The position numbers and the translations under genes are program-made. From Terriglobales bacterium (GTDB lineage: Bacteria; Acidobacteriota; Terriglobia; Terriglobales; Acidobacteriaceae): a stretch of 64,000 bases of DNA. Shown in pieces: positions 1 through 64,000 of this stretch (position 1 is its first letter; each line of letters opens with the position of its first letter). The notes under the pieces are model-generated. The model did not search any database, was not told where the DNA came from, and worked only from the letters and a program-made list of their open reading frames with translations. The DNA is taken from contig DASRER010000042.1 of assembly GCA_035651995.1 (NCBI GenBank), forward strand, positions 1 to 64,000. Reading direction: 5' to 3'.

Positions 1-112
1 GCAAGAGGACTCAAACGCCGTCCCCTTGCCCCACACCCCCATCCCCGCTCACCACGAGGATGGAGTTAACATCAACGTTCGTATTCAGGAGTGTGCGGAG
101 TAAGGGGGCAGG

Positions 113-613
113 TCACAGGCCCGCGGCAGCGATGCCCGGGTTTACGGCAGAGTTCACTTCCCAGGTCGACGGCGACCACGCCAGCAAACCAGTGACGTAG
201 TTCATGCCCATGCATCCGCCGGTCTGGGAGTTGTCATTGCTGCTCGCGATCACCATATCCGCCGCGTTCGAAGAATCGACCGGGTCGAACTGAACTCCGG
301 TGGCCTGAGACTGGCTATTCCACATCTGTATAGCTGATGCGATTGGGCCCGCCATGTTCGAGTCCGCCTGAGTGCCGTTGCTTTCAACGTGGTATTTGAC
401 GTGAATCAGCCCATCGGACGAGCGTTCCATTGCAGAGATCTTGCAGTTTTGCAGCGTTCCGTCGCCGAAACATCCCGTTATTTGGCTGAAACCGACCTGT
501 GCGGTCAAGGCCAGTGAGATTGCGATCAATCCAATTCTTGCTGTAGTCTCACCCGCGCACCTCCAGTGAACGGCGCGGGTTACCTTACCCCCGGGTTTCC
601 GCAGAAACGTCAT
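113..613 (-). CDS. Secreted matrixin-like protein, apparently truncated
   Basis: The 166-residue product has a basic N-terminus and a hydrophobic stretch (about residues 25-44, ending near FSQ) that looks like a signal peptide. The middle part (about 88-140) resembles the first half of matrixin-type metalloproteases: a helix with AIQMWNSQSQATGVQF, then SSNAADMVIASS. The HExxH zinc site expected further on is missing, because the frame stops after AAAGL and no frame in the remaining 112 bases supplies it. It is divergent from moaA and their 5' ends are about 60 bases apart. It may be a decayed gene or an unrelated short secreted protein; only the secreted nature is reasonably safe. Confidence 0.45.
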   Translation of the reverse strand: MTFLRKPGGKVTRAVHWRCAGETTARIGLIAISLALTAQVGFSQITGCFGDGTLQNCKISAMERSSDGLIHVKYHVESNGTQADSNMAGPIASAIQMWNSQSQATGVQFDPVDSSNAADMVIASSNDNSQTGGCMGMNYVTGLLAWSPSTWEVNSAVNPGIAAAGL

Positions 614-652
614 GATGTGTCAAGCTTGGATTCTGGTCGCGCGGCGCGCCGA

Positions 653-658
653 TATAAT
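653..658 (+). promoter_or_regulatory. -10 box of moaA (TATAAT)
   Basis: A perfect TATAAT lies 16 bases before the chosen moaA ATG. No good -35 element stands at 17 bases; TTGGAT at 626-631 is too far away. The implied leader is only about 10 bases and has no Shine-Dalgarno sequence. Confidence 0.5.
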
Positions 659-674
659 CGCGGTAGCCAGCCAA

Positions 675-1697
675 ATGACTCTCCACGACACATTCCGCCG
701 CCCCCTCCGCAGCCTGCGGGTCTCGGTCACCGACCGCTGCAACCTGCGCTGCGAGTACTGCATGCCCCAGGAGGAGTACGTGTGGCTGGAGCGCCACGCG
801 CTGCTCAGCTTCGAGGAGATCGCGCGCCTTACAGAAATCTTCACCAATCTGGGCGTGGACAAGCTCCGCCTCACCGGCGGCGAGCCGCTGCTGCGCCGCG
901 ACCTGGACAAGCTGGTCACCCTGCTGCGGCGGAATCCGGGCGTCCGCGATCTGGCGCTCACCACCAACGGCCTGCTGCTGCCGGAGCAGGCTCGCGCTCT
1001 GCGAACCGCCGGCCTCGATCGCATCACGCTCTCGCTCGACACTCTGCGTCCCGATCGCTTCCGCGCCCTCACTCGTCGCGACGCTCACGCGCGGGTGCTG
1101 GAGGGCCTTGCCGCGGCCCGCGCCGCCGGCTTCAGCGGCATGAAGATCAACGCGGTCATCGTGCGCGGGTTCAACCACGACGAGATCGCCGACCTGATCG
1201 AATTCGGCCGCGAGCACGAGTCTGAAGTCCGATTCATCGAGTACATGGACGTGGGCGGCGCCACGCGCTGGTCGAGCGCGCAGGTCTTCTGCAAGACTGA
1301 AATCCTCGCGGCGCTTGAGCGGCGTTACGGACGCATTACCCCCGAAGGCGGCCAGGGCTCGGCGCCGGCTGAGCGTTTCCGCCTAGCCGACGGCACGCGC
1401 TTCGGCGTCATCTCCAGCACAACCCAGCCGTTCTGCGGCGCCTGCGATCGCGCCCGCCTCACCGCCGACGGCGTCTTCTTTCTCTGCCTCTACGCCCGCG
1501 ACGGCATCGACCTCAAGCAGATTCTCCGCTCCGGCGCCGGCCCCGCCCAGATCGCCGCGCGCATCGCCGATGCCTGGCGCGGCCGCACCGACCGCGGCGC
1601 CGAGGAGCGCCTTCAGGTCGCCCAGCGCGCCCCGCTCTTCCAGATTCAGGACCTGCGCAGCGATCCTCACCGCGAAATGCACACCCGAGGCGGGTGA
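675..1697 (+). CDS. moaA: GTP 3',8-cyclase MoaA (molybdenum cofactor step 1)
   Basis: This 340-residue radical-SAM enzyme converts GTP to 3',8-cyclo-GTP, the first step of molybdopterin synthesis. The N-terminal cluster motif is CNLRCEYC (Cys22, 26, 29) followed by the GGEPLLR SAM motif. The second cluster motif is FCGACDRARL (Cys254, 257) with Cys271. The chain ends in the double glycine (HTRGG) that MoaA inserts into its own active site. The frame is open from 612, but homology begins at MTLHDTFRRPLRSLR, so the ATG at 675 is chosen; it follows a TATAAT box. No other moa gene is in the window. Confidence 0.96.
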   Translation: MTLHDTFRRPLRSLRVSVTDRCNLRCEYCMPQEEYVWLERHALLSFEEIARLTEIFTNLGVDKLRLTGGEPLLRRDLDKLVTLLRRNPGVRDLALTTNGLLLPEQARALRTAGLDRITLSLDTLRPDRFRALTRRDAHARVLEGLAAARAAGFSGMKINAVIVRGFNHDEIADLIEFGREHESEVRFIEYMDVGGATRWSSAQVFCKTEILAALERRYGRITPEGGQGSAPAERFRLADGTRFGVISSTTQPFCGACDRARLTADGVFFLCLYARDGIDLKQILRSGAGPAQIAARIADAWRGRTDRGAEERLQVAQRAPLFQIQDLRSDPHREMHTRGG

Positions 1698-1807
1698 CCC
1701 TCCCGAGTTGACAGTCCGCGTTTTGCGCATGGTGGCGCATTCGAACCCGTTTACAACCGCTTTGGCACGGCGCTATGCTGCAGCGCGGTTCCGGGAGTCA
1801 TGAATTG

Positions 1808-2674
1808 ATGCGACGCATTGTCACCGCCCTCGTCCTGCTTCTATGCACCATTTCCGCGACCGCCCGAGCTGCCGACGACAACGAGAAGCTGACGCCGGAA
1901 GAGCTGGTATCGCGGCATCTGGCGTCGGTCGGCGCCGCCGAGGCGCGCGCCGCGGCGCGCTCGCGCGCGGCCACCGGCGCCGTGGCTTATCGCACCATCA
2001 CGCCCGGCAATTCGCGGCTTGACGGCACCGCACAACTGGCCTCCGACGGCAAAAAGATGCGCTGGGCGTTCAGCTTCAACAACGACGTTTACACCGGGGA
2101 GGATGTCCTTTTCGACGGCTCCAAGCTCATGGTTGCGTACCTGCGCACCGGCAGCCGCTCCAAGCTGGGCGACTTCATCTACGCGCGCGACGTCCTGATG
2201 AAGGAAGGTTTGCTTGGCGGAACGCTCTCCACCGGATGGCCGCTGCTGGACGTGGGGAGCAGCAAGCCCAAGCTGCGCTATGCCGGACTGAAAAAGTGGG
2301 AAGGGCAGCAGGTCCACGAACTTGATTACGAGCCGCGCAAGAACACGGACGTGAAAATCCAGCTCTTCTTCGAGCCGGAGAGCTACCGGCACGTCGGCTC
2401 GCAATACACGGTCATCATCCCGGCCAGCACCAGCACGGCGGGCGTCGCCAGCGTAAGGGGAGCCGGCGCCAGCGGCGTGGGAACTCGCGACCGCCGATAT
2501 GTGCTGAAGGAGACGTTCGGGAAATTCCAGAACACCGGCGGCGTGGTTCTGCCGGCGCAATGGTCCATCGACCTGGCCGCCGACGGCGAATTCAGCTTCG
2601 AGTATCGCTGGGACCTGAGTTTCGACAAGCTGGCCAACATGCCGGTCGATCCCAACAGCTTCGTCGGGCGTTGA
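1808..2674 (+). CDS. Exported protein of LolA/LppX-like type, function unknown
   Basis: The 288-residue product starts MRRIVTALVLLLCTISATARA, a clear signal peptide; an upstream in-frame ATG at 1775 would bury it. The mature part begins with LTPEELVSRHLASVGAAEARA and goes on with many alternating beta-type segments. This pattern is typical of acidobacterial proteins that resemble outer-membrane lipoprotein-sorting proteins (one beta sheet binding a lipid). No catalytic motif is visible. The gene lies about 110 bases after moaA and ends 6 bases from the end of the convergent HD-GYP gene. The fold assignment is an inference from pattern. Confidence 0.75.
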   Translation: MRRIVTALVLLLCTISATARAADDNEKLTPEELVSRHLASVGAAEARAAARSRAATGAVAYRTITPGNSRLDGTAQLASDGKKMRWAFSFNNDVYTGEDVLFDGSKLMVAYLRTGSRSKLGDFIYARDVLMKEGLLGGTLSTGWPLLDVGSSKPKLRYAGLKKWEGQQVHELDYEPRKNTDVKIQLFFEPESYRHVGSQYTVIIPASTSTAGVASVRGAGASGVGTRDRRYVLKETFGKFQNTGGVVLPAQWSIDLAADGEFSFEYRWDLSFDKLANMPVDPNSFVGR

Positions 2675-2680
2675 ACGCGA

Positions 2681-3664
2681 TCAGCCTGTTGCGGCACGGT
2701 GCGCGTTCTCCGGGATTGCGTCGCTGGTCATCATCTGCTCGAAGGTGGCGAACACGTACGGGTCCCACCAGCCGCGGTTCACCTCATCCTGCATCGTCTC
2801 CAGCGCCTGCTCCAGGGAACAGGCACGTTTGTAGGGGCGGTCGGTGGTGAGGGCGTCATACACGTCAACCACCTGGAGGACGCGCGCCGTGATCGGAACT
2901 TGCTCGCCGCGCAGCCCATCGGGATAGCCCGAGCCATCGCGGCGCTCGTGGTGGCTGCGGATGATGGGCAGCACGTCGCGAAACGAATGCAGCGGCGAAC
3001 AGATGCGTTCGCCGACCACGGTGTGCTGCTTCATCACGGCGAACTCTTCGGACGTCAGCCTGGCCGGCTTCAGGAGCACGGCGTCAGGCACGGCCACCTT
3101 GCCGATATCGTGCACGATGCCGGCACAGCGCAGGGTCTTGATCTGGTCGTCGCTGAGGCCGCACTCCTGCCCGAGTCGCGCGGCGTACGAGGCCAGCCGC
3201 TGGCAGTGCCCGACCGTGTACGGGTCCTTGCCCTCGATGCTCTCGGCCAGCGCGAAGAGCACGGCTTCGGCGTGCTCCAGTTCGTCGGTGAAGTGCTTCA
3301 GGCTGAGCAGCGAGCGCACGCGTGCCAGCAGTTCCACGCGCTGCACCGGTTTGTTCAGCAGGTCGTCCCCGCCGGCCTCGATGCCGCGTACGCGGTCTTC
3401 GAGGGCCGTAAGGCCGGTAATGAAAACCACTGGCTGCAGGCGCGTGTCGGGATCGGCTTTGATGGCGCGGCATACATCGAAGCCGCTCAGGCCGGGCATC
3501 TGCACGTCGAGCAGGACCAGGTCCGGACGCAGCACCCCGAACCGATGGAGGGCGGTATGGCCGTCGGTAACCTGCACAACGGTGTAGCCCGCTTCGCACA
3601 GTATTTCCGTAATCAGCTCGCGGTTCTGCGCGTCGTCGTCGGCAATCAGGATAGTTTCGCTCAT
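2681..3664 (-). CDS. Response regulator with HD-GYP c-di-GMP phosphodiesterase domain
   Basis: The 327-residue protein has a receiver domain (1-120: acidic Asp9-Asp11, phosphoacceptor Asp53 in LLDVQMP, Lys105) and an HD-GYP domain (about 130-315). The second part carries VHDIGKVAVPD (His185-Asp186) and the signature HHERRDGSGYPDGL (238-251), so it should hydrolyse cyclic di-GMP in the cytoplasm when phosphorylated. The start MSETILIADDD at 3664 is preferred over an upstream methionine because receiver homology begins there. It is divergent from the single-domain receiver at 3899, and no kinase is adjacent. Confidence 0.93.
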   Translation of the reverse strand: MSETILIADDDAQNRELITEILCEAGYTVVQVTDGHTALHRFGVLRPDLVLLDVQMPGLSGFDVCRAIKADPDTRLQPVVFITGLTALEDRVRGIEAGGDDLLNKPVQRVELLARVRSLLSLKHFTDELEHAEAVLFALAESIEGKDPYTVGHCQRLASYAARLGQECGLSDDQIKTLRCAGIVHDIGKVAVPDAVLLKPARLTSEEFAVMKQHTVVGERICSPLHSFRDVLPIIRSHHERRDGSGYPDGLRGEQVPITARVLQVVDVYDALTTDRPYKRACSLEQALETMQDEVNRGWWDPYVFATFEQMMTSDAIPENAHRAATG

Positions 3665-3898
3665 GATCGGCCCGGGCCGGGTGAGGTTGCAGGCCCTCAT
3701 CCGGCTTCTCTGCCGGACTACTCACAGTACGGCACATATCGGCCGACGAACGCAGGGAAGCAGCGCATGAGCGTTTGCGCAGGCCCGTTTTGGTTACATC
3801 GGATTCTTGGCGGGTGCCGGAATGGGAATCGAATGGCGTAAACTGAGCAGGAGCACGCCTGCGCAAGAAGGTGTTTGTGACACGATAGGTGAGGAACA

Positions 3899-4303
3899 TT
3901 GCCGCCCTTGAAAACGCTGGTAGTGGAAGACGATCCCGTTGCGCTGGAGCTGATCAGCCAGACCCTCACGCTGCTGGGCGCCGAGGTCACCGCCAAGTCC
4001 GACAGCGTGGAAGCGCAGCGCCTGCTGAACACTATCGCGTTTGACGCTGTCTTTCTCGACCTGGAAATGCCCCAGTTGGGCGGGCTTGAGCTCACCCAGT
4101 CGATACGGCGCAACGGCATCAATCGCAAGTCGCCCATCGTGGTGGTCACCAGCCACAAGGACTCGCAGCACATGGACCAGGCGTTCAAGTCCGGTGCCAC
4201 CTTTGTGCTCTACAAGCCCATTGATCGCGAAAAGCTGCGCAAGGTGTTGGCCATGCTCTCCAACCAGAGCAAGGTAACCCCGGCTGGCGGAGCATCGCGG
4301 TAG
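3899..4303 (+). CDS. Single-domain receiver response regulator
   Basis: The 134-residue protein is a bare CheY-like receiver: Asp11-Asp12, phosphoacceptor Asp54 in FLDLEMP, Thr84 in VVVTSH and Lys106 in YKPID. A 20-residue tail follows and no output domain is present. The start is TTG at 3899, with a strong Shine-Dalgarno (AGGTGAGGA, 3887-3895) just before it, and no in-frame ATG stands near the N-terminus. Its output is probably a protein partner. The next gene on the same strand, 140 bases on, belongs to an unknown family and could be that partner; this is inference from position only. Confidence 0.9.
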   Translation: MPPLKTLVVEDDPVALELISQTLTLLGAEVTAKSDSVEAQRLLNTIAFDAVFLDLEMPQLGGLELTQSIRRNGINRKSPIVVVTSHKDSQHMDQAFKSGATFVLYKPIDREKLRKVLAMLSNQSKVTPAGGASR

Positions 4304-4443
4304 TGGGGCGCACATTCGGCGTCTGCATTCGTCCCGCGGCAGTTGATGGTCTCGATTCTCTTGAGGCAGGTGGTTCTGTTCTTTCCCGGCCAGCTATGGT
4401 TCACTAGCCTGGCTCAGGTACTCGCCTCATTACTGCGGCCCTT

Positions 4444-6120
4444 TTGAACCGTCTGCAAGTAACAGCCCTGACGCTGGCAGACACAGCCAGCCTTGGCGCA
4501 ACCGAATTGGCACGAGACCCAATGCTCCCAGAAAGCATGGGACAAACATCGCGGCAAGCTTCCTCGGGACAGGGCCTGGCGGCACGTTGGCGTATGGCGC
4601 GGCGGGTCTATCCCGTCTATACCTCGATAGCGAAAGCATTCCGGCTCACCGATCCTCCCATCGCGTCGCTGGAAGAACTGAAAGAAGGCTCTGAACCGGA
4701 AGCCCTTCGTGTGGTCGAAGCATGGGTGGACGAACTCGACAAGCAGGTCAAGGCGCACCACCTCCGCCACATCCTGCAGAACGATGACGTGACCGCCGTC
4801 GAGCAGACCCTCGGTTACCTCAGCGAGCGCTATCTGAAGAAGGCGGCCCGCACCGACGCCGACCGCGACAAGTTGGACTTCCTCCTGGCGCAGTACGTGG
4901 CGGTCTGCGCCCCGCCCAGCTTCCATCGCCGCAAGCTGGAGCTTGACGACGTGGGCGAGATCCTCGAAGCCGTCATCGGGCCCTCGGCCGATGATGACCT
5001 CACGCTGCCGGCGCAGTTGGAAGAGCTGGTGGCCGCCACGCCCGGCATGACCAGCATGCGTGGCTTTGTGGACAGCAGGATCATCGAGCGCGGCCGCGCC
5101 CTCAAGGTCGCCGCCGGCGACCGGTATTTTGCCCCCGGCGCCCTGGTCGCCTTTACGCGCTTCAACTACGTGGTGCGGCGCACCTATCTGCGGCTCATGG
5201 ATGTGGAGCTGCAGGCCGTCGCCGCCAACCTGAAAAAACTCACCGAGCTGGGCGTGGAGACGGTGGATTGCCGCGGCATCGGTCTGGATGTGCAGCCGGT
5301 GGCGAAGCTGCAGGAACTGGTCGCCGGCTGGAAGCGGCCGCGGCTCACCGACTATAGCAACGACCAGCCGTTCGTGCAGGCCATGGAGTTGCGCGGCATC
5401 ACCGACGCGGCCGTGGCCGCCGCTGATCCGCAGCAACAGATTCGCGAGCTGCGGCAGCAGGTGGCCGAGCTCCTGGCGCAGTTCCAGCAGGTGTCGCGCG
5501 AGGTGGAAGCGCTGCGCCGCGAGCACCGCGAATCTGCGGCGGCGCCCGCAGTGAGCAAGCCTGCGCCGCCCATTCCAAGCGTCCCTGCGCCGGCGCCGGC
5601 TTCGCCATCCCCGGCAAACGCTCCGGCTGCGACTCCGGCGCCGCCACCGGCCGCCAGCTCTCCTGCCCCGGCTCCGCCAACAACCGCAGCCGCGCCGCCG
5701 GCGCCGTTGGACCCTGCGGCGGCGGAAGAACTGATCGTCGAGTTCACCGAGCGCATCACCAACGAGATTTCCTCGAAAGCATCCAAGAAGGCGGGTGGGC
5801 GCGCCAGGAGCATTACGATCGGCAACCAGGCGCTGCTGCTCACCGAAGCCGAAATTGCCGCCTTCGAGAATCCGGCGAGCGATGAAGTGGGACTGCGGCG
5901 CTGCGTGGCGGTGCGCGCCATCCTGATCGCCTCGGTGGAGTCGCGCGGCCGCGACGCCATGCCGATGCGCAACGCGGTGGCCCTGGGGCAGGCCGAGCTG
6001 GCTCGCGCCGAGAAAGCGGAAGCGGCCGCTTCCGGTGACGCAAAAGCCGCCATGGCCACTTCACGCGCCCGGCTGGCCGCCGTGGTTCGGCATGCCGCCA
6101 CGCAGGCGCGCTCTTCCTAA
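4444..6120 (+). CDS. Unknown protein, long member of a tail-to-tail paralogue pair
   Basis: I do not recognise this family. The product (558 residues from TTG at 4444; ATG at 4522 would give 532) has a mostly helical N-terminal region (about 45-335) and a coiled coil of heptads around QQQIRELRQQVAELLAQF. Then come a Pro/Ala-rich linker of about 75 residues and a separate C-terminal helical domain (about 425-558). There is no signal peptide or membrane segment. The N-terminal region matches the convergent gene at 6155-7405: shared segments include the GSEPE helix, RHILQN/RQILQN and TDADRDKLDFLLAQY...AVCAPPSF. Only this copy has the C-terminal domain. Confidence 0.85.
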   Translation: MNRLQVTALTLADTASLGATELARDPMLPESMGQTSRQASSGQGLAARWRMARRVYPVYTSIAKAFRLTDPPIASLEELKEGSEPEALRVVEAWVDELDKQVKAHHLRHILQNDDVTAVEQTLGYLSERYLKKAARTDADRDKLDFLLAQYVAVCAPPSFHRRKLELDDVGEILEAVIGPSADDDLTLPAQLEELVAATPGMTSMRGFVDSRIIERGRALKVAAGDRYFAPGALVAFTRFNYVVRRTYLRLMDVELQAVAANLKKLTELGVETVDCRGIGLDVQPVAKLQELVAGWKRPRLTDYSNDQPFVQAMELRGITDAAVAAADPQQQIRELRQQVAELLAQFQQVSREVEALRREHRESAAAPAVSKPAPPIPSVPAPAPASPSPANAPAATPAPPPAASSPAPAPPTTAAAPPAPLDPAAAEELIVEFTERITNEISSKASKKAGGRARSITIGNQALLLTEAEIAAFENPASDEVGLRRCVAVRAILIASVESRGRDAMPMRNAVALGQAELARAEKAEAAASGDAKAAMATSRARLAAVVRHAATQARSS

Positions 6121-6154
6121 AGTTTGCGAATCATTTTCCCAGGACCGGCGGGCC

Positions 6155-7405
6155 TCAGATGCGCAGCACGTCGCCTTCGGGGGTGGCCGCTGCCGCCATC
6201 TTGGCCACGCCCTGACCCGCGCTCTTGGCCGCCCGCGGTGGTTCCCCCGCGTCCAGTTCAAGGACCGGCCGGTCTGACGCTGCGCTCGACGCAGCGGTGT
6301 TCAGCGAGCCTCGATCACGCAGCGCCACCTGCAATGCCGAGTGCATGGCCTCCACTGCGGCACGCAGTTCCGCTACTTCTGCCCTGAGCTGCGCCACGGT
6401 GGCGGCGAGTTCGGCATTGGCGGCCGACGCGCGGGCCGGGGCTTGCGCGCTCCCGGCGCTCAACGCGCCCTCCACGACGGCGCGCAATTCCATCAGCCGC
6501 GCAAAGCTGCTGTCGCTGCTGCCACCGTATGCCCATGCGGTTTCCGTGCGAGTAGTGCGGCAGATTTCTTCAATGTAAGCCAGGCGTTCCGTTTGCAGAC
6601 CCGCGCTGCGGCAATCCAGCGACTCAACCCCGCTCTCGCCCAGCTTGCGCAAGCCCGTCTCGATCGCGTCCAGATCGAGATCGCGAAGGCGCGTGCAATG
6701 GCGGCGCAGCAGCCATGTAAAGCGCGTGAAGGTGAGCAGGGCGCTCGGGCCAAAGTACTTCTCCCCGGCTCCCGCCTTGGCTTCGCGTCCTTTTTCGATG
6801 ATGCCGGCGCGCAGCAGTTGGCGCAGGCTGGTGGCGCGCTGCATGTCGGCGATCATCGGCTCCAGGTGTTCGAGCCAGCTCGGCGGTTCCGTGGGACACT
6901 CGCCCAGCACCGGCTCCAGCACCTCGGCCATGTCTTCCAGCGTGATTTCCTTCTGCTGGAAGCTGGGCGGCGCGCACACCGCGAAGTACTGCGCCAGCAG
7001 GAAGTCCAACTTGTCGCGGTCGGCCTCGGTCTTCGACGGTTTGCTCAGGTAGCGATTGATCAGGCTGTGCAGGCGGTCTTCGGTGACGCGGCTGTCGGCG
7101 TTCTGCAGGATCTGGCGGAACTGGTGCACCTGGATGCGGTCGTCCATCTCCGACATCCACGCCCCGACGCGCTCGATGATTTCCGGCTCGGAGCCGTCGC
7201 GCAGCGCGCGCACGTCCTTGTACGGCGGCTCGCCCAGGCGGAACTGTGCCGCCAGCGCCATGTACAGCGGGTAAAGCCGGCGCGCCTCACGCCATCCCGC
7301 CACCAGACTGGTACCGCGAGCTGCCACCTGAAAATCCGCTTTCTCCGGGCCGCAGAACGGCCCAGACAGGCTTTCCCTGATCTCATCAAGTATGCACGCC
7401 GCCAC
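6155..7405 (-). CDS. Unknown protein, short member of the paralogue pair
   Basis: The 416-residue product aligns over most of its length with the N-terminal region of the convergent gene at 4444-6120. Conserved stretches include WREARRLYPLY, RQILQNADS, TEADRDKLDFLLAQYFAVCAPPSF, EKGREAKAGAGEKYFGPSALLTFTRF and SLDCRSAGLQ. It ends with a coiled coil (ATVAQLRAEVAELRAAVEAM) and a short Ala-rich tail, and lacks the long linker and C-terminal domain. The start is GTG at 7405, because a stop codon lies shortly upstream and no ATG precedes the homology. The two genes end only 34 bases apart. Function is unknown. Confidence 0.83.
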   Translation of the reverse strand: MAACILDEIRESLSGPFCGPEKADFQVAARGTSLVAGWREARRLYPLYMALAAQFRLGEPPYKDVRALRDGSEPEIIERVGAWMSEMDDRIQVHQFRQILQNADSRVTEDRLHSLINRYLSKPSKTEADRDKLDFLLAQYFAVCAPPSFQQKEITLEDMAEVLEPVLGECPTEPPSWLEHLEPMIADMQRATSLRQLLRAGIIEKGREAKAGAGEKYFGPSALLTFTRFTWLLRRHCTRLRDLDLDAIETGLRKLGESGVESLDCRSAGLQTERLAYIEEICRTTRTETAWAYGGSSDSSFARLMELRAVVEGALSAGSAQAPARASAANAELAATVAQLRAEVAELRAAVEAMHSALQVALRDRGSLNTAASSAASDRPVLELDAGEPPRAAKSAGQGVAKMAAAATPEGDVLRI

Positions 7406-7674
7406 CAGTTGCGCCAGCGCACAAAAGCGCTCGGTCTCACTTTAGTAACGGGCTGAAACGGGCGGTTTTCCCGAAATGGCACGGCGCATGCCAGCGCGCG
7501 ATTCCTGGCCTGCAATATCCGGCTGCGAGGTGACGAAAGGGAAATGAACGAGCGGAGGCCAGGCCCCACCAGGGCGTCAAGTGGCGCCGGTTCGTGGGGT
7601 TACGCCAGCTTACGATGCGGCCGGGCGCGGGCATCCGAACTCTGGGCGCGACATCCAATCCCTAGAGGCGAGCC

Positions 7675-7875
7675 ATGACTGATAAGCCGGAGCATGGCCG
7701 CGATTTGACCCCCACGCCGCCCACGGCCAGCGGGGGCGACGCGGAAGACCAGCTCACAAAGGCCCGCAATGCCGTCCGCGAGAAAGGCCTCGACAAGACG
7801 CTGGCCGACACGTTTCCCACCAGCGACCCGCCTTCCAGCATCCCCGATCCGGAGATCGACGACGAAGCCGCGTGA
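7675..7875 (+). CDS. Small acidic protein with FPTSDPPS motif
   Basis: The 66-residue hydrophilic product ends with DKTLADTFPTSDPPSSIPDPEIDDEAA. A D-x-F-P-x-S-D-P-P-S motif is shared by many very short, uncharacterised bacterial proteins, which supports this as a real gene. There is no signal peptide or membrane segment, and the composition suggests a disordered protein. The ATG follows GGCGAG a few bases upstream. It lies alone between the GTG start of the paralogue gene and the tRNA on the other strand. Confidence 0.7.
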   Translation: MTDKPEHGRDLTPTPPTASGGDAEDQLTKARNAVREKGLDKTLADTFPTSDPPSSIPDPEIDDEAA

Positions 7876-7910
7876 GGTCTGGACTGAGGACCGGGAACTG
7901 AAGACTGTTC

Positions 7911-7985
7911 TGGAGCGGGAGACGGGGATCGAACCCGCGACATCCAGCTTGGGAAGCTGGCGTTCTACCGCTGAACTACTCCCGC
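7911..7985 (-). tRNA. tRNA-Gly (anticodon CCC)
   Basis: Read on the minus strand the 72-base body folds as a full cloverleaf: acceptor GCGGGAG/CTCCCGC, D-stem GTTC/GAAC, anticodon stem CCAGC/GCTGG around the loop TTCCCAA (anticodon CCC), and T-arm loop TTCGATC. The discriminator base is T. The CCA end is encoded (7911-7913), giving 75 bases. It reads GGG codons. It is a single tRNA, with the pilin operon terminator about 190 bases away on the same strand. Confidence 0.96.
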
Positions 7986-8172
7986 TCGCATCTAATGACG
8001 CGTAAAACCGCACGACAGGCTGATTTCCCGCTGCTGAAGCGGGTTTGCGTCGTTGTGCGCCGAACTGCCCGGCGATGTTCTCTCAACCCACTAAGCCCGC
8101 CGAACATGTCGGCCATGGTAACACAGCGCCACACCGGTAACCCGACGCTTCGCGGCACCCTCTATTAAAGAA

Positions 8173-8195
8173 GGCCGGCGAGCAGCTCGCCGGCC
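8173..8195 (-). terminator. Rho-independent terminator of the minor pilin operon
   Basis: A perfect 10-bp stem (GGCCGGCGAG / CTCGCCGGCC) closes a 3-base loop. On the minus strand it begins about 22 bases after the pilX-like stop codon and is followed by CTTCTTTAAT, a moderate T tract. Confidence 0.8.
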
Positions 8196-8216
8196 CGCGA
8201 CACACCTGATTGCCCT

Positions 8217-10859
8217 CTAGAAGACCTGCTGGAATCCCAGGCTGACCACGTCGCGGAATCGCGGCGTACCTGGAGGCATCTTGGACAAATCGGTGAAGTC
8301 CTGGTCAAAGGCGTAGGCGCGCGTCGGCGGGCTGTACACCGTGCCGCAGCACTTGAAGACACCGGTGGCGTACGCCGAGTAGTACAAGCTGACCATCGAG
8401 CCGAGGTAGTTCGACGTTGAGCCGCCCCAGTTCTCCAGGTAACGGAGGAAGTTGTGCACACCGCCGTCGGTTCCGAAGTCGTTGGGCGCACCCGCCCACG
8501 TAGGCTTGGGGAAGAATCGGTTCTTTCCCATCGCGATCGCCATGCGGAAGTACGTTGTCGAGGCGCCGCGTCCGCTCACGTCGGCCGGACTGTTGAAGCT
8601 CTCCAGATCGGACCAGCCATTGGAGAGCAACGTGACGGTGTCGGCAATGACCGCCGAAGAGGCGTGCGGATCGCCGAAGCCGGCACCGGTGCTGGCGTTG
8701 TAGTCGCCAAGCACGTAGGCCGGGTTTTCAGTGGCCAGGGTAAAGCCCGGCATGGGCACGTTGCCGAGCGAACCGTTGACCAGGCGCACAGCATGGCGCG
8801 CGCCTGAGACCCAGTTCTTGCGCGCGGTCCCCATGCAATCCACCGCAACCACCGGGTTGCCGCTCTTGCCGGATCCGAACCCGAGGCCCAGGTCGTTCTT
8901 GCCGTAGGTTTCCAGCAAGCCGTTCCCGTTGATGTCCTCACCGGTATCGAGCGTCCCGTTGGGAGTACCGGCCGACGTGGCCGGATTGATGACGTCTTCG
9001 AAACCGTATTCCCCGTTCAAGCTGCCTGAGGCGCCGGCCAGCATGCCGCGGCGGTCAGAGAAGTACAGAACGTAGCCGTTCTGGGTAACGTTCTCCGTCT
9101 GCGTGCCGGTGGTGCCGATGGCGCCGCTCAGCCAGCGGTTCAGGTTGCGAACATCAATTTCCACGACATTGATGACGCCGCCCACGTTGCAGCTGGTGGT
9201 AGTGCGCTGGTTCTCGCGCAGCTCGCCCTCGCGCGCATCGTACATGTTGATGGGATACCAATTGTTGCGCGTGGCCGCACCCGTAATCACGCTGCCCGTG
9301 CCGCTGTCGGTAACCAGTTCGGCCGGGACCGCGGGAACGCCCTTCTTGGCCGCCACCGCCGCATCCGCTACGCCGTTGGCGTTGCGGTCAGACTGCTCCT
9401 GGAAGATCAGAATAGCGTTGGGGTGGACCGCGTTCGGCGCTCCCGACGTGGGCGGCGTGAAGCCGCGGGCGAACCCGAGCTCAAGCCACTCCCTGGTGAC
9501 GGGTACAAAACTGCCGTCAGACTTGTGGATCTCCACACGCAGGTATCCGTCCAGCAGGTTCCATGTGCTGCCGCTGATGAGCGGCGCACCGGAGGGCTGA
9601 AGGGTAGGTTCCGGAGTGGGCAGTATCCAGCCGGTCTCGGTGGCGACCGAAGCGGTCGTGCCTTCGGCAAAATAGGTGTGGTTCGCCGAGCCGCCCACCG
9701 GAACACCGGTGGAGTAATCCGGGCCGCTGCCAAAGTGGCCGTTGGCCAGGCGGATGTTCTGCGGATCCGACGCGCCTCCGGGCAGCTGGGCCGGGTCATC
9801 GGCCAGCAGCACGCGGATTTGCGCTTGGTTGTACAGGCGCGATTCGCCGATCGCCGACGTCAACGATTCGCCCGCAGCAGGCTGCCGCACGATCTCGATC
9901 GGGCTGACGCCGGTTTGCACAAACGCCAGGTTCAGCGGCTTGGCGCCGGTGCTGCCGCTCAGAATCATCGAGTTGTAGGTGCTGGTGGAGATGGACTGCC
10001 AGCCCGAGTTCGCCGTTCCCGTGCCACCGTAGGCCGGGGTCGGGCCGTTGGTGGAGCTGCCCTCATTAGGCGAGAGTTGCAGGTTGCGGCAGGCCGGCTT
10101 GGAGCCATCGCATCCGCTGGGCGCGGTCGGGATCAGGACGGTGCCGGTGCGGCCCTGGGCGGCCGTGCTGGCGCCGTTGGCGAGCTGGTCACGCACTACG
10201 TCGCCGGCGGCGCGAATCATCGTATGAAAAGTGATCGAGTTGTCCGATGCCAGATACAGGTTGCCGTTCGTCTGCACGCGGCCGTTGAAGTCGAAGGCCG
10301 GGCCGGGGAAGAAGTCGAGGTCGGTCTGCGAATACACGCCGAACTGGAACACAGGGATTTCGGCGATTTCCACCTGGCGGATCATGCGCACTTCTTCGCC
10401 GCCGGGACGTTGAGCCGTTACCTGAAGCGTCAGCGGAACAATGAGGGCCAGCAGTCCGGCGTTGGGACCCGAGGAAATGGTCTGCACATGCGAAGGCGGA
10501 TTGCCGCAGCCCGCAGGCGGATTTGGAATGGTAATGGCGTATTCGGGGTAGGTGACGTTCACGTCCGATGTGTTGGGCGTGGCCGTCGCGACACCCTGGA
10601 TGGCGCACCAGTTGGGGGCCGCCTGCGCCTCATACAGCGAATCCAGGTCGGCCATCATCTTTTCCATGCCCGCTTCAGCGCCGTAGAAGGCCATGTTGTT
10701 GCCTGAGTCCGTCTTCTGCAGCCGCTGCTCGGAGTTCACCTTGTAGAGCACAGCCACTGCCAGAGCGGACATCAGGATGAGCAGGAGAAGCGCCGAGAGA
10801 AGAACAATTCCCTGCTGCGGATTCCCGCGGACCCGGGTTCCCATTCCTAACCGTTTCAT
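8217..10859 (-). CDS. Very large PilX-like minor pilin / pilus assembly protein
   Basis: The 880-residue product has the PilX N-terminal pattern: a short basic leader, then a 23-residue hydrophobic segment (about 18-40, GIVLLSALLLLILMSALAVA) lacking the usual Glu5. A very long extracellular region follows, rich in Gly, Ser, Thr and Asn. A late motif LGDYNASTGAGFGDPHASS with a following ADTVTLLSNGW is typical of the large acidobacterial PilX-like proteins. The ATG at 10859 is chosen because GAGGG lies just upstream and the pilW stop is only 10 bases away; an upstream extension would overlap pilW. It is the last gene of the operon. It probably sits at the pilus tip and may replace the missing PilY1 adhesin (inference). 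Confidence 0.85.
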   Translation of the reverse strand: MKRLGMGTRVRGNPQQGIVLLSALLLLILMSALAVAVLYKVNSEQRLQKTDSGNNMAFYGAEAGMEKMMADLDSLYEAQAAPNWCAIQGVATATPNTSDVNVTYPEYAITIPNPPAGCGNPPSHVQTISSGPNAGLLALIVPLTLQVTAQRPGGEEVRMIRQVEIAEIPVFQFGVYSQTDLDFFPGPAFDFNGRVQTNGNLYLASDNSITFHTMIRAAGDVVRDQLANGASTAAQGRTGTVLIPTAPSGCDGSKPACRNLQLSPNEGSSTNGPTPAYGGTGTANSGWQSISTSTYNSMILSGSTGAKPLNLAFVQTGVSPIEIVRQPAAGESLTSAIGESRLYNQAQIRVLLADDPAQLPGGASDPQNIRLANGHFGSGPDYSTGVPVGGSANHTYFAEGTTASVATETGWILPTPEPTLQPSGAPLISGSTWNLLDGYLRVEIHKSDGSFVPVTREWLELGFARGFTPPTSGAPNAVHPNAILIFQEQSDRNANGVADAAVAAKKGVPAVPAELVTDSGTGSVITGAATRNNWYPINMYDAREGELRENQRTTTSCNVGGVINVVEIDVRNLNRWLSGAIGTTGTQTENVTQNGYVLYFSDRRGMLAGASGSLNGEYGFEDVINPATSAGTPNGTLDTGEDINGNGLLETYGKNDLGLGFGSGKSGNPVVAVDCMGTARKNWVSGARHAVRLVNGSLGNVPMPGFTLATENPAYVLGDYNASTGAGFGDPHASSAVIADTVTLLSNGWSDLESFNSPADVSGRGASTTYFRMAIAMGKNRFFPKPTWAGAPNDFGTDGGVHNFLRYLENWGGSTSNYLGSMVSLYYSAYATGVFKCCGTVYSPPTRAYAFDQDFTDLSKMPPGTPRFRDVVSLGFQQVF

Positions 10860-10869
10860 GATGAGACCC

Positions 10870-11961
10870 TCAGTTGTAACGATCGTGATAAGCCAGGTTC
10901 CGCGGACCCACCGACGTGGAATACGCGATCCGGTCGAAGAGCCCCTTGTTGTTGGGACGCAACGCACGGGCCGTGATCGTCATGTTGATCTTGCGGATCT
11001 GGTTGGGTTTTGGAGTTGCGGGGGAGCCGGTAGCAGCATCGGGGAGATTCGCGGTAAGAGTGCTGGTCGTGTCGTCAAACACGTCGTAGGTAAACTGCAA
11101 ATCGTCAATGTGTTCGGCCACCGGCACTGGCTTGTGCGCTCCTACCTGGCGCATCAGGCGCACGTCGGGACCGTTCGTGGTGCTGACGCTCTGCAGGAAG
11201 TAAGTAATCATGGTAATGCGCGACACCGTCACCGCCGGATAGTGCGGGCCGGATCCCGGAATCGGGTTGTAACGCAGCGACTTGATGTTTCCCACCGGCG
11301 CGCCCGACTGATTGATGTTCAAAGGATCGAGGTTGGCGAAGCTGATCACGCGCGTAGAGCCGTTGACTCCCGTCACCACACCCAGGGCGGAGCCCAGCGA
11401 GTTGGTGAGCAGCAAGACGTCGCCCACGGTGATGCCAACGGCCACGTCATTCACTGCCGGCGTGGTGGAGGCCGGCATGGTGAGCTGGTCCCCCGCGTCG
11501 GTCAGGGCGGTCGTGGTATAGGCCGTCCAGTTCAGCGTTGGGTCTTTGAACGCCAGAACAATCGCGTCCGTCGTTTCCAGCGTAGTTGGTCCGGCATCGT
11601 GGCCGGGCGTCACCTTGTAAAAGACTCCCTGAGTGAACTTGTTGTTGGTCGTCAGGTAGCAGGTGGTGCTGTCGCATCCGAACACCGGGTTCGTTCCGCC
11701 GCTGGCCTGGCTGGGCAGGGGAATTCCGCCGGTCGGCATGCCGGTGCCGGCCTGCTGGAGGTCGCGGACAATCTGATTGGCGGCGCTTCGCAGCTCCGAC
11801 TGCATTTCACCGCGCTGCATCACCAGCGTGCTGCTCTGCATGCTGAAGCTGACCACTCGAAAGGCCGCCGCCAGCACGATCATCGATATCGCGATCGACA
11901 CTAGAAGCTCAAGCAGCGTGAGACCGCGCTGCCGCCCGATTGTGGTCGAAGGTTTGCTCAT
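10870..11961 (-). CDS. PilW-like minor pilin
   Basis: The 363-residue product has a class III prepilin signal: basic leader MSKPSTTIGRQRG, then the processed N-terminus LTLLELLVSIAISM with Glu at mature position 5 and a hydrophobic helix to about residue 38. The rest is a large globular pilin head, longer than most pilins and with several Cys (a CDSTTCY motif). It overlaps pilV by 4 bases (ATGA), so the two are translationally coupled. It should be inserted as a minor subunit that primes or caps the type IV pilus. Confidence 0.88.
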   Translation of the reverse strand: MSKPSTTIGRQRGLTLLELLVSIAISMIVLAAAFRVVSFSMQSSTLVMQRGEMQSELRSAANQIVRDLQQAGTGMPTGGIPLPSQASGGTNPVFGCDSTTCYLTTNNKFTQGVFYKVTPGHDAGPTTLETTDAIVLAFKDPTLNWTAYTTTALTDAGDQLTMPASTTPAVNDVAVGITVGDVLLLTNSLGSALGVVTGVNGSTRVISFANLDPLNINQSGAPVGNIKSLRYNPIPGSGPHYPAVTVSRITMITYFLQSVSTTNGPDVRLMRQVGAHKPVPVAEHIDDLQFTYDVFDDTTSTLTANLPDAATGSPATPKPNQIRKINMTITARALRPNNKGLFDRIAYSTSVGPRNLAYHDRYN

Positions 11962-12515
11962 GGGAACCTCGAGATGTATCCGCTGACCGAGTAATTGCGC
12001 GTGCCCCGGCCAGGCGAGAAGACCTGGACTGTGACCACCAGCTTGCGCATGTTCGGATTCACGCTACCATCGGCCAGATACACGGGTGAGATCGCGATCT
12101 GCCGCCGGTAGTTTGAAAGCGGAAGCACCACGTCGTCGGCCGTTCCCATCAAACCGTCGTTTCCTGGGGTGATGATGCGGTCCAGGGTGCTGGTGTCGGA
12201 CACCGTCCCCGCCACGCCATTGGCGCCGGGCAGGTAGAGGGGTTGGAAGCCGTCCTTGAAGATGCCGCCGTTGCTGACGTTCTGAATCGAGGCGTACGAA
12301 ATCGAAGTGTCATTACGCGCGCTGTAGACCGACTCGAGGGCCTCGCGCGCCTTCTGCTTTGCAATCTGGTCTTCCTGCGCGACCTGCATGGTGGCCACCG
12401 CCTGCGCGAACAGCGCCAGCAGCGCCAGCAGGCCGACGGTCAGAATGACCATCGCCATCATGACTTCAACCAGCGTAAACCCGAGCGATTTCCGGCGTTT
12501 TTTCACTGTCGCCAC
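11958..12515 (-). CDS. PilV-like minor pilin
   Basis: The 185-residue product starts with basic leader MATVKKRRKSLG, followed by the mature N-terminus FTLVEVMMAMVILTVGLLALLALF with Glu at position 5, as required by prepilin peptidase and pilus packing. The head region is short. It overlaps fimT upstream by 13 bases and pilW downstream by 4 bases, so expression of the minor pilins is tightly linked. Confidence 0.88.
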   Translation of the reverse strand: MATVKKRRKSLGFTLVEVMMAMVILTVGLLALLALFAQAVATMQVAQEDQIAKQKAREALESVYSARNDTSISYASIQNVSNGGIFKDGFQPLYLPGANGVAGTVSDTSTLDRIITPGNDGLMGTADDVVLPLSNYRRQIAISPVYLADGSVNPNMRKLVVTVQVFSPGRGTRNYSVSGYISRFP

Positions 12516-13126
12516 TCCGGACTATTACCGTTCATCACCAGGAACCAGCCCTTCACGCGGCCGGTGGCGCCAAAGAGCGAAACGGCCCGGCTGGAAAGCA
12601 GGTCCCCCGGCCGGGCCATGTACACCACGCCGTTATTCAGGCGATTGGCCGAATCCAGCGCGCGGCCGTCAGGCTGGAAGAACACCTGCGTTCCGGCGCC
12701 GCCGTAGTCAATCGAGAAGTCAATGGCCCGGTTGCCGACGCCCATGCTATCGGGCGTCGCCGCCGTCGGAATTCCGCTGACCACGGTGAATTGTGTTTCC
12801 GCGGGAATGTCGATGGATCCCTGCGCAACCGCCGTGTAGGCGCCGCCGGCGTCGAGCTCCATGCGATCCAGCTGAATGGTCCGCGGGCTGACGAAGCTCA
12901 GGCGGTAGATGCGCCGCTCGTCAATGGCGCGCTCATGCGCCACGCGCATCTGTCCGAGCACGATCTGGAGGGCTGTGTCCGCCTTTGCCCGCTGGAGCGT
13001 GCCCGAAACCTGAACCAGAGCGATGCCCGTGACCACCATAATGATGGCAATCACGAACAACAGCTCGACCATCGAAAAGCCGGCGGCTTTCCGAACCCGG
13101 GAGCGCGAGTGAACGAGCTTATTCAT
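12503..13126 (-). CDS. FimT/GspH-type pseudopilin
   Basis: The 207-residue product is the first gene of the minor pilin operon. It has a basic leader ending in Gly16 (RKAAG) and the mature sequence FSMVELLFVIAIIMVVTGIAL with Glu at position 5. After the helix comes the GspH/FimT-like head with a conserved AHERAIDERRIYRLSF segment. FimT proteins are minor pilins linked to pilus initiation and DNA uptake. About 120 bases of non-coding sequence precede it; I found no sigma-54 site with correct 10-base spacing there. Confidence 0.87.
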   Translation of the reverse strand: MNKLVHSRSRVRKAAGFSMVELLFVIAIIMVVTGIALVQVSGTLQRAKADTALQIVLGQMRVAHERAIDERRIYRLSFVSPRTIQLDRMELDAGGAYTAVAQGSIDIPAETQFTVVSGIPTAATPDSMGVGNRAIDFSIDYGGAGTQVFFQPDGRALDSANRLNNGVVYMARPGDLLSSRAVSLFGATGRVKGWFLVMNGNSPEWRQ

Positions 13127-13245
13127 GCCTTGCGGTCATACTTTCCGGGGAAAGCCAGAAAGTAACCCAAGTTTCCACCGGTTGCAACCCAGAGAAGCCT
13201 TGCCCAAGGTAACGAAAGTTGGTCACGGCACTAGAACCCTTGGGG

Positions 13246-14439
13246 CTATGGCCGGAACTGAAGTGAGCGGAAGTCCTGTGGTACCAATGGGATAAGGCGA
13301 AGGCCGCTGAGGTAAATGACCATGCCGCTGGCCGGATCGCCCAGGTCGCGGACAATGACCACGCCGTCGCCATCGGGCGCAAACGGCGGCACCGCGCCGC
13401 TCCACACCGCGCGCTGGAATTCGCTGGCTGGAAGCTTGGTCAGCATGGCGACGTGAGGGATTTCGGCGTCGAACCGAAGCTGGTTGTCGCGAACCACCAC
13501 CACCCGATACTTGTCACCCGAGCGTGCAATCAGCACGAACGCGCGTGTGCTGGTGCCTTCAGGGCCGGCCAGGGATACCTCCGCGGTGGCCGACTGGCCG
13601 AACTGGCGCAGCCACGACACAGTTTCGGGAGTAAAGTCGGCCGGTTGCAGCAGGCGCCAGTCTTCAATATGAGGGATGAGCGCGGCCACGTCGCCCGGCA
13701 GCCCGCTCCATAGGACCTTTTGGCTGCCGGCTTCCACGGCCTCTGCCCTCGGCTGCCGCCCCACGAACACGATGGCGGCCGCAAGTGCCATCCACACGAT
13801 CGCTTCGGCGGACCATCTCCAGAACGCTGAACTCCCCTTGGCCGTCGGCAGTGCATCCAGCGCTGACATGCCCTCCACGCTTCGCACCAGGACGGTCAGG
13901 CTTCGCAGGCGCCCGATGACGTGAGCCGCGAGATTGCCGGTTGGTATGGCCTCCTCGCTGAAGTCGCAACTCCCATTCGCAAGGCTCAGGTAGGATGCAC
14001 GCGTAGCCAGCTTGCGAATCTCGGCGACCACGTTGGAGCCCAGAATCAATCTGGCCTCTGCACGGTCGCTGGTGAAGATCGGGGACACAACCTCAGGCAG
14101 AGCCTCGGGAACCAGCTTGTCCGCCTCGGGCAGGGCCTCGCGCTTGAGGCCGCAGTAGAGCTGGAAGCGGCTGGCGAGGGGGATCCGAATGTAGAGCCCG
14201 GGTTCGGAGAGAGAATTTGAGACGCGGACCGACAATCGGCGCCCCTGCCAGGCCCCGCGAATCAACAGGCCGTCGCCATCGCGCACTACGCGGCCGCGAA
14301 ACGTGGAGGCAAGTTCCTTAACGCTTGGCACTTCGGCACGATATCCACGAAAACGCAAAGCCGAACGCAGCCATATCGAAAGCGTCGCAATCACCAACAG
14401 TGCGACCAGGGCGATGATGGCGTAGGGATGCAGCTCCAT
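13246..14439 (-). CDS. Membrane protein of unknown function
   Basis: The 397-residue product has an N-terminal membrane helix (about 6-28, YAIIALVALLVIATLSIWL) and a second one in the middle (about 210-228, AIVWMALAAAIVFVG). Between them is a soluble domain of beta character, and after the second helix an extended domain of about 165 residues. No enzymatic motif is visible. It lies just before the pilin operon on the same strand, 120 bases upstream of fimT, so it might be co-transcribed; a role in pilus biogenesis is only a guess. Confidence 0.75.
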   Translation of the reverse strand: MELHPYAIIALVALLVIATLSIWLRSALRFRGYRAEVPSVKELASTFRGRVVRDGDGLLIRGAWQGRRLSVRVSNSLSEPGLYIRIPLASRFQLYCGLKREALPEADKLVPEALPEVVSPIFTSDRAEARLILGSNVVAEIRKLATRASYLSLANGSCDFSEEAIPTGNLAAHVIGRLRSLTVLVRSVEGMSALDALPTAKGSSAFWRWSAEAIVWMALAAAIVFVGRQPRAEAVEAGSQKVLWSGLPGDVAALIPHIEDWRLLQPADFTPETVSWLRQFGQSATAEVSLAGPEGTSTRAFVLIARSGDKYRVVVVRDNQLRFDAEIPHVAMLTKLPASEFQRAVWSGAVPPFAPDGDGVVIVRDLGDPASGMVIYLSGLRLIPLVPQDFRSLQFRP

Positions 14440-14570
14440 TGGTCCGATTTCCTCAGGCCCGCAAATTCCGGCAGCGGCTCAGCCGCACCGCATGCCGCGG
14501 CGGCAAGATAGCACACTCCCGCCACCCCAGGCAGGCAAATAGAGGTTTCAACCCCCGGGCACAGAGCGGA

Positions 14571-15131
14571 TCAATGTGATTCTTTTTGGCCCGCGGGCGC
14601 CGCTCCGGCGCTGGGCGCGGCGCAAGGATCTTCACCGGGTTTGGAAGCATCCGCGATCTTGCCTTTCAGCTCGGCGATTCGCTCCTGCGTTATGCGCTCT
14701 GAGTTGGTGAGCATGAAGCGCGCGTCGCGGTCGGTCTCCATCTGGAGCTGGGCGCGTAGTTCCTGGAGCTTCTTGCTGGCGGCGGCTTCGTCATCCTGCA
14801 GCTTGTGCAGGGCATCGGCGGCGGCGCAGGGAGGTGGCGCCGTCTCACCGCTTACCTCCGTCGAAGCGGAAGCGGTCGCGTCGCCGGTCGCCGGTTTGGC
14901 GGCATCGGAGGCGGCGCTGTCCCGATTGTCGCCGGCGGCATCGGCCCGTGGCGCCAAATCTTCGTTGGTGATGACGCGCGAGGCTCGCTTTCCCCCGCGG
15001 CTGGAGCGCACCACCTCCGGCAACGGGCGATCTTTTTGCGTTCCCGCGTCGGGCGAGGGGGCGGACTGTGCGCCAATCAATAACGACGTGGAGGCCAACA
15101 GCGCGACCAAAGCAATGCTCTTGCGGCTCAT
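14571..15131 (-). CDS. Exported hypothetical protein with C-terminal coiled coil
   Basis: The 186-residue product has a signal peptide (MSRKSIALVALLASTSLLIGAQS) and a low-complexity Ala/Asp/Thr-rich stretch (about 65-100). A helical region (about 105-168) with heptad character follows: ALHKLQDDEAAASKKLQELR and later RITQERIAELKGKIAD. Two Cys (PPPCAA and DPCAAP) flank the helix and could form a disulphide. The gene precedes the membrane-protein gene at 13246 on the same strand. No function can be assigned. Confidence 0.72.
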   Translation of the reverse strand: MSRKSIALVALLASTSLLIGAQSAPSPDAGTQKDRPLPEVVRSSRGGKRASRVITNEDLAPRADAAGDNRDSAASDAAKPATGDATASASTEVSGETAPPPCAAADALHKLQDDEAAASKKLQELRAQLQMETDRDARFMLTNSERITQERIAELKGKIADASKPGEDPCAAPSAGAAPAGQKESH

Positions 15132-15300
15132 AGTCCGTGTCTCACTGAGGAACGCTGAATTGTAGCGCAGTTCCAGGGCATACCACCACTAGCGCTGTTG
15201 CTCAAAGTTATGCCGTGAAAAGCTGCAGCAGGGCAACTATCTTTCACAACAATCGCTGCGCGCCAGCCTTCGCCCGGTCCCGGCGCGCTCTGCCGGCGCG

Positions 15301-17517
15301 TCAGTAGCGAAACCGGTAGCGCAGCCGCACGTACACCTGGCGCGGTTCGTGGAAGTGCGATCCGCCGAACGTGTTGCTGGAGTCAATCTGGAAGCGCTGA
15401 TTGGTGACGTTGGTGGCGGTCACCGCCACGGACCACTCTTCGCCCACGGATTTGCCCACGCTGAGGTCGAGCGTGTAGTGGCCCGGCAGATGGCCCGGAC
15501 CATCACCCTCCAGGAAGCCGGATCCGTAGCTCACGTTGGCCGACGCCCAGCTTCGCCACGGCAGGTCGGAGGTCAGCGCGCTGGTCAGCGTGTGTCGTTG
15601 GTCGTGGTCGAGGAAAAACAATCCCCTGTCTGGCGGAGAAAAGTCGGTAAGGCCGCCGGTCACGCCGCCGCTGCCCTCAACCGCCTGGCGCGAGTAGGCC
15701 AGCCGCGCCCTCATCCTGCCGAGCAGGCGCGGCGAGCGCGCCGCCACCTCCACGCCGCGCACACGCACGTGATCAATGGTCAGCGGAAAAAAAATGGCGG
15801 AATTCTCCAGCACGTCATGATCGAAGAAATTGCGCGCGCCGGCGCGGAAGTAGTCCACGTCGGCGGCCCATCCGCGCAGCGGCACGGTTACGCCGAAATT
15901 GTGCTGCTCGTCGCGCTCGCCCTTCAGCGGCAGAAACCCGAACCCTTGCTGGGCGGCGAGCGAGAGCAGCGGGCCGGAAACCGTGTCCAGTGGCGGGGGC
16001 TGATAGAAGCGGCTGTAGGCGGCGCGCAGCACCCATCCGATGCGCGGCAGCGTGATGGCCGCTCCCAGGCGCGGGTCGGCGGAATTCTCGTTGACGCCGC
16101 CGGCAAAGTGCGACAGGCGCACGCCCGCGTTCAGCGTGAGCCACGGCCGCGCACGGTACTGGTCGTCGAGAAACACCGCCTCCAGCGCGCCGTTCGGGCG
16201 GATGCGCTGGCTGAGCGCGCCGCCGCTGCCATCGTTGGCCAGCACCGAAAAGCGGTGCTCGTCGTGCTGCGCGAAGGCGTAAATGCCGGCGCGAAAGCTG
16301 TGCTGTCGCCGCGTGCCCGAAAGCGCAGCCTGCCCGCCGGCGTAGGTTGAGGCGCGATTGTCATTGGCGATAGGGACATCGGCCGGGCTGCCTTCAAACG
16401 CGGCACGATTGAAGTGGACGAAGGGCGAGAGGGTGAACAACGTGCGCGCGTCCAGCGTGCGCGCCCAGGTAAACACCGCGAAGCCGTCCTGCTCGCGCTG
16501 CCGGTCGCGAACGCCCGCAGCCTGCCCGGCTGGGCCATTCGGTATCTGGTAGTAGTCGCCGCGAAACCCGGCCGCCAGTCGCAGCTGGTCGCGTGCGCTC
16601 AGGTTGGACTGCGCCGAGGCGAACACCGAGCCGCCGGCTGCCTGGTCGTGCAGCTGCTCGTCTGTCGGCGTCTCCAGGCCGTAGTCGCTACGGTTGCCGG
16701 CCAGGCTCAGGTAGTAAGCCGAGCGCTCGGAGTGGTCCCCGAACGAGAGTTGATCATCGGTCAGGTGAAACGAGCCGTAACTCATGGTCAGCTCCGCCAG
16801 GCGATTGCGCTCAAACCCGGAGCGCGGCACGATGTTGAACACGCCGTAGGTGCGGTCGCCGAATTCCGCGCTATACGCGCCGCGCTGCTGCTCCATGTAT
16901 TCCACGTCTTTGGGATCGAACTGCGGGCCCACGTTGCTGCCGATGTTGGTGTTGGGCAGCGCCACGCCGTCCAGCGCCCAGGTGACCTGATGGCCGCCGC
17001 GGACGTGCAGCTGGTCATGCACAACGACCGCGCCCGGTGTGAAGTCGGTGATGAAGCTCAGGCTGTTGGCGCGTTCGGCGCCAGGCGTGCGCGCGATTTC
17101 CGTGCGGTCCGCGCTCTGCTGCGGCGTGGACGACGTGGGATTCACGGCCGTCGTTTCCGCCGTGACCGTGATGTTGTGCTCCACCGTGGCAGGGCGAAGC
17201 TGAAAGTGCGACTCCTGGAGACGTCCGGAAATCGCGGTGACAGGCTGCGACTCGGCGGCGAAACTCTTGGCCGCCACGCTGACCTGGTAATCGCCCGCCG
17301 GAACGGTGCTGAATTCGGCGATGCCCTCGTCGTTGGTCGCCTCGGTCTGCGTCCAGGAAGACGCCGCCGCCTTCACCCTGACCGCGGCGCCTTGCACCGG
17401 GCGGTGCTGGGGGTCGTGCACGATTACGCGCACCGTCCCAAACACTGTCGCGTCGCACGGCGCGGCGCCCAACAACAGCAAAAACACGGCGCTGACTTTA
17501 AGTAGGATCCGCTGCAT
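15301..17517 (-). CDS. TonB-dependent receptor with N-terminal carboxypeptidase-regulatory domain
   Basis: The 738-residue outer-membrane receptor has a signal peptide (about 1-23), a CarboxypepD_reg-like beta-sandwich (about 26-112, VRVIVHDPQHRPVQGAAVRVK) and a plug domain (about 125-235, including LHVRGGHQVTWALDGV). A 22-strand-type barrel then runs to the C-terminus, which ends in alternating aromatic residues (YVRLRYRFRY). Such receptors import metal chelates or oligosaccharides using TonB energy. The upstream same-strand gene encodes a Cys/His-rich protein, so a metal is the more likely substrate here (inference). No TonB, ExbB or ExbD gene is nearby. Confidence 0.93.
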   Translation of the reverse strand: MQRILLKVSAVFLLLLGAAPCDATVFGTVRVIVHDPQHRPVQGAAVRVKAAASSWTQTEATNDEGIAEFSTVPAGDYQVSVAAKSFAAESQPVTAISGRLQESHFQLRPATVEHNITVTAETTAVNPTSSTPQQSADRTEIARTPGAERANSLSFITDFTPGAVVVHDQLHVRGGHQVTWALDGVALPNTNIGSNVGPQFDPKDVEYMEQQRGAYSAEFGDRTYGVFNIVPRSGFERNRLAELTMSYGSFHLTDDQLSFGDHSERSAYYLSLAGNRSDYGLETPTDEQLHDQAAGGSVFASAQSNLSARDQLRLAAGFRGDYYQIPNGPAGQAAGVRDRQREQDGFAVFTWARTLDARTLFTLSPFVHFNRAAFEGSPADVPIANDNRASTYAGGQAALSGTRRQHSFRAGIYAFAQHDEHRFSVLANDGSGGALSQRIRPNGALEAVFLDDQYRARPWLTLNAGVRLSHFAGGVNENSADPRLGAAITLPRIGWVLRAAYSRFYQPPPLDTVSGPLLSLAAQQGFGFLPLKGERDEQHNFGVTVPLRGWAADVDYFRAGARNFFDHDVLENSAIFFPLTIDHVRVRGVEVAARSPRLLGRMRARLAYSRQAVEGSGGVTGGLTDFSPPDRGLFFLDHDQRHTLTSALTSDLPWRSWASANVSYGSGFLEGDGPGHLPGHYTLDLSVGKSVGEEWSVAVTATNVTNQRFQIDSSNTFGGSHFHEPRQVYVRLRYRFRY

Positions 17518-17672
17518 TCAATGTCTCCCAGGTGGTCCATGAACCAGGTTCCGGCGACGAAAAAGCGGGCCGCGCCGGCGCAAGCTGCGCCACGCAAAAC
17601 ACCCGGCCGGAGATTTGTCTGGAGTACGGCGCCGGCACGTGAAACGGTTTTCAGCGCGGCGTCAGCAACGCG

Positions 17673-18083
17673 TCAGGCGAGCGAAGGAGGGCCGCGGAGA
17701 TGCGGGGTCGCGCGAAGCGCCTGCGCCGGAGCCGCGTGCGCGTGTGCGGCAATGGCCTCTGCCGGCGGCTCAGGCGTCGCAATCGCCGGCGCCGCGGGCG
17801 CAACCTGCGACGAAGCCGACGGCGTACTCACGCAACAGTTGTGCGAGCAGCCCCTGTCTTGTGCCTTGAGCTGCGGTCCGTGGTGCGCGTGATGACGCGC
17901 GTGCATCGCGCACGCCGTCTTGCAGCAAGCGGGTTTGTCGGCGGCGCCGCTGGCGGCCAGCGGCGTGAGCGGCAGCAGCAATCCGCCAATCACGAATGCA
18001 ATCGCGATCAGTCGGCGTGCCGCCGTCGAAATGGGGCCTTGGTCGTTCACGGTCAATACCGGGGCCTCACAGCAGGAAGACAT
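17673..18083 (-). CDS. Small Cys/His-rich exported protein next to TonB receptor
   Basis: The 136-residue product begins with MSSCCEAP, has one hydrophobic segment (about 22-45, [21 protein letters not shown]) and then a metal-ligand-rich region: [17 protein letters not shown] and CSHNCC. The tail is Ala/Pro-rich with further His. The pattern suggests binding of soft or transition metal ions on the outer face of the inner membrane. It lies about 155 bases upstream of the TonB-receptor gene on the same strand. No named family is recognised; copper or nickel handling is a guess. Confidence 0.6.
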
Positions 18084-18149
18084 TCTACATTGTTGGAACT
18101 GGGCCGTCCCGGTTCTGTTCCTTCCAAGCAGTCACGACTGGCGTTTTTC

Positions 18150-18485
18150 GGTGGCTTGGCAGGATCGTGGTCAATCAGCGGCTTGTCGCCGTACGCATTG
18201 GGATCGTCCACCGTGCTCTCGCCCGCCAGCGCGCTGGCCTGGATCACGGTGAATCCCTTGGCGGCGCGGTTTCGCCAGGTAAAGGTCGGCCTGCTCACGC
18301 GTCAGCCGCGCGAAGATTTCCCAGGCTGTGTTGCCTAAATAAATAGAAGAAGGGACGCCGGCGCTGTACTGCAGCCAGCGGCCGTCGGTGCTGACCTTGA
18401 GCCGCGGCGCCGGTGATGTGCCTTGGGCAATGGCCGCAACCGCGACGAGAACAACCGCCGCGGCGACGCGCAGCGCAATTTTCAT
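18150..18485 (-). pseudogene. Frameshifted, 3'-truncated DUF4038 (apiosidase-like) glycosidase remnant
   Basis: From ATG at 18485 the frame gives a signal peptide and then LKVSTDGRWLQYSAGVP and [24 protein letters not shown], the N-terminal signature of DUF4038/apiosidase-like glycosidases. At about 18268-18272 (a run of three A on the minus strand) the frame shifts. The family sequence goes on in another frame as [17 protein letters not shown] and [13 protein letters not shown]. After about 18150 similarity ends, so some 350 or more residues of the catalytic barrel are gone. The gene cannot make an active enzyme. Confidence 0.8.
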
Positions 18486-18515
18486 GGGCGGCAGTCTAGA
18501 CGTGGAGACGGAGGG

Positions 18516-18541
18516 TTTCTCTGTGCCTCTGTGGTGGCTGT
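18516..18541 (+). repeat. TCTGTG-word intergenic repeat
   Basis: Short degenerate words CTCTGTGCC and TCTGTGGTGG follow one another between the pseudogene start and the end of the next minus-strand gene. It belongs to the same word family as 50381-50466 and 51604-51670. Confidence 0.6.
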
Positions 18542-18543
18542 TG

Positions 18544-19659
18544 CTACCAGATCCCCTTATCGCTTCCCGTAATCCGGCAAGCGATCGCCGCGGCCGACGC
18601 CAGCGGCGGCAGCAGCGTCAGCCGGAACATCGCCGGCACGTCGCCGCGCAGCGCCGTCGTGGTCACCTGGCGGGTGTAGAGTCCGGCGCCCTCGGGCATC
18701 ACCGGCACGCGCAGGAAGCGGGCGCGCACGAAAATCTTGTCTCCGCCGAACGCCGCCGCCGCGCGCACCTCGGCCGGCATGGCCACCGGCGCGCCGCGAT
18801 AACGCCCCGCGTAATCCGACACCACCGTGAGATACGTCGCCACGCCCGGCCAGACGCCGCCCACATCGGCTGCGCGCTTCAGTTCGGCGTAATCCAACGC
18901 GCCCGACTCCATGAGCGCCGCCGTGTTCACCATGTCGCACACGCGGAAGTAGAAGTGGCGATACATGCGCTGCAGCGTCGCGACGATCACCGCCTCTTCC
19001 GGCGCCGGGACCTGGAAGGTGTATCCGTTGACGGCCCGCGGGCGCCGCCGCGTGACGAATCGCTTCGCCATCGCGATGTGCTCGCCCGTCTGCCCGAGCC
19101 GCTGAACGTGCACTTCCACCAGCTCAGCAAGTCCGGGAATCGCGAAGTTCCACTTCTGCGCCAGCCTGTCGCCCCAGCTGCGCGGTTCGACACGCGCGTG
19201 TAAACGGCTGGTCATTACCTTGACCACGGCGCGCTCGTCGGCCGTGCTGTACAGGTCCAGGTCGTTGCCCAGGTCGGGCCAGTGCTCCAGCGTCTTGATC
19301 ACCGTAACGGGACACCCTGCCGTCTCCAGCTCCCGCGTGATCTCAGCGAGAAACTTCAGCGCGTTGGCAATGCGCCCGCGTTCGCGCACCGTTGCCTTTG
19401 CCGCCCACGCGCCCAGGTCAGCGTCGCCACGGTCGGCGGCGTACCGCAGCACGGGCGCCAGGGATCGCAGCACCACGTGATTGGAGTCCGCCAGGCTGAG
19501 CAGCGCGTCGCGCTCGGCAGGATCGAGCGAAGCCACGTGCTCCAGCGCTGCGCCGGACCTGGCGGGACCCAGCGTCAGCGCGCACAGCGCGTCCACGTTG
19601 GCGTTTTCCAGATTGACTCGCGAAGGCATTGCAGGGGCGGCACACATCATAGGCGCCAT
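18544..19659 (-). CDS. Nucleotidyltransferase-like protein (NTP_transf_5 type)
   Basis: The 371-residue cytoplasmic protein has a helical N-terminal part. In the middle comes GCPVTVIKTLEHWPDLGNDLDLYSTADERAVVKVM (about 113-147): a Lys strand followed by D-x-D-L, matching the pattern of uncharacterised nucleotidyltransferase family 5 proteins. A helical C-terminal half follows. In other genomes these proteins often accompany capsule or peptide biosynthesis, but no such genes are adjacent. The start could be Met1 at 19659 or Met11 at 19629. The family call is moderate. Confidence 0.65.
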   Translation of the reverse strand: MAPMMCAAPAMPSRVNLENANVDALCALTLGPARSGAALEHVASLDPAERDALLSLADSNHVVLRSLAPVLRYAADRGDADLGAWAAKATVRERGRIANALKFLAEITRELETAGCPVTVIKTLEHWPDLGNDLDLYSTADERAVVKVMTSRLHARVEPRSWGDRLAQKWNFAIPGLAELVEVHVQRLGQTGEHIAMAKRFVTRRRPRAVNGYTFQVPAPEEAVIVATLQRMYRHFYFRVCDMVNTAALMESGALDYAELKRAADVGGVWPGVATYLTVVSDYAGRYRGAPVAMPAEVRAAAAFGGDKIFVRARFLRVPVMPEGAGLYTRQVTTTALRGDVPAMFRLTLLPPLASAAAIACRITGSDKGIW

Positions 19660-19729
19660 CTGGAACCGAATGTCGAACGTGCAACAGAAGCTTTGGATGA
19701 CGCTCGCAGCAGGGAAGTTGGCAGCCTCC

Positions 19730-19785
19730 CCTTGGTGTCCTTTTCGTCCCTATTGTGTTCTTTGTGTTTGGCTTTTGACTTGGCC
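19730..19785 (+). repeat. TTTGTG-word intergenic repeat before ubiD
   Basis: Words CTTGGTGTCC, TTTTCGTCCC, TTGTGTTC and TTTGTGTTTGG follow one another, ending in TTTTGACTTGGCC about 45 bases before the ubiD start. Base composition is clearly lower in GC than the flanking genes. Confidence 0.6.
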
Positions 19786-19810
19786 GGAACCGGCGCCACG
19801 CCCCAGCCGC

Positions 19811-19816
19811 TATAAT
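19811..19816 (+). promoter_or_regulatory. -10 box of ubiD (TATAAT)
   Basis: A perfect TATAAT lies 16 bases before the ATG of the UbiD gene. A TTGACT at 19775-19780 is 30 bases away, too far for a standard -35. The predicted leader is about 10 bases. Confidence 0.45.
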
Positions 19817-19832
19817 CGCCGGTTCACTCGCC

Positions 19833-21383
19833 ATGGCTTACAACGACCTGCGGGATTGGATCGCTGCCCTCGAGCGCGCCGGCGAACTCAAGCGCGTCAA
19901 GGCCGAGTGCGATCCCATCCTCGAGATCACCGAGATCACCGACCGCGTCTCCAAGCGCACGCCGCCCGGCCCCGCGCTGCTCTTTGAAAACGTTAAGGGA
20001 TACGCGGGCATGCCTCTCCTTATTAATCAGTTTGGCTCCGCGCGGCGCATGTGCCTGGCGCTTGGCGTGGACTCACTCGACCAGGTCGCCGAGCGTATCC
20101 GCGGCTTCCTGGAAGTGAAGAGCCCGCAGGGCCTGCTCGACAAAGTAAAGATGCTGCCCATGCTGGCCGATATGGGCGCCATCTTCCCCAAGACGGTGAG
20201 CAGCGGGCCGTGCAAGGAAGTCATCAAGCGCGACAAGTTCTCTGTATTCGATTTCCCAGTTTTGCAATGCTGGCCGCGGGACGCCGGCCGCTTCATCACC
20301 CTGCCGTGCGTGATTACGCGCGACCCGAAGTCCGGCAAGCGCAACGTCGGCATGTACCGCATGCAGCTCTACGACGACCGCACTGTGGGCATGCACTGGC
20401 AGCGGCAGAAGGTCGGGGCGGAGCACTATCGCGAAGCCATGCGCCGGGCGGCCGCCGGCGAGACCGGCCCCGACGCGCCTCGTGCCGTCGACATCATGGC
20501 GCGCAGCGGCGGCGGAAGCGTGGTTCCGCCGGGCGAAGTGCCGCACGGCAAGCTCGAAGTCGCGGTCGCCATCGGCGCCGAGCCCGCGCTTACGTTCTCC
20601 GCAATCGTGCCCGCGCCGCCCGAGGTCGAAGAATTCGTCATCGCCGGCTTTTTGCGCAACAAGCCCATCGAGCTGGTGAAGTGCGAGACGGTGGACCTGG
20701 AAGTGCCGGCATCGGCGGAAATCGTCCTCGAGGGCCACGTTCACCTCGACGAACTCCGCGCCGAGGGCCCCTTCGGCGACCACACAGGCTTCTACTCGCT
20801 CGAAGACCTCTACCCGGTGATGCGCATCACCTGCATCACGCACCGCCGCAATCCGGTTTATGCGACGACCATCGTGGGCAAGCCGCCAATGGAAGACGCA
20901 TGGATGGGCAAGGCCGTGGAGCGCATCTTCCTGCCGCTGATGCGCCTCACCATTCCCGAGCTGGTGGACGTGAACCTGCCCGTGGAAGGCATTTTCCACA
21001 ATTTGATGATCGTGAGCATCCGCAAGTCCTATCCGGGACAGGCGCGCAAAGTCATGAACGCCATCTGGTCGCTCGGCCAGGCAATGTTCACCAAGGTCAT
21101 CGTGGTCGTGGACGAAGACGTGAATGTGCAGGACATTCGCGAGGTTGCGCTCAAGGCGCTGAACCACATTGATCCCGAGCGCGACATCCAGTTCACCCTC
21201 GGCCCCATCGATTCACTTGACCACGCCTCGCGCCTGCCCAACTTCGGCTCCAAGATGGGCATCGATGCCACCCGCAAATGGTCCACCGAAGGCTTCACCC
21301 GCCCCTGGCCCGGCGAGATCACCATGTCGCCGGAGATCAAGGCGATCGTGGACAAGAGGTGGAAAGAGCTGGGGATTGAATAG
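19833..21383 (+). CDS. UbiD-family prenylated-FMN decarboxylase
   Basis: The 516-residue protein fits full-length UbiD. Family features include the N-terminal MAYNDLRDWIAALERAGELKRV, the prFMN and metal-binding region (GKRNVGMYRMQLYDDRTVGMHWQRQK), EVPASAEIVLEGHV with the catalytic Glu cluster (LRAEGPFGDHTGFYS), and GIDATRKW near the end. UbiD enzymes remove carboxyl groups from aromatic or unsaturated acids using prenyl-FMN made by UbiX. In acidobacteria, which use menaquinone, it could serve the futalosine-type quinone route or aromatic degradation; the substrate cannot be told from sequence. No ubiX is in the window. Confidence 0.93.
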   Translation: MAYNDLRDWIAALERAGELKRVKAECDPILEITEITDRVSKRTPPGPALLFENVKGYAGMPLLINQFGSARRMCLALGVDSLDQVAERIRGFLEVKSPQGLLDKVKMLPMLADMGAIFPKTVSSGPCKEVIKRDKFSVFDFPVLQCWPRDAGRFITLPCVITRDPKSGKRNVGMYRMQLYDDRTVGMHWQRQKVGAEHYREAMRRAAAGETGPDAPRAVDIMARSGGGSVVPPGEVPHGKLEVAVAIGAEPALTFSAIVPAPPEVEEFVIAGFLRNKPIELVKCETVDLEVPASAEIVLEGHVHLDELRAEGPFGDHTGFYSLEDLYPVMRITCITHRRNPVYATTIVGKPPMEDAWMGKAVERIFLPLMRLTIPELVDVNLPVEGIFHNLMIVSIRKSYPGQARKVMNAIWSLGQAMFTKVIVVVDEDVNVQDIREVALKALNHIDPERDIQFTLGPIDSLDHASRLPNFGSKMGIDATRKWSTEGFTRPWPGEITMSPEIKAIVDKRWKELGIE

Positions 21384-21402
21384 ACTAGTATGATAGACTA
21401 GT
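21381..21402 (+). promoter_or_regulatory. Putative promoter-operator of the toxin-antitoxin pair
   Basis: Two identical 9-mers TAGACTAGT (21381-21389 and 21394-21402), each holding the palindrome ACTAGT, flank a TATGAT -10-like box (21389-21394). Repeats over a promoter just before an antitoxin gene fit autorepression by the antitoxin. The first copy also contains the ubiD stop codon. Confidence 0.55.
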
Positions 21403-21406
21403 CGGT

Positions 21407-21673
21407 ATGAGGAAGACGGCTGGGCCCGCCCGCAGGACGGTAGGCGCGTTTGAGGCGAAGACCCACTTCAATTCGTTGCTGGCAGAAGTCGCCGGAGGAA
21501 GCGAAATCGAGATTACCCGACGCGGCGTACCCGTCGCGCGTATGGTGCCCGTTCCAGCCCGGCCAACCATGAGTGTTCAGCAGGTCGTCAAGGAGTTCAA
21601 GCGGTTGCGCAAAGGGCGTACCTTGGGCGGGCTCTCGATTCGCGAACTGATCAATGAAGGACGCCGGTTTTGA
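21407..21673 (+). CDS. Antitoxin of Phd/YefM family
   Basis: The 88-residue protein has the Phd/YefM fold signature: VGAFEAKTHFNSLLAEVAGGSEIEITRRGVPVARMVPV (about 12-49), a DNA-binding N-terminal domain. A basic C-terminal tail (VVKEFKRLRKGR...SIRELINEGRRF) should wrap and block the toxin. It overlaps the toxin gene by 4 bases. It is the only good partner for the adjacent PIN toxin and probably represses its own promoter through the repeats just upstream. Confidence 0.88.
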   Translation: MRKTAGPARRTVGAFEAKTHFNSLLAEVAGGSEIEITRRGVPVARMVPVPARPTMSVQQVVKEFKRLRKGRTLGGLSIRELINEGRRF

Positions 21674-22089
21674 CCGACTTCGCGCTCGACGCCTCCGTTG
21701 TCATGGCCTGGTGTTTCCAGGATGAAGCCGGACCGTATGCCGACGCTCTGCTGGAGCGGCTCCCCGCTTCCGCCGGTTCAACCGCCGTCGTGCCGGCGAT
21801 ATGGCCGTTCGAGGTCGCCAATGCACTGATGATCGCCATGCGGCGGGGCCGAATTTCGCGCAGCGAAATTGATGCATTCGTCGGCCTTCTGGCGACCCTG
21901 CAGATCGAAGTCGAACCGCCCGCTCCTTCCCGGATCTTCAGCGCCGTATTGTCCCTGGCCTCCGAGTGCGAGCTGTCCGTGTACGACGCCAGCTATGTCG
22001 AGACCGCGTTGCGCCGCGGGATTGCGCTGGCGACACTGGATCGAAAGCTGCTCGCTGCGGCCAAGAAGCTCGATATCGCGCGAGCCTGA
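21670..22089 (+). CDS. VapC-type PIN-domain ribonuclease toxin
   Basis: The 139-residue PIN-domain protein starts at TTG overlapping the antitoxin stop (ttga). The acidic metal-binding quartet is in place: Asp7 (ALDASVV), Glu48 (PFEVANAL), Asp106 (VYDASYVE) and Asp124 (ATLDRKL). VapC toxins cut tRNA or rRNA when the antitoxin is degraded. All active-site residues are present and the frame is intact, so the system is probably functional. Confidence 0.9.
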   Translation: MTDFALDASVVMAWCFQDEAGPYADALLERLPASAGSTAVVPAIWPFEVANALMIAMRRGRISRSEIDAFVGLLATLQIEVEPPAPSRIFSAVLSLASECELSVYDASYVETALRRGIALATLDRKLLAAAKKLDIARA

Positions 22090-22229
22090 TCAGGGCCCGG
22101 CGCATGCAATCCTGGTCCTGGAAGCGCCTTTGCGCCTCAACCGGTTTCGCTCACACCCACAGTCGTCAAAAAAAAAAGCGAATCGTGCTCGGCAGCCATT
22201 GAATCTGTCTCGGCAAACGGGAGCCGCCC

Positions 22230-22721
22230 ATGAATCGCACCTTCACCGAAGCCGGCCGCGAGCTGAACCAGGTCCTTGACGCCGTTACCGTGGACCTCAC
22301 CCGGTTCTCCGAATCGCAAGCCGCACAGCCCTGGGCCCCGGGTAAGTGGACCCGCAAGCAGGTCATCGGACATTTGATCGACTCGGCCAGCAACAACCAT
22401 CAGCGCTTCGTCCGCGGCGTGCAGAGCAAGGGAACCGCGCTGCCCAGCTACGACCAGGAGTTCTGTATCCGCTTTCAGGCGCCGAACGACGTCCCCTGGC
22501 CCGTCCTGCTCGGACTGTGGACCAACTACAACCGCTACCTGGCGCACGTGATCGGCGCGATTCCGCAGGACGCAGCCGCCTACCCGATGAACATCGGCGA
22601 CAACCCGCGCACATCATTGCTCTGGATCGCAGTCGATTACGTGGAGCACCTCAAGCACCACTTGAACCAGGTGCTGGGCCAGCGCTTCACCACCGCCTAC
22701 CCGAACACACCGGAGATTTGA
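22230..22721 (+). CDS. DinB-fold putative metal-dependent protein (first of two)
   Basis: The 163-residue protein matches the DinB/YfiT four-helix bundle: helix 1 with WAPGKWTRKQVIGHLIDSASNNHQRF (His48) and a late helix DYVEHLKHHLNQVLGQRF (His140, His143 or 144), giving the usual three-His metal site. It probably acts on a small thiol or amine; no substrate can be inferred. The second DinB-like gene starts 45 bases later, and the short gap holds a GTAGAGACG repeat. Confidence 0.85.
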   Translation: MNRTFTEAGRELNQVLDAVTVDLTRFSESQAAQPWAPGKWTRKQVIGHLIDSASNNHQRFVRGVQSKGTALPSYDQEFCIRFQAPNDVPWPVLLGLWTNYNRYLAHVIGAIPQDAAAYPMNIGDNPRTSLLWIAVDYVEHLKHHLNQVLGQRFTTAYPNTPEI

Positions 22722-22745
22722 TTGTAGAGACGCAGCTTGCTGCGG
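22722..22745. repeat. GTAGAGACG palindromic repeat, copy 1
   Basis: TTGTAGAGACGCAGCTTGCT followed by GCGG, starting directly after the stop codon of the first DinB gene. It matches the 43563-43590 copy over about 20 bases, with T/C changes that keep the pairing (GCAGC/GCTGC). Confidence 0.7.
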
Positions 22746-22766
22746 CCCTTCGCCGCCGGAGCCATC

Positions 22767-23273
22767 ATGGAAATCAGCCGCATAGAAACGTTCCTCTCGT
22801 ACTTCGACAACATCCACGCCCGCACCATGCGTGTGGCGCGCTGCTCGCCGCCCGACAAGCTCAACTGGTCGTACGCGCCACAGAAGTGGACGCTGGGTGA
22901 CCTGCTGCGTCACATCGCCGCCGTCAAGCGCTACGTCTTCGCCGAGAACGTGCAGGGCAGGCCCTCCGCGTACCACGGCTGCGGGCCTGAGCTGGCCGAC
23001 GGCTACAACGCCGTGCTTGCCTTCATGGAGCGCATGCACGCCGAGTCGGTGGAGACCTTCCGTCGGCTCACGCCCGAGCTGCTCGCAACCAAGACCAGCA
23101 CTGCCGACGGCACGCCCATTGCCACCTGGAAGTGGCTGCGCGCGGCCGTGGAGCACGAGTGTCATCACCGCGGGCAGGTCTACATGTATCTGGGGATGCT
23201 CGGCGTCCAGACGCCGCCGATCTTCGGACTGACGTCGGAAGAGATGCGCTCACTGAGCGTGCCGCCTCGGTGA
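22767..23273 (+). CDS. DinB-fold putative metal-dependent protein (second of two)
   Basis: The 168-residue protein has the typical DinB pattern: YAPQKWTLGDLLRHIAAVKRY (His49) and the signature AVEHECHHRGQVYMYLGMLG (His130, His134), a three-His metal site in a four-helix bundle. The ATG at 22767 is chosen over an upstream TTG because homology starts with MEISRIETFLSYF. It is only distantly similar to the preceding DinB gene, so this is not a recent duplication. A hairpin lies 40 bases after its stop. Confidence 0.88.
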   Translation: MEISRIETFLSYFDNIHARTMRVARCSPPDKLNWSYAPQKWTLGDLLRHIAAVKRYVFAENVQGRPSAYHGCGPELADGYNAVLAFMERMHAESVETFRRLTPELLATKTSTADGTPIATWKWLRAAVEHECHHRGQVYMYLGMLGVQTPPIFGLTSEEMRSLSVPPR

Positions 23274-23311
23274 AGCGTGTGAAACGACGCTCGGCGTAAC
23301 GAGCAAACAAG

Positions 23312-23333
23312 AGGCCCTCCACCCGGAGGGCCT
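23312..23333. terminator. Hairpin terminator between convergent genes
   Basis: A perfect 9-bp stem AGGCCCTCC / GGAGGGCCT with loop ACCC. On the minus strand it lies 24 bases past the stop of the DUF1326 gene and is followed by TTGTTTG. On the plus strand it lies 38 bases after the DinB stop but has no T tract. Confidence 0.7.
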
Positions 23334-23356
23334 TGGCATTAAGGTCGGCAACGGAA

Positions 23357-24058
23357 CTACTTCCCGCCAGGCTTGGATCCGCCCATTCCGCCCGCCCCGC
23401 CATCCTGCGAGTCAATCGTGATCAGGAAGGCGTTGCGGTCGGAATAGTTGAACTGGTGGCCCTGCACGTCGGCGCGATGCTCGATCGAGCGATACATCTC
23501 AAAGCCGTCGTTGCTCTTGGCGCCAAAGTAATTCACGTTCTTCAGCACCACGCCCTTGCCGTCGGCCCCGGGTTCGCGCTTCAGCTTCATGTACGCGTCC
23601 TTGCCGCCGGCCAGCTTGGCTTCCACTATGTCGCCCGTCTTGCTCATCTCGATGGGCGCTTCCTGCACTTTCAGTTCGCCCCATTCCAGGCCATACGTTT
23701 TCAGGATCATGGGCGCCAGCGCATCGCGTTGTTCTTTGGTCGTGGACGGATCGAACGAGACCACGACCCACGAACCCTTTTTGTTGGTGCCCCACTCATC
23801 GCCCAGGTCGCCGGTGAGCCAGTACTTGGCGCCGGCCAGGTTGGTGTTGCCGCTATGTCCTTCGCGGACCTTCACGGCCATGTTGAATTCGCAGTGGGGA
23901 TGCTCCGCATGTTTGTTGAAGTAACAGGGACAGAACAGGTGGCAACTGCATGCTTCGATGTAGTCGGCCTTCATGCGCCAGGCGGGGTTCGCCGGGCTCG
24001 ACGCCATCAGCGCAACCACCGCCACCAGCAGCAAAGCGATTTGCGGTAGTCTCTTCAC
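23357..24058 (-). CDS. Exported DUF1326-domain protein
   Basis: The 233-residue product has a signal peptide (about 1-25) and the DUF1326 signature MKADYIEACSCHLFCPCYF, with Cys37, 39, 43 and 45, followed by a later Cys in HCEFN. The DUF1326 fold is of unknown function; the cysteine cluster suggests metal binding or redox chemistry outside the cytoplasm. The tail is Gly-rich (QDGGAGGMGGSKPGGK). It stands alone between two hairpin-bounded gaps. Confidence 0.85.
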   Translation of the reverse strand: MKRLPQIALLLVAVVALMASSPANPAWRMKADYIEACSCHLFCPCYFNKHAEHPHCEFNMAVKVREGHSGNTNLAGAKYWLTGDLGDEWGTNKKGSWVVVSFDPSTTKEQRDALAPMILKTYGLEWGELKVQEAPIEMSKTGDIVEAKLAGGKDAYMKLKREPGADGKGVVLKNVNYFGAKSNDGFEMYRSIEHRADVQGHQFNYSDRNAFLITIDSQDGGAGGMGGSKPGGK

Positions 24059-24237
24059 GGTCTCCTCCGGAGTTTTGTCGCGACAATGAAGTCAGGGGTT
24101 CGGGCCATGAACAAGCCCAAGCAGGAGTTTACGCGCCCAGAATTATACGCCCCGGGCACTTGCGGCGGGGGCTTGCGCCGCCTCGCTCATGGCGCAGCCC
24201 GCAGCGGGGCTGTGCGATCAGTCCAATGGGCATGCTT

Positions 24238-24243
24238 TATACT
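24238..24243 (+). promoter_or_regulatory. -10 box of nuoI (TATACT), leaderless start likely
   Basis: TATACT ends 8 bases before the nuoI ATG, so transcription would begin at or within a base or two of the start codon. No Shine-Dalgarno sequence is present. Confidence 0.45.
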
Positions 24244-24251
24244 GGCTGGTC

Positions 24252-24776
24252 ATGAGTTTCCTTCGCGGACTCGCCGGGATCGCCAAGGGCATGAGCGTGA
24301 CCCTGCGCGAGATGTTTGCGCCCACCGTGGTGGAAAACTATCCCGACGGGCCGGGCCCGCTCAAGGGCGCCCAGTTCCAGCCGCGTTTTCGCGGGCTGCA
24401 CGTGTTGCAGCGCGACGAGAACGGTCTGGAAAAGTGCGTTGCGTGCTTCCTCTGCGCTGCCGCGTGTCCCTCCAACTGCATTTACATCGAGGCGGCCGAG
24501 AACACGGCCACGCACCGCATCTCGGGCGCCGAACGCTACGCCCGCGTCTACAACATCGACTACAACCGCTGCATCTTCTGCGGATACTGCGTCGAGGCCT
24601 GCCCCACCGACGCCATCACCCACGGACACGGCTTCGAGCTTGCCACCTTCAACGCCAGCAACCTGGTATACCGCAAAGAGCAGCTCCTCGCGCCCATTCC
24701 GCCCGCCCCGCCAGCCGCGCTCGACGTCCACCATGGGCCGCTGCCGCCCGCCGAAGTCGGCCACGCAACGCGCTAA
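24252..24776 (+). CDS. nuoI: Orphan NADH-quinone oxidoreductase subunit I (NuoI-like)
   Basis: The 174-residue iron-sulphur protein has two complete 4Fe-4S motifs: CVACFLCAAACP (Cys62, 65, 68, 72) and CIFCGYCVEACP (Cys107, 110, 113, 117), as in complex I subunit I (clusters N6a and N6b). The N-terminal helix MSFLRGLAGIAKGMSVTLREMF and ASNLVYRKEQLL are typical of NuoI rather than of a general ferredoxin. The ATG at 24252 is chosen from homology. No other nuo gene is within the window, so this is either a second, stand-alone copy or a displaced subunit. Confidence 0.9.
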   Translation: MSFLRGLAGIAKGMSVTLREMFAPTVVENYPDGPGPLKGAQFQPRFRGLHVLQRDENGLEKCVACFLCAAACPSNCIYIEAAENTATHRISGAERYARVYNIDYNRCIFCGYCVEACPTDAITHGHGFELATFNASNLVYRKEQLLAPIPPAPPAALDVHHGPLPPAEVGHATR

Positions 24777-24779
24777 GAA

Positions 24780-24824
24780 GTCCTTCGTGGGACCTTTGTG
24801 CCTTCTGTGTGAAACGCTGTTGCC
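24780..24824 (+). repeat. TTCTGTG-word intergenic repeat after nuoI
   Basis: Words TCCTTCGTGGG, CCTTTGTGCC and TTCTGTGTG follow one another from just after the nuoI stop to the end of the convergent acyl-CoA synthetase gene. Confidence 0.55.
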
Positions 24825-24838
24825 GGTTCAGCACGGGC

Positions 24839-26410
24839 CTACAGCAGCTTCCGCAACTCCCGCCGCAGAATCTTTCCCGACGGCGTCCGCGGAATCGAGG
24901 CCACGAACGTGATCTGGTGCGGCTGTTTGTAGCGCGCCAGCCGCTGGCCGACGTGGTCCCTCAGCTCCGCCCGCGTCTTGTCCGATCCCGTGCCGTCCTC
25001 GCGCAGCACCACGAATGCGCAGGGCAACTCGCCCGCCTCGTCATCGGGACGCCCCACAATCCCGCAATCGCGCACCGCCGGATGCTCCATCAGCACCGAC
25101 TCCACCTCCACCGGCGACACCGGGAAGCCTTTGACCTTGATCATTTCCTTCCGCCGGTCGACGATGCGGTAGTTGCCCTCACCGTCCACGCAGGCCACGT
25201 CGCCTGACCAGTACCAGCCATCGCGCAGCGCCGCTGCCGTGGCCTGGGGCGCGCGCCAGTATCCGCGCATGAACTGCGGCCCGCGCATCACCAGCTCGCC
25301 CGCTTCGCCCACACCGGCGTCGCTGCCGTCTTCGCGCACGATGCGGCAGTCGGTCAGCGCCACCGGCGCGCCAATCGTCTCGGGACGATAGAACTCGGGC
25401 TCGATCCGCCCGATGTGCGTCACCGGCGCGGCCTCCGTCATTCCGTAGCCTTGGCGCACTTTGATTCCAGTCAGCGACGTGAAGCGCTTCGCCATCTCCG
25501 GCGGCAGCGGCGCCGCGCCGCTCTTCACGTAGCGCACGCTGTGGTCGAGCGGAAACGCGCCCTGCTCGGCGGCCTGGCACAGCGCATTCATCAGCGGCGG
25601 CACCAGCGGCAGGAACGTGGGCCGCTCATCTCGCAACAGCCCGATCAGCCGCGGCAGATCGAAGCGCGGCATCAGCAACAGCGTGGCCCCCATCATCAGG
25701 ATGGGATTCAGCACCACGTTCAGTCCATAGATGTGGTACAGCGGCAGGACGCACAGCGCCGTGTCCGATTCGGTGTAGGTGGCCATCTCGCCGGGAGCCA
25801 TGAACTGATAGACATTCGTCACCAGGTTGGCGTGCGTCAGCTCCACGCCTTTGGGAAGCCCGGTAGTGCCGCTCGAGTAGGGAAGCGCCGCCAGCGTCTC
25901 GGCTGGCGACGCGACCGGCTGGGGCAGTTTTGCCGGCGAAGTCGCCAGCAATTCGCTGATCGGCAGCGCGCCCGGCGCTGAGCTTCGCACCGTGTACACC
26001 CGCCTCAGGGCCAGGCCGCTCCGATCAACGCCGCCTACGAGCGGCCCATCGGAGATCAGCACGGCCGCGCCGGAGTTCTCCAGTTGGTAGTGCACCTCGC
26101 GATCGCGGTAGCTGGGATTCATGGGCGTGGGGACCGCGCCCGCCAGCGTGGCCGCGTGATACGCCGCGCAGAACTCCCACGAGTTGTACAGGAAGATGGC
26201 AACGCGCTCGCCCGGGCGCACACCCGCGCTCACCAGCCCACGCGCCATCCGCTCCACCGTCTCGCCATACTCCGCGTAAGTCAAACGGCGCGCCGGCGAA
26301 GACGACGAGTCCACGATCGCCGTTTTGTCGGGCCAGCGCCGGCACGCCGCCAAAATCGCGTCGTGCACGAAAACTCCGCTGGGATCAGCGTAGAGAGCGG
26401 TTCGCTTCAC
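24839..26410 (-). CDS. AMP-forming acyl-CoA synthetase
   Basis: The 523-residue protein is a member of the ANL adenylate-forming family. The P-loop YSSGTTGLPKGVELTH (about 178-193), GYGMTEAAPVTH, and the C-terminal-domain motifs YWSGDVACVDGEGNYRIVDRRKEMIKVKG and RTPSGKILRREL (catalytic Lys) are all intact. It should activate a fatty or aryl carboxylic acid to the CoA thioester; chain length cannot be told. The start is GTG at 26410 (MKRTALYADPSG). It stands alone on the minus strand. Confidence 0.92.
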   Translation of the reverse strand: MKRTALYADPSGVFVHDAILAACRRWPDKTAIVDSSSSPARRLTYAEYGETVERMARGLVSAGVRPGERVAIFLYNSWEFCAAYHAATLAGAVPTPMNPSYRDREVHYQLENSGAAVLISDGPLVGGVDRSGLALRRVYTVRSSAPGALPISELLATSPAKLPQPVASPAETLAALPYSSGTTGLPKGVELTHANLVTNVYQFMAPGEMATYTESDTALCVLPLYHIYGLNVVLNPILMMGATLLLMPRFDLPRLIGLLRDERPTFLPLVPPLMNALCQAAEQGAFPLDHSVRYVKSGAAPLPPEMAKRFTSLTGIKVRQGYGMTEAAPVTHIGRIEPEFYRPETIGAPVALTDCRIVREDGSDAGVGEAGELVMRGPQFMRGYWRAPQATAAALRDGWYWSGDVACVDGEGNYRIVDRRKEMIKVKGFPVSPVEVESVLMEHPAVRDCGIVGRPDDEAGELPCAFVVLREDGTGSDKTRAELRDHVGQRLARYKQPHQITFVASIPRTPSGKILRRELRKLL

Positions 26411-26425
26411 GGAAAAGAATTGCAG

Positions 26426-26512
26426 GATTCAAAATGAAAAATGCGGATTGACCAGACATCCGGCAAGTCGTCGCCGGGTTTAATTTTGCATTTCGCGTTC
26501 TTAATTTTGCTT
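26426..26512. repeat. ATTTTGC-word repeat covering the glutaredoxin 3' end
   Basis: The decamer TTAATTTTGC occurs at 26480-26489 and 26501-26510, the second copy holding the glutaredoxin stop codon. To the left, related words (CAAAATG, AAAAATGCGG) run in the opposite sense. AT-rich against a GC-rich background. Confidence 0.6.
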
Positions 26513-26764
26513 TGGTTCCCTCGCCTCCAGCCGCTTCAGGAACTCCTTCTCGTCCATCCGATACTTGAACGCCTTGCGGCCGTTGATGAACACCACCGGC
26601 ACCTCGTCGTTGTAGCGCCGGCGCAGGTCGTCGTCCGAATCCACGTCCACTTCGCTCCAGGTAAAGCCGCCCCGGCGCGAGAGCTTGTTCAACGACTCTT
26701 TCACGATCTCGCACAGGTGGCATCCCCGCCGGCTGTAGAGCAGGACCTGGGGCGCGGTGCTCAT
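26501..26764 (-). CDS. Glutaredoxin-like protein
   Basis: The 87-residue thioredoxin-fold protein has the redox motif CHLC (Cys15, Cys18) in LLYSRRGCHLCEIVKESL, the cis-Pro strand VPVVFINGRKAF and a C-terminal helix. It matches the short glutaredoxin/DUF836-type family that reduces disulphides or mixed disulphides. The last residues (PKQN) and stop are encoded by the ATTTTGC-word repeat, so the tail is probably not functionally important. The next gene diverges from it after 71 bases. Confidence 0.87.
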   Translation of the reverse strand: MSTAPQVLLYSRRGCHLCEIVKESLNKLSRRGGFTWSEVDVDSDDDLRRRYNDEVPVVFINGRKAFKYRMDEKEFLKRLEAREPKQN

Positions 26765-26823
26765 GGGCGGAGTAGACCATAATGCGGGACCAGGCGCAAC
26801 GGCAGGGCTGCCCTTTGTTCCCG

Positions 26824-26829
26824 TAGAAT
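26824..26829 (+). promoter_or_regulatory. -10 box of SDR gene (TAGAAT), leaderless start likely
   Basis: TAGAAT ends 6 bases before the GTG start of the reductase, so the expected transcription start coincides with the start codon. No Shine-Dalgarno sequence is present. Confidence 0.4.
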
Positions 26830-26835
26830 GTTGCT

Positions 26836-27594
26836 GTGGGCGATTTGACCGGCAGATCGGTGCTCATCACCGGCGGCGCGCGCCGTCTCGGCAAGGCGAT
26901 CGCTCTCGCCATGGCCCGCGCCGGCGCCGACGTGGCCATCACCTACTTCGAATCGAAGAAGGAAGCCCAGCAGACGGCGCAGCGCATCGGGCGGGCCGGC
27001 GTTACCGCGATCGCCATCCCATGTGACGTCACCGACGAAGCCAGCATTCGCCACGCCGTCGCTCAGGCCGCCGAACGCTTCGGCGGGCTCGATATCCTGG
27101 TGAACAACGCTGCCAACTACGAGGTCGCCGACTTCGAGAGCATCACCGTCGCGCAGTGGGACCACATCTTCGCCACCAACACGCGCGCGCCGTACCTGGT
27201 GACGCGTGCCGCGCTGCCCGCGCTGCGCCGCGCCCGCGGACGCGTGATCAACATGGGTTCGCTCGGCGGCGAGCTCGCCTGGGTGACGAACGCACACTAC
27301 TGCGCGTCAAAGGCGGCGCTGCATCACCTGGGCCGCGTGATGGCCAAGGCCCTGGCGCCCGATATCGCGGTGAACACGGTAGCGCCCGGCATGATCCAGC
27401 TCGACGAGCCCCCCAAACACACCGCGCGCCGCGGCCGCGCCGACACGTTTTTCGCGCGCCAGGCGCAGCGCACGCCCATGCAGCGCAACGGCGCCGCCGC
27501 CGACGTGGTCGCCGCCGTCATGTTCTTGGCCACCGCGCCGCATTTCATTACCGGACAGTTGGTGATCGTTGATGGCGGCCTGAAACTCGCCTGA
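26836..27594 (+). CDS. SDR-family oxidoreductase (pteridine-reductase-like)
   Basis: The 252-residue short-chain dehydrogenase has the NADP-binding TGGARRLGKAI (about 12-22), NNAANY (90-95), catalytic Ser142 and YCASK (Tyr155, Lys159), and the closing strand ITGQLVIVDGG. The Arg-Arg in the glycine loop is typical of pteridine reductases and related NADPH enzymes rather than FabG, but the substrate is not certain. The start is GTG at 26836. Confidence 0.9.
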   Translation: MGDLTGRSVLITGGARRLGKAIALAMARAGADVAITYFESKKEAQQTAQRIGRAGVTAIAIPCDVTDEASIRHAVAQAAERFGGLDILVNNAANYEVADFESITVAQWDHIFATNTRAPYLVTRAALPALRRARGRVINMGSLGGELAWVTNAHYCASKAALHHLGRVMAKALAPDIAVNTVAPGMIQLDEPPKHTARRGRADTFFARQAQRTPMQRNGAAADVVAAVMFLATAPHFITGQLVIVDGGLKLA

Positions 27595-27608
27595 GGCGGG
27601 ATTCGTCG

Positions 27609-27730
27609 CTTAGCATTTAGCATTGGCCATGAAGGCCCGTGGCGGGCCATGGGGCGATGTCGGCTTCTGCGAGCTGCGCGCACAATCAGCGCCGTCCAGT
27701 GGTCAAATGCCAACTGCCAGGCGCCAAAGG
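27609..27730. repeat. Word-like intergenic repeat between SDR and tlyA genes
   Basis: The gap holds CTTAGCATTTAGCATTGGCC at its left end and CAAATGCCAACTGCCAGGCG at its right end. These are degenerate copies of the GCCAACTGC words also seen near 28755, 43711 and 46881. Confidence 0.5.
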
Positions 27731-27894
27731 CCTCTTCGTGAAACGGGAACGGGAAACCCGTTTTTTCACACTCTTGTGAATAACGTTGTGGAAAATCCGC
27801 GATTCTCGTGCGAAAGCGCCGTAGAGACGTGCCCTCCAGCAACTTGCACAAGGGGATGTGCGGCGCGCCGCGGCTGTCTTCGGTTGTCGCCACC

Positions 27895-28686
27895 ATGAAG
27901 CAACGCATCGATCTGCTGCTGGTCGAACGCGGCCTCGCCGCATCGCGCGAGCGCGCGCAGGCGCTCATTCTCGCCGGACGCGTCCTGGTTGACGAACAGA
28001 AGATTGAAAAGCCGGGCACGCGTGTCGCCGGTGAAGCAGCCATCCGGCTGCTCGGCGACGACTTGAAGTACGTCAGCCGCGGCGGATTGAAGCTGGAAGC
28101 CGCGCTCGACCACTGGAGGCTCGACGTCGCCGGGCGTGTTTGTCTCGACGTCGGCGCCTCCACCGGCGGCTTTACCGACTGCCTGCTGCAGCGCGGCGCA
28201 GCGCGCGTCATCGCCATCGACACCGGCTACGGCCAGATCGCCGCGCGCCTGCGCTCCGATGCGCGCGTGCACCTGCTGGAGAAGTTGAACGCCCGCCATC
28301 TGCGCGCCGGCGATCTGCCGGAAGCGGCGGCATCGGCCAGCTTCCTCGCCATGGACGTGTCATTCATCTCTGCTACACTCGTGCTCCCCGCGGTGGTCGC
28401 GGCAATCCGCGAAGCGCGTGCGGCGCGGTCGCCCTCGTCCGCGCAGCCCGCGGAGCGGGCGCTACTGGATGCGGTCGTTCTCGTGAAGCCGCAATTCGAG
28501 GCGGGACGCGAGCAGGTGGGCAGAGGCGGCATCGTGCGCGACGCGGCGGTGCAGCAGTCGGCGCTAGAAAAAGTCCGGGCCGCGATGCAAACGCTCGGCT
28601 TCGGCGAACTCGACAGCATCGAGTCGCCGATTCTGGGCGGGGAAGGAAATCGGGAGTTCCTGCTGAAGGGGGCATTCCATTTCTGA
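27895..28686 (+). CDS. tlyA: TlyA-family rRNA 2'-O-methyltransferase / S4-domain protein
   Basis: The 263-residue protein begins with an S4 RNA-binding domain (1-60, RIDLLLVERGLAASRERAQALILAGRVLVD). An FtsJ-like methyltransferase follows: SAM-binding LDVGASTGGFTDCLLQRGA, then IDTGYGQIA, the D-VSFIS motif (MDVSFIS) and VLVKPQFEAGRE. TlyA proteins methylate ribose in 16S and 23S rRNA and sensitise to capreomycin. The ATG at 27895 is chosen from homology; the upstream open frame runs through repeat sequence. NAD kinase follows, the usual partner of tlyA in many bacteria. Confidence 0.93.
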   Translation: MKQRIDLLLVERGLAASRERAQALILAGRVLVDEQKIEKPGTRVAGEAAIRLLGDDLKYVSRGGLKLEAALDHWRLDVAGRVCLDVGASTGGFTDCLLQRGAARVIAIDTGYGQIAARLRSDARVHLLEKLNARHLRAGDLPEAAASASFLAMDVSFISATLVLPAVVAAIREARAARSPSSAQPAERALLDAVVLVKPQFEAGREQVGRGGIVRDAAVQQSALEKVRAAMQTLGFGELDSIESPILGGEGNREFLLKGAFHF

Positions 28687-28823
28687 TTTGCGATTTGTGA
28701 TTTGCGATTCATCGCACGCCATGGATTTTTCATCGCGCATTCCCGGTTCGTACGGCCAAATGCCAACTGCTAACTGCCAAATGCTGTTCCATCACAAGTC
28801 ACCCATCGCCAATCGCAAATGAA
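28683..28823. repeat. GATTTGCGATT inverted word repeat spanning the nadK start
   Basis: Left arm: words TGATTTGCGATTTG, TGATTTGCGATTC. Right arm: the same words reversed (ATCACAAGTCACCC, ATCGCCAATCGCAAATGA), the last containing the nadK ATG. Between them stands GCCAAATGCCAACTGC, TAACTGCCAAATGC. The whole tlyA-nadK gap consists of such words. Confidence 0.65.
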
Positions 28824-29676
28824 AAACGTCGCCATCATCGCCAAGCCGGCCAAGGCCGAGCTCGAAACGCTGATCCCGCAGGTGGTGGACTGGCTGCGCG
28901 GTCATGGCTACGGCGTGATCTCCGACCAGGAGACGGCCGCGCTCGTGCCGGGACTGCGCGGCGTGTCGCGCGAGAAGCTGGCCACCAAGAAGCTGGAGTT
29001 CGTGATCGTGCTCGGCGGCGACGGAACGATGCTGGCCGGGGCGCGCGCCGTGGCGCGGGCCGACATCCCCATTCTCGGCGTCAACCTGGGTTCGCTCGGC
29101 TTTCTCACCGAGGTGCCGCGTGACGAGCTGTTTCCCACGCTGGAGGCGGTCTTCCGCGGCAGCTGCAAGCTGGAAACGCGTTCCATGGTCAACGCCCAGG
29201 TGCGGCGCGGCAAGAAGGTCATCGGCAAGTACGACGCGCTGAACGACGCCGTCGTCAACAAGACCCAGATCGCGCGCCTCGGCGACTTCGACGTCTTCAT
29301 CGACTCGGCCTTCGTCGCCAACTACAAAGCCGACGGCCTCATCGTGGCGACGCCGACTGGCTCCACCGCGTACTCGCTCGCGGCGGGCGGGCCCATTCTG
29401 CTGCCCGACGCGCGGGCCTTCCTGCTCACGCCGGTTTCGCCGCACGCGCTGACCAATCGGCCGCTGGTGGTGCGCGATTCTTCCGAGATCGCCATCGTGG
29501 TGCGCAGTGCCGAGCACCACGCCTTCCTCAGCATCGACGGCCAGGAAGGCACGCCGCTGGACGATGGCGACCGCGTCGTCTGCCGCAAGTCGAAGCACGC
29601 CGTGCGTCTGCTGCGCCTCGGCCAGCGCAGCTTCTTCGACGTGCTGCGCGCGAAGCTGAAGTGGGGCGAGCGGTAG
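28819..29676 (+). CDS. nadK: NAD kinase
   Basis: The 285-residue enzyme phosphorylates NAD to NADP with ATP or polyphosphate. It shows GGDGT (66-70) after VIVL, the NE/D-type segment DALNDAVVNK, ATPTGSTAYSLAAGGPIL and the C-terminal sheet SIDGQEG. Length and order fit the bacterial family. The ATG at 28819 is embedded in an intergenic word repeat and has no clear ribosome-binding site. It lies 132 bases after tlyA. Confidence 0.96.
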   Translation: MKNVAIIAKPAKAELETLIPQVVDWLRGHGYGVISDQETAALVPGLRGVSREKLATKKLEFVIVLGGDGTMLAGARAVARADIPILGVNLGSLGFLTEVPRDELFPTLEAVFRGSCKLETRSMVNAQVRRGKKVIGKYDALNDAVVNKTQIARLGDFDVFIDSAFVANYKADGLIVATPTGSTAYSLAAGGPILLPDARAFLLTPVSPHALTNRPLVVRDSSEIAIVVRSAEHHAFLSIDGQEGTPLDDGDRVVCRKSKHAVRLLRLGQRSFFDVLRAKLKWGER

Positions 29677-29827
29677 GCCGCATTCACCGCACAGCGCGCA
29701 GGGAGCGCCGAGGAACCATTTCCGCGCCTCGGTCTGTGTAAACGCCGGCCACCTCGCACGCGCCGCGCTGCAGACGAGCAGCGCCTCCAGCTCTTGCGCG
29801 GGCCGCCCCAAAAGTGTCCTTCGGAGG

Positions 29828-29848
29828 GGCGCGGCCTCCAGCCGCGCC
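29828..29848. repeat. GC-rich hairpin repeat before the amidohydrolase gene
   Basis: A perfect 8-bp stem GGCGCGGC / GCCGCGCC around CTCCA, preceded by GGAGG. It resembles the GGC...GCC 'leading-to-reverse' hairpins found between acidobacterial genes, as at 46055-46075. Confidence 0.6.
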
Positions 29849-29905
29849 GTTACGCCGCAAGAACTCACCGGCTTCCGCCGTTGGGGTATTCTTTTCCGCG
29901 CCCAA

Positions 29906-31582
29906 ATGAGAAAAGCTGCCTTCTGCCTCCTGCTCACCACCGCCGCCGCCTTCGCGCAAACCGAGGGTCGCCCGGCCGCGTCGCTCATCATCACCAACGC
30001 CAAGGTCTGGACGGTGGACTCGAACCAGCCCAAGGCCGAAGCCGTCGCCGTGCTCGGCGACCGAATCGTGGCCGTCGGCACGGCGTCGCAGGTGGACGCA
30101 TGGCGCGGCGCCGAAACCAGGGTCGTCGATGCCGGCGGCAAGCTCGTGCTGCCCGGCTTCAACGACGCCCACGTGCACTTCATCGCCGGCGGCCTTCAGC
30201 TCGACAGCGTTGACCTGAAGGACGCCGACTCGCCGCAGGAATTCGCGCGGCGCGTTGCCGCTCGCGCCCGTCGCGCACCCAAAGAATGGATCACCGGCGG
30301 CGACTGGGACGAGCAGAAGTGGGACCCCCCGCAATTGCCTGCGCGCGCGCTGATCGATGCGGAAACGCCTGACACACCCGTCTTCGTTTCGCGCTACGAC
30401 GGTCACGAGGCGCTGGCCAACTCCGTGGCGCTGAGGCTGGCAGGCATCACCTCGGCGACCCTCGACCCGGCGGGCGGCGAGATCGTGCGCGACCCGAGCG
30501 GCAAGCCGACCGGCATCCTGAAAGACGCGGCGCTTGCCATGGTGGAGCGCGTCATTCCGCCGCTCTCGCGCGAGCGCCGCATTCGCGCCGCGCTGCGCGC
30601 GCTCGGCCACGCCGCGTCACTGGGCGTGACCAGCGTGCAGGACATGAATCCTGACTTCGCCGACGTCGCCGCCTACAGTGAACTGGCCGAGCAGGGACGG
30701 CTCACGTCGCGCATCTACGCCGCGCCGGTGATCGCGCGCTGGCAGGAGCAGGCGCGCGTGGGCCTGCGCCGCGCCTTCGGCTCGCCGTATCTGCGAATGG
30801 GCGCGGTGAAGGGCTACGCCGACGGCTCGCTGGGCAGCTCCACCGCCTACTTCTTCGATCCCTACATCGACCAGCCCAACTCGCGCGGCCTGCTCTCCAG
30901 CGACATGCAGCCCGAATCGAAGATGCTCGCCTACATGACCGGCGCCGATGCGGCCGGGCTCCAGCTCTGCATTCACGCCATCGGCGACGCGGCCATCTCC
31001 AAGGTGCTGGACATGTTTACGACGGTCGGCGCGCGGCGCAGCGCCAACGACCGCCGCTGGCGCATCGAGCACGCCCAGCACATGGCGCCGGGTGATTTCG
31101 AGCGCTTCGCCAGGCTCAAGGTCATCGCGTCGGTGCAGCCCTATCACGCCATTGACGACGGCCGCTGGGCGGAAAAGCGCATCGGCCCCGAGCGCATCAA
31201 GACGACGTACGCCTTCAAGACCTTCCTGGACCACGGCGTGCGGCTGGCGCTGGGTACCGACTGGACGGTGGCGCCGCTCAACCCGATGGAGACCATCTAC
31301 GCCGCCGTGACCCGCGCCACGCTCGACGGCCAGAACCCCAACGGCTGGCTGCCGGAGCAGAAGCTCACCGTAGCCGAGGCCGTCGAGGCCTACACGCTGG
31401 GCTCGGCTTACGCCGAATTCCAGGACGCGGAGAAGGGAACCATCACGGCCGGCAAGCTGGCCGACATGGTGGTCCTGAGCGACGACATCTTCACCATCCG
31501 CAAGGAAGCCATCCGCGACGTGCGGGTGGAGACGACGATCGTCGGCGGCAAGGTGGTGTTCACGCGAGCGCCGGCGCGGTAA
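29906..31582 (+). CDS. Secreted amidohydrolase (YtcJ-like)
   Basis: The 558-residue protein has a signal peptide (about 1-18, MRKAAFCLLLTTAAAFAQ) and an amidohydrolase barrel with all metal ligands: DAHVHF (about 91-96), HAIGDAAI, the RIEHAQH motif and LGTDW. The order and length match the YtcJ/AtzN-type family, which hydrolyses amide or formamide substrates; the substrate is unknown. It would act in the periplasm. A TATTCT box ends 13 bases before the ATG. Confidence 0.93.
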   Translation: MRKAAFCLLLTTAAAFAQTEGRPAASLIITNAKVWTVDSNQPKAEAVAVLGDRIVAVGTASQVDAWRGAETRVVDAGGKLVLPGFNDAHVHFIAGGLQLDSVDLKDADSPQEFARRVAARARRAPKEWITGGDWDEQKWDPPQLPARALIDAETPDTPVFVSRYDGHEALANSVALRLAGITSATLDPAGGEIVRDPSGKPTGILKDAALAMVERVIPPLSRERRIRAALRALGHAASLGVTSVQDMNPDFADVAAYSELAEQGRLTSRIYAAPVIARWQEQARVGLRRAFGSPYLRMGAVKGYADGSLGSSTAYFFDPYIDQPNSRGLLSSDMQPESKMLAYMTGADAAGLQLCIHAIGDAAISKVLDMFTTVGARRSANDRRWRIEHAQHMAPGDFERFARLKVIASVQPYHAIDDGRWAEKRIGPERIKTTYAFKTFLDHGVRLALGTDWTVAPLNPMETIYAAVTRATLDGQNPNGWLPEQKLTVAEAVEAYTLGSAYAEFQDAEKGTITAGKLADMVVLSDDIFTIRKEAIRDVRVETTIVGGKVVFTRAPAR

Positions 31583-32055
31583 CGTCTAGTCCTCAGCAGC
31601 GCACGGCCCCGCAAGCTGAGAAGCGGGAACCGGGCATTCCCCGACATATACCCTCCCCCCACCCGGTCTAAGGGAATCAGCCAGTTAGCGGCGAGGGTAT
31701 GTTGCCGGTATGTTCGTCTAAAGGACTTACGCGCAAAGTATGTTGTTTACTGGACTTAGCGCTCGCCAACGTTGTCAAAGAGCGTGGCCCGCAACGTCGC
31801 GAAGACGCAGCGGGCCTTACTGCCAGTCTAGCAGTTCTGCCCGGGGGAATGGGAAAGAGCGTGGAAACTCTATTTCCAGCGCATGGAGGGAGTTACGAAG
31901 AAAAGCGGCGTCACGCAGGCTTGACAAGATTTTCTGGTGGAAGCCTGGGGCCAGAGCGCCGGTTTTGCAGCGCGCTGTTCGCCGGGCCAAGGCCCTGCGC
32001 TTCCACCCACGGAGGACCGGGAAGGGCTTGACAGGCGAAACGAGCGGCAACCGAA
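31583..32055. other. 473-base gap between convergent genes, no gene recognised
   Basis: No reading frame here looks protein-like; the longest plus-strand frames (31699-32031, 31740-32165) have biased, non-homologous sequence. The heptamer GTATGTT occurs at 31697, 31708 and 31738, and GGACTTACGCGC / GGACTTAGCGCTC stand about 28 bases apart. A large imperfect stem-loop (GGTGGAAGC 31936-31944 with GCTTCCACC 31999-32007) lies near the end of the MEDS gene and may end its transcript. Confidence 0.4.
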
Positions 32056-32787
32056 TCAGGATTTCGCCAGGCTCGTTTCTATGGCCCGCAAGGCGGCGGT
32101 CAAGTTTAATGCGTGGCCCGCGGAAACATGTGCCGAGGAATGATCTTTTCGCACGGTGTAGCTGAAGCGATGCGGATGGTCGTGGGCAAAAACCACATCA
32201 CCAAAACCATCGTGCCGCCGCAATCGAATCGAGCAGGTCGAAGGTGAAGGGTGACTGACGGCAAGCCGGTGCAATCGCATCAGCTCATCCATTTGCTCCG
32301 GTCCAAACAAACGCAGGTCATACATGCACAACCCCCGCGCCGGCAGCGCCGGCACGAACTCCGCCAGGGTTGATTCATATTCGGCCAGCTCCGGATAGCA
32401 GCCAGGGGCGCGGACCGCCCAGGCGAGGTCTCCCGCGGCACGGAATCCATGGAAGCCCGACGCGAGTGCTTGCAGCACCTCCCCGCGGAGCAGTTCGACC
32501 ATCGCGCTGGCGCTGAATTCGCCGCCGCGGAGATAGCTCTCTTCTGGCGTAATAAGCCGCAAAGAGCCTTTTCTCTCGGCCGCCTCCACCCGGATCCCGC
32601 CTTGCGCCAGCGCTTCTTTCAAGCCCAGCGCTTCGTCAGGCGGGAGAATGCAGACGCAGCGTTCGTTGAGCAGCAGCCCTACCTGCACAAATGGCACAAG
32701 GGTTGCCGCTCGCTCGTCGGCATTTCTGTAAAACAAGCAGATGTGATCACCGGTGCGAAACGATGCGACGTGAGGAACTGAAAGCAT
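32056..32787 (-). CDS. Stand-alone MEDS-domain sensor protein
   Basis: The 243-residue protein starts MLSVPHVASFRTGDHICLFYRN, the signature of the MEDS (DcmR) sensory domain, which folds like an ATPase without the usual catalytic loop and senses small methylated compounds or redox state. The domain fills about residues 8-170; no kinase, GGDEF or DNA-binding domain follows, only about 70 residues of mixed structure. The start at 32787 is chosen from homology over an upstream methionine. No signalling partner is adjacent. Confidence 0.85.
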   Translation of the reverse strand: MLSVPHVASFRTGDHICLFYRNADERAATLVPFVQVGLLLNERCVCILPPDEALGLKEALAQGGIRVEAAERKGSLRLITPEESYLRGGEFSASAMVELLRGEVLQALASGFHGFRAAGDLAWAVRAPGCYPELAEYESTLAEFVPALPARGLCMYDLRLFGPEQMDELMRLHRLAVSHPSPSTCSIRLRRHDGFGDVVFAHDHPHRFSYTVRKDHSSAHVSAGHALNLTAALRAIETSLAKS

Positions 32788-33019
32788 GGCTACGCGTCCA
32801 AACAACAAAAGTTCTTCCCGAAGGTTGATTCCTGATCAAGGGCGTTGGACCTTGGAAGCGACGGAGACCCGCAGCCTTGGTCGTAATATACCCCGATTTT
32901 GATGACTGCGGGGAAAAACGACGATGGCTTGGCTTGCCGCCGCGCAAACCCGGCGCGCAGCCCCCAGTTGTGGCCCCGGAATTTTTCGGCAGGTTTTCCC
33001 CACGGTAAGGGAATCAGGA

Positions 33020-33199
33020 TCAGACGCCGCTGGGCGCTTCCAGGCGGGCCACCAGCCAGAATCGAGCCTCGACTTCGCACTTCACCGAGCAGAAAAGTCC
33101 TGAGGTACGGGCATGGCTTTCGCCCGGATTGTAGTTGCGCTCGCACCAGACACAGGGGCTACTCGCGGGAGGCAGGCTTTTCTGTGACTCAGTGGCCAT
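33020..33199 (-). CDS. Small four-cysteine zinc-finger-like protein
   Basis: The 59-residue protein holds CVWCERNYNPGESHART and GLFCSVKCEVEARFWL, two CxxC-type pairs (one with His between) spaced like a zinc ribbon or treble clef. The ATG at 33199 gives the shortest product holding all the ligands; an in-frame methionine 16 codons upstream also exists. It is 232 bases upstream of the MEDS gene on the same strand, with unrelated sequence between. It may be a nucleic-acid-binding or assembly protein; the family is not known to me. Confidence 0.6.
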   Translation of the reverse strand: MATESQKSLPPASSPCVWCERNYNPGESHARTSGLFCSVKCEVEARFWLVARLEAPSGV

Positions 33200-33281
33200 G
33201 GGTTCACCGACTGCGTGCAGCGTATTGCAAGTTCCTGCTGGATTCAATCAGGCAAAAGACGGAGGAAACCAGACAGTGAAT

Positions 33282-33360
33282 ATCGGGCCGCCGGGTGATT
33301 GATCATTGGGCCGGACGGGATTCAATCGCCCGATGATCCGATGACCCGACAGTCAATCCC
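33282..33360. repeat. GATCA/GGCCG word inverted repeat
   Basis: Words GGGTGATTGATCATTGGGCC and AATCGCCCGATGATCCGATG face each other between the small zinc protein and the end of lysA. The same kind of words fill 40912-41010. Confidence 0.5.
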
Positions 33361-33362
33361 AG

Positions 33363-34685
33363 TCAGAGCTCCACCCTCAGCAGGTCCTTCACCGTCTCCC
33401 TTCGCCTCACCAGCCGGGCCTTCGACCCCTCGACCATGACTTCAGCGGCCCGGCCGCGGGTGTTGTAGTTGGAGGCCAGCGGCATGCCGTAGGCGCCGGC
33501 GTCGAGCAGCGCGACCAGGTCGCCCTCGCGCGGCTCGGGGAGACGCCGGTCGCGGGCGAAGAAGTCTCCCGTCTCGCAGACAGGCCCCACCACATCGAAC
33601 GTTCCGACATCGGCCGCGCCGCGCACGACCGGGACAATCTCGTGGTGCGCGCCGTAGAGTGAGGGGCGGATCAGGTCGTTCATGGCAGCGTCAACCACGA
33701 CAAAGCGCTTGTTGCCGTTGCGCTTCACGTAGAGAACGCGAGTGACGAGGGCCCCGGTCGGTCCGACGATGGCGCGTCCCGGCTCGAGCAGCAGGTGCAC
33801 ACCGAGTCCGCGCAGCGGGCCGACAATGGCCTGCGCGTAGGCCGCGACCCAGGCGGCGAAGTCACCGTCGAGGTCCGATGAAGGCCGGCCGCCCTCGGCC
33901 TCTCCTTTCGACGCATAGGAAATCCCGAGCCCGCCGCCGGCGTCGACGTAGCGAATGTCGTGCCCGCGCTGGCGCAGCCGCCGCACCAGCCCGGCAACGC
34001 GCTCCATGGCGGCTGCGAAGGGCGCCACTGCGGTGATCTGAGAGCCGATGTGCACGCTCACTCCCGCCACCTGCAGCCGGCGCTCGTCGCGGGCCCGATC
34101 GTAGAGGCGCTCCGCCTCGGTCATGGCCACGCCGAACTTGTGTTCACGCAGTCCGGTAGCGATGTAAGGATGCGTTTCCGCCGGAACATCAGGGTTCACC
34201 CGCAGCGCCACCGGCGCCACGCGCTTCGCGAGCCCGGCCCGCGCCGCCAGCAGGGCCAGTTCGCTCTCGCTCTCCACGTTGAACAGCAGAATGCGCGCCT
34301 TCAGGGCCGCATCCATTTCCCCGGCAGTTTTCCCAACGCCGGAAAAAACCACGCGGCCCGGCGCCTTCGGGGCGGCGCGCCGCACGCGCTCCAACTCGCC
34401 GCCCGAAACCACGTCGAAGCCGCTGCCCAGCCGGGCAAGCATGCGCAGGACCGCCAGGCTGGAGTTCGCCTTCACCGAGTAACAGACGGTGTGAGGCGCC
34501 GCGCCGAACGCCGCGTCAAACGCCGCGTAGCGCTCGCGGATCGCCGTCGCCGAATAGACATAGAGCGGCGTTCCGAACTTCTGCGCCAGCCGCGCCAGCG
34601 GCACGCGCTCGGCGTGAAGCTCCCCGGGGCCGCGTCCGCGATACACGAAACCCGGGGCACGCTCGCCACATGTGAAGGCTGACAT
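33363..34685 (-). CDS. lysA: Diaminopimelate decarboxylase
   Basis: The 440-residue PLP enzyme converts meso-diaminopimelate to lysine, the last step of lysine synthesis. The PLP Lys is Lys72 in YSVKANSS; SVHIGSQI, DAGGGLGI, EPGRAIVGP and the C-terminal GPVCETGDFF (active-site Cys of the partner subunit) are present. A short Gly/Ser-rich insert (SKGEAEGGRPSS) follows GISY. It is alone on the strand; no dapA or dapF is adjacent. Confidence 0.95.
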   Translation of the reverse strand: MSAFTCGERAPGFVYRGRGPGELHAERVPLARLAQKFGTPLYVYSATAIRERYAAFDAAFGAAPHTVCYSVKANSSLAVLRMLARLGSGFDVVSGGELERVRRAAPKAPGRVVFSGVGKTAGEMDAALKARILLFNVESESELALLAARAGLAKRVAPVALRVNPDVPAETHPYIATGLREHKFGVAMTEAERLYDRARDERRLQVAGVSVHIGSQITAVAPFAAAMERVAGLVRRLRQRGHDIRYVDAGGGLGISYASKGEAEGGRPSSDLDGDFAAWVAAYAQAIVGPLRGLGVHLLLEPGRAIVGPTGALVTRVLYVKRNGNKRFVVVDAAMNDLIRPSLYGAHHEIVPVVRGAADVGTFDVVGPVCETGDFFARDRRLPEPREGDLVALLDAGAYGMPLASNYNTRGRAAEVMVEGSKARLVRRRETVKDLLRVEL

Positions 34686-34698
34686 GAAGGGAACTAAT

Positions 34699-34722
34699 GT
34701 AGCAGAGGCGCTGCGTCTCTAC
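34699..34722. repeat. GTAGAGACG palindromic repeat, copy 2 (reverse)
   Basis: On the minus strand it reads GTAGAGACGCAGC then GCCTCTGCTAC, 14 bases upstream of lysA. It is the same family as 22722-22745 and 43563-43590. Confidence 0.6.
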
Positions 34723-34810
34723 GTCGTGCAGGCGGGCCGTTGCGATGAAACGCGGCGCGGGGTCGCTCGCGTCCACCCGATTCGATTTTTCGTGAAAGTT
34801 GAAACTGCTT

Positions 34811-36565
34811 CTACAGCACCTTCAGCACCACAATCGTCTGGTCATCGAAGGCTTCGGCGCCTCCGGCGTGCTCGGCGGCGCCGTTGAAGATGGCGTCGGC
34901 AATCTCTTCGGCGCTGCGGCGGCAGGTGCGCGTTACGGCATCAATGATGCCGGCCCGTCCGAACAGCTCACCCTTGGCGTTGGCTGCGTCAATCGGGCCG
35001 TCGCTGAAGAACACGAACACATCGCCGGCCTTGGCCTGCATGTCGATGGGCTCGTAGCTGACCTCGGGGAACAGCCCCAACGGCAGGCCAGTGGCTTCGA
35101 TGGTGGTGACGTTCCCGTCGCGGCAGTGAATGGGGCGCGGCAGGCCGGAGTTGGCGATCTGGATTTTGCGCGACTTATCGCTCCACACGGCGAACACCAT
35201 GGACACGAACTGCGCCTCGATGGGCCGTCCGATGAGCGAGCGGTTGATGAGCGTGAGCATCTCCGGCGAACAAGGCTCGGAGGGCGAGTGCGAGCGCAGA
35301 AAGCCGGAGACGAGAGCCGCATAGATGGCCGCCGGCGCGCCTTTGCCGCTCACGTCGCCGACTGCGATGGCAATTCGTCCGCGCGAATAGGGAATGAAGT
35401 CGTAGAGGTCGCCGCCGATGGCGCGCGCCGGGGCAAAACGCGCCGCCATTTCCGCGTTGACCAGCACCGGCGCCATGGACGGCAGCAGGTGCATCTGCAG
35501 CTGACGCGCCATGCTCAGGTCGCGCTCCAGGCGCTGCTCCTCGCGCGACACCCGCTCGTACAGCCGCGCGTTCTCGATGGCGATGGCGACTTGGGCGGCC
35601 AGCGTGGAGATGGTGCGCACGTGGTCCTCGGTGAAGAACCCTTTGCGCGTATGCTCCAGGTCCAGCACGCCGATGGCCTCGCCCTTGTAGACGAGCGGCA
35701 CGCAAAGCTCGGAGCGCGTCTCGGGATTGAGCGGAATGTAGCGCGCGTCTTTGGTGACATCGGGCGCCAGCACGGCCTGCTTGTGGGTGGCGGCCCAGCC
35801 CACCAGGCCGCGATCGAGCGGAATGTCGTGCTTGAGCTGGATGCTTTCGTTGAAGCGCAGCGAGAAACGATGTTGCAGCTTGGTGCGCGCGTCATCCACC
35901 AGCAGGATGGAGAACATCTGGTAGTCGATGATGCCGGCCACGCGGTCGGCCACCACCTTGAGCAGGTGGTCGAGATCGAGGATGGACGTGAGTTCGCGGC
36001 CGATATCGAACAGCAGCGCCAGGCTCTTGGCCTGCCGCGCCACCCGCGTGTAGAGCCGCGCATTCTCGATCGCGACCGCGATGCGTGACGCCACCACGGT
36101 GAGCAGGCGGCGATGCTCGTCGGTGAAGGCGCGGGGGCGGCGCGAGGCAACGTCAATGATGCCGATGAGCCGGTTCTTGACGATGAGTGGCACGGCCAGC
36201 TCGGAGCGCACGCCCACGCCGGTGTCGATGTAGTCGGGCACCGAGGCCACGTCGTTCACCAGCACCGCTTCGCGGCGCTCGGCCGCGCGCCCGGTCACGC
36301 CCGTCCCCACCTTGATGCGCAGCCGCTCGGCCACTTCATCCGGATGGCCGTAGTGGAAGCGCACGCGCAGCTCCTGCGTCTTTTCGTTCAGCAGCAGGAT
36401 GGCGAAGACGTCGTAGCCGGTGGGCGTGCGAATGAGCTCGGCCACGCGATGCAGCAGCGTGTCCAGGTCGAGCGTGGTGTTGACGGCGTCGGCCACTTCG
36501 AGCAGGAATGCCTCGATGTTGAGTGGCCGGCCCGGCGCGCGCGCCTCTTGTGCGGTGGCTTTCAT
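34811..36565 (-). CDS. GAF-GAF-SpoIIE serine phosphatase
   Basis: The 584-residue cytoplasmic protein has two GAF sensor domains (about 25-170 and 200-340) joined by helices (AIENARLYTRVARQ and AIENARLYERVSRE). A PP2C-type SpoIIE/RsbU phosphatase domain follows (about 365-584), with ARAIGGDLYDF, AVGDVSGKGAPAAIYAAL, DGPIDAAN and DDQTIVVLKVL holding the metal-binding Asp residues. Such proteins dephosphorylate anti-sigma-factor antagonists in response to a small ligand. No antagonist or anti-sigma gene is adjacent. It lies 83 bases downstream of deoC on the same strand. Confidence 0.93.
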   Translation of the reverse strand: MKATAQEARAPGRPLNIEAFLLEVADAVNTTLDLDTLLHRVAELIRTPTGYDVFAILLLNEKTQELRVRFHYGHPDEVAERLRIKVGTGVTGRAAERREAVLVNDVASVPDYIDTGVGVRSELAVPLIVKNRLIGIIDVASRRPRAFTDEHRRLLTVVASRIAVAIENARLYTRVARQAKSLALLFDIGRELTSILDLDHLLKVVADRVAGIIDYQMFSILLVDDARTKLQHRFSLRFNESIQLKHDIPLDRGLVGWAATHKQAVLAPDVTKDARYIPLNPETRSELCVPLVYKGEAIGVLDLEHTRKGFFTEDHVRTISTLAAQVAIAIENARLYERVSREEQRLERDLSMARQLQMHLLPSMAPVLVNAEMAARFAPARAIGGDLYDFIPYSRGRIAIAVGDVSGKGAPAAIYAALVSGFLRSHSPSEPCSPEMLTLINRSLIGRPIEAQFVSMVFAVWSDKSRKIQIANSGLPRPIHCRDGNVTTIEATGLPLGLFPEVSYEPIDMQAKAGDVFVFFSDGPIDAANAKGELFGRAGIIDAVTRTCRRSAEEIADAIFNGAAEHAGGAEAFDDQTIVVLKVL

Positions 36566-36636
36566 GAGATTGAACTTTGATGATAGCAGGTGAGCTGCGG
36601 AGCGAATCTCGCCGATGCAGATTCAATGGGAAACGC

Positions 36637-36652
36637 AGATTGCTACGTCTAC
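36637..36652. repeat. Possible partial GTAGAGACG-family repeat
   Basis: AGATTGCTACGTCTAC in the gap between deoC and the phosphatase resembles one arm of the palindrome at 43563-43590 (TTGCTACGTCTC) with one change. Confidence 0.35.
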
Positions 36653-37383
36653 GCCGCAAATTCCGGCGCGCCCAACTCGCGCACGATGGCCACCGAGGCG
36701 CTGGTCCCAATGCGGTCCGCGCCGGCGCGCACCATGGCCGCCACGCCGTCGGCGCTGCGGATGCCGCCGGAAGCCTTCACCCTCGCCCGGTCGCCCACCA
36801 CACCGCGCATCAGCGCCACGTCATCGGCGGTGGCCGGCCCGCCGAACGTGCCGGTAGAGGTCTTCACGAAGTCGGCGCCGGCGGCGACAGCCAGTTCGCA
36901 GGCGAGAATCTTCTCGTCAATGGTGAGCAGGCCGGTTTCCAGGATGACCTTCACAATCGCGCCCGCGTCGTGGGCCACGTGTGCCACGGCGGCAATGTCC
37001 TGCTGCACCAGCACGCGCTCGCCCGATTTCAGCGCGCCCACGTTCATCACCATGTCGAGTTCCTGGGCGCCCAGGCGGACCAGGCCGGCGGCCTCGTCAC
37101 GCTTGGCGCCGGTCAGCGTGGCGCCGAAGGGAAATCCCACCGGCGCGCCCGCCTTCACCGAACTTCCGCGAAGGCGCGCGACCGCGTCCGCCAGCAGCGC
37201 GGGATGCACCGAGACGGACGCGAAGCCGTAGAACGCCGCCTCATCGCACAGCCGCGCAAGCTGCGCCCGTGTCGCCGCGGGCCCAACCAGCGTGTGATCA
37301 ATCAGGCGGGCCACGGCCCGCCAGTCACGCAACAGGGAATCAACGTCTACAGGGACGTGGAGAGAAGGCGTGATCGCAGTCAT
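36649..37383 (-). CDS. deoC: Deoxyribose-phosphate aldolase
   Basis: The 244-residue class I aldolase cleaves 2-deoxyribose 5-phosphate to acetaldehyde and glyceraldehyde 3-phosphate in nucleoside salvage. It has Asp110 in ELDMVMN, the Schiff-base Lys174 in FVKTSTG and Lys203 in VKASGGIR. The frame is open far upstream, but that part is the antisense of the radical-SAM gene; MTAITPSLHVPV at 37383 is the start. It diverges from the radical-SAM gene. Confidence 0.93.
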   Translation of the reverse strand: MTAITPSLHVPVDVDSLLRDWRAVARLIDHTLVGPAATRAQLARLCDEAAFYGFASVSVHPALLADAVARLRGSSVKAGAPVGFPFGATLTGAKRDEAAGLVRLGAQELDMVMNVGALKSGERVLVQQDIAAVAHVAHDAGAIVKVILETGLLTIDEKILACELAVAAGADFVKTSTGTFGGPATADDVALMRGVVGDRARVKASGGIRSADGVAAMVRAGADRIGTSASVAIVRELGAPEFAA

Positions 37384-37418
37384 GGGCAAGCCAATTCTAG
37401 CAACAAAAATACGCCGCC

Positions 37419-37493
37419 GGCTGCTCGCTACTGGCTGCCAGCAACCGAATGCAGAGTGCTTGGCCAGCAGCCAGGAGCCAGCAGGCAGGAGCG
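37419..37493. repeat. CAGCAGCCAG word inverted repeat between divergent genes
   Basis: GGCTGCTCGCTACTGGCTGCC at the left is mirrored by GGCCAGCAGCCAGGAGCCAGC at the right around about 25 bases. It lies in the promoter gap between deoC and the radical-SAM gene. Confidence 0.6.
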
Positions 37494-37506
37494 CTTTCTT
37501 CGGCGT

Positions 37507-37512
37507 TACAAT
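37507..37512 (+). promoter_or_regulatory. -10 box of the radical-SAM gene (TACAAT)
   Basis: TACAAT ends 9 bases before the ATG at 37522, so the leader would be only about 2-3 bases. It follows the CAGCAGCCAG repeat. Confidence 0.4.
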
Positions 37513-37521
37513 GAAGCCAAT

Positions 37522-38631
37522 ATGCCCGCCGCTCACGAAGCCCGGTGGTGGGAGACGATGGCCGACGGCCGCGTGCACTGCTATTTGTGCCCCAGGCACT
37601 GCCACATCGGCGACGGCCAGACCGGTTTCTGCTTCATCCGCAAGAACGAAGGCGGGCGCCTGCTGCAGCTCGGCTATGGCCGGCCGGCTGCCATCCAGAT
37701 TGATCCTGTCGAAAAGAAGCCGCTCAACCATTTTTTCCCGGGCACGCGGATTTTTTCCATGGGCACGGCGGGATGCAACATGGGCTGCTTCTTCTGCCAG
37801 AACTGGGACATATCGAAGGCCAAGTCCGACCAGGTGAACGCCGCGAACCTGGCGCCGGCGCAGGTGGTGGAGGCTGCCCGGCGCTACGGCACGCCCAGCC
37901 TGGCCTTCACCTACAACGAGCCCACCATCTGGGGCGAGTACGTGATTGACATTGCGCGCGAGGCGCACGCCGCCGGGCTGAACACGGTGATGGTATCGAA
38001 CGGATACATCACGCGCGAGGCGTTCTTCGATATTTATCCGTTCATCGACGCCGCGAACATTGACCTGAAGGCCTTCACCGAGACTTTTTATTCCAAGATC
38101 ACGCTCACGCATCTGCGGCCGGTGCTGGAGACGCTGCGCTGGCTGCGGCACGAAACCAACGTCTGGTTCGAAATCACCAACCTCGTCATCCCCACGCTGA
38201 ATGACGGCGACGCCGAGTTCCGCGAGCTGTGCGATTGGGTGCTCACCAACCTGGGCGACGATGTGCCGCTGCACTTCACCGCGTTCCATCCCGACTTCAA
38301 GCTGCTCGATAAGCCGCGCACGCCGCCCGAGACGCTGCATCGCGCGCGCGCCGTGGCCATGAGCATGGGACTGAAGTACGTGTACGAGGGCAACATCCAT
38401 TCTGACGGCGCGCACACCATCTGCCCGGGATGCAGGCGCGTGGTCCTGCGGCGCTCGTGGCACGACGTGCTCTCCAGCGACCTGCAGGTTGACGCCGCCG
38501 GCGCGGGCTGCTGCCGCCACTGCGGCACGCACATCGCAGGCGTCTTCAGCCGCGACGAAGCCGAACAGCGCCGCGCAGCGCGCCCGGCCATGATGGCCGC
38601 GCACGCCGCGGCGGTCGCCGCGCGCTCGTAA
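37522..38631 (+). CDS. amrS: AmmeMemoRadiSam system radical-SAM enzyme
   Basis: The 369-residue protein starts with a Cys-rich segment (CYLCPRHCHIGDGQTGFC, Cys20, 23, 27, 37), then the radical-SAM motif CNMGCFFC (Cys85, 89, 92), TYNEPTIWGEYV and VMVSNGYIT, and ends with a zinc-ribbon-like CPGCRR and CRHCG. This matches the AmmeMemoRadiSam enzyme (pflA-like), whose substrate is unknown; it is usually found with AMMECR1 and Memo-like proteins, neither of which is near. The ATG at 37522 is chosen from homology; the frame is open far upstream in antisense of deoC. Confidence 0.92.
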   Translation: MPAAHEARWWETMADGRVHCYLCPRHCHIGDGQTGFCFIRKNEGGRLLQLGYGRPAAIQIDPVEKKPLNHFFPGTRIFSMGTAGCNMGCFFCQNWDISKAKSDQVNAANLAPAQVVEAARRYGTPSLAFTYNEPTIWGEYVIDIAREAHAAGLNTVMVSNGYITREAFFDIYPFIDAANIDLKAFTETFYSKITLTHLRPVLETLRWLRHETNVWFEITNLVIPTLNDGDAEFRELCDWVLTNLGDDVPLHFTAFHPDFKLLDKPRTPPETLHRARAVAMSMGLKYVYEGNIHSDGAHTICPGCRRVVLRRSWHDVLSSDLQVDAAGAGCCRHCGTHIAGVFSRDEAEQRRAARPAMMAAHAAAVAARS

Positions 38632-38640
38632 TCGGGCTGC

Positions 38641-38751
38641 GCCAGCACTCGGCAGTCAGCGCTCAGCCTTCAGTCCCTGAGCGGGTTCTGCGAAGGCGCG
38701 CATGCGCAGCCGGGATGTGCAAGGGCTGAGTGCTGCCTGCTGAGTGCTGCC
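38641..38751. repeat. CAGCACTCAGC word inverted repeat
   Basis: Left arm GCCAGCACTCGGCAGTCAGC, GCTCAGCCTT; right arm AAGGGCTGAGTGCTGCC, TGCTGAGTGCTGCC. The arms are imperfect reverse complements around about 48 bases and fill the gap after the radical-SAM gene. Confidence 0.65.
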
Positions 38752-38809
38752 CCTCGGGCATCTCCGAGGACACACGCGCCAATCTCATAGTGGCAACAGG
38801 AGAACCCTC

Positions 38810-39229
38810 ATGCCGGTCATCCAGTCCGGGGTCCGTGTCGTCGCCAGCCGCCTGCCGAAAGTCATGCCGCCCGCCGCGCACGCCATTGCCGACTACGCCA
38901 TTGCCGCGTCGTTCCTGGGAATGGCTGCGTTCTTCTGGCGCCGGGACAGGCGCGCCGCCGTGGCCTGCATCGGTGTGGGCGCGTCGCAGGTCGCGCTCAG
39001 CCTGTTCACCGATTACCCCGGCGGCTTGGCCAAAAGGGTCAGCTTCCATCGCCACGGCCGGATTGACATGCTGCGCGCCGGAGTGATCGCCGGCCTGCCT
39101 GGAGTGATGGAGATGGAAGATGCCTCGCGCCGCTTCTTCGCGACCAGCGCCATCGCGCTGACGGCGATCGCCGGGATGACGGCATTTGAGAAAGAGTATG
39201 CGCGGCGGTGGCGAAGGAGAGCAGCGTGA
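38810..39229 (+). CDS. Small integral membrane protein
   Basis: The 139-residue product has three hydrophobic segments (about 26-43 AIADYAIAASFLGMAAFF, 50-66 AVACIGVGASQVALSLF, 108-124 FFATSAIALTAIAGMTA) and a conserved-looking loop TDYPGGLAKRVSFHRHGRIDM. The ATG at 38810 has AGGAGA ahead of it. Function is unknown. It ends inside the left arm of the inverted repeat that also holds the glmU stop. Confidence 0.72.
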   Translation: MPVIQSGVRVVASRLPKVMPPAAHAIADYAIAASFLGMAAFFWRRDRRAAVACIGVGASQVALSLFTDYPGGLAKRVSFHRHGRIDMLRAGVIAGLPGVMEMEDASRRFFATSAIALTAIAGMTAFEKEYARRWRRRAA

Positions 39230-39343
39230 AAACCGCTGCTGGCTGCTAGCTCCGGCAAAAAAAAATTCAACTGGCAACGTCGAGACGGCCGCCGGAACTT
39301 TCCTGGTTGTAGCTGGCAGCCAGCAGCCAGCAGCGCGGTTCAC
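39226..39343. repeat. Mirrored repeat holding both stop codons of convergent genes
   Basis: Left arm GTGAAAACCGCTGCTGGCTG, CTAGCT; right arm AGCTGGCAGCCAGCAGCC, AGCAGCGCGGTTCAC. The arms are imperfect reverse complements. The first TGA (39227-39229) ends the membrane-protein gene and the mirror TGA (39340-39342, minus strand) ends glmU. A tract of A lies near the middle. It could act as a two-way terminator. Confidence 0.7.
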
Positions 39344-40866
39344 GGCTTCGGCTTGGCGGCGGCCGCTCTTCTCTCCCGCACCCACCCTGGCTTGACCGTC
39401 TGCCGCGCACGGCCCAGGGCCAGCGAGTCCTCCGGAACATCTTCGGTGATGCACGAAGCGGCGCCGATGTAAGCGCCGCGGCCGATCGTGACCGGCGCCA
39501 CCAGCGTCGTGTCGCTGCCCACAAAAACGTGGTCTTCGATTACCGTGGTGTGCTTGTGCGAGCCGTCGTAATTGCAGGTGATGGTGCCGGCGCCCACGTT
39601 CACGCCCGCGCCGATTTCCGCGTCGCCCAGGTAAGTGAGGTGATTGGCCTTGGAGCCGCGGCCCATGCGGATCTTTTTCGTCTCGACGAAGGCGCCCAGG
39701 TGCGCGCCCTCGCCAACGTTGCTGCCCGGCCGCAGGTGCGAGAAGGGACCGAGCACGGCGCCGCGCTCGGCGCGCGAGTCGGTGATCACGCATCCCGGCT
39801 TGATCTCCACTTCATCGCCCAGCTCCACGTTGGTCAGCACCGAGTACGAGCGGATGCGGCAGTCGCGGCCCACCGTGGTGCGGCCCAGCAACTGGACGAA
39901 CGGCTCGATCACCGTGTCCTGGCCGACGGTGACGTCGGCGTCAATCACCACCGTTTCAGGCTGGTAAATGGTCACGCCTGAAGCCATCAGCAAGTTGCAT
40001 TTTGCCGAACGCAACGCGGCGTCGAGCCGCGCCAGTTCGGCGCGGCTGTTCACGCCCAGTACCTCAACCGGCTCGGCGGCCTCCAGCGCCAGCACGGCGT
40101 GGTTCCTGGCGGTGAGCAGGCCGGCCACGTCGGTGAGGTAGTACTCGCCCGCGGGATTGTTGGTGGTGAGCTGGTCAATCACGCCGAACAATGCCGCCGC
40201 CGAAAAGGCGTAAATGCCGGAGTTGATCTCGCGAATCTTCTCCTGTCCCGGCTTCAGCATCTTTTGCTCGACGATGGCGGCAATCTGGTCGCTGTTGCGC
40301 TGGCGCCGCACCACGCGTCCGTAGCCATGTGGGTCGGGCGCCAGCGCGGTGAGCACGGCCATGGCCGCGCCGCGCGCCAGGTGGAAGTCGCGCAGCCGCT
40401 CGAGGGTCTGCGGGCGGATGAGAGGCACGTCGCCGGAGAGCACCAGCACGTGATCGTACCCGGAGAGTGCCTGCTGCGCCGACTTGATGGCGTGTCCGGT
40501 GCCGCGCTGCTCGGCCTGCACAACGAAGTTCACGCCGGCGTCGCGGACAGAGTGCGTTACGCGCTCGGCCTCGTGGCCCACGATGACGAAAATGTCGGAA
40601 GGCGCCACCACCTGCGCCGCCGTGCCAATCACGTGCTCCAGCAGCGCCTTGCCGCCGATCTTGTGGAGGACTTTGGGATGCTGTGATTTCAGCCGCGTCC
40701 CTTTGCCCGCGGCCATGATGGCGATAGCGAAGCGCGGCGCAGGACCTGGGGCCAACGCCCGCGCCGCCGAAGATGTGGGCGCCCCATCCTTCCCGCTTTT
40801 TTTGGCGGAGGATGGGCCGCGGCGTTGCTTGTGCGCCGATTTCTTCCTGGAAGCCATCCGCGCCAT
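39340..40866 (-). CDS. glmU: Bifunctional N-acetylglucosamine-1-P uridyltransferase / glucosamine-1-P acetyltransferase
   Basis: This two-domain enzyme makes UDP-GlcNAc for peptidoglycan and lipopolysaccharide. The uridyltransferase part has MAAGKGTRLKSQHPKVLHKIGG, EQRGTGHAI and VLSGDVPL; the C-terminal left-handed helix has many hexapeptide repeats and the acetyltransferase sites NHLTYLGDAEIG and NYDG. From ATG at 40866 the product is 508 residues with an odd basic 45-residue leader. Part of that leader is encoded by a hairpin repeat (40783-40816), so a TTG start near 40755 is more likely. Confidence 0.95.
   Translation of the reverse strand: MARMASRKKSAHKQRRGPSSAKKSGKDGAPTSSAARALAPGPAPRFAIAIMAAGKGTRLKSQHPKVLHKIGGKALLEHVIGTAAQVVAPSDIFVIVGHEAERVTHSVRDAGVNFVVQAEQRGTGHAIKSAQQALSGYDHVLVLSGDVPLIRPQTLERLRDFHLARGAAMAVLTALAPDPHGYGRVVRRQRNSDQIAAIVEQKMLKPGQEKIREINSGIYAFSAAALFGVIDQLTTNNPAGEYYLTDVAGLLTARNHAVLALEAAEPVEVLGVNSRAELARLDAALRSAKCNLLMASGVTIYQPETVVIDADVTVGQDTVIEPFVQLLGRTTVGRDCRIRSYSVLTNVELGDEVEIKPGCVITDSRAERGAVLGPFSHLRPGSNVGEGAHLGAFVETKKIRMGRGSKANHLTYLGDAEIGAGVNVGAGTITCNYDGSHKHTTVIEDHVFVGSDTTLVAPVTIGRGAYIGAASCITEDVPEDSLALGRARQTVKPGWVRERRAAAAKPKP
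40783..40816. repeat. CCCATCCT hairpin repeat at the 5' end of glmU
   Basis: CCCATCCT and AGGATGGG enclose a loop with CCGC, a T tract and GCGG. It has the form of the well-known acidobacterial intergenic hairpins (GGGCGCCCCATCC...), here inside the open frame of glmU. Confidence 0.65.
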
Positions 40867-40911
40867 CTTAAACCGAGCGCAGTGTGAGCGGTAAGTGCGT
40901 TGAGGGATGCG

Positions 40912-41010
40912 CGAATCCGGCGATCCGGCCATCCGGTCATCTGGAGAGCTCGCGAAATCACGGCAACTCAAATCGCCAGATGATCAGCTCGCCAGGTGGT
41001 CAGGTCACGC
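40912..41010. repeat. GATCC/GATCA word inverted repeat upstream of glmU
   Basis: Words GGCGATCCGGCCATCCGGTC and ATCTGGAGAGCTCGC on the left are mirrored by ATCGCCAGATGATCAGCTCG and CCAGGTGGTCAGGTC on the right. They fill much of the yvcK-glmU gap. Confidence 0.6.
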
Positions 41011-41015
41011 CAGGC

Positions 41016-41031
41016 TGCCCCACGTTCGCGC
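41016..41031. repeat. Dispersed 16-mer TGCCCCACGTTCGCGC, copy 1
   Basis: The same 16 bases occur at 59028-59043; each copy is followed by a GC-rich imperfect palindrome (here CGCGCCTCGCGGCGC). Confidence 0.65.
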
Positions 41032-41113
41032 CGCGCCTCGCGGCGCCGACCCGGGCGCGCTGACATGCGGTCAGCTCTTCGGCGCTTGCGCGATACGCGG
41101 TCCTGAAGGGAGC

Positions 41114-42139
41114 TCAAGACGGCAGGCGGCGCTCCCGCGCAAGCCGCAGCAAGTCCTGCACCACGCGATCCGACGCATGGCGCGCCACGCCGGCGGCCTC
41201 CTCCAGGTAGTCGCCCAGCACCGGCGTCACGCCCAGCGCCTCCACCGCTTCCATGTCGACGACGATCTGGCTGGCCCCCTCGAGGGCGTACCTGGCCTTC
41301 AGCTCGGGAGAGAGCGGCGCGCGGTTCAGCAGCGCGTAGTCGAACAGCTTCACGCCGGCGTGCTTGTACAGCGCCTGTATGTGATCGCTTGCGGTCAGCC
41401 CGAGGCTCTCGTTGGCCTGCGTCATCAGGTTGCAGACGTAGACCTTCACCGCCCGCGATTTCGCAATCGCCTCGGGAATGCCGCGAACGAGCAGGTTGGT
41501 GGCGAGCGAGGTGAACAGCGACCCGGGGCCGAGCGTGATGAGGTCGGCCTGCGCGATGGCGTCGAGCGTTTGCTGCAGTGGCGGCGCGTCGGGCGGCGCC
41601 ATCTCCAGCTTCACGATGCGGCGGTGGCTGGCGGTGATGCGCGTTTCCCCCTCCACCCGCGAGCCGTCATCCATTTGCGCCACCAGCTGCACATTGGCGG
41701 TTGTCGAAGGGAAGATGCGCCCGCGCGTCGCCAGAATTCCCGCCGATTGCTTCACCGCGTCGGCAAAGTCGCCGGTGATCGCGGTGAGCGCCGTCAGAAA
41801 CAGGTTGCCGAAGCTGTGGCCTTCCAGGCCAGAGCCCGCGCCGAAGCGATACTGGAACAGGCGCGAGAGCAGCGCCTCGTCTTCCGAGAGCGCGACCATG
41901 CAGTTGCGAATGTCGCCCGGCGGCAGGATGTTGAACTCGCGGCGCAGCCGGCCGCTCGATCCGCCGTCATCGGTCACGGTGACGATGGCCGAAAGGTCGC
42001 CGACGGGAAAACCCGCCGGCGCTGCGTCGCCAGAGGCCACGTGGCGCTTCAGTCCTTTGAGCAGCGTGGAGAGACCGGTGCCGCCACCCATGGCGACAAC
42101 GTTCAATGGGCTTGCGGGCGTGTGGTCCTGCCCGCTCAC
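41114..42139 (-). CDS. yvcK: YvcK/CofD-like gluconeogenesis factor
   Basis: The 341-residue protein has the YvcK features: VVAMGGGTGLSTLLKGLK, TVTDDGGSSGRLRREF, GDIRNCMVAL, LEGHSFGNLFLTALT and TLGPGSLFTS. YvcK binds UDP-GlcNAc and controls envelope synthesis and growth on gluconeogenic carbon. The start is GTG at 42139, only 2 bases past the stop of the TPR gene, so the two are translationally coupled. glmU, which makes UDP-GlcNAc, is the next gene on the same strand, a fitting neighbour. Confidence 0.93.
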   Translation of the reverse strand: MSGQDHTPASPLNVVAMGGGTGLSTLLKGLKRHVASGDAAPAGFPVGDLSAIVTVTDDGGSSGRLRREFNILPPGDIRNCMVALSEDEALLSRLFQYRFGAGSGLEGHSFGNLFLTALTAITGDFADAVKQSAGILATRGRIFPSTTANVQLVAQMDDGSRVEGETRITASHRRIVKLEMAPPDAPPLQQTLDAIAQADLITLGPGSLFTSLATNLLVRGIPEAIAKSRAVKVYVCNLMTQANESLGLTASDHIQALYKHAGVKLFDYALLNRAPLSPELKARYALEGASQIVVDMEAVEALGVTPVLGDYLEEAAGVARHASDRVVQDLLRLARERRLPS

Positions 42140-42141
42140 GG

Positions 42142-42798
42142 CTAACGCCCCTTGGGGGATGCGGAGCGCGCGGCGTCGGCTTCGCCGGGTTCGGGATAGA
42201 GCAGCTCGGTGAAGCGCGGATCGTCAAGCATGTTCTGGAAGTCGGAATCATTCCGCGCCTGGATGCGGTTCGCAGGATTCAGCCGGATGGCATCGTCCAG
42301 GTGCTTGAGCGCATCCATCGAACGGCCTTGCAGCGCGTCGAGCACCGCCAGGCCATACCAGATGTAGTCGGCCTTGGGATACTGCTTGATCATCCGCTCA
42401 AGGTGTTCGCGCGCAGAATCGTAGTCTCCGCTGTTCATCACCGAGACTACATAGTCGTAGTGCTCTTCCGGAGTCTTGAAGGTGGTCGAGCTGCGCGCCA
42501 GCGCCGCGGTGCACGCGTTCAAGTGGACACGCACGCGGTCGGCCAGCTCCTTGCTCGGGCCGGAGACTACTTTCAGGAACGCGGACTTGGCGCGCTCGAA
42601 TTTGCGCTCCTGCATTAACCTTAGTCCGAGCTCATAATTTTGCACAGCCTGTGTAAATCGAGGGTCCTCGGCCAGCGGCAGCTTCTTGGGCGCCGGCGGC
42701 GCGGCCGCTACCGCCTTAACACCCCGCAGCGTAACATCCTGCTTTTTCTTTGACTTAGCGCTCAATCGTTTAGGTTTTGCTGCCGCTTTCTTCTTCAT
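42142..42798 (-). CDS. TPR-repeat protein coupled to yvcK
   Basis: The 218-residue protein begins with a Lys-rich stretch (MKKKAAAKPKRLSAKSKKK). Tetratricopeptide helices follow: QNYELGLRLMQERKFERAKSAFLKVV, EEHYDYVVSVMNSGDYDSAREHLERMI and YGLAVLDALQGRSMDALKHLDDAIRLNP. There is no signal peptide. The ATG at 42798 is chosen since the upstream open frame is non-coding in character. Its close coupling to yvcK suggests a shared role, perhaps as a scaffold (inference). Confidence 0.85.
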   Translation of the reverse strand: MKKKAAAKPKRLSAKSKKKQDVTLRGVKAVAAAPPAPKKLPLAEDPRFTQAVQNYELGLRLMQERKFERAKSAFLKVVSGPSKELADRVRVHLNACTAALARSSTTFKTPEEHYDYVVSVMNSGDYDSAREHLERMIKQYPKADYIWYGLAVLDALQGRSMDALKHLDDAIRLNPANRIQARNDSDFQNMLDDPRFTELLYPEPGEADAARSASPKGR

Positions 42799-42956
42799 CA
42801 GGTTGTACCGGCGCGTCAGCGACCCGAGGGCAGGTGTCGGTAAGCTGTGGAAATTCGAGCTGCCGCGCACTTTATACCCGCTGGCCGGGTTTCCGTCAAC
42901 TCGGGTGGAAAGCAGGCGCAATTAGCCCTTGGCCAGGGGAAGAGGAGCGCGATTGG

Positions 42957-43010
42957 CGTTGGCTTTAGCTTCTGGGCGAAGAGCCAAAAAGCCAAGAGCC
43001 AAGAGCGCAC
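42957..43010. repeat. AGCCAAGAGCC word repeat
   Basis: GGCTTTAGCTTCTGGGC on the left faces AGCCAAAAAGCCAAGAGCC, AAGAGC on the right. Similar words occur at 57334-57438. It lies in the 284-base gap upstream of the TPR gene. Confidence 0.5.
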
Positions 43011-43082
43011 TTTGACTGATCGGGAAACAGAGAAGGCCGGGCGCTCGGCCCAGCCCTCTCGACTCGAAACTCGAAACTGGGG

Positions 43083-43535
43083 TTAGTTGATGCTCGCCGC
43101 TGTCTGCAGGTCGATCTGCTCGAACAGTCCCTTCTTGATGCCTTCGCGGACCTGTTCCGGAGTCTTGCCCGCCTTGGTCATCTGGTAGGCGTAGTACACC
43201 TCTTTAAGGCAGGTCGCGCAATGCGCGCCGTGATCGCTCTCAAAGCAGCTGTGCAGGCTCTTGTGTCCCACGCTGCGGTCGCAGAAGCAGTAGCAGGGCT
43301 GCTGATAGATGACCTTCTGGATCTTCTCCGCCAGCTCGTAGCCGTGCCGCTGCGAGGGGTGCTGGAAGCTGGGCCCCACGCGCCTGGCCGCGGGCAACAG
43401 CGGCGGCATCTTCTCCGGCGGCTTAGGCGCCGACTCGTGATACGCCGGAACATCGCCCGCCTGCGGCTGTTTCCACTGCGCCGTGCCCGCCACCGTGAGC
43501 AGGCAGATAAGAAGAATGCTGGGAATGCGTCTCAT
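43083..43535 (-). CDS. Exported PCYCGC-motif protein
   Basis: The 150-residue product has a signal peptide (about 1-20) and the PCYCGC-family core: YQQPCYCFCDRSVGHKSLHSC (Cys81, 83, 85, 97) with HGAHCATC (Cys106, 109), then TKAGKTPEQVREGI. The third residue pair reads CFC where the name-giving motif has CGC. The cysteine arrangement suggests a metal- or cluster-binding extracytoplasmic protein; the function of the family is unknown. It diverges from lepB. Confidence 0.88.
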   Translation of the reverse strand: MRRIPSILLICLLTVAGTAQWKQPQAGDVPAYHESAPKPPEKMPPLLPAARRVGPSFQHPSQRHGYELAEKIQKVIYQQPCYCFCDRSVGHKSLHSCFESDHGAHCATCLKEVYYAYQMTKAGKTPEQVREGIKKGLFEQIDLQTAASIN

Positions 43536-43562
43536 GAGTTTTCTTGTCCCATTTTACCCGAC

Positions 43563-43590
43563 TTGTAGAGACGTAGCTTGCTACGTCTCC
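43563..43590. repeat. GTAGAGACG palindromic repeat, copy 3 (best)
   Basis: A perfect palindrome: GAGACGTAGC, TT, GCTACGTCTC (43568-43589), preceded by TTGTA. It starts 27 bases upstream of the PCYCGC gene. Confidence 0.75.
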
Positions 43591-43658
43591 CCGCGCCAGC
43601 ACAGACTGTGTAGCGACGGGCGCCTCTGCTGTCGGCACCGCGCCACGGACCGTGTGGA

Positions 43659-43678
43659 CGCGGGCGACCTCGCCCGCG
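43659..43678. repeat. GC-rich hairpin CGCGGGCG
   Basis: Perfect 8-bp stem CGCGGGCG / CGCCCGCG with loop ACCT in the divergent gap between the PCYCGC gene and lepB. Confidence 0.5.
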
Positions 43679-43710
43679 AGCGCGCCAGCAAACCATGCTG
43701 GGTCACTCCG

Positions 43711-43752
43711 ACGCCAAATGCCAACTGCTAAGCGCTAACGGCCAGCGTCAAC
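43711..43752. repeat. GCCAACTGC word repeat upstream of lepB
   Basis: CGCCAAATGCCAACTGCTAA followed by GCGCTAACGGCCAGCGTCAA, the same words as at 28755-28786, ending about 24 bases before the lepB start. Confidence 0.5.
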
Positions 43753-43775
43753 CAGCATCTATTAACATAGGATCC

Positions 43776-44369
43776 GTGGAGACCACGCCCACAGCCGCCG
43801 CGCCCCAGTCGGCGCTTCAGCCGCCCTCACAAGCAGAACGCGCCCGGCGCCTTGCCTTGCGGGCGCTGCTTTCGGTGTGGGTGCGCGACCTGGTGATCGC
43901 CGTGGCCATCTCGGCGTTCTTCATCCTGTTCATCTATCAGCCGGTGAAGGTGGAAGGCACCAGCATGCTGCCCGGCCTGGAAGATCAGGAGCGCATCTTC
44001 GTCAACAAGTTCGTCTACCGGCTGGAGCCCATCCAGCGGGGCGACGTGGTCGTTTTCCGCTACCCGCGCGACGCCTCCAAGAACTACATCAAGCGGGTCA
44101 TCGGCATTCCCGGCGACCGCGTCCAGATCGACAACGGCCGCGTGTTCGTGAACGGCATGCTGGTGAACGAGGACTATGTCCCGGAGCAGTTCCGGGACTC
44201 GCGGTCGTATCGCGACGTGGTGGTGCCGGCCGGCTCCTACTTCGTGCTCGGCGACCATCGTTCGCTCTCCAACGACAGCCGCGACTTCGGGCCCGTGTCC
44301 GGCAGCCTGATCTCGGGCAAAGCCGTGTTCATTTACTGGCCGATGGAGAAGGCGGGCAAGCTGCGCTAG
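43776..44369 (+). CDS. lepB: Signal peptidase I
   Basis: The 197-residue type I signal peptidase has one membrane helix (about 36-56), then the catalytic Ser63 in EGTSMLPGL and general base Lys106 in YIKRVIGIPGD. VLGDHRSLSNDSRDFG is box E. It cleaves Sec and Tat signal peptides at the outer face of the inner membrane. The start is GTG at 43776; an upstream ATG would include repeat sequence. A TAACAT box ends 7 bases before the GTG. Confidence 0.94.
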   Translation: METTPTAAAPQSALQPPSQAERARRLALRALLSVWVRDLVIAVAISAFFILFIYQPVKVEGTSMLPGLEDQERIFVNKFVYRLEPIQRGDVVVFRYPRDASKNYIKRVIGIPGDRVQIDNGRVFVNGMLVNEDYVPEQFRDSRSYRDVVVPAGSYFVLGDHRSLSNDSRDFGPVSGSLISGKAVFIYWPMEKAGKLR

Positions 44370-44413
44370 CAGCAGTGGCAATCACCCGGTATTCGCCACT
44401 CGCTGCTGCCTTA
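44367..44413. repeat. Inverted repeat between stop codons of lepB and zinc-ribbon gene
   Basis: The 41 bases between TAG (lepB) and TAA (minus strand) hold GCAGCAGTGGC and GCCACTCGCTGCTGC facing each other around ATCACCCGGTATTC. It may fold as a two-way terminator. Confidence 0.6.
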
Positions 44414-44641
44414 TGACGGCGGCATGATCTCAACGTCTCGCTCCACTTCGATCCCGGTATGCGGGCGCAGCGACGCCGGTTCCATGCGCCGCGCCATGAG
44501 CAGATCAGGGAAGCGATGCTCGCAGTGGAAGCAACGATAGGGGCGCATCAGAAAGAGCGCCATCAGGTGGTCGCGCAGGCCCGTGCGACGGCTGCGATGC
44601 ACGTCGGTGCTCAGGCACTTGGGACAAATACGAACGATCAC
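44411..44641 (-). CDS. Zinc-ribbon protein
   Basis: With a GTG start at 44641 the product is 76 residues: VIVRICPKCLSTDVHRSRR, a basic linker, then RPYRCFHCEHRF. Two CxxC pairs make a zinc ribbon. The frame is also open to an ATG at 44740, but that extra part is not ribbon-like. Proteins of this form are common in acidobacteria and of unknown function. It converges on lepB. Confidence 0.65.
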   Translation of the reverse strand: MIVRICPKCLSTDVHRSRRTGLRDHLMALFLMRPYRCFHCEHRFPDLLMARRMEPASLRPHTGIEVERDVEIMPPS

Positions 44642-44873
44642 GCGGCGCCAACCTACGGCAGTTCGGAACGTATGTTGCCACCGCTCGAAATCGCCGTCAA
44701 TTGCGCTGCTCGAGTCGCCAGTCTTCCGGCAGGTCAACAACCCGGGTCCCGCTGAAGGGCTGACGGACTGACCGGCTGAAAGACTGGTTTTTCCCCAGCT
44801 CGCGCCGCAAACTCCGATTTACCCGCGGGAGCACTCCTGCTAAAATCTGTAAAATCCACTCCCCGGAGATGCA

Positions 44874-46007
44874 ATGCAAGCCATCCTTGCGCTGGAAGAC
44901 GGGCGCGTCTTCCGAGGCAAAGGCTACGGTGCAAAAGGCGAATGCTACGGTGAAGTAGTTTTCAATACCAGCATCACCGGCTACCAGGAGATTTTCACCG
45001 ACCCCTCCTACGCCGGCCAGATCGTTGTCCTGACCAACCCCGAGATCGGCAACTACGGAACCAACCCAGAAGACAACGAAGCCAATCGCCCCTACATCGA
45101 GGGCCTGGTCACGCGCGAATTCTCGCGCATCAGCTCGAACTGGCGCTCGCAGCAGGTCGCCGAAGAATACCTGGAGCGTTACAAGGTCCCCGTCATTGCC
45201 GACATTGACACGCGTGCGCTGGTCCGCCACCTGCGCGATAACGGCGTGCAGCGCGGCGTGATCTCGTCCATCGAGAGCGATGCCGAGAAGCTGAGCGCCA
45301 AGGCGCGCTCCATCCCCAGGATGGACGGGACGGATTTAGCGAAAGTCGTCTCCACGCAAAAGGTCTATGAGTGGGAAACCGGCGAGCGCTCGCACGAGCC
45401 CACGGAAGTGGTCGGCGTCAAGGACGGCCCGCACGAATACCACGTGGTCGCCTACGACTTTGGCATCAAGCACAACATCATGCGCAAGCTGGTGGCCGAG
45501 CGCTGCCGCGTCACGGTTGTCCCGGCGCAAACACCTGCCGAAGACGTGCTCGCGCTGAATCCCGACGGGATCTTTCTCTCCAACGGCCCCGGCGATCCCG
45601 AACCGTGCACCTACGCGGTCGAGAACATCCGCCGCCTGATGGGCCGCAAGCCGATCTTCGGGATTTGCCTCGGACATCAACTCGTCGGCCTCGCCCTGGG
45701 CGGCAAGACCTACAAGCTCAAGTTTGGGCACCACGGCGGCAACCACCCCGTGAAGCACATGCAGTCGGGCAAAATCGAAATCACCGCCCACAACCACAAC
45801 TTTGCCGTGGACCCCGATTCTCTCGCCGAAAGCGAAGTCGAGAAAACGCACTTTGACCTGAATGACAACACGCTCGAGGGCCTGCGCCACCGCAACCTGC
45901 CGCTGTTCAGCGTGCAGTACCACCCCGAAGCCAGCCCCGGCCCGCACGATTCGCACTACCTGTTCAGAGACTTTGTGCAGATGATGGAGGAGTGGAAGGG
46001 AAGATAG
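44874..46007 (+). CDS. carA: Carbamoyl-phosphate synthase small subunit
   Basis: The 377-residue glutaminase subunit supplies ammonia to CarB for pyrimidines and arginine. The N-terminal CPSase domain (about 1-130) has GYGAKGECYGEVVFNTSITGYQE; the class I glutaminase part has LSNGPGDPEP, Cys265 in GICLGHQL, and His350/Glu352 in YHPEASPGP. A GGAGAT sequence precedes the ATG. An HExxH protein gene lies between it and carB. Confidence 0.97.
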   Translation: MQAILALEDGRVFRGKGYGAKGECYGEVVFNTSITGYQEIFTDPSYAGQIVVLTNPEIGNYGTNPEDNEANRPYIEGLVTREFSRISSNWRSQQVAEEYLERYKVPVIADIDTRALVRHLRDNGVQRGVISSIESDAEKLSAKARSIPRMDGTDLAKVVSTQKVYEWETGERSHEPTEVVGVKDGPHEYHVVAYDFGIKHNIMRKLVAERCRVTVVPAQTPAEDVLALNPDGIFLSNGPGDPEPCTYAVENIRRLMGRKPIFGICLGHQLVGLALGGKTYKLKFGHHGGNHPVKHMQSGKIEITAHNHNFAVDPDSLAESEVEKTHFDLNDNTLEGLRHRNLPLFSVQYHPEASPGPHDSHYLFRDFVQMMEEWKGR

Positions 46008-46050
46008 ATTGCGCTTCGAACGGGCCTTTGGGCCGATTAGCAGTGCTTTG

Positions 46051-46110
46051 AAGGGGCGGGCCTTCCAGGCCCGCCGGAAATGACATGAAGACTGCGCGGC
46101 TTTAGCCGCT
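46051..46110. repeat. Two GC-rich hairpin repeats after carA
   Basis: GGCGGGCCT / AGGCCCGCC around TCC (46055-46075) and GCGGC / GCCGC around TTTA (46096-46109), followed by TGAGG. These forms are typical of acidobacterial intergenic hairpins. They lie in the 285-base gap before the HExxH gene. Confidence 0.65.
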
Positions 46111-46292
46111 GAGGTAGTGATGCGACCAACCCGAGAGTCGGCGACAAGCAACCGCCAGACCTATTTCGTCAGCTCACAAACGGCTGGCCGGCGGCGCCTA
46201 TTTCAAAGCGATCGCGGAGCACAGATGTTGGTTCTCTCCCGCGCGGCTGAGGCCGTGCCCCTTCAAAACTGCACTGTTGCGGGCGGCCGGCG

Positions 46293-46880
46293 ATGAGGAA
46301 CACCTGGATCGTCGTCACACTGCTTGCCGGCGCCTCCGCCTTCGCCGCCACGCCTCACCTCGATATCTCCACCGCCCACCACGCCCCGGGTGAGGAACAG
46401 CGCAAGGAACAAATGCTGCGTCTGGCGCAGCAGTACGACCTGAGCAAGTACACGATCACGCGCAAGATTGTGATCGAGCAGGGCGCCATCAACCACTCGG
46501 CGCCGGTGCTCACTCTCAACCTGCGCTTCCTCGACAACGACGACCTCGCTCTCTCCGCCTACGTGCACGAGCAGGGACACTGGCTGCTCATGGAGCGCCA
46601 TCACATGGACATGCAGCCTCTCTATCGCGACCTGGAGCAGGCGTTTCCCAACCTCGACGTTAGCCCGCCCGACGGCGACGGAAAGCGCATGAGCAGCTAC
46701 TACCACATCGTGGTCTGCATGCTGGAATGGCAAGCGCTGGAAGACCTGATCGGCGCCGAGCGCGCGCGCAAGGTCATGGAGTGGAAGCAGGGCGACCACT
46801 ACAAAGGCATCTACAAAATTGATCTCGACCGCCGCGAGCAGGTCGAGAACATCATGAAGCGCTACGCAATCAAGTGGTGA
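46293..46880 (+). CDS. Small secreted HExxH (zincin-like) protein inside the car locus
   Basis: The 195-residue product has a signal peptide (about 1-19, MRNTWIVVTLLAGASAFAA) and a zinc-protease-like motif YVHEQGHWLLMERH (His92, Glu93, His96). Possible third ligands are a later His or Glu in SYYHIVVCMLEWQAL. Pfam-type family membership is not recognised. It lies between carA and carB on the same strand; its stop is 33 bases before carB and that gap is wholly a word repeat. The expected location is periplasmic, which does not fit a role in carbamoyl-phosphate synthesis, so the placement may be accidental. Confidence 0.82.
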   Translation: MRNTWIVVTLLAGASAFAATPHLDISTAHHAPGEEQRKEQMLRLAQQYDLSKYTITRKIVIEQGAINHSAPVLTLNLRFLDNDDLALSAYVHEQGHWLLMERHHMDMQPLYRDLEQAFPNLDVSPPDGDGKRMSSYYHIVVCMLEWQALEDLIGAERARKVMEWKQGDHYKGIYKIDLDRREQVENIMKRYAIKW

Positions 46881-46913
46881 CTGGCAACTGGCAACCGGCA
46901 ACCGACAACTGAC
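46881..46913. repeat. CTGGCAACTGG word repeat before carB
   Basis: CTGGCAACTGGCAACCGGC, then AACCGACAACTGAC: three or four degenerate copies of (C)TGGCAAC fill the whole gap between the HExxH gene and the carB ATG. Confidence 0.6.
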
Positions 46914-50213
<3,300 letters not shown>

Positions 50214-50218
50214 GGGCC

Positions 50219-50252
50219 CTCAACGCAGAGGACACAGGGACGCGGAAGAAAC
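50219..50252 (-). repeat. TCTGTG-word repeat, reverse orientation, after carB
   Basis: On the minus strand it reads CTTCCGCGTCCCTGTGTCC, TCTGCG. It faces the plus-strand words at 50381-50466, giving an inverted pair around about 130 bases. Confidence 0.55.
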
Positions 50253-50290
50253 CACTCCTCAACACTTCCAGACGCAAATATTTCTTACCA

Positions 50291-50331
50291 GTCACCCTGA
50301 GCTCGCTTTCTTTGCGGCCGAAGGAGCCCGC
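50291..50331. repeat. GTCACCCTGAGC...CGAAGGA repeat
   Basis: A degenerate copy of the widespread bacterial intergenic repeat GTCATCCTGAGC...TCGAAGG (compare 62565-62605). Confidence 0.6.
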
Positions 50332-50380
50332 GACCGCTTGAATATTCCGCGCCGCCCCAGGAGTCTCAGCCACGGCGGCT

Positions 50381-50466
50381 GACTTGTGACCCTTGTGTGG
50401 CCTTGGTGTCTTTTGTGGGAAAGCTGTTCCTCTGCGATCCTCTGCATCCTCTGGCCCCCTGCGTTG
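50381..50466 (+). repeat. TCTGTG/TCTGCG word repeat before the DUF1028 gene
   Basis: A string of words GACCCTTGTGTGGCC, TTGGTGTCTTTTGTGGG, then TTCCTCTGCGATCC, TCTGCATCC, TCTGGCC. It ends 18 bases before a TACAAT box. Confidence 0.6.
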
Positions 50467-50483
50467 AAGCCCTCGGACCCGTT

Positions 50484-50489
50484 TACAAT
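50484..50489 (+). promoter_or_regulatory. -10 box of the DUF1028 gene (TACAAT)
   Basis: TACAAT ends 9 bases before the chosen ATG at 50499, so the leader would be about 3 bases. Confidence 0.4.
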
Positions 50490-50498
50490 GCTTCCGCC

Positions 50499-51593
50499 AT
50501 GAAGCGCCTTTTTCTCATCCTTTTTCTTGCCGCCTCCGCCCTCGCCCAATCACCCCGCCCGCTGCGCCCGGTCCACACCTTCTCCATTGTCGCGCGCGAC
50601 CCGCAGACGGGCGAGATCGGCGCCGCGGTGCAGTCGCACTGGTTCTCGGTCGGCAGCAGCGTGATATGGGCCGAGCCCGGCGTGGGCGCCGTGGCCACGC
50701 AGTCGTTCATTGATCCCAGTTACGGGCCGAACGGCCTTGCGTTGATGAGGAACGGCAAGTCAGCCGGCGAAGCGCTGCAGGGGTTGCTGGCGATGGATTG
50801 CGGGAACAACGTGCGGCAGGTAGCGTTCATTGACGCGAAAGGTATGGTCGCAACCTGGACCGGCGCGGCCGATATTCCCGCCGCCGGCGGCATCGCCGGC
50901 AATCACAGCGGCGGCTTTTCCGCGCCGGGTTGCGGTTGCGGCGCCGCACCCGACTGCGCGCAGCCGGCAAAAGTTCCAACCAGCGGCGCAGGACAATTCG
51001 GCCACGACTTTGCCGTGCAGGCCAACCTTATGGCCAACAATCGCGTCTGGCCCGCGATGGACGAAGCTTTCCGCCAGACCAGGGGCGACCTGGCCGAACG
51101 CATGCTCGCCGCGCTCGACGCCGCGCAAGCCGCCGGCGGCGACATTCGCGGACGCCAGTCCGCCGCGCTCATTGTCGTTTCAGGCGACCGCAGCAAGCGT
51201 CCGTGGGAAAAAATCTTCGACGTCCGCGTGGACGACGCGCCACAACCGCTCGTCGAATTGCGCCGCCTGGTCGCGCTCCAGCGCGCCTACAACCACATGA
51301 ACGCCGGCGACGCAGCCGTCGAGCGCAAAGACAACGAGGGCGCGCTGCGCCAGTACGCCGCCGCCGAGGCGATCGCCGCCAAGACCGATGGCGTGCCGCA
51401 AAGCCGCCTGGCCGAGATGATCTACTGGCACGCCGTCGCGCTGGTGAACATGAAGCGCGTGGACGAATCGCTGCCGCTGTTCAAGCGCGTCTTCCAGATG
51501 GACAACAACTGGCGCGAACTCACCCGCCGCCTGCCCAAAGTTGGCCTCCTGCCGGACGACGCGAAAGTGATCGACCGCATCGCGGCGCAGTAA
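50499..51593 (+). CDS. Secreted DUF1028 (Ntn-hydrolase-like) protein with C-terminal helical domain
   Basis: The 364-residue product has a signal peptide (about 1-17) and a DUF1028 domain: HTFSIVARDPQTGEIGAAVQSHWFSVG, GVGAVATQSFIDPSYGP, GGDIRGRQSAALIVVSG and VDDAPQPLVELRRLV. Compared with the family, the segment after AGNH (about 130-165) is longer and holds GCGCGAAPDC with Pro and Gly, so there is an odd Cys-rich insert. A TPR-like tail follows. The ATG at 50499 is chosen because it gives the signal peptide. Confidence 0.88.
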   Translation: MKRLFLILFLAASALAQSPRPLRPVHTFSIVARDPQTGEIGAAVQSHWFSVGSSVIWAEPGVGAVATQSFIDPSYGPNGLALMRNGKSAGEALQGLLAMDCGNNVRQVAFIDAKGMVATWTGAADIPAAGGIAGNHSGGFSAPGCGCGAAPDCAQPAKVPTSGAGQFGHDFAVQANLMANNRVWPAMDEAFRQTRGDLAERMLAALDAAQAAGGDIRGRQSAALIVVSGDRSKRPWEKIFDVRVDDAPQPLVELRRLVALQRAYNHMNAGDAAVERKDNEGALRQYAAAEAIAAKTDGVPQSRLAEMIYWHAVALVNMKRVDESLPLFKRVFQMDNNWRELTRRLPKVGLLPDDAKVIDRIAAQ

Positions 51594-51603
51594 GGCAACC
51601 TTC

Positions 51604-51670
51604 ACCACAGACACAGAGGGCGCAGGGGCCCTGGCTTTCCTTCGTGTTCCTCTGCGTCCTCTGTGGTTCG
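51604..51670. repeat. Inverted TCTGTG-word repeat before pepA
   Basis: ACCACAGACACAGAGGGCGC on the left faces TTCCTCTGCGTCC, TCTGTGGTTCG on the right, so the gap can form a long imperfect stem. It is the clearest copy of the family in the window. Confidence 0.7.
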
Positions 51671-51709
51671 AGGTTCTGTTTCAGCGGGAAGCGGGCGGCG
51701 CCGTATTGC

Positions 51710-51715
51710 TATACT
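51710..51715 (+). promoter_or_regulatory. -10 box of pepA (TATACT)
   Basis: TATACT ends 12 bases before the pepA ATG, leaving a leader of about 6 bases. Confidence 0.4.
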
Positions 51716-51727
51716 CGAAGTTTCCCT

Positions 51728-53314
51728 ATGAATACACACCTCAAGCTGTCCAACCCCGCCGAAGTTGAGACCGAATGTCTGGTGGCCGTCGTCCTCGACG
51801 CCGCCGATCCCAGGGAGAAAGACAAGAACAAGCCCGAGCTGCTGACCTCGAGCGACGCCGTGAAGTCCGCCGCCGCCGAACTCATCGCCAACGGCGAAGT
51901 GACCGGCAAAATCTTTGAGACCGTGATGCTCCACAAGCCGGCGGGACTCAAGGCCAGGCGTCTGCTGCTCGTCGGCGGCGGCAAAGCGGCGAACTTCAGT
52001 TCCCACGAACTGCGCAAGGTGGCGGGCACAGCCATCCGTTTTCTCAAGCCCAGGCAGGTCCGCAGCGCGGCAATGATTGCTCCCGAGAGTTGGATGGGCT
52101 CGGCCGACGCTGCCGCCCAAAGCACCCTCGTCTTCGAGCGCGGCGGCATCACCGATGCCGTCAAGGCCGTCGTCGAAGGCGCCTACGTGGCCGACTTCGA
52201 TCCCGACACGTACCGCAGCGACCGCAAAGACCAGAGCATGCGCGACGTCACCGTCGTCGTCGGCGGCAAACATGATGAAGCGGCGCTGCGCCGCGCGCTC
52301 GACCAGGGACGCATCATTGGCGAATCGCAGAACTTCACCCGCGAGCTGGTGAACGAGCCCGGCAATCGCATGACGCCGACCATCCTCGGCAGGCGCGCCG
52401 CCGAGATGGTGCGCGAAATCTCCGCGCACGCCGATGGATTTCGCATCAGCTGCGACGTCTACAGCACCGACAAGCTGAAAGAACTGAAGATGGGCGCGTT
52501 CTTGAGCGTCTCGCAAGGCTCCGACGAACCGCCCGCGCTCATCATCATCAAGTACGAGCCGGTGGGCGCGCCGGAAAACCCGGTGATTGGCCTGGTGGGG
52601 AAGGGAATCACGTTCGATTCGGGCGGCATCTCCATCAAGCCCGCCGACGGCATGGAGAAGATGAAGTACGACATGGCCGGCGGCGCCGCCATGATCGGCG
52701 CCATGCGCGCCATCGCGCAGCTCAAGCCCAAGGTCAAGGTCACGGCCATCATCTGCGCCAGCGAAAACATGCCCTCCGGACGCGCGCAGAAACCCGGCGA
52801 CGTGCAGATCGCCATGTCGGGCAAGTCCATCGAGATCATCAACACCGACGCCGAAGGGCGCCTCGTCCTCGCCGACGGCCTGCACTACGCCCGCCAGCTC
52901 GGCTGCACGCACCTCATCGACGCCGCCACCCTCACCGGCGCCTGCGTGGTCGCGCTTGGCATGGTGAATGCCGGCGTCTTTGCCAACGACGAAGACATCT
53001 ACCAGCGCTTCAGCCGCGCCCTCCAGCGCTCCGGCGAAAAGATGTGGCGCCTGCCGCTCGACGACGAGTACCGCGAGGTCATCCGCTCCGGCATCGCCGA
53101 CATCATGAACAGCGGCGGACGCTGGGGCGGCGCCGTTACCGCGGCCATGTTCCTCAAAGAGTTCGTCGAGACCACCCCCTGGATCCACCTCGACATCGCC
53201 GGGGTCGCCTGGATGGAAGAAAACAAGAGCTGGATCGCGAAAGGGCCTTCGGGGATTGCCGTGCGGTCCCTGGTGGAGTTCGTGACGGGATTCGAGAATG
53301 GCAGTGGAAAGTGA
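51728..53314 (+). CDS. pepA: Leucyl aminopeptidase (M17)
   Basis: The 528-residue M17 aminopeptidase removes N-terminal residues from peptides using two metal ions. The N-terminal macro-like domain is followed by the catalytic part with GKGITFDSGGISIKP, the metal and catalytic residues in MKYDMAGGAAM, and NTDAEGRLVLADGL, all intact. The family motif WRLPL is present. The ATG at 51728 gives MNTHLKLSNPAEVE; the frame is open much further upstream only as a shadow of the preceding gene. A terminator follows 27 bases after the stop. Confidence 0.95.
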   Translation: MNTHLKLSNPAEVETECLVAVVLDAADPREKDKNKPELLTSSDAVKSAAAELIANGEVTGKIFETVMLHKPAGLKARRLLLVGGGKAANFSSHELRKVAGTAIRFLKPRQVRSAAMIAPESWMGSADAAAQSTLVFERGGITDAVKAVVEGAYVADFDPDTYRSDRKDQSMRDVTVVVGGKHDEAALRRALDQGRIIGESQNFTRELVNEPGNRMTPTILGRRAAEMVREISAHADGFRISCDVYSTDKLKELKMGAFLSVSQGSDEPPALIIIKYEPVGAPENPVIGLVGKGITFDSGGISIKPADGMEKMKYDMAGGAAMIGAMRAIAQLKPKVKVTAIICASENMPSGRAQKPGDVQIAMSGKSIEIINTDAEGRLVLADGLHYARQLGCTHLIDAATLTGACVVALGMVNAGVFANDEDIYQRFSRALQRSGEKMWRLPLDDEYREVIRSGIADIMNSGGRWGGAVTAAMFLKEFVETTPWIHLDIAGVAWMEENKSWIAKGPSGIAVRSLVEFVTGFENGSGK

Positions 53315-53401
53315 ATCGTGGATACTGAAAGGCCCAGACCAAAAGCCCCGCGTCCCTGCGGGGCTTTTCACTATCCACGAATCACTATCCACTGAACTTC
53401 A
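53310..53401. repeat. GTGAATCGTGGATA mirrored words around a terminator
   Basis: AGTGAATCGTGGATA on the left is mirrored by TATCCACGAATCACT and again by ATCCACTGA on the right. pepA's TGA (53312-53314) lies in the left arm and the stop of the activator gene (53399-53401) directly after the right one. Confidence 0.65.
53341..53368. terminator. Bidirectional rho-independent terminator
   Basis: An 11-bp stem AAAAGCCCCGC / GCGGGGCTTTT with loop GTCCCT, giving T tracts in both directions. It serves convergent pepA and the sigma-54 activator gene. Confidence 0.9.
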
Positions 53402-54445
53402 GTCGCCCGCAATCCCCACCTCGCTGGGCCGCGTGCGTCCGGCGGGCAGGTCGGCGTCGCGCATTTTGTAGAGCAGGGCGCGATAGCTGATGTTCATGGC
53501 CCGGGCCGCACGTTTGCGGTTCCAGTTGTGGTTCTGGAGGACCTTGAGAATGATCTTGCGCTCCAGATCACGCGTCGCCTGCTTGGTGACCTTCTTCAGC
53601 GAAATCGTCCCGTCGATGGGAACGTCCACATCGAATGAGCTCGATTCGCGCTGCGCCAGCTCGCCCGCGATCGCCTCCTCGGCGCCCAGGATGACGTAGC
53701 GCTTCATCAGGTTCGCCAGCTCACGGATGTTGCCCGGCCAGTGATACTTCTGCAGCGTCTGCATCATGTGCCCGGAGAGCATCTTCACGCGGCGGCCGTA
53801 TGCCATGTTGTAGGTTTCGATGAAGTAGTGGATCAGCTCGGGCAGGTCGTCTTGGCGCTCGCGCAGCGGCGGCAGCGAGATGTTCACCACGTTGATGCGG
53901 TAATACAGGTCCTGCCGGAACGTGCCGGCGATGATCTCGTCTTCCAGCGCGCGGTTGGTGGCGCACACGACGCGGACTTCGACTTTCTTGTCTTCCTGCG
54001 CGCCGATCCGGGAGAACTGCCCGTCCTGGAGCAGTTGCAGGAGCTTGGCCTGCAGCCCGAGCTCGAGCTCGCCGATCTCGTCGAGGAACAGCGTGCCCCG
54101 GTGCGCCATCTCGACACGGCCGGGCTTGGAGCCCTGCGCGCCGGTGAAGGCGCCCTTCTCGTATCCGAACAGCTCGCTCTCCATCAGCGTGCCGGGAATG
54201 GCGGGGCAGCTCACCTTCACGAACGGCCCGTTCGACCACGGCGACCGCCGGTGCAGCAGGTTGGCGATGATCTCTTTGCCCGTGCCGCTTTCGCCCTGCA
54301 CGAGCACGGAGACGTTTGCGCCCGAGACCTTCTCCAGCTTCGCCTGGATCTCGCGCATGGCGCTGGTGCGACCAAAAATGACGGCCTCCGGCGGCATCTG
54401 GTCGCCAGTGCCGTTGAAACCGGAGCTGGAAGCAACGCTCGACAT
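53399..54445 (-). CDS. Sigma-54 activator without receiver domain
   Basis: The 348-residue protein is a bacterial enhancer-binding protein reduced to an AAA+ domain and a Fis-type HTH. Walker A is GESGTGKE (51-58), the sigma-54 contact loop GAFTGA is at 98-103 and Walker B is GTLFLDEIGE (117-126). The HTH near the C-terminus reads NWNRKRAARAMNISYRALLYKM. There is no receiver or sensory domain; only about 20 residues precede the AAA+ part. The ATG at 54445 has GGGGAG upstream, and a sigma-54-type promoter stands 55 bases before it. Confidence 0.93.
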   Translation of the reverse strand: MSSVASSSGFNGTGDQMPPEAVIFGRTSAMREIQAKLEKVSGANVSVLVQGESGTGKEIIANLLHRRSPWSNGPFVKVSCPAIPGTLMESELFGYEKGAFTGAQGSKPGRVEMAHRGTLFLDEIGELELGLQAKLLQLLQDGQFSRIGAQEDKKVEVRVVCATNRALEDEIIAGTFRQDLYYRINVVNISLPPLRERQDDLPELIHYFIETYNMAYGRRVKMLSGHMMQTLQKYHWPGNIRELANLMKRYVILGAEEAIAGELAQRESSSFDVDVPIDGTISLKKVTKQATRDLERKIILKVLQNHNWNRKRAARAMNISYRALLYKMRDADLPAGRTRPSEVGIAGD

Positions 54446-54499
54446 GGGTTCGGCTCCCCTCTGTAGCCGAAAAACTTTGCAAGAAAACATCAGTTTACT

Positions 54500-54515
54500 T
54501 GCACTCTGAACGCCA
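54500..54515 (-). promoter_or_regulatory. Putative sigma-54 promoter of the activator gene
   Basis: On the minus strand TGGCGTTCAGAGTGCA has GG and GC 10 bases apart, as required for a -24/-12 promoter (TGGC and GTGCA against TTGCA). The start would be near 54488, 43 bases before the ATG. Confidence 0.55.
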
Positions 54516-54653
54516 AAGCCGGTTTCCCGGAATCCGCCCACTGCCAAAAACCTACGCCTCGCGTAAGTCGCTGATTCTGCGTTCGAAGGCTAAGTTTATT
54601 CACTTGATTCCTCTCGCGGCCTGCAACGACGGCCACGTGCCCTTGCCGCTGCA

Positions 54654-54673
54654 ATGTGAAAAGTATTTCACAT
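54654..54673. promoter_or_regulatory. 20-bp perfect palindrome in the divergent control region
   Basis: ATGTGAAA, AGTA, TTTCACAT is a perfect inverted repeat of operator size. It stands about 140 bases upstream of the sigma-54 promoter, a distance normal for an enhancer site. The surrounding 580-base gap is low in GC and has no gene. Confidence 0.6.
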
Positions 54674-54793
54674 CCTGATGAGTTCTGGGCAAAGTTCTTT
54701 CTTTCGTTCGCATCCCGTTCAAACTACTGGAGATAGTCGTACACTTGCGCCCTGTCGGCTGCGTTTTTCTGCCAGTTCCGGAGCCCGAAATGG

Positions 54794-54853
54794 AAAAGTG
54801 CTTTCGCATTAGGTGAAAGTGTTTTTGACTTTCCGGCACTTTTGGGCGAGAAT
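54794..54853 (+). promoter_or_regulatory. Putative promoter region of the kinase-regulator operon
   Basis: TTGACT (54825-54830) and GAGAAT (54848-54853) with a 17-base spacer form a fair sigma-70 promoter. Flanking AAAAGTGC (54794-54801) and GCACTTTT (54836-54843) are inverted copies of each other. Confidence 0.45.
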
Positions 54854-55027
54854 TCAATACGTTACGGAGCAAGTCGTTGGCATGCGCTCCCAGGATTCTC
54901 CCCCCGGTCGTGCCTGCGGAAGAGAATTACCGAAACGCTTCCAGGGCATTCGCCGTGCCCCCAACCTGGTGTTCTTCGTTCAAGAAGCAAAGCGGCGCGA
55001 GCCCGGTCAATTTTCGGGGGAGAGCAA

Positions 55028-55858
55028 GTGTCGGTCGATGAACAGCTGATAGCGCCGGAAGGGACCACGGAAGACGCTCTGCAGAGCGAATTCCGGCGCC
55101 GCGCCATCGCGCTGGCTTCCGTGGCGCACGAGCTGAAGACCCCGCTGGCCGTGATGGCTGGCTACACCGATCTGCTGCTCAGCGGCGGCGTGGGTCCGCT
55201 GAATGCCCGCCAGCGCCGCGTGCTGGAAGAAATGCAGTCCAGCGGCGAGCGGCTGCGCAAGTTCGTTGACGACTTCCTCGCCTTCAGCGCCATTGAGACC
55301 GGCAAGCTGAAAATGAACTACGAGGTGGCCGACATCAACGGCAGCCTCTCGGAAGTTTGCAGCTTCTGGCTCACGCGCTTTAAGGAAAAAGGCGTCGCCT
55401 GTTATTTCCTGCCGTCGAGCGCGATCGAGCCATTCGCCTTCGACTCACTGAAGGTCCAGCACGTGGTCTCCAACCTGTTGCAGAACGCGCTGAAGTTCAC
55501 GCCCGAACAAGGCACGGTGTATGTCTCGGTGGAGCCGTTTTTCTGGGAGCGGCGCACCGATGTGGGACAAGCCGCCATCAACGAGCGCCGCGGCCATATC
55601 GACCGGCTCTACAACTCGGTGTGCATCAGCGTGGCCGATACCGGCCCCGGCATCGCGCCGGAATACCATCAGGAAATTTTTGAGGACTTCCGCATGTTGC
55701 CTTACTCGCGCAACCTTGGCGCCGGCAACGGCCTGGGGCTGGCCATTGCCCGCCGGCTCGTGCAGGCGCACGACGGTAAGATCTGGATCGAGAGTGAACC
55801 CGGTATGGGCAGCAAGTTCTCGTTCGTTATTCCCGTGAAACCCGCCAACGAAAGGTAA
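55028..55858 (+). CDS. Soluble sensor histidine kinase
   Basis: The 276-residue protein has no membrane segment or sensor domain: it begins with the HisKA dimerisation helix (His34 in ASVAHELKTPLAVMAGY) and continues with the catalytic ATPase domain (LLQNALKFTP, ADTGPGIAP, GAGNGLGLAIA). The start is GTG at 55028 with GGGGGAGA upstream; the frame to 54842 has no kinase-like content. It ends 2 bases before the NtrC-type regulator, its evident partner. The signal must come through another protein or a metabolite. Confidence 0.92.
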   Translation: MSVDEQLIAPEGTTEDALQSEFRRRAIALASVAHELKTPLAVMAGYTDLLLSGGVGPLNARQRRVLEEMQSSGERLRKFVDDFLAFSAIETGKLKMNYEVADINGSLSEVCSFWLTRFKEKGVACYFLPSSAIEPFAFDSLKVQHVVSNLLQNALKFTPEQGTVYVSVEPFFWERRTDVGQAAINERRGHIDRLYNSVCISVADTGPGIAPEYHQEIFEDFRMLPYSRNLGAGNGLGLAIARRLVQAHDGKIWIESEPGMGSKFSFVIPVKPANER

Positions 55859-55860
55859 GG

Positions 55861-57294
55861 ATGAGCACCCAACCGAGCATTCTCGTAGTGGACGACGAAC
55901 CCAGCATGTTGCGGTACATGCAGACGCTGCTGGAGATGGACCAGTATCGCGTGGAAACCGCAACCAACGGCATGGACGCGATCCGCCGCGTGGAACAGAA
56001 TCCCGCTCCCGACGTCATCCTGCTCGACCTGCTCATGCCGCACATGGACGGCCTGCAGACGCTCGAGCGCTTCCGCCAGATCAAGCCGTCGGCCAAGGTT
56101 GTGATGCTCTCCTGCGTGAGCGACACGCGGAAAGTGGTCGAAGCCATCCGCCTGGGCGCGCAGGATTACCTCACCAAGCCGTTTCACAAGGCCGATCTCG
56201 ATTCCGTGTTGAAGCGCCTGCTCAAGCCTGAAGCCGGCAGGCAGCCCGCGGCCGAGGCCATGACCGGCGAGGTGGAAGAACTGGGCGAGGACCTGTACTT
56301 CGTCGCCGCCAGCCCCGCGATGCGCAAGATTCGCGCGCAGATCGGCCTGGTCGCCAGCGTGGACATCCCGGTGCTTCTGCTGGGCGAAAGCGGCACGGGA
56401 AAAGAGATTCTGGCGCGGCTCATCCACAAGATGTCGCCGCGCGCGCACCGCAGCTTCCTGAAGGTGAATTGCGCCGCATTGCCCGCCGACCTGCTGGAGA
56501 GCGAACTGTTCGGATACGAGCCCGGCGCGTTCACCGGGGCCGATCGCAGCAAGCCGGGTAAGTTCGAGCTGTGCAACAAGGGCACGTTTCTGCTCGACGA
56601 AGTCGGCGAGATGCCGCCCACGCTGCAGGCCAAGCTGCTGCACGTTCTGCAGGACCAGCAGTTTTCACGGCTGGGCGGCCGCAGCACCATCCGCGTGGAT
56701 GTGCGCGTGCTCGCCGCCACCAACATTGACATCCAGCAGGCCATCAACGAGCGCCGCTTCCGCGAGGACCTCTATTACCGCCTGAACGCCTTCACGCTGC
56801 GCATTCCGCCGCTGCGCGAGCGCAAGGAAGAAATCCCGCTGCTGCTCAAGCACATGATGACCCGCATCGCCGAGAACTACGCCACGCCCCCGCTGGCCTA
56901 TTCACCCGCGCTGCTGGAGGCGTGCCAGCGCTACGAGTGGCCGGGCAACCTGCGCGAGCTGGGCAACTTCGTGAAGCGCTACCTGGTCCTGCGCGATGAA
57001 GGCCTCATGATCGCCGAACTGCGCAGTGGCAAGACGGACATGGGTGCGTCGCAAAACGAGGCGCCCGCCGCAACCGGGCAGCGTCCCGGCGGGCTCAAAT
57101 CGCTGGTGCGCAGCCTGAAAGACCAGGCCGAAGAAGAGGCCATCCGCCGCACCCTCGACCAGACCAACTGGAACCGTAAGACGGCGGCCATGATGCTGAA
57201 CATCAGCTACAAGGCGCTGCTCTACAAGATTCGCCAGTACGGGATTGAGGCGCCGAAAAACTCCCGCCTGCGGCCGGGCAAGCCCCTGGTCTGA
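55861..57294 (+). CDS. NtrC-type sigma-54 response regulator
   Basis: The 477-residue regulator has a receiver (1-125: Asp11-Asp12, phosphoacceptor Asp56 in LLDLLMP, Lys106), an AAA+ domain (about 140-385: Walker A GESGTGKEI, GAFTGA loop, Walker B GTFLLDEVGE) and a Fis-type HTH (NWNRKTAAMMLNISYKALLYKI). It lies 2 bases after the kinase gene. Its HTH is very like that of the receiver-less activator at 53399 (shared NWNRK.AA..MNISY.ALLYK pattern), so the two may share target sites. Confidence 0.95.
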   Translation: MSTQPSILVVDDEPSMLRYMQTLLEMDQYRVETATNGMDAIRRVEQNPAPDVILLDLLMPHMDGLQTLERFRQIKPSAKVVMLSCVSDTRKVVEAIRLGAQDYLTKPFHKADLDSVLKRLLKPEAGRQPAAEAMTGEVEELGEDLYFVAASPAMRKIRAQIGLVASVDIPVLLLGESGTGKEILARLIHKMSPRAHRSFLKVNCAALPADLLESELFGYEPGAFTGADRSKPGKFELCNKGTFLLDEVGEMPPTLQAKLLHVLQDQQFSRLGGRSTIRVDVRVLAATNIDIQQAINERRFREDLYYRLNAFTLRIPPLRERKEEIPLLLKHMMTRIAENYATPPLAYSPALLEACQRYEWPGNLRELGNFVKRYLVLRDEGLMIAELRSGKTDMGASQNEAPAATGQRPGGLKSLVRSLKDQAEEEAIRRTLDQTNWNRKTAAMMLNISYKALLYKIRQYGIEAPKNSRLRPGKPLV

Positions 57295-57333
57295 AGCCGC
57301 TCGCGCAGCGCAGTCGGCGTTGCAGGAGAGCGG

Positions 57334-57438
57334 CCCCTGGATACCAGCTCTTAGCTGTTGGCTTTTTGACCAGACCGTGCCCGCTGTTCGACAAGCGCTG
57401 CTTCCTGCGCCGGCCCGAAGAAAGCCAAGAGCCAGGGG
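57334..57438. repeat. AGCCAAGAGCCAGGGG word inverted repeat
   Basis: Left CCCCTGG, GCTCTT, GGCTTTTT (57334-57367, with inserted bases) is mirrored by AAGAAAGCCAAGAGCCAGGGG's first 20 bases at 57418-57437. It lies after the NtrC-type gene. Confidence 0.6.
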
Positions 57439-57464
57439 CGAACTGCGGCTTTCCCCAAAATCCA

Positions 57465-57490
57465 AACACCCTTCTCGCGGGAAGGGTGTT
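57465..57490. terminator. Hairpin terminator between convergent genes
   Basis: Perfect 10-bp stem AACACCCTTC / GAAGGGTGTT with loop TCGCGG. On the minus strand (end of the PilZ gene) it is followed by GGATTTTGG. Confidence 0.65.
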
Positions 57491-57521
57491 AGGCGCTGCG
57501 ACTTGTAGTGGGCCGGATTGG

Positions 57522-57857
57522 CTATTGCTCAGTTTCCAGAAACTGATAATGGTCAATCATCGCGGCAATGCCGACTTTCCCCGGTCTTTCACGCTCAACC
57601 CGAACCACTCTGCCTTTACAGTGCACCCGGATACTTTGGGTCATTGTAATCTCGGGTGGCAGCGTAAGAGTGAACTCGATGGGGGAGTTCTCTGAAACAT
57701 CGGAATCCAAATAGATAAAAACCCCCCGCGCGCTCACGTCCTTCGTGATGGCGAGAACTTCCTGCCCGTCTTCGGGTGCCTTCACCTGAACCGGCAACTG
57801 CATAGAAAATCGACGCATGTGCCGCTGGTCCTTAGCGGACTTAGCGGACTCAACCAT
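57522..57857 (-). CDS. PilZ-domain protein
   Basis: The 111-residue protein is one PilZ domain: RHMRRFSMQLPV carries the RxxxR motif and TKDVSARGVFIYLD the D-x-S-x-x-G motif, so it should bind cyclic di-GMP. The ATG at 57857 has a strong GGGGGAG site; the leader holds a near duplicate of that site (ACAGGAGAACCG against ACAGGGGGAGAACCG) and a hairpin (57890-57911) that could mask the upstream copy. It may read the cyclic di-GMP level set by enzymes such as the HD-GYP protein of this window. Confidence 0.9.
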   Translation of the reverse strand: MVESAKSAKDQRHMRRFSMQLPVQVKAPEDGQEVLAITKDVSARGVFIYLDSDVSENSPIEFTLTLPPEITMTQSIRVHCKGRVVRVERERPGKVGIAAMIDHYQFLETEQ

Positions 57858-58162
57858 CGGTTCTCCCCCTGTTCTTACCACAGACGGTTCTCCTGTTGTG
57901 GAAAACAGGAGCACTTGCTATTCCAAAGCTCGCACCACGGTTTGCACAACCGCAATACCAGTTAAGTGACTGATTCTGTGGCAAATGTGACCCTCGTCGC
58001 CACGTTTCAAATACCCCTCAACGACAATTCCATTCGCCCTTTCTGCAAAAACGTGCAGCTTCGACCCCGCCTCAAACCCCGCTCTGGAAGGGCATCTGGC
58101 CCGGTTTCGCCGCAATCTAAGGTCTCGTCAGCCGGTGCCAATTCACTGATTGGGGGCCTGGA
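57858..58162. other. Divergent control region of pilZ and the ferritin-like gene
   Basis: This 305-base gap holds an 8-bp hairpin (CTCCTGTT / AACAGGAG, 57890-57911) in the pilZ leader. No convincing promoter hexamers or further repeats were seen. Confidence 0.4.
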
Positions 58163-58972
58163 ATGCCTGGGTTTGTCAAAGACGTCACCGAAATCCGCCA
58201 GCGCGCCGAACAGAAAATCGAAGAAGGGGCTGTCACCGGGGCTTACGGCGGCGACGTGGGCCACACCGTTTCCATTCTCAACGAGGCCCTGGCTACAGAG
58301 ATCGTCTGTGTTCTGCGTTACATGCACCATTATTTCATGGCGACCGGTGTGCATGGGTCGTCGGTGGCCGCTGAATTCAAAGAACATGCCGACGACGAAC
58401 GCGGGCACGCCGACCGCATTGCCGAACGCATCCAGCAGCTCGGCGGCAAACCCGACTTCAACCCGCGCTCCCTGCTGGAGCGCTCGGTTTCGCAGTACGT
58501 GGAAGGCGAGACGCTGGCCGGCATGATCCGCGAAGACCTCATCGCCGAGCGCATCGTCATCGAGGTCTACCAGAAAATGATTCGCTACTTCCGCGACAAC
58601 GATCCCACCACGCGCGTCCTGATCGAGGGCATCCTGTCCGACGAGGAAGAGCACGCCAGCGACCTGGCCGATCTGCTGTACATCGTCGATCCGGAAACCG
58701 GCAGGACCGAGGTTAAGGACCCGGAAGCGAGCCCGCTGACGCTCGAGCAGCGGCGCGGGCAACAACTGAGCCAGCGCCGAGGCGCGCAGTCGGAAAGCGT
58801 CGAGGAAGAGGAGCCGGCCGCGGCGCACGCCGGCCACGCCGGCAACCGCCCGCGTCCGCGGCAGTACGAAGATGCGCCCACCGAAGCGCCGGCGGCGCGT
58901 CCGGGTGAAACATCCGGCGGCACACGCGCGGTACGCGTCACCAAGCCCAATCGCAAGAAACGCGCGGCCTAG
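58163..58972 (+). CDS. Ferritin-like (bacterioferritin-type) protein with charged C-terminal tail
   Basis: Residues about 30-170 form a ferritin four-helix bundle with di-iron ligands: NEALATEIVCVLRYMHH, EHADDERGHADRIAERI, ERIVIEVYQKMIRYF and DEEEHASDLADLL (two E-x-x-H motifs). This fits bacterioferritin or related oxidases that store iron or destroy peroxide. The last 95 residues are disordered, acidic at first (EEEEPAAAHAGHAG) and ending in basic VTKPNRKKRAA, an extension absent from ordinary bacterioferritins. The ATG at 58163 follows GGGGGCC. Confidence 0.9.
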   Translation: MPGFVKDVTEIRQRAEQKIEEGAVTGAYGGDVGHTVSILNEALATEIVCVLRYMHHYFMATGVHGSSVAAEFKEHADDERGHADRIAERIQQLGGKPDFNPRSLLERSVSQYVEGETLAGMIREDLIAERIVIEVYQKMIRYFRDNDPTTRVLIEGILSDEEEHASDLADLLYIVDPETGRTEVKDPEASPLTLEQRRGQQLSQRRGAQSESVEEEEPAAAHAGHAGNRPRPRQYEDAPTEAPAARPGETSGGTRAVRVTKPNRKKRAA

Positions 58973-59027
58973 CCAACTCGTCGTGAAACCCGGCCTTGGG
59001 CTGAAATGTTTCGTAAAAATGCGCGGG

Positions 59028-59043
59028 TGCCCCACGTTCGCGC
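59028..59043. repeat. Dispersed 16-mer TGCCCCACGTTCGCGC, copy 2
   Basis: Identical to 41016-41031. Here it is followed by a palindrome-like GCGGCGTTCTGTGCCGC. It lies in the gap before the gamma-glutamyltransferase gene. Confidence 0.65.
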
Positions 59044-59251
59044 GGCGTTCTGTGCCGCGCTAACGCGCGCCTCGTCCCCCGGACGCCCCGTCCCCAGGCC
59101 CTTGATTTGGAAATCTTCCGCGCCCGCGTGGAGTCCCAGAACCCTCGCGGGCGACCGCCCTGCCGCCCTCGTTGGCGCTGGACGGGATTCAACGCCGCCC
59201 GCATCGTAGTTTTCCCTTCCGCGTTGAGCTTTCCTCCCTTAGCATCGCCGA

Positions 59252-60922
59252 ATGCATTCGGCCCTGGTCCGCCACTTAGCCCCGTTCCTCGCCCTCATTG
59301 TTATCGCTGCGGTCGCGCACGCCCAAGGCCCCCTCGACCGCCAGCCCGGACGCAGCGTGGTCCGCGCCGAGCACGGTATGGTCGCAACGTCGCAACCGCT
59401 GGCCACGCAGGTGGGCCTCGACGTCCTCAAGCGCGGCGGCAACGCGGTGGACGCCGCCATCGCCGTCGCCGCCATGCTCAATGTGACCGAGCCGATGATG
59501 ACCGGCGTCGGCGGCGACATGTTCGCCATCGTCTACTGGAAGAAAACCGGCGAGCTGAAGGGATTGAACGCCAGCGGCCGCGCCCCGCGCGCCCTCACGC
59601 TCGACTACTTCCAGAAGCGCGGCATCACGAAGATGCCGCAGTTCGGCATGGAGAGCATCACCGTCCCCGGCGCGTTCGACGGCTGGACCACGCTGCTCGC
59701 CAAGTACGGGACCATGAAGCTGCCCGACCTGCTGGCGCCGGCGATCGCCACCGCCGAAAACGGCTTCCCGGTGATGGAAAAGTGCGCCGAGGACTGGGAA
59801 GAAATCGTCCCGCGGCTGCGCCAGAACGCCGACATCGCCGCCCAATACTTACCCGACGGCCGCGCCCCGCATCCCGGCGAAATCTTCCGGGCGCCGAACC
59901 TGGCGCGCACGCTGCGCACGCTCGCCAACGGCGGCCGCGACGCCTTCTACAACGGCGAAGTAGGGCGCCGGATCGTCGCCTACATGCAGTCGCACGGCGG
60001 TTTTCTCACCATGGACGACCTGGCTGCGCAGCACGCTGAGTGGGTTGATCCCATCTCCACCACCTACCGCGGCTACACCGTCTACGAGCTCCCGCCCAAC
60101 GGGCAGGGAATCACCGTCCTGATCGCGCTCAACATCCTCGAGGGCTACGACCTGGCGGCGATGAAGTCGCGGCCCGATGCCTACTACCACACGCTCATCG
60201 AGGCGCTGAAGGTGGCGTTTGCCGATCGCAACCGCTACATCGCCGACCCGAAATTCGCCAGGGTGCCGGTCGCCGAGCTGCTGAGCAAAGACTACGCCGC
60301 CCGCCGCCGCCAGCTCATCCGCGCCGACGCCGTCCTGAACTCGCCGCCTGCCGGCCTGGCTGCCGCCGCCAGCGAAACCACGTACTTCACCATCGTGGAC
60401 AAAGACGGCAACGCCGTCTCGTTCATCAACTCGCTGTATGAGCACTTCGGCAGCGGCATCGTCGCGGGCGACACGGGGATCATCATGCAGGACCGCGGCG
60501 GCGGCTTCTCCCTCGATCCCGCCAGCCCGAACGTGATCGCGCCCGGCAAGCGGCCGTTCCACACCCTCATCCCGGCCATGGTGTTCAAAGACGGCAAGCT
60601 TTTCATGTCCTTCGGCGTGATGGGCGGCGCCATGCAGGCCCAGGGACACGTCCAGTTGCTCACCAACCTCATCGACCTCGGCATGCCGCTGCAGCAGGCC
60701 ATGGAAACGCCCCGCTTCCGCTACGACGGCGAAGACAAGGTCTACCTCGAAGACGAGATGGGCAGCGACGTCCTGGGCAAACTCATCGCCCGCGGACACA
60801 AGCGCCTGCAACCGCGGCGCAACCAGATGGGCGGCGGCCAGGCGATCATGATCGACCAGAAGACCGGCGCGCTGCTCGGCGCCTCCGACAACAGAAAGGA
60901 TGGAATGGCGCTGGGCTGGTAA
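59252..60922 (+). CDS. ggt: Gamma-glutamyltransferase
   Basis: The 556-residue periplasmic Ntn-hydrolase transfers or hydrolyses the gamma-glutamyl group of glutathione. It has a signal peptide (about 1-24), the large-subunit core (GGNAVDAAIAVAAMLNVTEP, TGVGGDMFAIVY) and the autocleavage site with Thr376 opening TTYFTIVDKDGNAVS. Gly-rich loops (DRGGGFSLDP) and FGVMGGAMQAQGH follow. The frame is intact. Confidence 0.94.
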   Translation: MHSALVRHLAPFLALIVIAAVAHAQGPLDRQPGRSVVRAEHGMVATSQPLATQVGLDVLKRGGNAVDAAIAVAAMLNVTEPMMTGVGGDMFAIVYWKKTGELKGLNASGRAPRALTLDYFQKRGITKMPQFGMESITVPGAFDGWTTLLAKYGTMKLPDLLAPAIATAENGFPVMEKCAEDWEEIVPRLRQNADIAAQYLPDGRAPHPGEIFRAPNLARTLRTLANGGRDAFYNGEVGRRIVAYMQSHGGFLTMDDLAAQHAEWVDPISTTYRGYTVYELPPNGQGITVLIALNILEGYDLAAMKSRPDAYYHTLIEALKVAFADRNRYIADPKFARVPVAELLSKDYAARRRQLIRADAVLNSPPAGLAAAASETTYFTIVDKDGNAVSFINSLYEHFGSGIVAGDTGIIMQDRGGGFSLDPASPNVIAPGKRPFHTLIPAMVFKDGKLFMSFGVMGGAMQAQGHVQLLTNLIDLGMPLQQAMETPRFRYDGEDKVYLEDEMGSDVLGKLIARGHKRLQPRRNQMGGGQAIMIDQKTGALLGASDNRKDGMALGW

Positions 60923-60934
60923 ACGTGAAAGGCA

Positions 60935-61030
60935 ATAAAGAACATGAGGCAAAAGTAAGGCCCGAGACACCAGGCGGGCAACACCGCCTGTCCTTGGTCT
61001 CTTACTTTTTCCTTTTGCCTTGTTCTTTCC
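60935..61030. repeat. Long inverted word repeat reaching into the TfoX-like gene
   Basis: AAAGAACATGAGGCAAAAGT on the left (60937 on) is mirrored by ACTTTTTCCTTTTGCCTTGT, TCTTT on the right (61004-61028). Inner arms GAGACACCAGGCGG and CCGCCTGTCCTTGGTCTC also pair. The right arm encodes the last residues (KEQGKRKK) and stop of the convergent gene. Confidence 0.65.
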
Positions 61031-61400
61031 CCGAGACGTCCCACGCCTGATTCAGCCACTCGATGGCGTCGTGCAGATCGGCATCTGACCCCATCTGAAA
61101 TACCGCCCACTGTTGCTTTCCGCCCATCACGCCCATGGCGATCCGCTTGTCAGTGGCGACGCGCTGGAAAACCCTCTCCGGCGCGCCCTTGAGCTTGAAG
61201 ATAAAGCCATTCGCTGTGCGCAAGCCGCGCGTCCGCGGCAGCGCAGCGAAGATCTGCGCTCCGCGATAGAACGCGCGCATGCCGAACATCGCACGCTCGG
61301 AGACGCCCGGCAGGGAAGCGATCTCGCCGGCCAGCATCGCCGACCAGCGCTGCATCTCGTCGCTGGTCTTGACCATCGCCGGCCGTTGGCGCGCATGCAT
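61002..61400 (-). CDS. TfoX N-terminal-domain-like protein
   Basis: The 132-residue protein has SERAMFGMRAFYRGAQIFAALPR and FIFKLKGAPERVFQRVATD, close to the TfoX_N pattern (MFG...Y..G..FA). TfoX proteins are linked to competence control, but short one-domain versions are common and of unknown role. The start may be Met1 at 61400 or Met9 at 61376. The charged tail KEQGKRKK comes from the repeat. Confidence 0.6.
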   Translation of the reverse strand: MHARQRPAMVKTSDEMQRWSAMLAGEIASLPGVSERAMFGMRAFYRGAQIFAALPRTRGLRTANGFIFKLKGAPERVFQRVATDKRIAMGVMGGKQQWAVFQMGSDADLHDAIEWLNQAWDVSGKEQGKRKK

Positions 61401-61440
61401 CGCCTTGCGAGGGCCCCGGGTGTGACGAGCCTTAGGAATG

Positions 61441-61480
61441 GGGTTCCTCCGCTTCTCCGCGCCTCTGCGGTGAAAACTAG
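61441..61480 (+). repeat. TCTGCG-word repeat
   Basis: GGGTTCCTCCGCTTCTCCGC, GCCTCTGCGGTGAAAACTAG lies between the TfoX-like gene and the end of the DapA-like gene; same family as 50381-50466. Confidence 0.5.
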
Positions 61481-62532
61481 TTCTTCAAATTCGCCATCAG
61501 CCGCTCGATCTCGGCCTTCACGTCGGCCGTGGGAGGCAGCAGCGGCAGGCGTGGCGGGCCGCCATAGTATCCGTTCAATTCCATGGCGTACTTGAGCCCG
61601 GCAATCCCAAACTCAGCGGCCACGCGCTTCGACGGCCCGGTGATGCGCTCCTGCTTCTCGCGCGCCAGCACTGCATTGCCTTCCTTGAACGCGGTGTAGA
61701 CCTCGTAACACGCTGTCGGCGCCGCCGACGCGAACGCCAGCACCGCCCCCACGCCTCCGGCTTCCAGCGACGGCAGCAGCGTATGCGCCGAGCCCACCAG
61801 CACCTGGAACCCGACTTCCTTGGAACGTGTCTTCAGCTTCGGCGCGGTTGCCACGGCTGCGGGCGGCGACGCGCCAACCAGAGCCGCGGGCGAAATCAGA
61901 TCGCCGCTACCGCCATTGGCAGGCGCGGCTTTCATCCGTCCGGTCACGGCGAGAAAAACGTCGGTGACCTCGGCGCTGCGCTTCACATGCCGCGTCGCTT
62001 CCACCAGCGCGCGCACTTTCTCCACGTTGCCGCTCGACTCCTTGATCCCGATGATGTTCCGATGCTCGGCCAGTTGCGCCACCACCTCCACCGGCAGGTC
62101 GTAAGCGGTGAAGGGCGGCACGCTGTAGAGCACCACCGGCAGCGGCGAGCGGTCGGCCACGGTGCGGTAGTAGGCCAGCAGGTTTTCCGGCTTCATCGAC
62201 GGGCGATAGAAGTGCGGCGTGCGGACCAGCGCCGCGTCGTAGCCCAGCTTGGCGGCGTACTCGATGAGCAGCAGCGTGTTGCGCGCCGATTCCACGCCCG
62301 TTCCCGCCAGCAGAACTTTCTCCGGTTCCGCCGCCTCGCGGGCCACGCGCAGCACCTGGCGGTATTCGTCGTCGTTCAGCATCACCGCCTCGCCCGTCGA
62401 GCCCAGGATCACCATCCCGGCGACCGGCGTGCGCGAATACAGCGCCACGTTGTGCTCAAGCTTCTTCGGATAAAACGCGCCGTCGCGGTCAAACGGGGTG
62501 GTCAGAGGCGGAAAGATGCCGTGCAGAAACAT
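61477..62532 (-). CDS. Dihydrodipicolinate synthase-family aldolase with insertion
   Basis: The 351-residue protein is a DapA-type class I aldolase: FPPLTTPFDRDG, GSTGEAVML, the catalytic Tyr136 in LYSVPP and Schiff-base Lys164 in IGIKESSGN. Between Lys164 and the strand FQVLVGSAH there is an extra stretch of roughly 55 residues, rich in Ala, Pro and Gly (about 185-240). The natural reaction cannot be told (lysine synthesis or a keto-acid aldolase); lysA of this genome is 28 kb away. Confidence 0.87.
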   Translation of the reverse strand: MFLHGIFPPLTTPFDRDGAFYPKKLEHNVALYSRTPVAGMVILGSTGEAVMLNDDEYRQVLRVAREAAEPEKVLLAGTGVESARNTLLLIEYAAKLGYDAALVRTPHFYRPSMKPENLLAYYRTVADRSPLPVVLYSVPPFTAYDLPVEVVAQLAEHRNIIGIKESSGNVEKVRALVEATRHVKRSAEVTDVFLAVTGRMKAAPANGGSGDLISPAALVGASPPAAVATAPKLKTRSKEVGFQVLVGSAHTLLPSLEAGGVGAVLAFASAAPTACYEVYTAFKEGNAVLAREKQERITGPSKRVAAEFGIAGLKYAMELNGYYGGPPRLPLLPPTADVKAEIERLMANLKN

Positions 62533-62564
62533 GCGAACATTCTACCGCTCCATTCACTACCGAC

Positions 62565-62605
62565 GTCATCCTGAGCGAGCGCGGAGCGCGAGTCGAAGGG
62601 TCCCT
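62565..62605. repeat. GTCATCCTGAGCG...TCGAAGGGTCC repeat
   Basis: GTCATCCTGAGCGAGCGCGG, then AGCGCGAGTCGAAGGGTCC: a good copy of a widespread bacterial intergenic repeat. It lies 33 bases upstream of the DapA-like gene. Confidence 0.75.
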
Positions 62606-62682
62606 GCCTCACCCCGGGGTTAAGCTCTTGGGCGAAGCATTCACCCGCCAGCGCGTCAAGACCTCCAAACTAATCACGCCCG

Positions 62683-63210
62683 CTAGGCCCGCCTTCCTCT
62701 CGCGATCGCCGCCCGCGCCTCGCGGTCGGCGACCTTACGACGCTCGGTCTCGCGCTTGTCCCAGAGCTGTTTGCCCTTGGCCAGGGCGAGTTCCACCTTG
62801 ACTCGTCCATTCCTGAAGTAGAGCCGCGTGGGAATCAGCGTGAGCCCGCGCTGCTGGGTCTTGCCGATGAGTTTTTTCAGCTCCTCACGATGGACCAGCA
62901 GCTTTCGCGTGCGCAGGGGCTCGTGGTTGTAGATGTTGCCGTGCTCGTAAGGCCCGATGTGCAGGTTCAGGAGCCAGAGTTCGCCGTCTTTGATGATCCC
63001 GTATGCGTCTTTCAGGTTGGCCCGTCCGGCGCGCACCGACTTGACCTCGGTGCCGAACAGGACGATGCCCGCTTCCATCTTCTCCAGCAGGTGATAGTTG
63101 TGCCCGGCGGCGCGGTTCTGGGCCGCATCGCGCTCGCCCGCAGCCACCGGATCGCGGCGCACGTTCTTTGGCGGGTTCTGGCGCGCCTGTCTGGTGGTTG
63201 GACGGTTCAT
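62683..63210 (-). CDS. smpB: SsrA-binding protein SmpB
   Basis: The 175-residue protein carries tmRNA to stalled ribosomes in trans-translation. The OB-fold core has NYHLLEKMEAGIVLFGTEVKS, RAGRANLKDAYG, HIGPYEHGN and YFRNGRVKVELALAKGKQLWDKR, ending in a basic tail. A 35-residue basic N-terminal extension precedes the core. The tmRNA gene itself was not seen in the window. Confidence 0.95.
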   Translation of the reverse strand: MNRPTTRQARQNPPKNVRRDPVAAGERDAAQNRAAGHNYHLLEKMEAGIVLFGTEVKSVRAGRANLKDAYGIIKDGELWLLNLHIGPYEHGNIYNHEPLRTRKLLVHREELKKLIGKTQQRGLTLIPTRLYFRNGRVKVELALAKGKQLWDKRETERRKVADREARAAIARGRRA

Positions 63211-63359
63211 GACGTCAAAATGGTCCGGAATTCATCATCGTAGCAGCACGCCTCATACCCGCCGGCGCGCTTTTGGCGACTTTTGATGCTATACAATAAT
63301 CGGCCCATGCAATCGAGCTTTTGCGCGTCGTTCTTCTTCTGTGCATCCAAAGGAGCACG

Positions 63360-64000
63360 ATGAGACGAGCTTTCCCCTGGCTTGCCTTCCTCCTGTTGCT
63401 CGCCGTCAGCCTCCCGGCGCTGGCCGATAAGGCCAAGGACTTTTTTCAGAAGGGCCGCGCCGCCGAGTCGTCTGAAAAATACGAAGAAGCCTACGACTTC
63501 TACCGCCAGGCCCACGCCCTCAAGCCGCGCGACATCCAGTATCGCGCCGCCTACGAGCGCGCCCGTTTTCTGGCCGCCGCCTCGCACGTCCACAAGGGCC
63601 AGTTGCTGCGCGACGCGGGCAAGCTGCAGGAGGCGATGGCCGAATTCGAGAAAGCTCTCGAAATCGATCCCTCCAGCTTCATCGCCAAGCAGGAGATCAA
63701 CCGCACGCGCGACATGATCAACGCCGGCGCCGCGCCGCCCGCCGCCAGGCGCCCGAGCGAGATCACCAGGTCACTGGCCACGGCCCAGGGCCCCGCAGAG
63801 CTGCAGCCGCTCTCCACCGCGCCCATCACCGCGCTCAACATGAACGATGACGCCAAGATCATCTTTCAGACGCTGGGGCAGCTGGCGGGCATCAACGTGC
63901 TGTTCGATCCCGACTACGTTTCGCGCCGCATACCGGTGAAGCTGGCCAACGTCAGCATCGGCGAAGCGCTCGACATCGTGAGCTTCCAGTCGCGCAGCTT
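63360..64000 (+). CDS. TPR-secretin (GspD/PilQ type), 5' part only
   Basis: The frame starts at ATG 63360 (AAAGGAG upstream) and runs off the window after 213 complete codons. It gives a signal peptide (about 1-22), two TPR units (KAKDFFQKGRAAESSEKYEE and KGQLLRDAGKLQEAMAEFEK) and then an STN/secretin N-domain: ITALNMNDDAKIIFQTLGQL, INVLFDPDYVS, ANVSIGEALDIVS. Secretins with a TPR lead form the outer-membrane pore of type II or type IV pilus systems. The gene may serve the same apparatus as the minor pilins at 8-13 kb. The barrel is outside the window. Confidence 0.85.
   Translation, partial: MRRAFPWLAFLLLLAVSLPALADKAKDFFQKGRAAESSEKYEEAYDFYRQAHALKPRDIQYRAAYERARFLAAASHVHKGQLLRDAGKLQEAMAEFEKALEIDPSSFIAKQEINRTRDMINAGAAPPAARRPSEITRSLATAQGPAELQPLSTAPITALNMNDDAKIIFQTLGQLAGINVLFDPDYVSRRIPVKLANVSIGEALDIVSFQSRS

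Follow-up and report, generated by a model that had tools for sequence, protein, structure and literature searches.

The locus studied here raises the question of what is accomplished by two convergent genes, A and B, whose products resemble each other, match no known family and are encoded next to a lone receiver. The window, i.e. the complete stretch of 64,000 nucleotides from a Terriglobales genome that was analysed, had been described in an earlier note as containing paralogues of an unrecognised family, preserved as an inverted duplication, suggestive of a hetero-complex and possibly serving as a signalling output.

Genes A and B and their family

The two genes converge with 34 bases between their stop codons, as the earlier note had it; their features are listed in Table 1. 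Gene A comprises 558 amino acids if translated from TTG 4444 and 532 if translated from ATG 4522; judged by alignment, the ATG is the more likely start. A BLASTP comparison of A with B yielded 258 bits (E 5e-85) and 38% identity over 384 residues, and the N-domains alone are 44% identical. The resemblance is therefore not due to chance. The conserved block reads RTDADRDKLDFLLAQYVAVCAPPSF in A and KTEADRDKLDFLLAQYFAVCAPPSF in B. The common helical region of about 290 residues that had been pointed out is a compact domain, to which the coiled coil following it has to be added. The linker and the C-terminal domain belong to A only, as had been stated; according to alignments, B lacks the C-domain in the same way as the short forms of the family found in operons (see below).

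Table 1. Features of the A/B locus. Positions refer to the window.
Feature	Position	Strand	Remarks
HD-GYP regulator	2684-3700		
Single-domain receiver upstream of A	3899..4303	+	Pfam Response_reg, E 8e-25; neighbour only
Gene A	4444..6120	+	full-length family member (N-domain, coiled coil, Pro/Ala linker, C-domain)
A, N-terminal helical domain	4564..5421	+	helices and two short strands, RDKxD block; AlphaFold2, pLDDT mostly >90
A, long helix (probable coiled coil), then linker	5428..5715	+	linker Pro/Ala-rich, low confidence
A, C-terminal domain	5719..6117	+	helix, beta hairpin, helical bundle
Gap separating the stop codons	6121..6154	.	34 bases
Gene B	6155..7405	-	N-domain and coiled coil, no C-domain; 416 aa; GTG start uncertain
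B, N-terminal helical domain	6452..7324	-	predicted alone: pLDDT 90, pTM 0.87

Searches of Pfam, NCBIfam, PHROGs, PADLOC and, by sequence, the PDB placed A and B in no known family, which supports the earlier assessment. Neither protein has a Pfam Response_reg, HisKA or HATPase match or a match to CheW, and profiles indicated no enzyme, catalytic family or known domain. The assignment of A to TraB was rejected; the match lay on the coiled coil and the Pro-rich linker and reached 20.6 bits, compared with the 504 needed. A phage origin and a role in defence were dismissed as well, for both of which no match was obtained, and the one PDB match (E 0.16) was taken as chance. With A as a single query, ten relatives were retrieved at E 8e-65 to 4e-47 and one more at E 2e-26; a scan of the named genome contigs with this single sequence found nothing. 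Alignment A1 led to 107 relatives, of which 80 were retained; against the corresponding profile, which contains both proteins, A and B score 437 and 453 bits. The C-domain of the relative in G007 was reached by single-sequence search (37%, E 6e-9). The A/B family is an undescribed, two-domain, mainly helical family of Acidobacteriota without an entry in the libraries searched.

The N-domain model is almost wholly helical. Its best match among known folds (Z 6.5, rmsd 2.8 over 74 residues) and that of the C-domain (ULK3 MIT; Z 8.4, rmsd 2.4 over 86 residues) lie in the noise range of helical proteins. Foldseek returned nothing from the PDB at E <=0.001, a result that excludes no fold family. 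Across 82 aligned rows including A, B and the named relatives, 14 columns are invariant, 11 of them charged, and a set of 19 sequences with divergent members among them still shows six invariant charged columns (D, R, D, K, R, K). Such conservation would suit an N-domain working not as an adaptor but as an enzyme, or as a ligand-binding sensor, of unknown type. However, invariant charged residues of helical domains frequently have a structural role as salt bridges, and the profiles gave no catalytic family; we therefore regard this interpretation as very improbable.

The two genes may be an inverted duplication that has been preserved, but the convergent pair was seen in the window genome only: no other sampled genome contains it (87 strong places in 84 genomes), although only few candidates per genome were scored and second copies may be missed. 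Two family places occur only in G000, G306 and G181, and are far apart in the latter two; among the 80 named loci, none has a second family copy. With regard to the hetero-complex that had been suggested for A and B, distant relatives form tandem, non-convergent pairs at L175, L176 and L177, which belong to three genomes of a different family.

The operon in which the family usually resides

A class sample of 399 genomes was analysed, 84 of which have a strong family match. In the usual arrangement, deduced from one locus whose genes were labelled with Pfam and from homologues of these genes in the other loci, a PilZ-like gene is followed by the family gene and this by a gene for a protein with a pseudo-receiver and a histidine-phosphoacceptor (DHp) part but no ATPase (REC-DHp). 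In 72 of 73 genomes the PilZ-like gene lies on the same strand no more than 200 bases upstream, and in 73 of 75 the REC-DHp gene lies no more than 1.3 kb downstream. Family and PilZ-like gene occur together in 73 genomes, the family alone in 11, the PilZ-like gene alone in 3 (G004, G013 and G103, which lack a strong family match) and neither in 312; for family and REC-DHp the corresponding numbers are 75, 9, 5 and 310. As only part of each genome's candidates was scored, absences in these counts are not certain. The triad sits behind a set of PAS histidine kinase, receiver and NtrC genes, and in part of the loci a whole Che array follows. The signalling link suspected earlier is supported by another locus, the two-component and chemosensory operon of the relatives, and not by the receiver adjacent to A.

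The C-domain of A is also present in many operon members and in divergent members. C-domain and Che genes are both present in 25 cases and both absent in 51; four members have the C-domain without Che genes (among them L167), the reverse was not observed, and 17 further members are undecided owing to contig ends. On the tree, each of the two traits changes three times, and there are only two to three independent pairs, too few for a test of the association. Locus L077, counted as a Che locus by a loose rule, was discarded; the rule had matched a 230-aa receiver-like frame and not an array.

The PilZ-like operon protein has about 116 residues. No match to PF07238 or any other Pfam family was found in two operon proteins of this kind or in the copy of the window genome. 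In hhalign comparisons with 22 PilZ domains, the local mode gave a weak signal (probability 29%, E 6e-4, 72 columns; two unrelated controls: E 0.46 and 0.6) and the global mode a probability of 1.2% (E 0.018). Genes for PilZ domains adjoin divergent or solo family members in 7 of 53 loci and were confirmed by Pfam in the five tested, five of the seven loci representing one common gene neighbourhood; none of 20 phylum-level loci has such a neighbour. REC-DHp proteins matched HisKA with 27.2 to 31.1 bits (cut-off 26.9) and gave no HATPase match in the four proteins tested. Of 96 matched frames, 91 retain the phospho-accepting histidine (81 + 10; some genes counted twice). In two distant genomes (L224, L229) the family gene adjoins a small kinase with a similar HisKA box, whose ATPase part was read by eye from the translation; this is in line with a descent of REC-DHp by loss. 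An adjacency of family and REC-DHp genes suggested by profile matches in phylum-level genomes was rejected, the neighbours being small kinases with an ATPase part.

The empty slot of the window genome and the solo copies

In the window genome, the PilZ-like and REC-DHp genes are located on contig C22 with nothing between them, and A and B are on contig C42. It is the only one of the 73 genomes in which the family and the PilZ-like gene are apart, and it is an exception in both adjacency counts. Its C22 operon arm also lacks CheA-hybrid, CheY and CheB. Neither A nor B has the PilZ-like gene upstream and the REC-DHp gene downstream that characterise operon members.

Solo copies of two other genomes (L156, L160) are the closest relatives of A and B. 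A branch with 99/99 support separates these four and the solo copy L031 from 51 rows in which the operon copies are contained. The best tree has A and B as sisters (support 71/87); the alternative of B grouping with L156 and L160 is not rejected (p-AU 0.25). These positions would agree with a solo lineage that has a function of its own without relation to the chemosensory operon, the operon copy having simply been lost along with CheA-hybrid, CheY and CheB. Genome G306 possesses both a solo and an operon copy, and G368 has a solo copy without any PilZ-like or REC-DHp match; given this and the distance of A and B from the operon copies, solo copies may do something else. Moreover, the genes next to L156 and L160 are not Che genes; in both cases a homologous HEAT-repeat protein is encoded there. 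In contrast, the 14 invariant columns unite A and B with the named relatives, and the C-domain found in the long operon copies is also retained by A, L156 and L160; the C-domain kept by A is probably ancestral. L031 faces a receiver-PilZ gene, and L158, another solo copy, falls among the operon copies; departure from the operon is therefore not confined to a single lineage. The tree comparison neither establishes nor rejects a clade that unites A, B, L156 and L160 to the exclusion of L031 (p-AU 0.39). A separate solo function is thus a possibility to be taken seriously, without being the reading we favour.

The receiver upstream of A, noted earlier as a lone single-domain protein, is real. It precedes A on the same strand by 140 bases (TTG) or 218 bases (ATG), and an HD-GYP regulator is encoded nearby; another one adjoins the divergent member L032. 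The pair might accordingly be the output of this receiver, perhaps of the HD-GYP regulator, with the phosphorylated receiver binding A or an A-B complex. However, when the 18 kb around L156, L158 and L160, all of them solo copies, were searched with a receiver profile, no receiver turned up at any of them. For L156 and L160, the nearest relatives outside the operon, this is the very outcome that the earlier note had named as refuting the link, so the receiver next to A does not appear to be a conserved partner. It resembles operon receivers at the level common among receivers (best 33%, 74 bits), and we consider an output role of the pair for this neighbour improbable. An origin of the receiver as relocated operon CheY was rejected; its scores do not exceed 45 bits against the CheY set and 74 bits against CheA-hybrid receivers, and both are ordinary. 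Sigma-54-like sites are below chance in the window (9 versus 14.5 expected) and precede the triad in 6 of 61 loci, where 8 sites in 85 kb indicate no enrichment over the background of 0.126/kb; no sigma-70-like site was found at 3600-7700.

Proposed role and comparison with known systems

We consider A and B to be off-operon paralogues of a non-catalytic adaptor family that couples a PilZ-like/phosphorelay module to chemosensory signalling, to which we assign a probability of roughly 0.45. The family, its architecture, its gene neighbourhood and the empty slot are observed; all steps of binding and phosphotransfer, as well as an action of A and B on the operon's proteins, are inferred. The operon family protein, encoded between the PilZ-like protein and REC-DHp, most likely acts as a scaffold. 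Its N-domain would hold one or both of these proteins, and its C-domain would reach a further partner by means of the flexible linker, in long operons probably the Che array. Acting in trans, A and B would probably serve the C22 operon or a related circuit, and B would be a partner or a competitor without output arm. A more far-reaching version appears rather unlikely: the family would be the core adaptor of an undescribed Acidobacteriota machine joining the PilZ-like protein, REC-DHp, NtrC and two Che arrays, and A and B a heteromeric switch in which the adaptor has left the operon and its job has been split. The PilZ-like protein of such a machine would possibly respond to c-di-GMP.

As the proposed adaptor is missing from its slot and occurs elsewhere as a pair, the window genome constitutes a natural experiment, in which function in trans and division of the domains are directly testable. 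The triad occurs in dozens of genomes and would represent an unstudied coupling of phosphorelay, PilZ-type and chemosensory elements in a major soil phylum; in those parts of the literature that our search covered, no report of the triad was found.

The proposed non-catalytic coupling inside a chemosensory system is reminiscent of CheW and other array adaptors, from which A and B differ by the missing CheW match and the helical N-domain model. ChpT and Spo0B are phosphotransferases of the degenerate histidine kinase type. PhyT is of this type, too (PMC5898713). REC-DHp would be similar in that its HisKA-like phospho-acceptor box is retained and an ATPase match is absent; in contrast to these proteins, it carries a pseudo-receiver in front of the DHp part. 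This comparison concerns the partner REC-DHp and not A or B. MapZ is reported to be a PilZ-domain adaptor acting on chemoreceptor methylation (PMC6370697). The small PilZ-like protein of Acidobacteriota is similarly encoded near CheR, CheW, MCP and CheA genes, but the proteins tested have no Pfam match to PilZ, and its gene has a constant place next to the family gene. We know of no neighbour of MapZ that is like the A/B family gene. Che3/CrdA is a myxobacterial chemosensory cluster with an NtrC-like regulator. There, as in Acidobacteriota, Che genes are combined with a regulator of the NtrC type and a HisKA kinase; the Acidobacteriota locus is distinguished by two divergent Che arrays and the triad of PilZ-like, family and REC-DHp genes.

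Genes A and B and their predicted fold

An earlier note on this DNA had claimed that A and B are convergent paralogues of an unrecognised family. Their stop codons are separated by 34 bases, and BLASTP established their kinship (258 bits, E 5e-85, 38% identity over 384 residues; 44% identity in the N-domain). The profile search suggested in the note found only weak coiled-coil and Pro-rich matches in Pfam and NCBIfam and no family for them, and a scan of 19 diverse family members with the same libraries yielded isolated single-member matches and nothing more. PHROGs and PADLOC contained no match for A or B, and among solved structures compared by sequence nothing scored better than E 0.16. The receiver reported upstream of A is real as well. 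It stands beside a receiver-HD-GYP response regulator; a divergent family member, L032, likewise adjoins an HD-GYP regulator (40% identity). Just past B follows a row of four genes resembling a minor-pilin set, with one PilX_N match below cut-off and three N_methyl proteins (type IV pilin-like leader). The tRNA-Gly (ccc) gene lies between B and these genes; a frame called across it is probably not a real gene.

Coordinates of A, B and neighbouring genes, and of genes beside solo relatives
Feature	Location	Coordinates	Strand
Receiver-HD-GYP regulator	window	2684-3700	-
Receiver	window	3899-4303	+
Gene A	window	4444-6120	+
Gene B	window	6155-7405	-
tRNA-Gly (ccc)	window	7911-7985	-
Minor-pilin-like set	window	8217-13126	-
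PilZ-domain gene	L031 (G015)	9577-10254	-
HEAT-repeat protein	L156	9819-12323	-
HEAT-repeat protein	L160	5205-7871	+

In the AlphaFold2 model of A, built on 82 sequences (mean pLDDT 84), the N-domain is helical apart from two short strands. A long helix follows, then a disordered Pro/Ala linker, and finally a C-domain that stands apart and combines helices with a beta hairpin. The N-domain of B, predicted alone, reached a pLDDT of 90 and a pTM of 0.87. Foldseek retrieved no PDB match for either model at E 0.001 or better, and the best second-look structure alignments (Z 8.4 for the C-domain, 6.5 for the N-domain) do not rise above the noise level that the tool states for helical proteins. Both domains are present in divergent relatives, as seen from the alignment and a C-domain profile, so the C-domain was probably lost in B and in the short operon forms.

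Operon context and distribution of the family

The gene cluster around relatives of A and B is strongly conserved. One strand carries a TonB_C-like gene, MCP, CheW, CheR, CheA and CheB; the other carries a PAS histidine kinase, a receiver, an NtrC-type regulator, a protein of ~116 residues (PilZ-like), the family gene and a protein of ~230 residues (REC-DHp), followed in part of the loci by CheY, CheW, MCP, CheR, a CheA with receiver, and CheB. The PilZ-like protein has no Pfam match and a weak likeness to PilZ domains: the local alignment reaches a probability of 29% (E 6e-4, against E 0.46 and 0.6 for two local controls), the global alignment 1.2% (E 0.018). REC-DHp matches the HisKA phospho-acceptor domain and no ATPase. 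Its start resembles a pseudo-receiver (hhalign probability 44%), with Gly (8/9 rows) or Ile (1/9) aligned to the phospho-accepting aspartate. The histidine box RHxxNNxL occurs in 81 of 96 matched frames, a set that holds some genes twice; among the other 15, ten retain the histidine with a different residue in front of it, one is shifted, and the box is absent from the last four. In two distant genomes, the neighbour of the family gene is a small kinase whose box is similar and which, as read by eye, has an ATPase part.

Co-occurrence was determined in 399 class genomes with cut-offs of at least 264 bits (family), E 1e-6 (PilZ-like) and E 1e-20 (REC-DHp). Family and PilZ-like genes occur together in 73 genomes (family alone 11, PilZ-like alone 3), family and REC-DHp genes in 75 (9 and 5, respectively); because these genomes are akin to one another, the Fisher values do not count as independent tests. 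PilZ-like is located directly upstream of the family gene in 72 of 73 genomes, the sole exception being the window's genome, and REC-DHp downstream in 73 of 75, the exceptions being the window's genome and G015. These findings support the triad as a conserved three-gene module.

Profile A1, which includes A and B, detected the family in 99 of the 399 class genomes at E 1e-5 and in 84, at 87 places, at 264 bits or more, and a wider profile matched 64 of 396 phylum genomes; as only a few first-look candidates were scored per genome, absences and second copies should be read as lower bounds. Queried with A, the window's genome yields A and B alone. Named genomes, scanned by pattern, contributed 107 relatives; 80 were kept, and 79 of these are titled Acidobacteriota. 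The exception, L141, labelled Betaproteobacteria, is placed by the tree among acidobacterial sequences, and its operon groups closely with acidobacterial ones; it is probably a mislabelled assembly. Distant members form same-strand tandem pairs in three genomes of another family (L175, L176, L177). Members of a divergent branch (L033, L170, L174, L190, L191, L192, L193) lie near homologous genes of ~880-1000 residues, often convergently; where tested (L170), the neighbour is an RNase E/G protein.

For 97 family genes, counted after eight duplicate loci and the two window genes had been dropped, C-domain and downstream Che cluster were both present in 25 and both missing in 51; four had the C-domain without Che (solo L156, L158 and L160, and L167 in an operon) and none had Che without the C-domain. 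In the remaining 17, all lacking the C-domain, contig ends left the Che status undecidable. The counts are consistent with a C-domain that extends to the Che array, but they stem from a small number of evolutionary events, with three changes on the tree and only two to three independent pairs.

Outside the operon, a PilZ gene adjoins the family gene in 7 of 53 loci with divergent, solo or window members (L031, L032, L034, L171, L172, L173, L194), Pfam-confirmed in 5 of 5 tested. Five of the seven have one common neighbourhood, which leaves three settings; among 20 phylum-level loci there was none. Since these genomes carry many PilZ genes (between 8 and 46 each in 38 genomes), a single adjacency means little. 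At L031, the gene combines a PilZ domain with a sub-threshold receiver match and is convergent with a short solo family member.

An empty operon slot and the origin of A and B

In the window's genome, contig C22 carries a cluster of PAS kinase, receiver, NtrC, PilZ-like, REC-DHp, CheW, MCP, CheR and a second CheW-like protein (L148/L149). No gene lies between PilZ-like and REC-DHp; the family gene has therefore left this slot or was lost from it, and A and B are on C42. In the arm that holds REC-DHp, neither CheY nor CheA-hybrid nor CheB was found, so that this arm would need another kinase; the next genes beyond it look unrelated, judged by their translations. The other arm retains its own CheA and CheB. 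REC-DHp loci without a family gene also occur in G004, where PilZ-like is kept, and in G015, G083 and G113, where it is missing too. We estimate a probability of about 0.45 that A and B act for the operon on C22.

A separate solo function of A and B is somewhat less probable. In a tree of 56 N-domains, a 99/99 branch divides a 51-row side, within which the operon copies fall, from A, B, the solo genes L156 (G306) and L160 (G368), and the long-branched L031. Solo L158 (G181) groups with the operon copies, though its branch is long and its position lacks good support, and the solo genes are thus not established as a single lineage. As G306 also has an operon copy, its L156 is a separate paralogue. 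The best tree pairs A and B as sisters with weak support (71/87); the alternative of B with L156 and L160 was not rejected (p-AU 0.25). B is more conserved than A (branch length 0.61 vs 1.16), and no other sampled genome contains a convergent pair. The receiver, put forward in the earlier note as a possible partner, has no counterpart found near L156 or L160. Both adjoin homologous HEAT-repeat proteins; the homologue in the window's genome is on another contig.

The triad and known phosphotransferases

The family protein is likely a non-catalytic adaptor, and for the triad we infer binding, phosphotransfer and a response to c-di-GMP. In open-licence literature on acidobacterial signalling and on PilZ/NtrC chemosensory clusters, the listings and abstract starts of the matches listed describe no such triad. 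In a passage of PMC5898713, phosphotransferases of the PhyT, ChpT and Spo0B type are described as degenerate histidine kinases. REC-DHp, the partner protein of the family, resembles phosphotransferases of this type.
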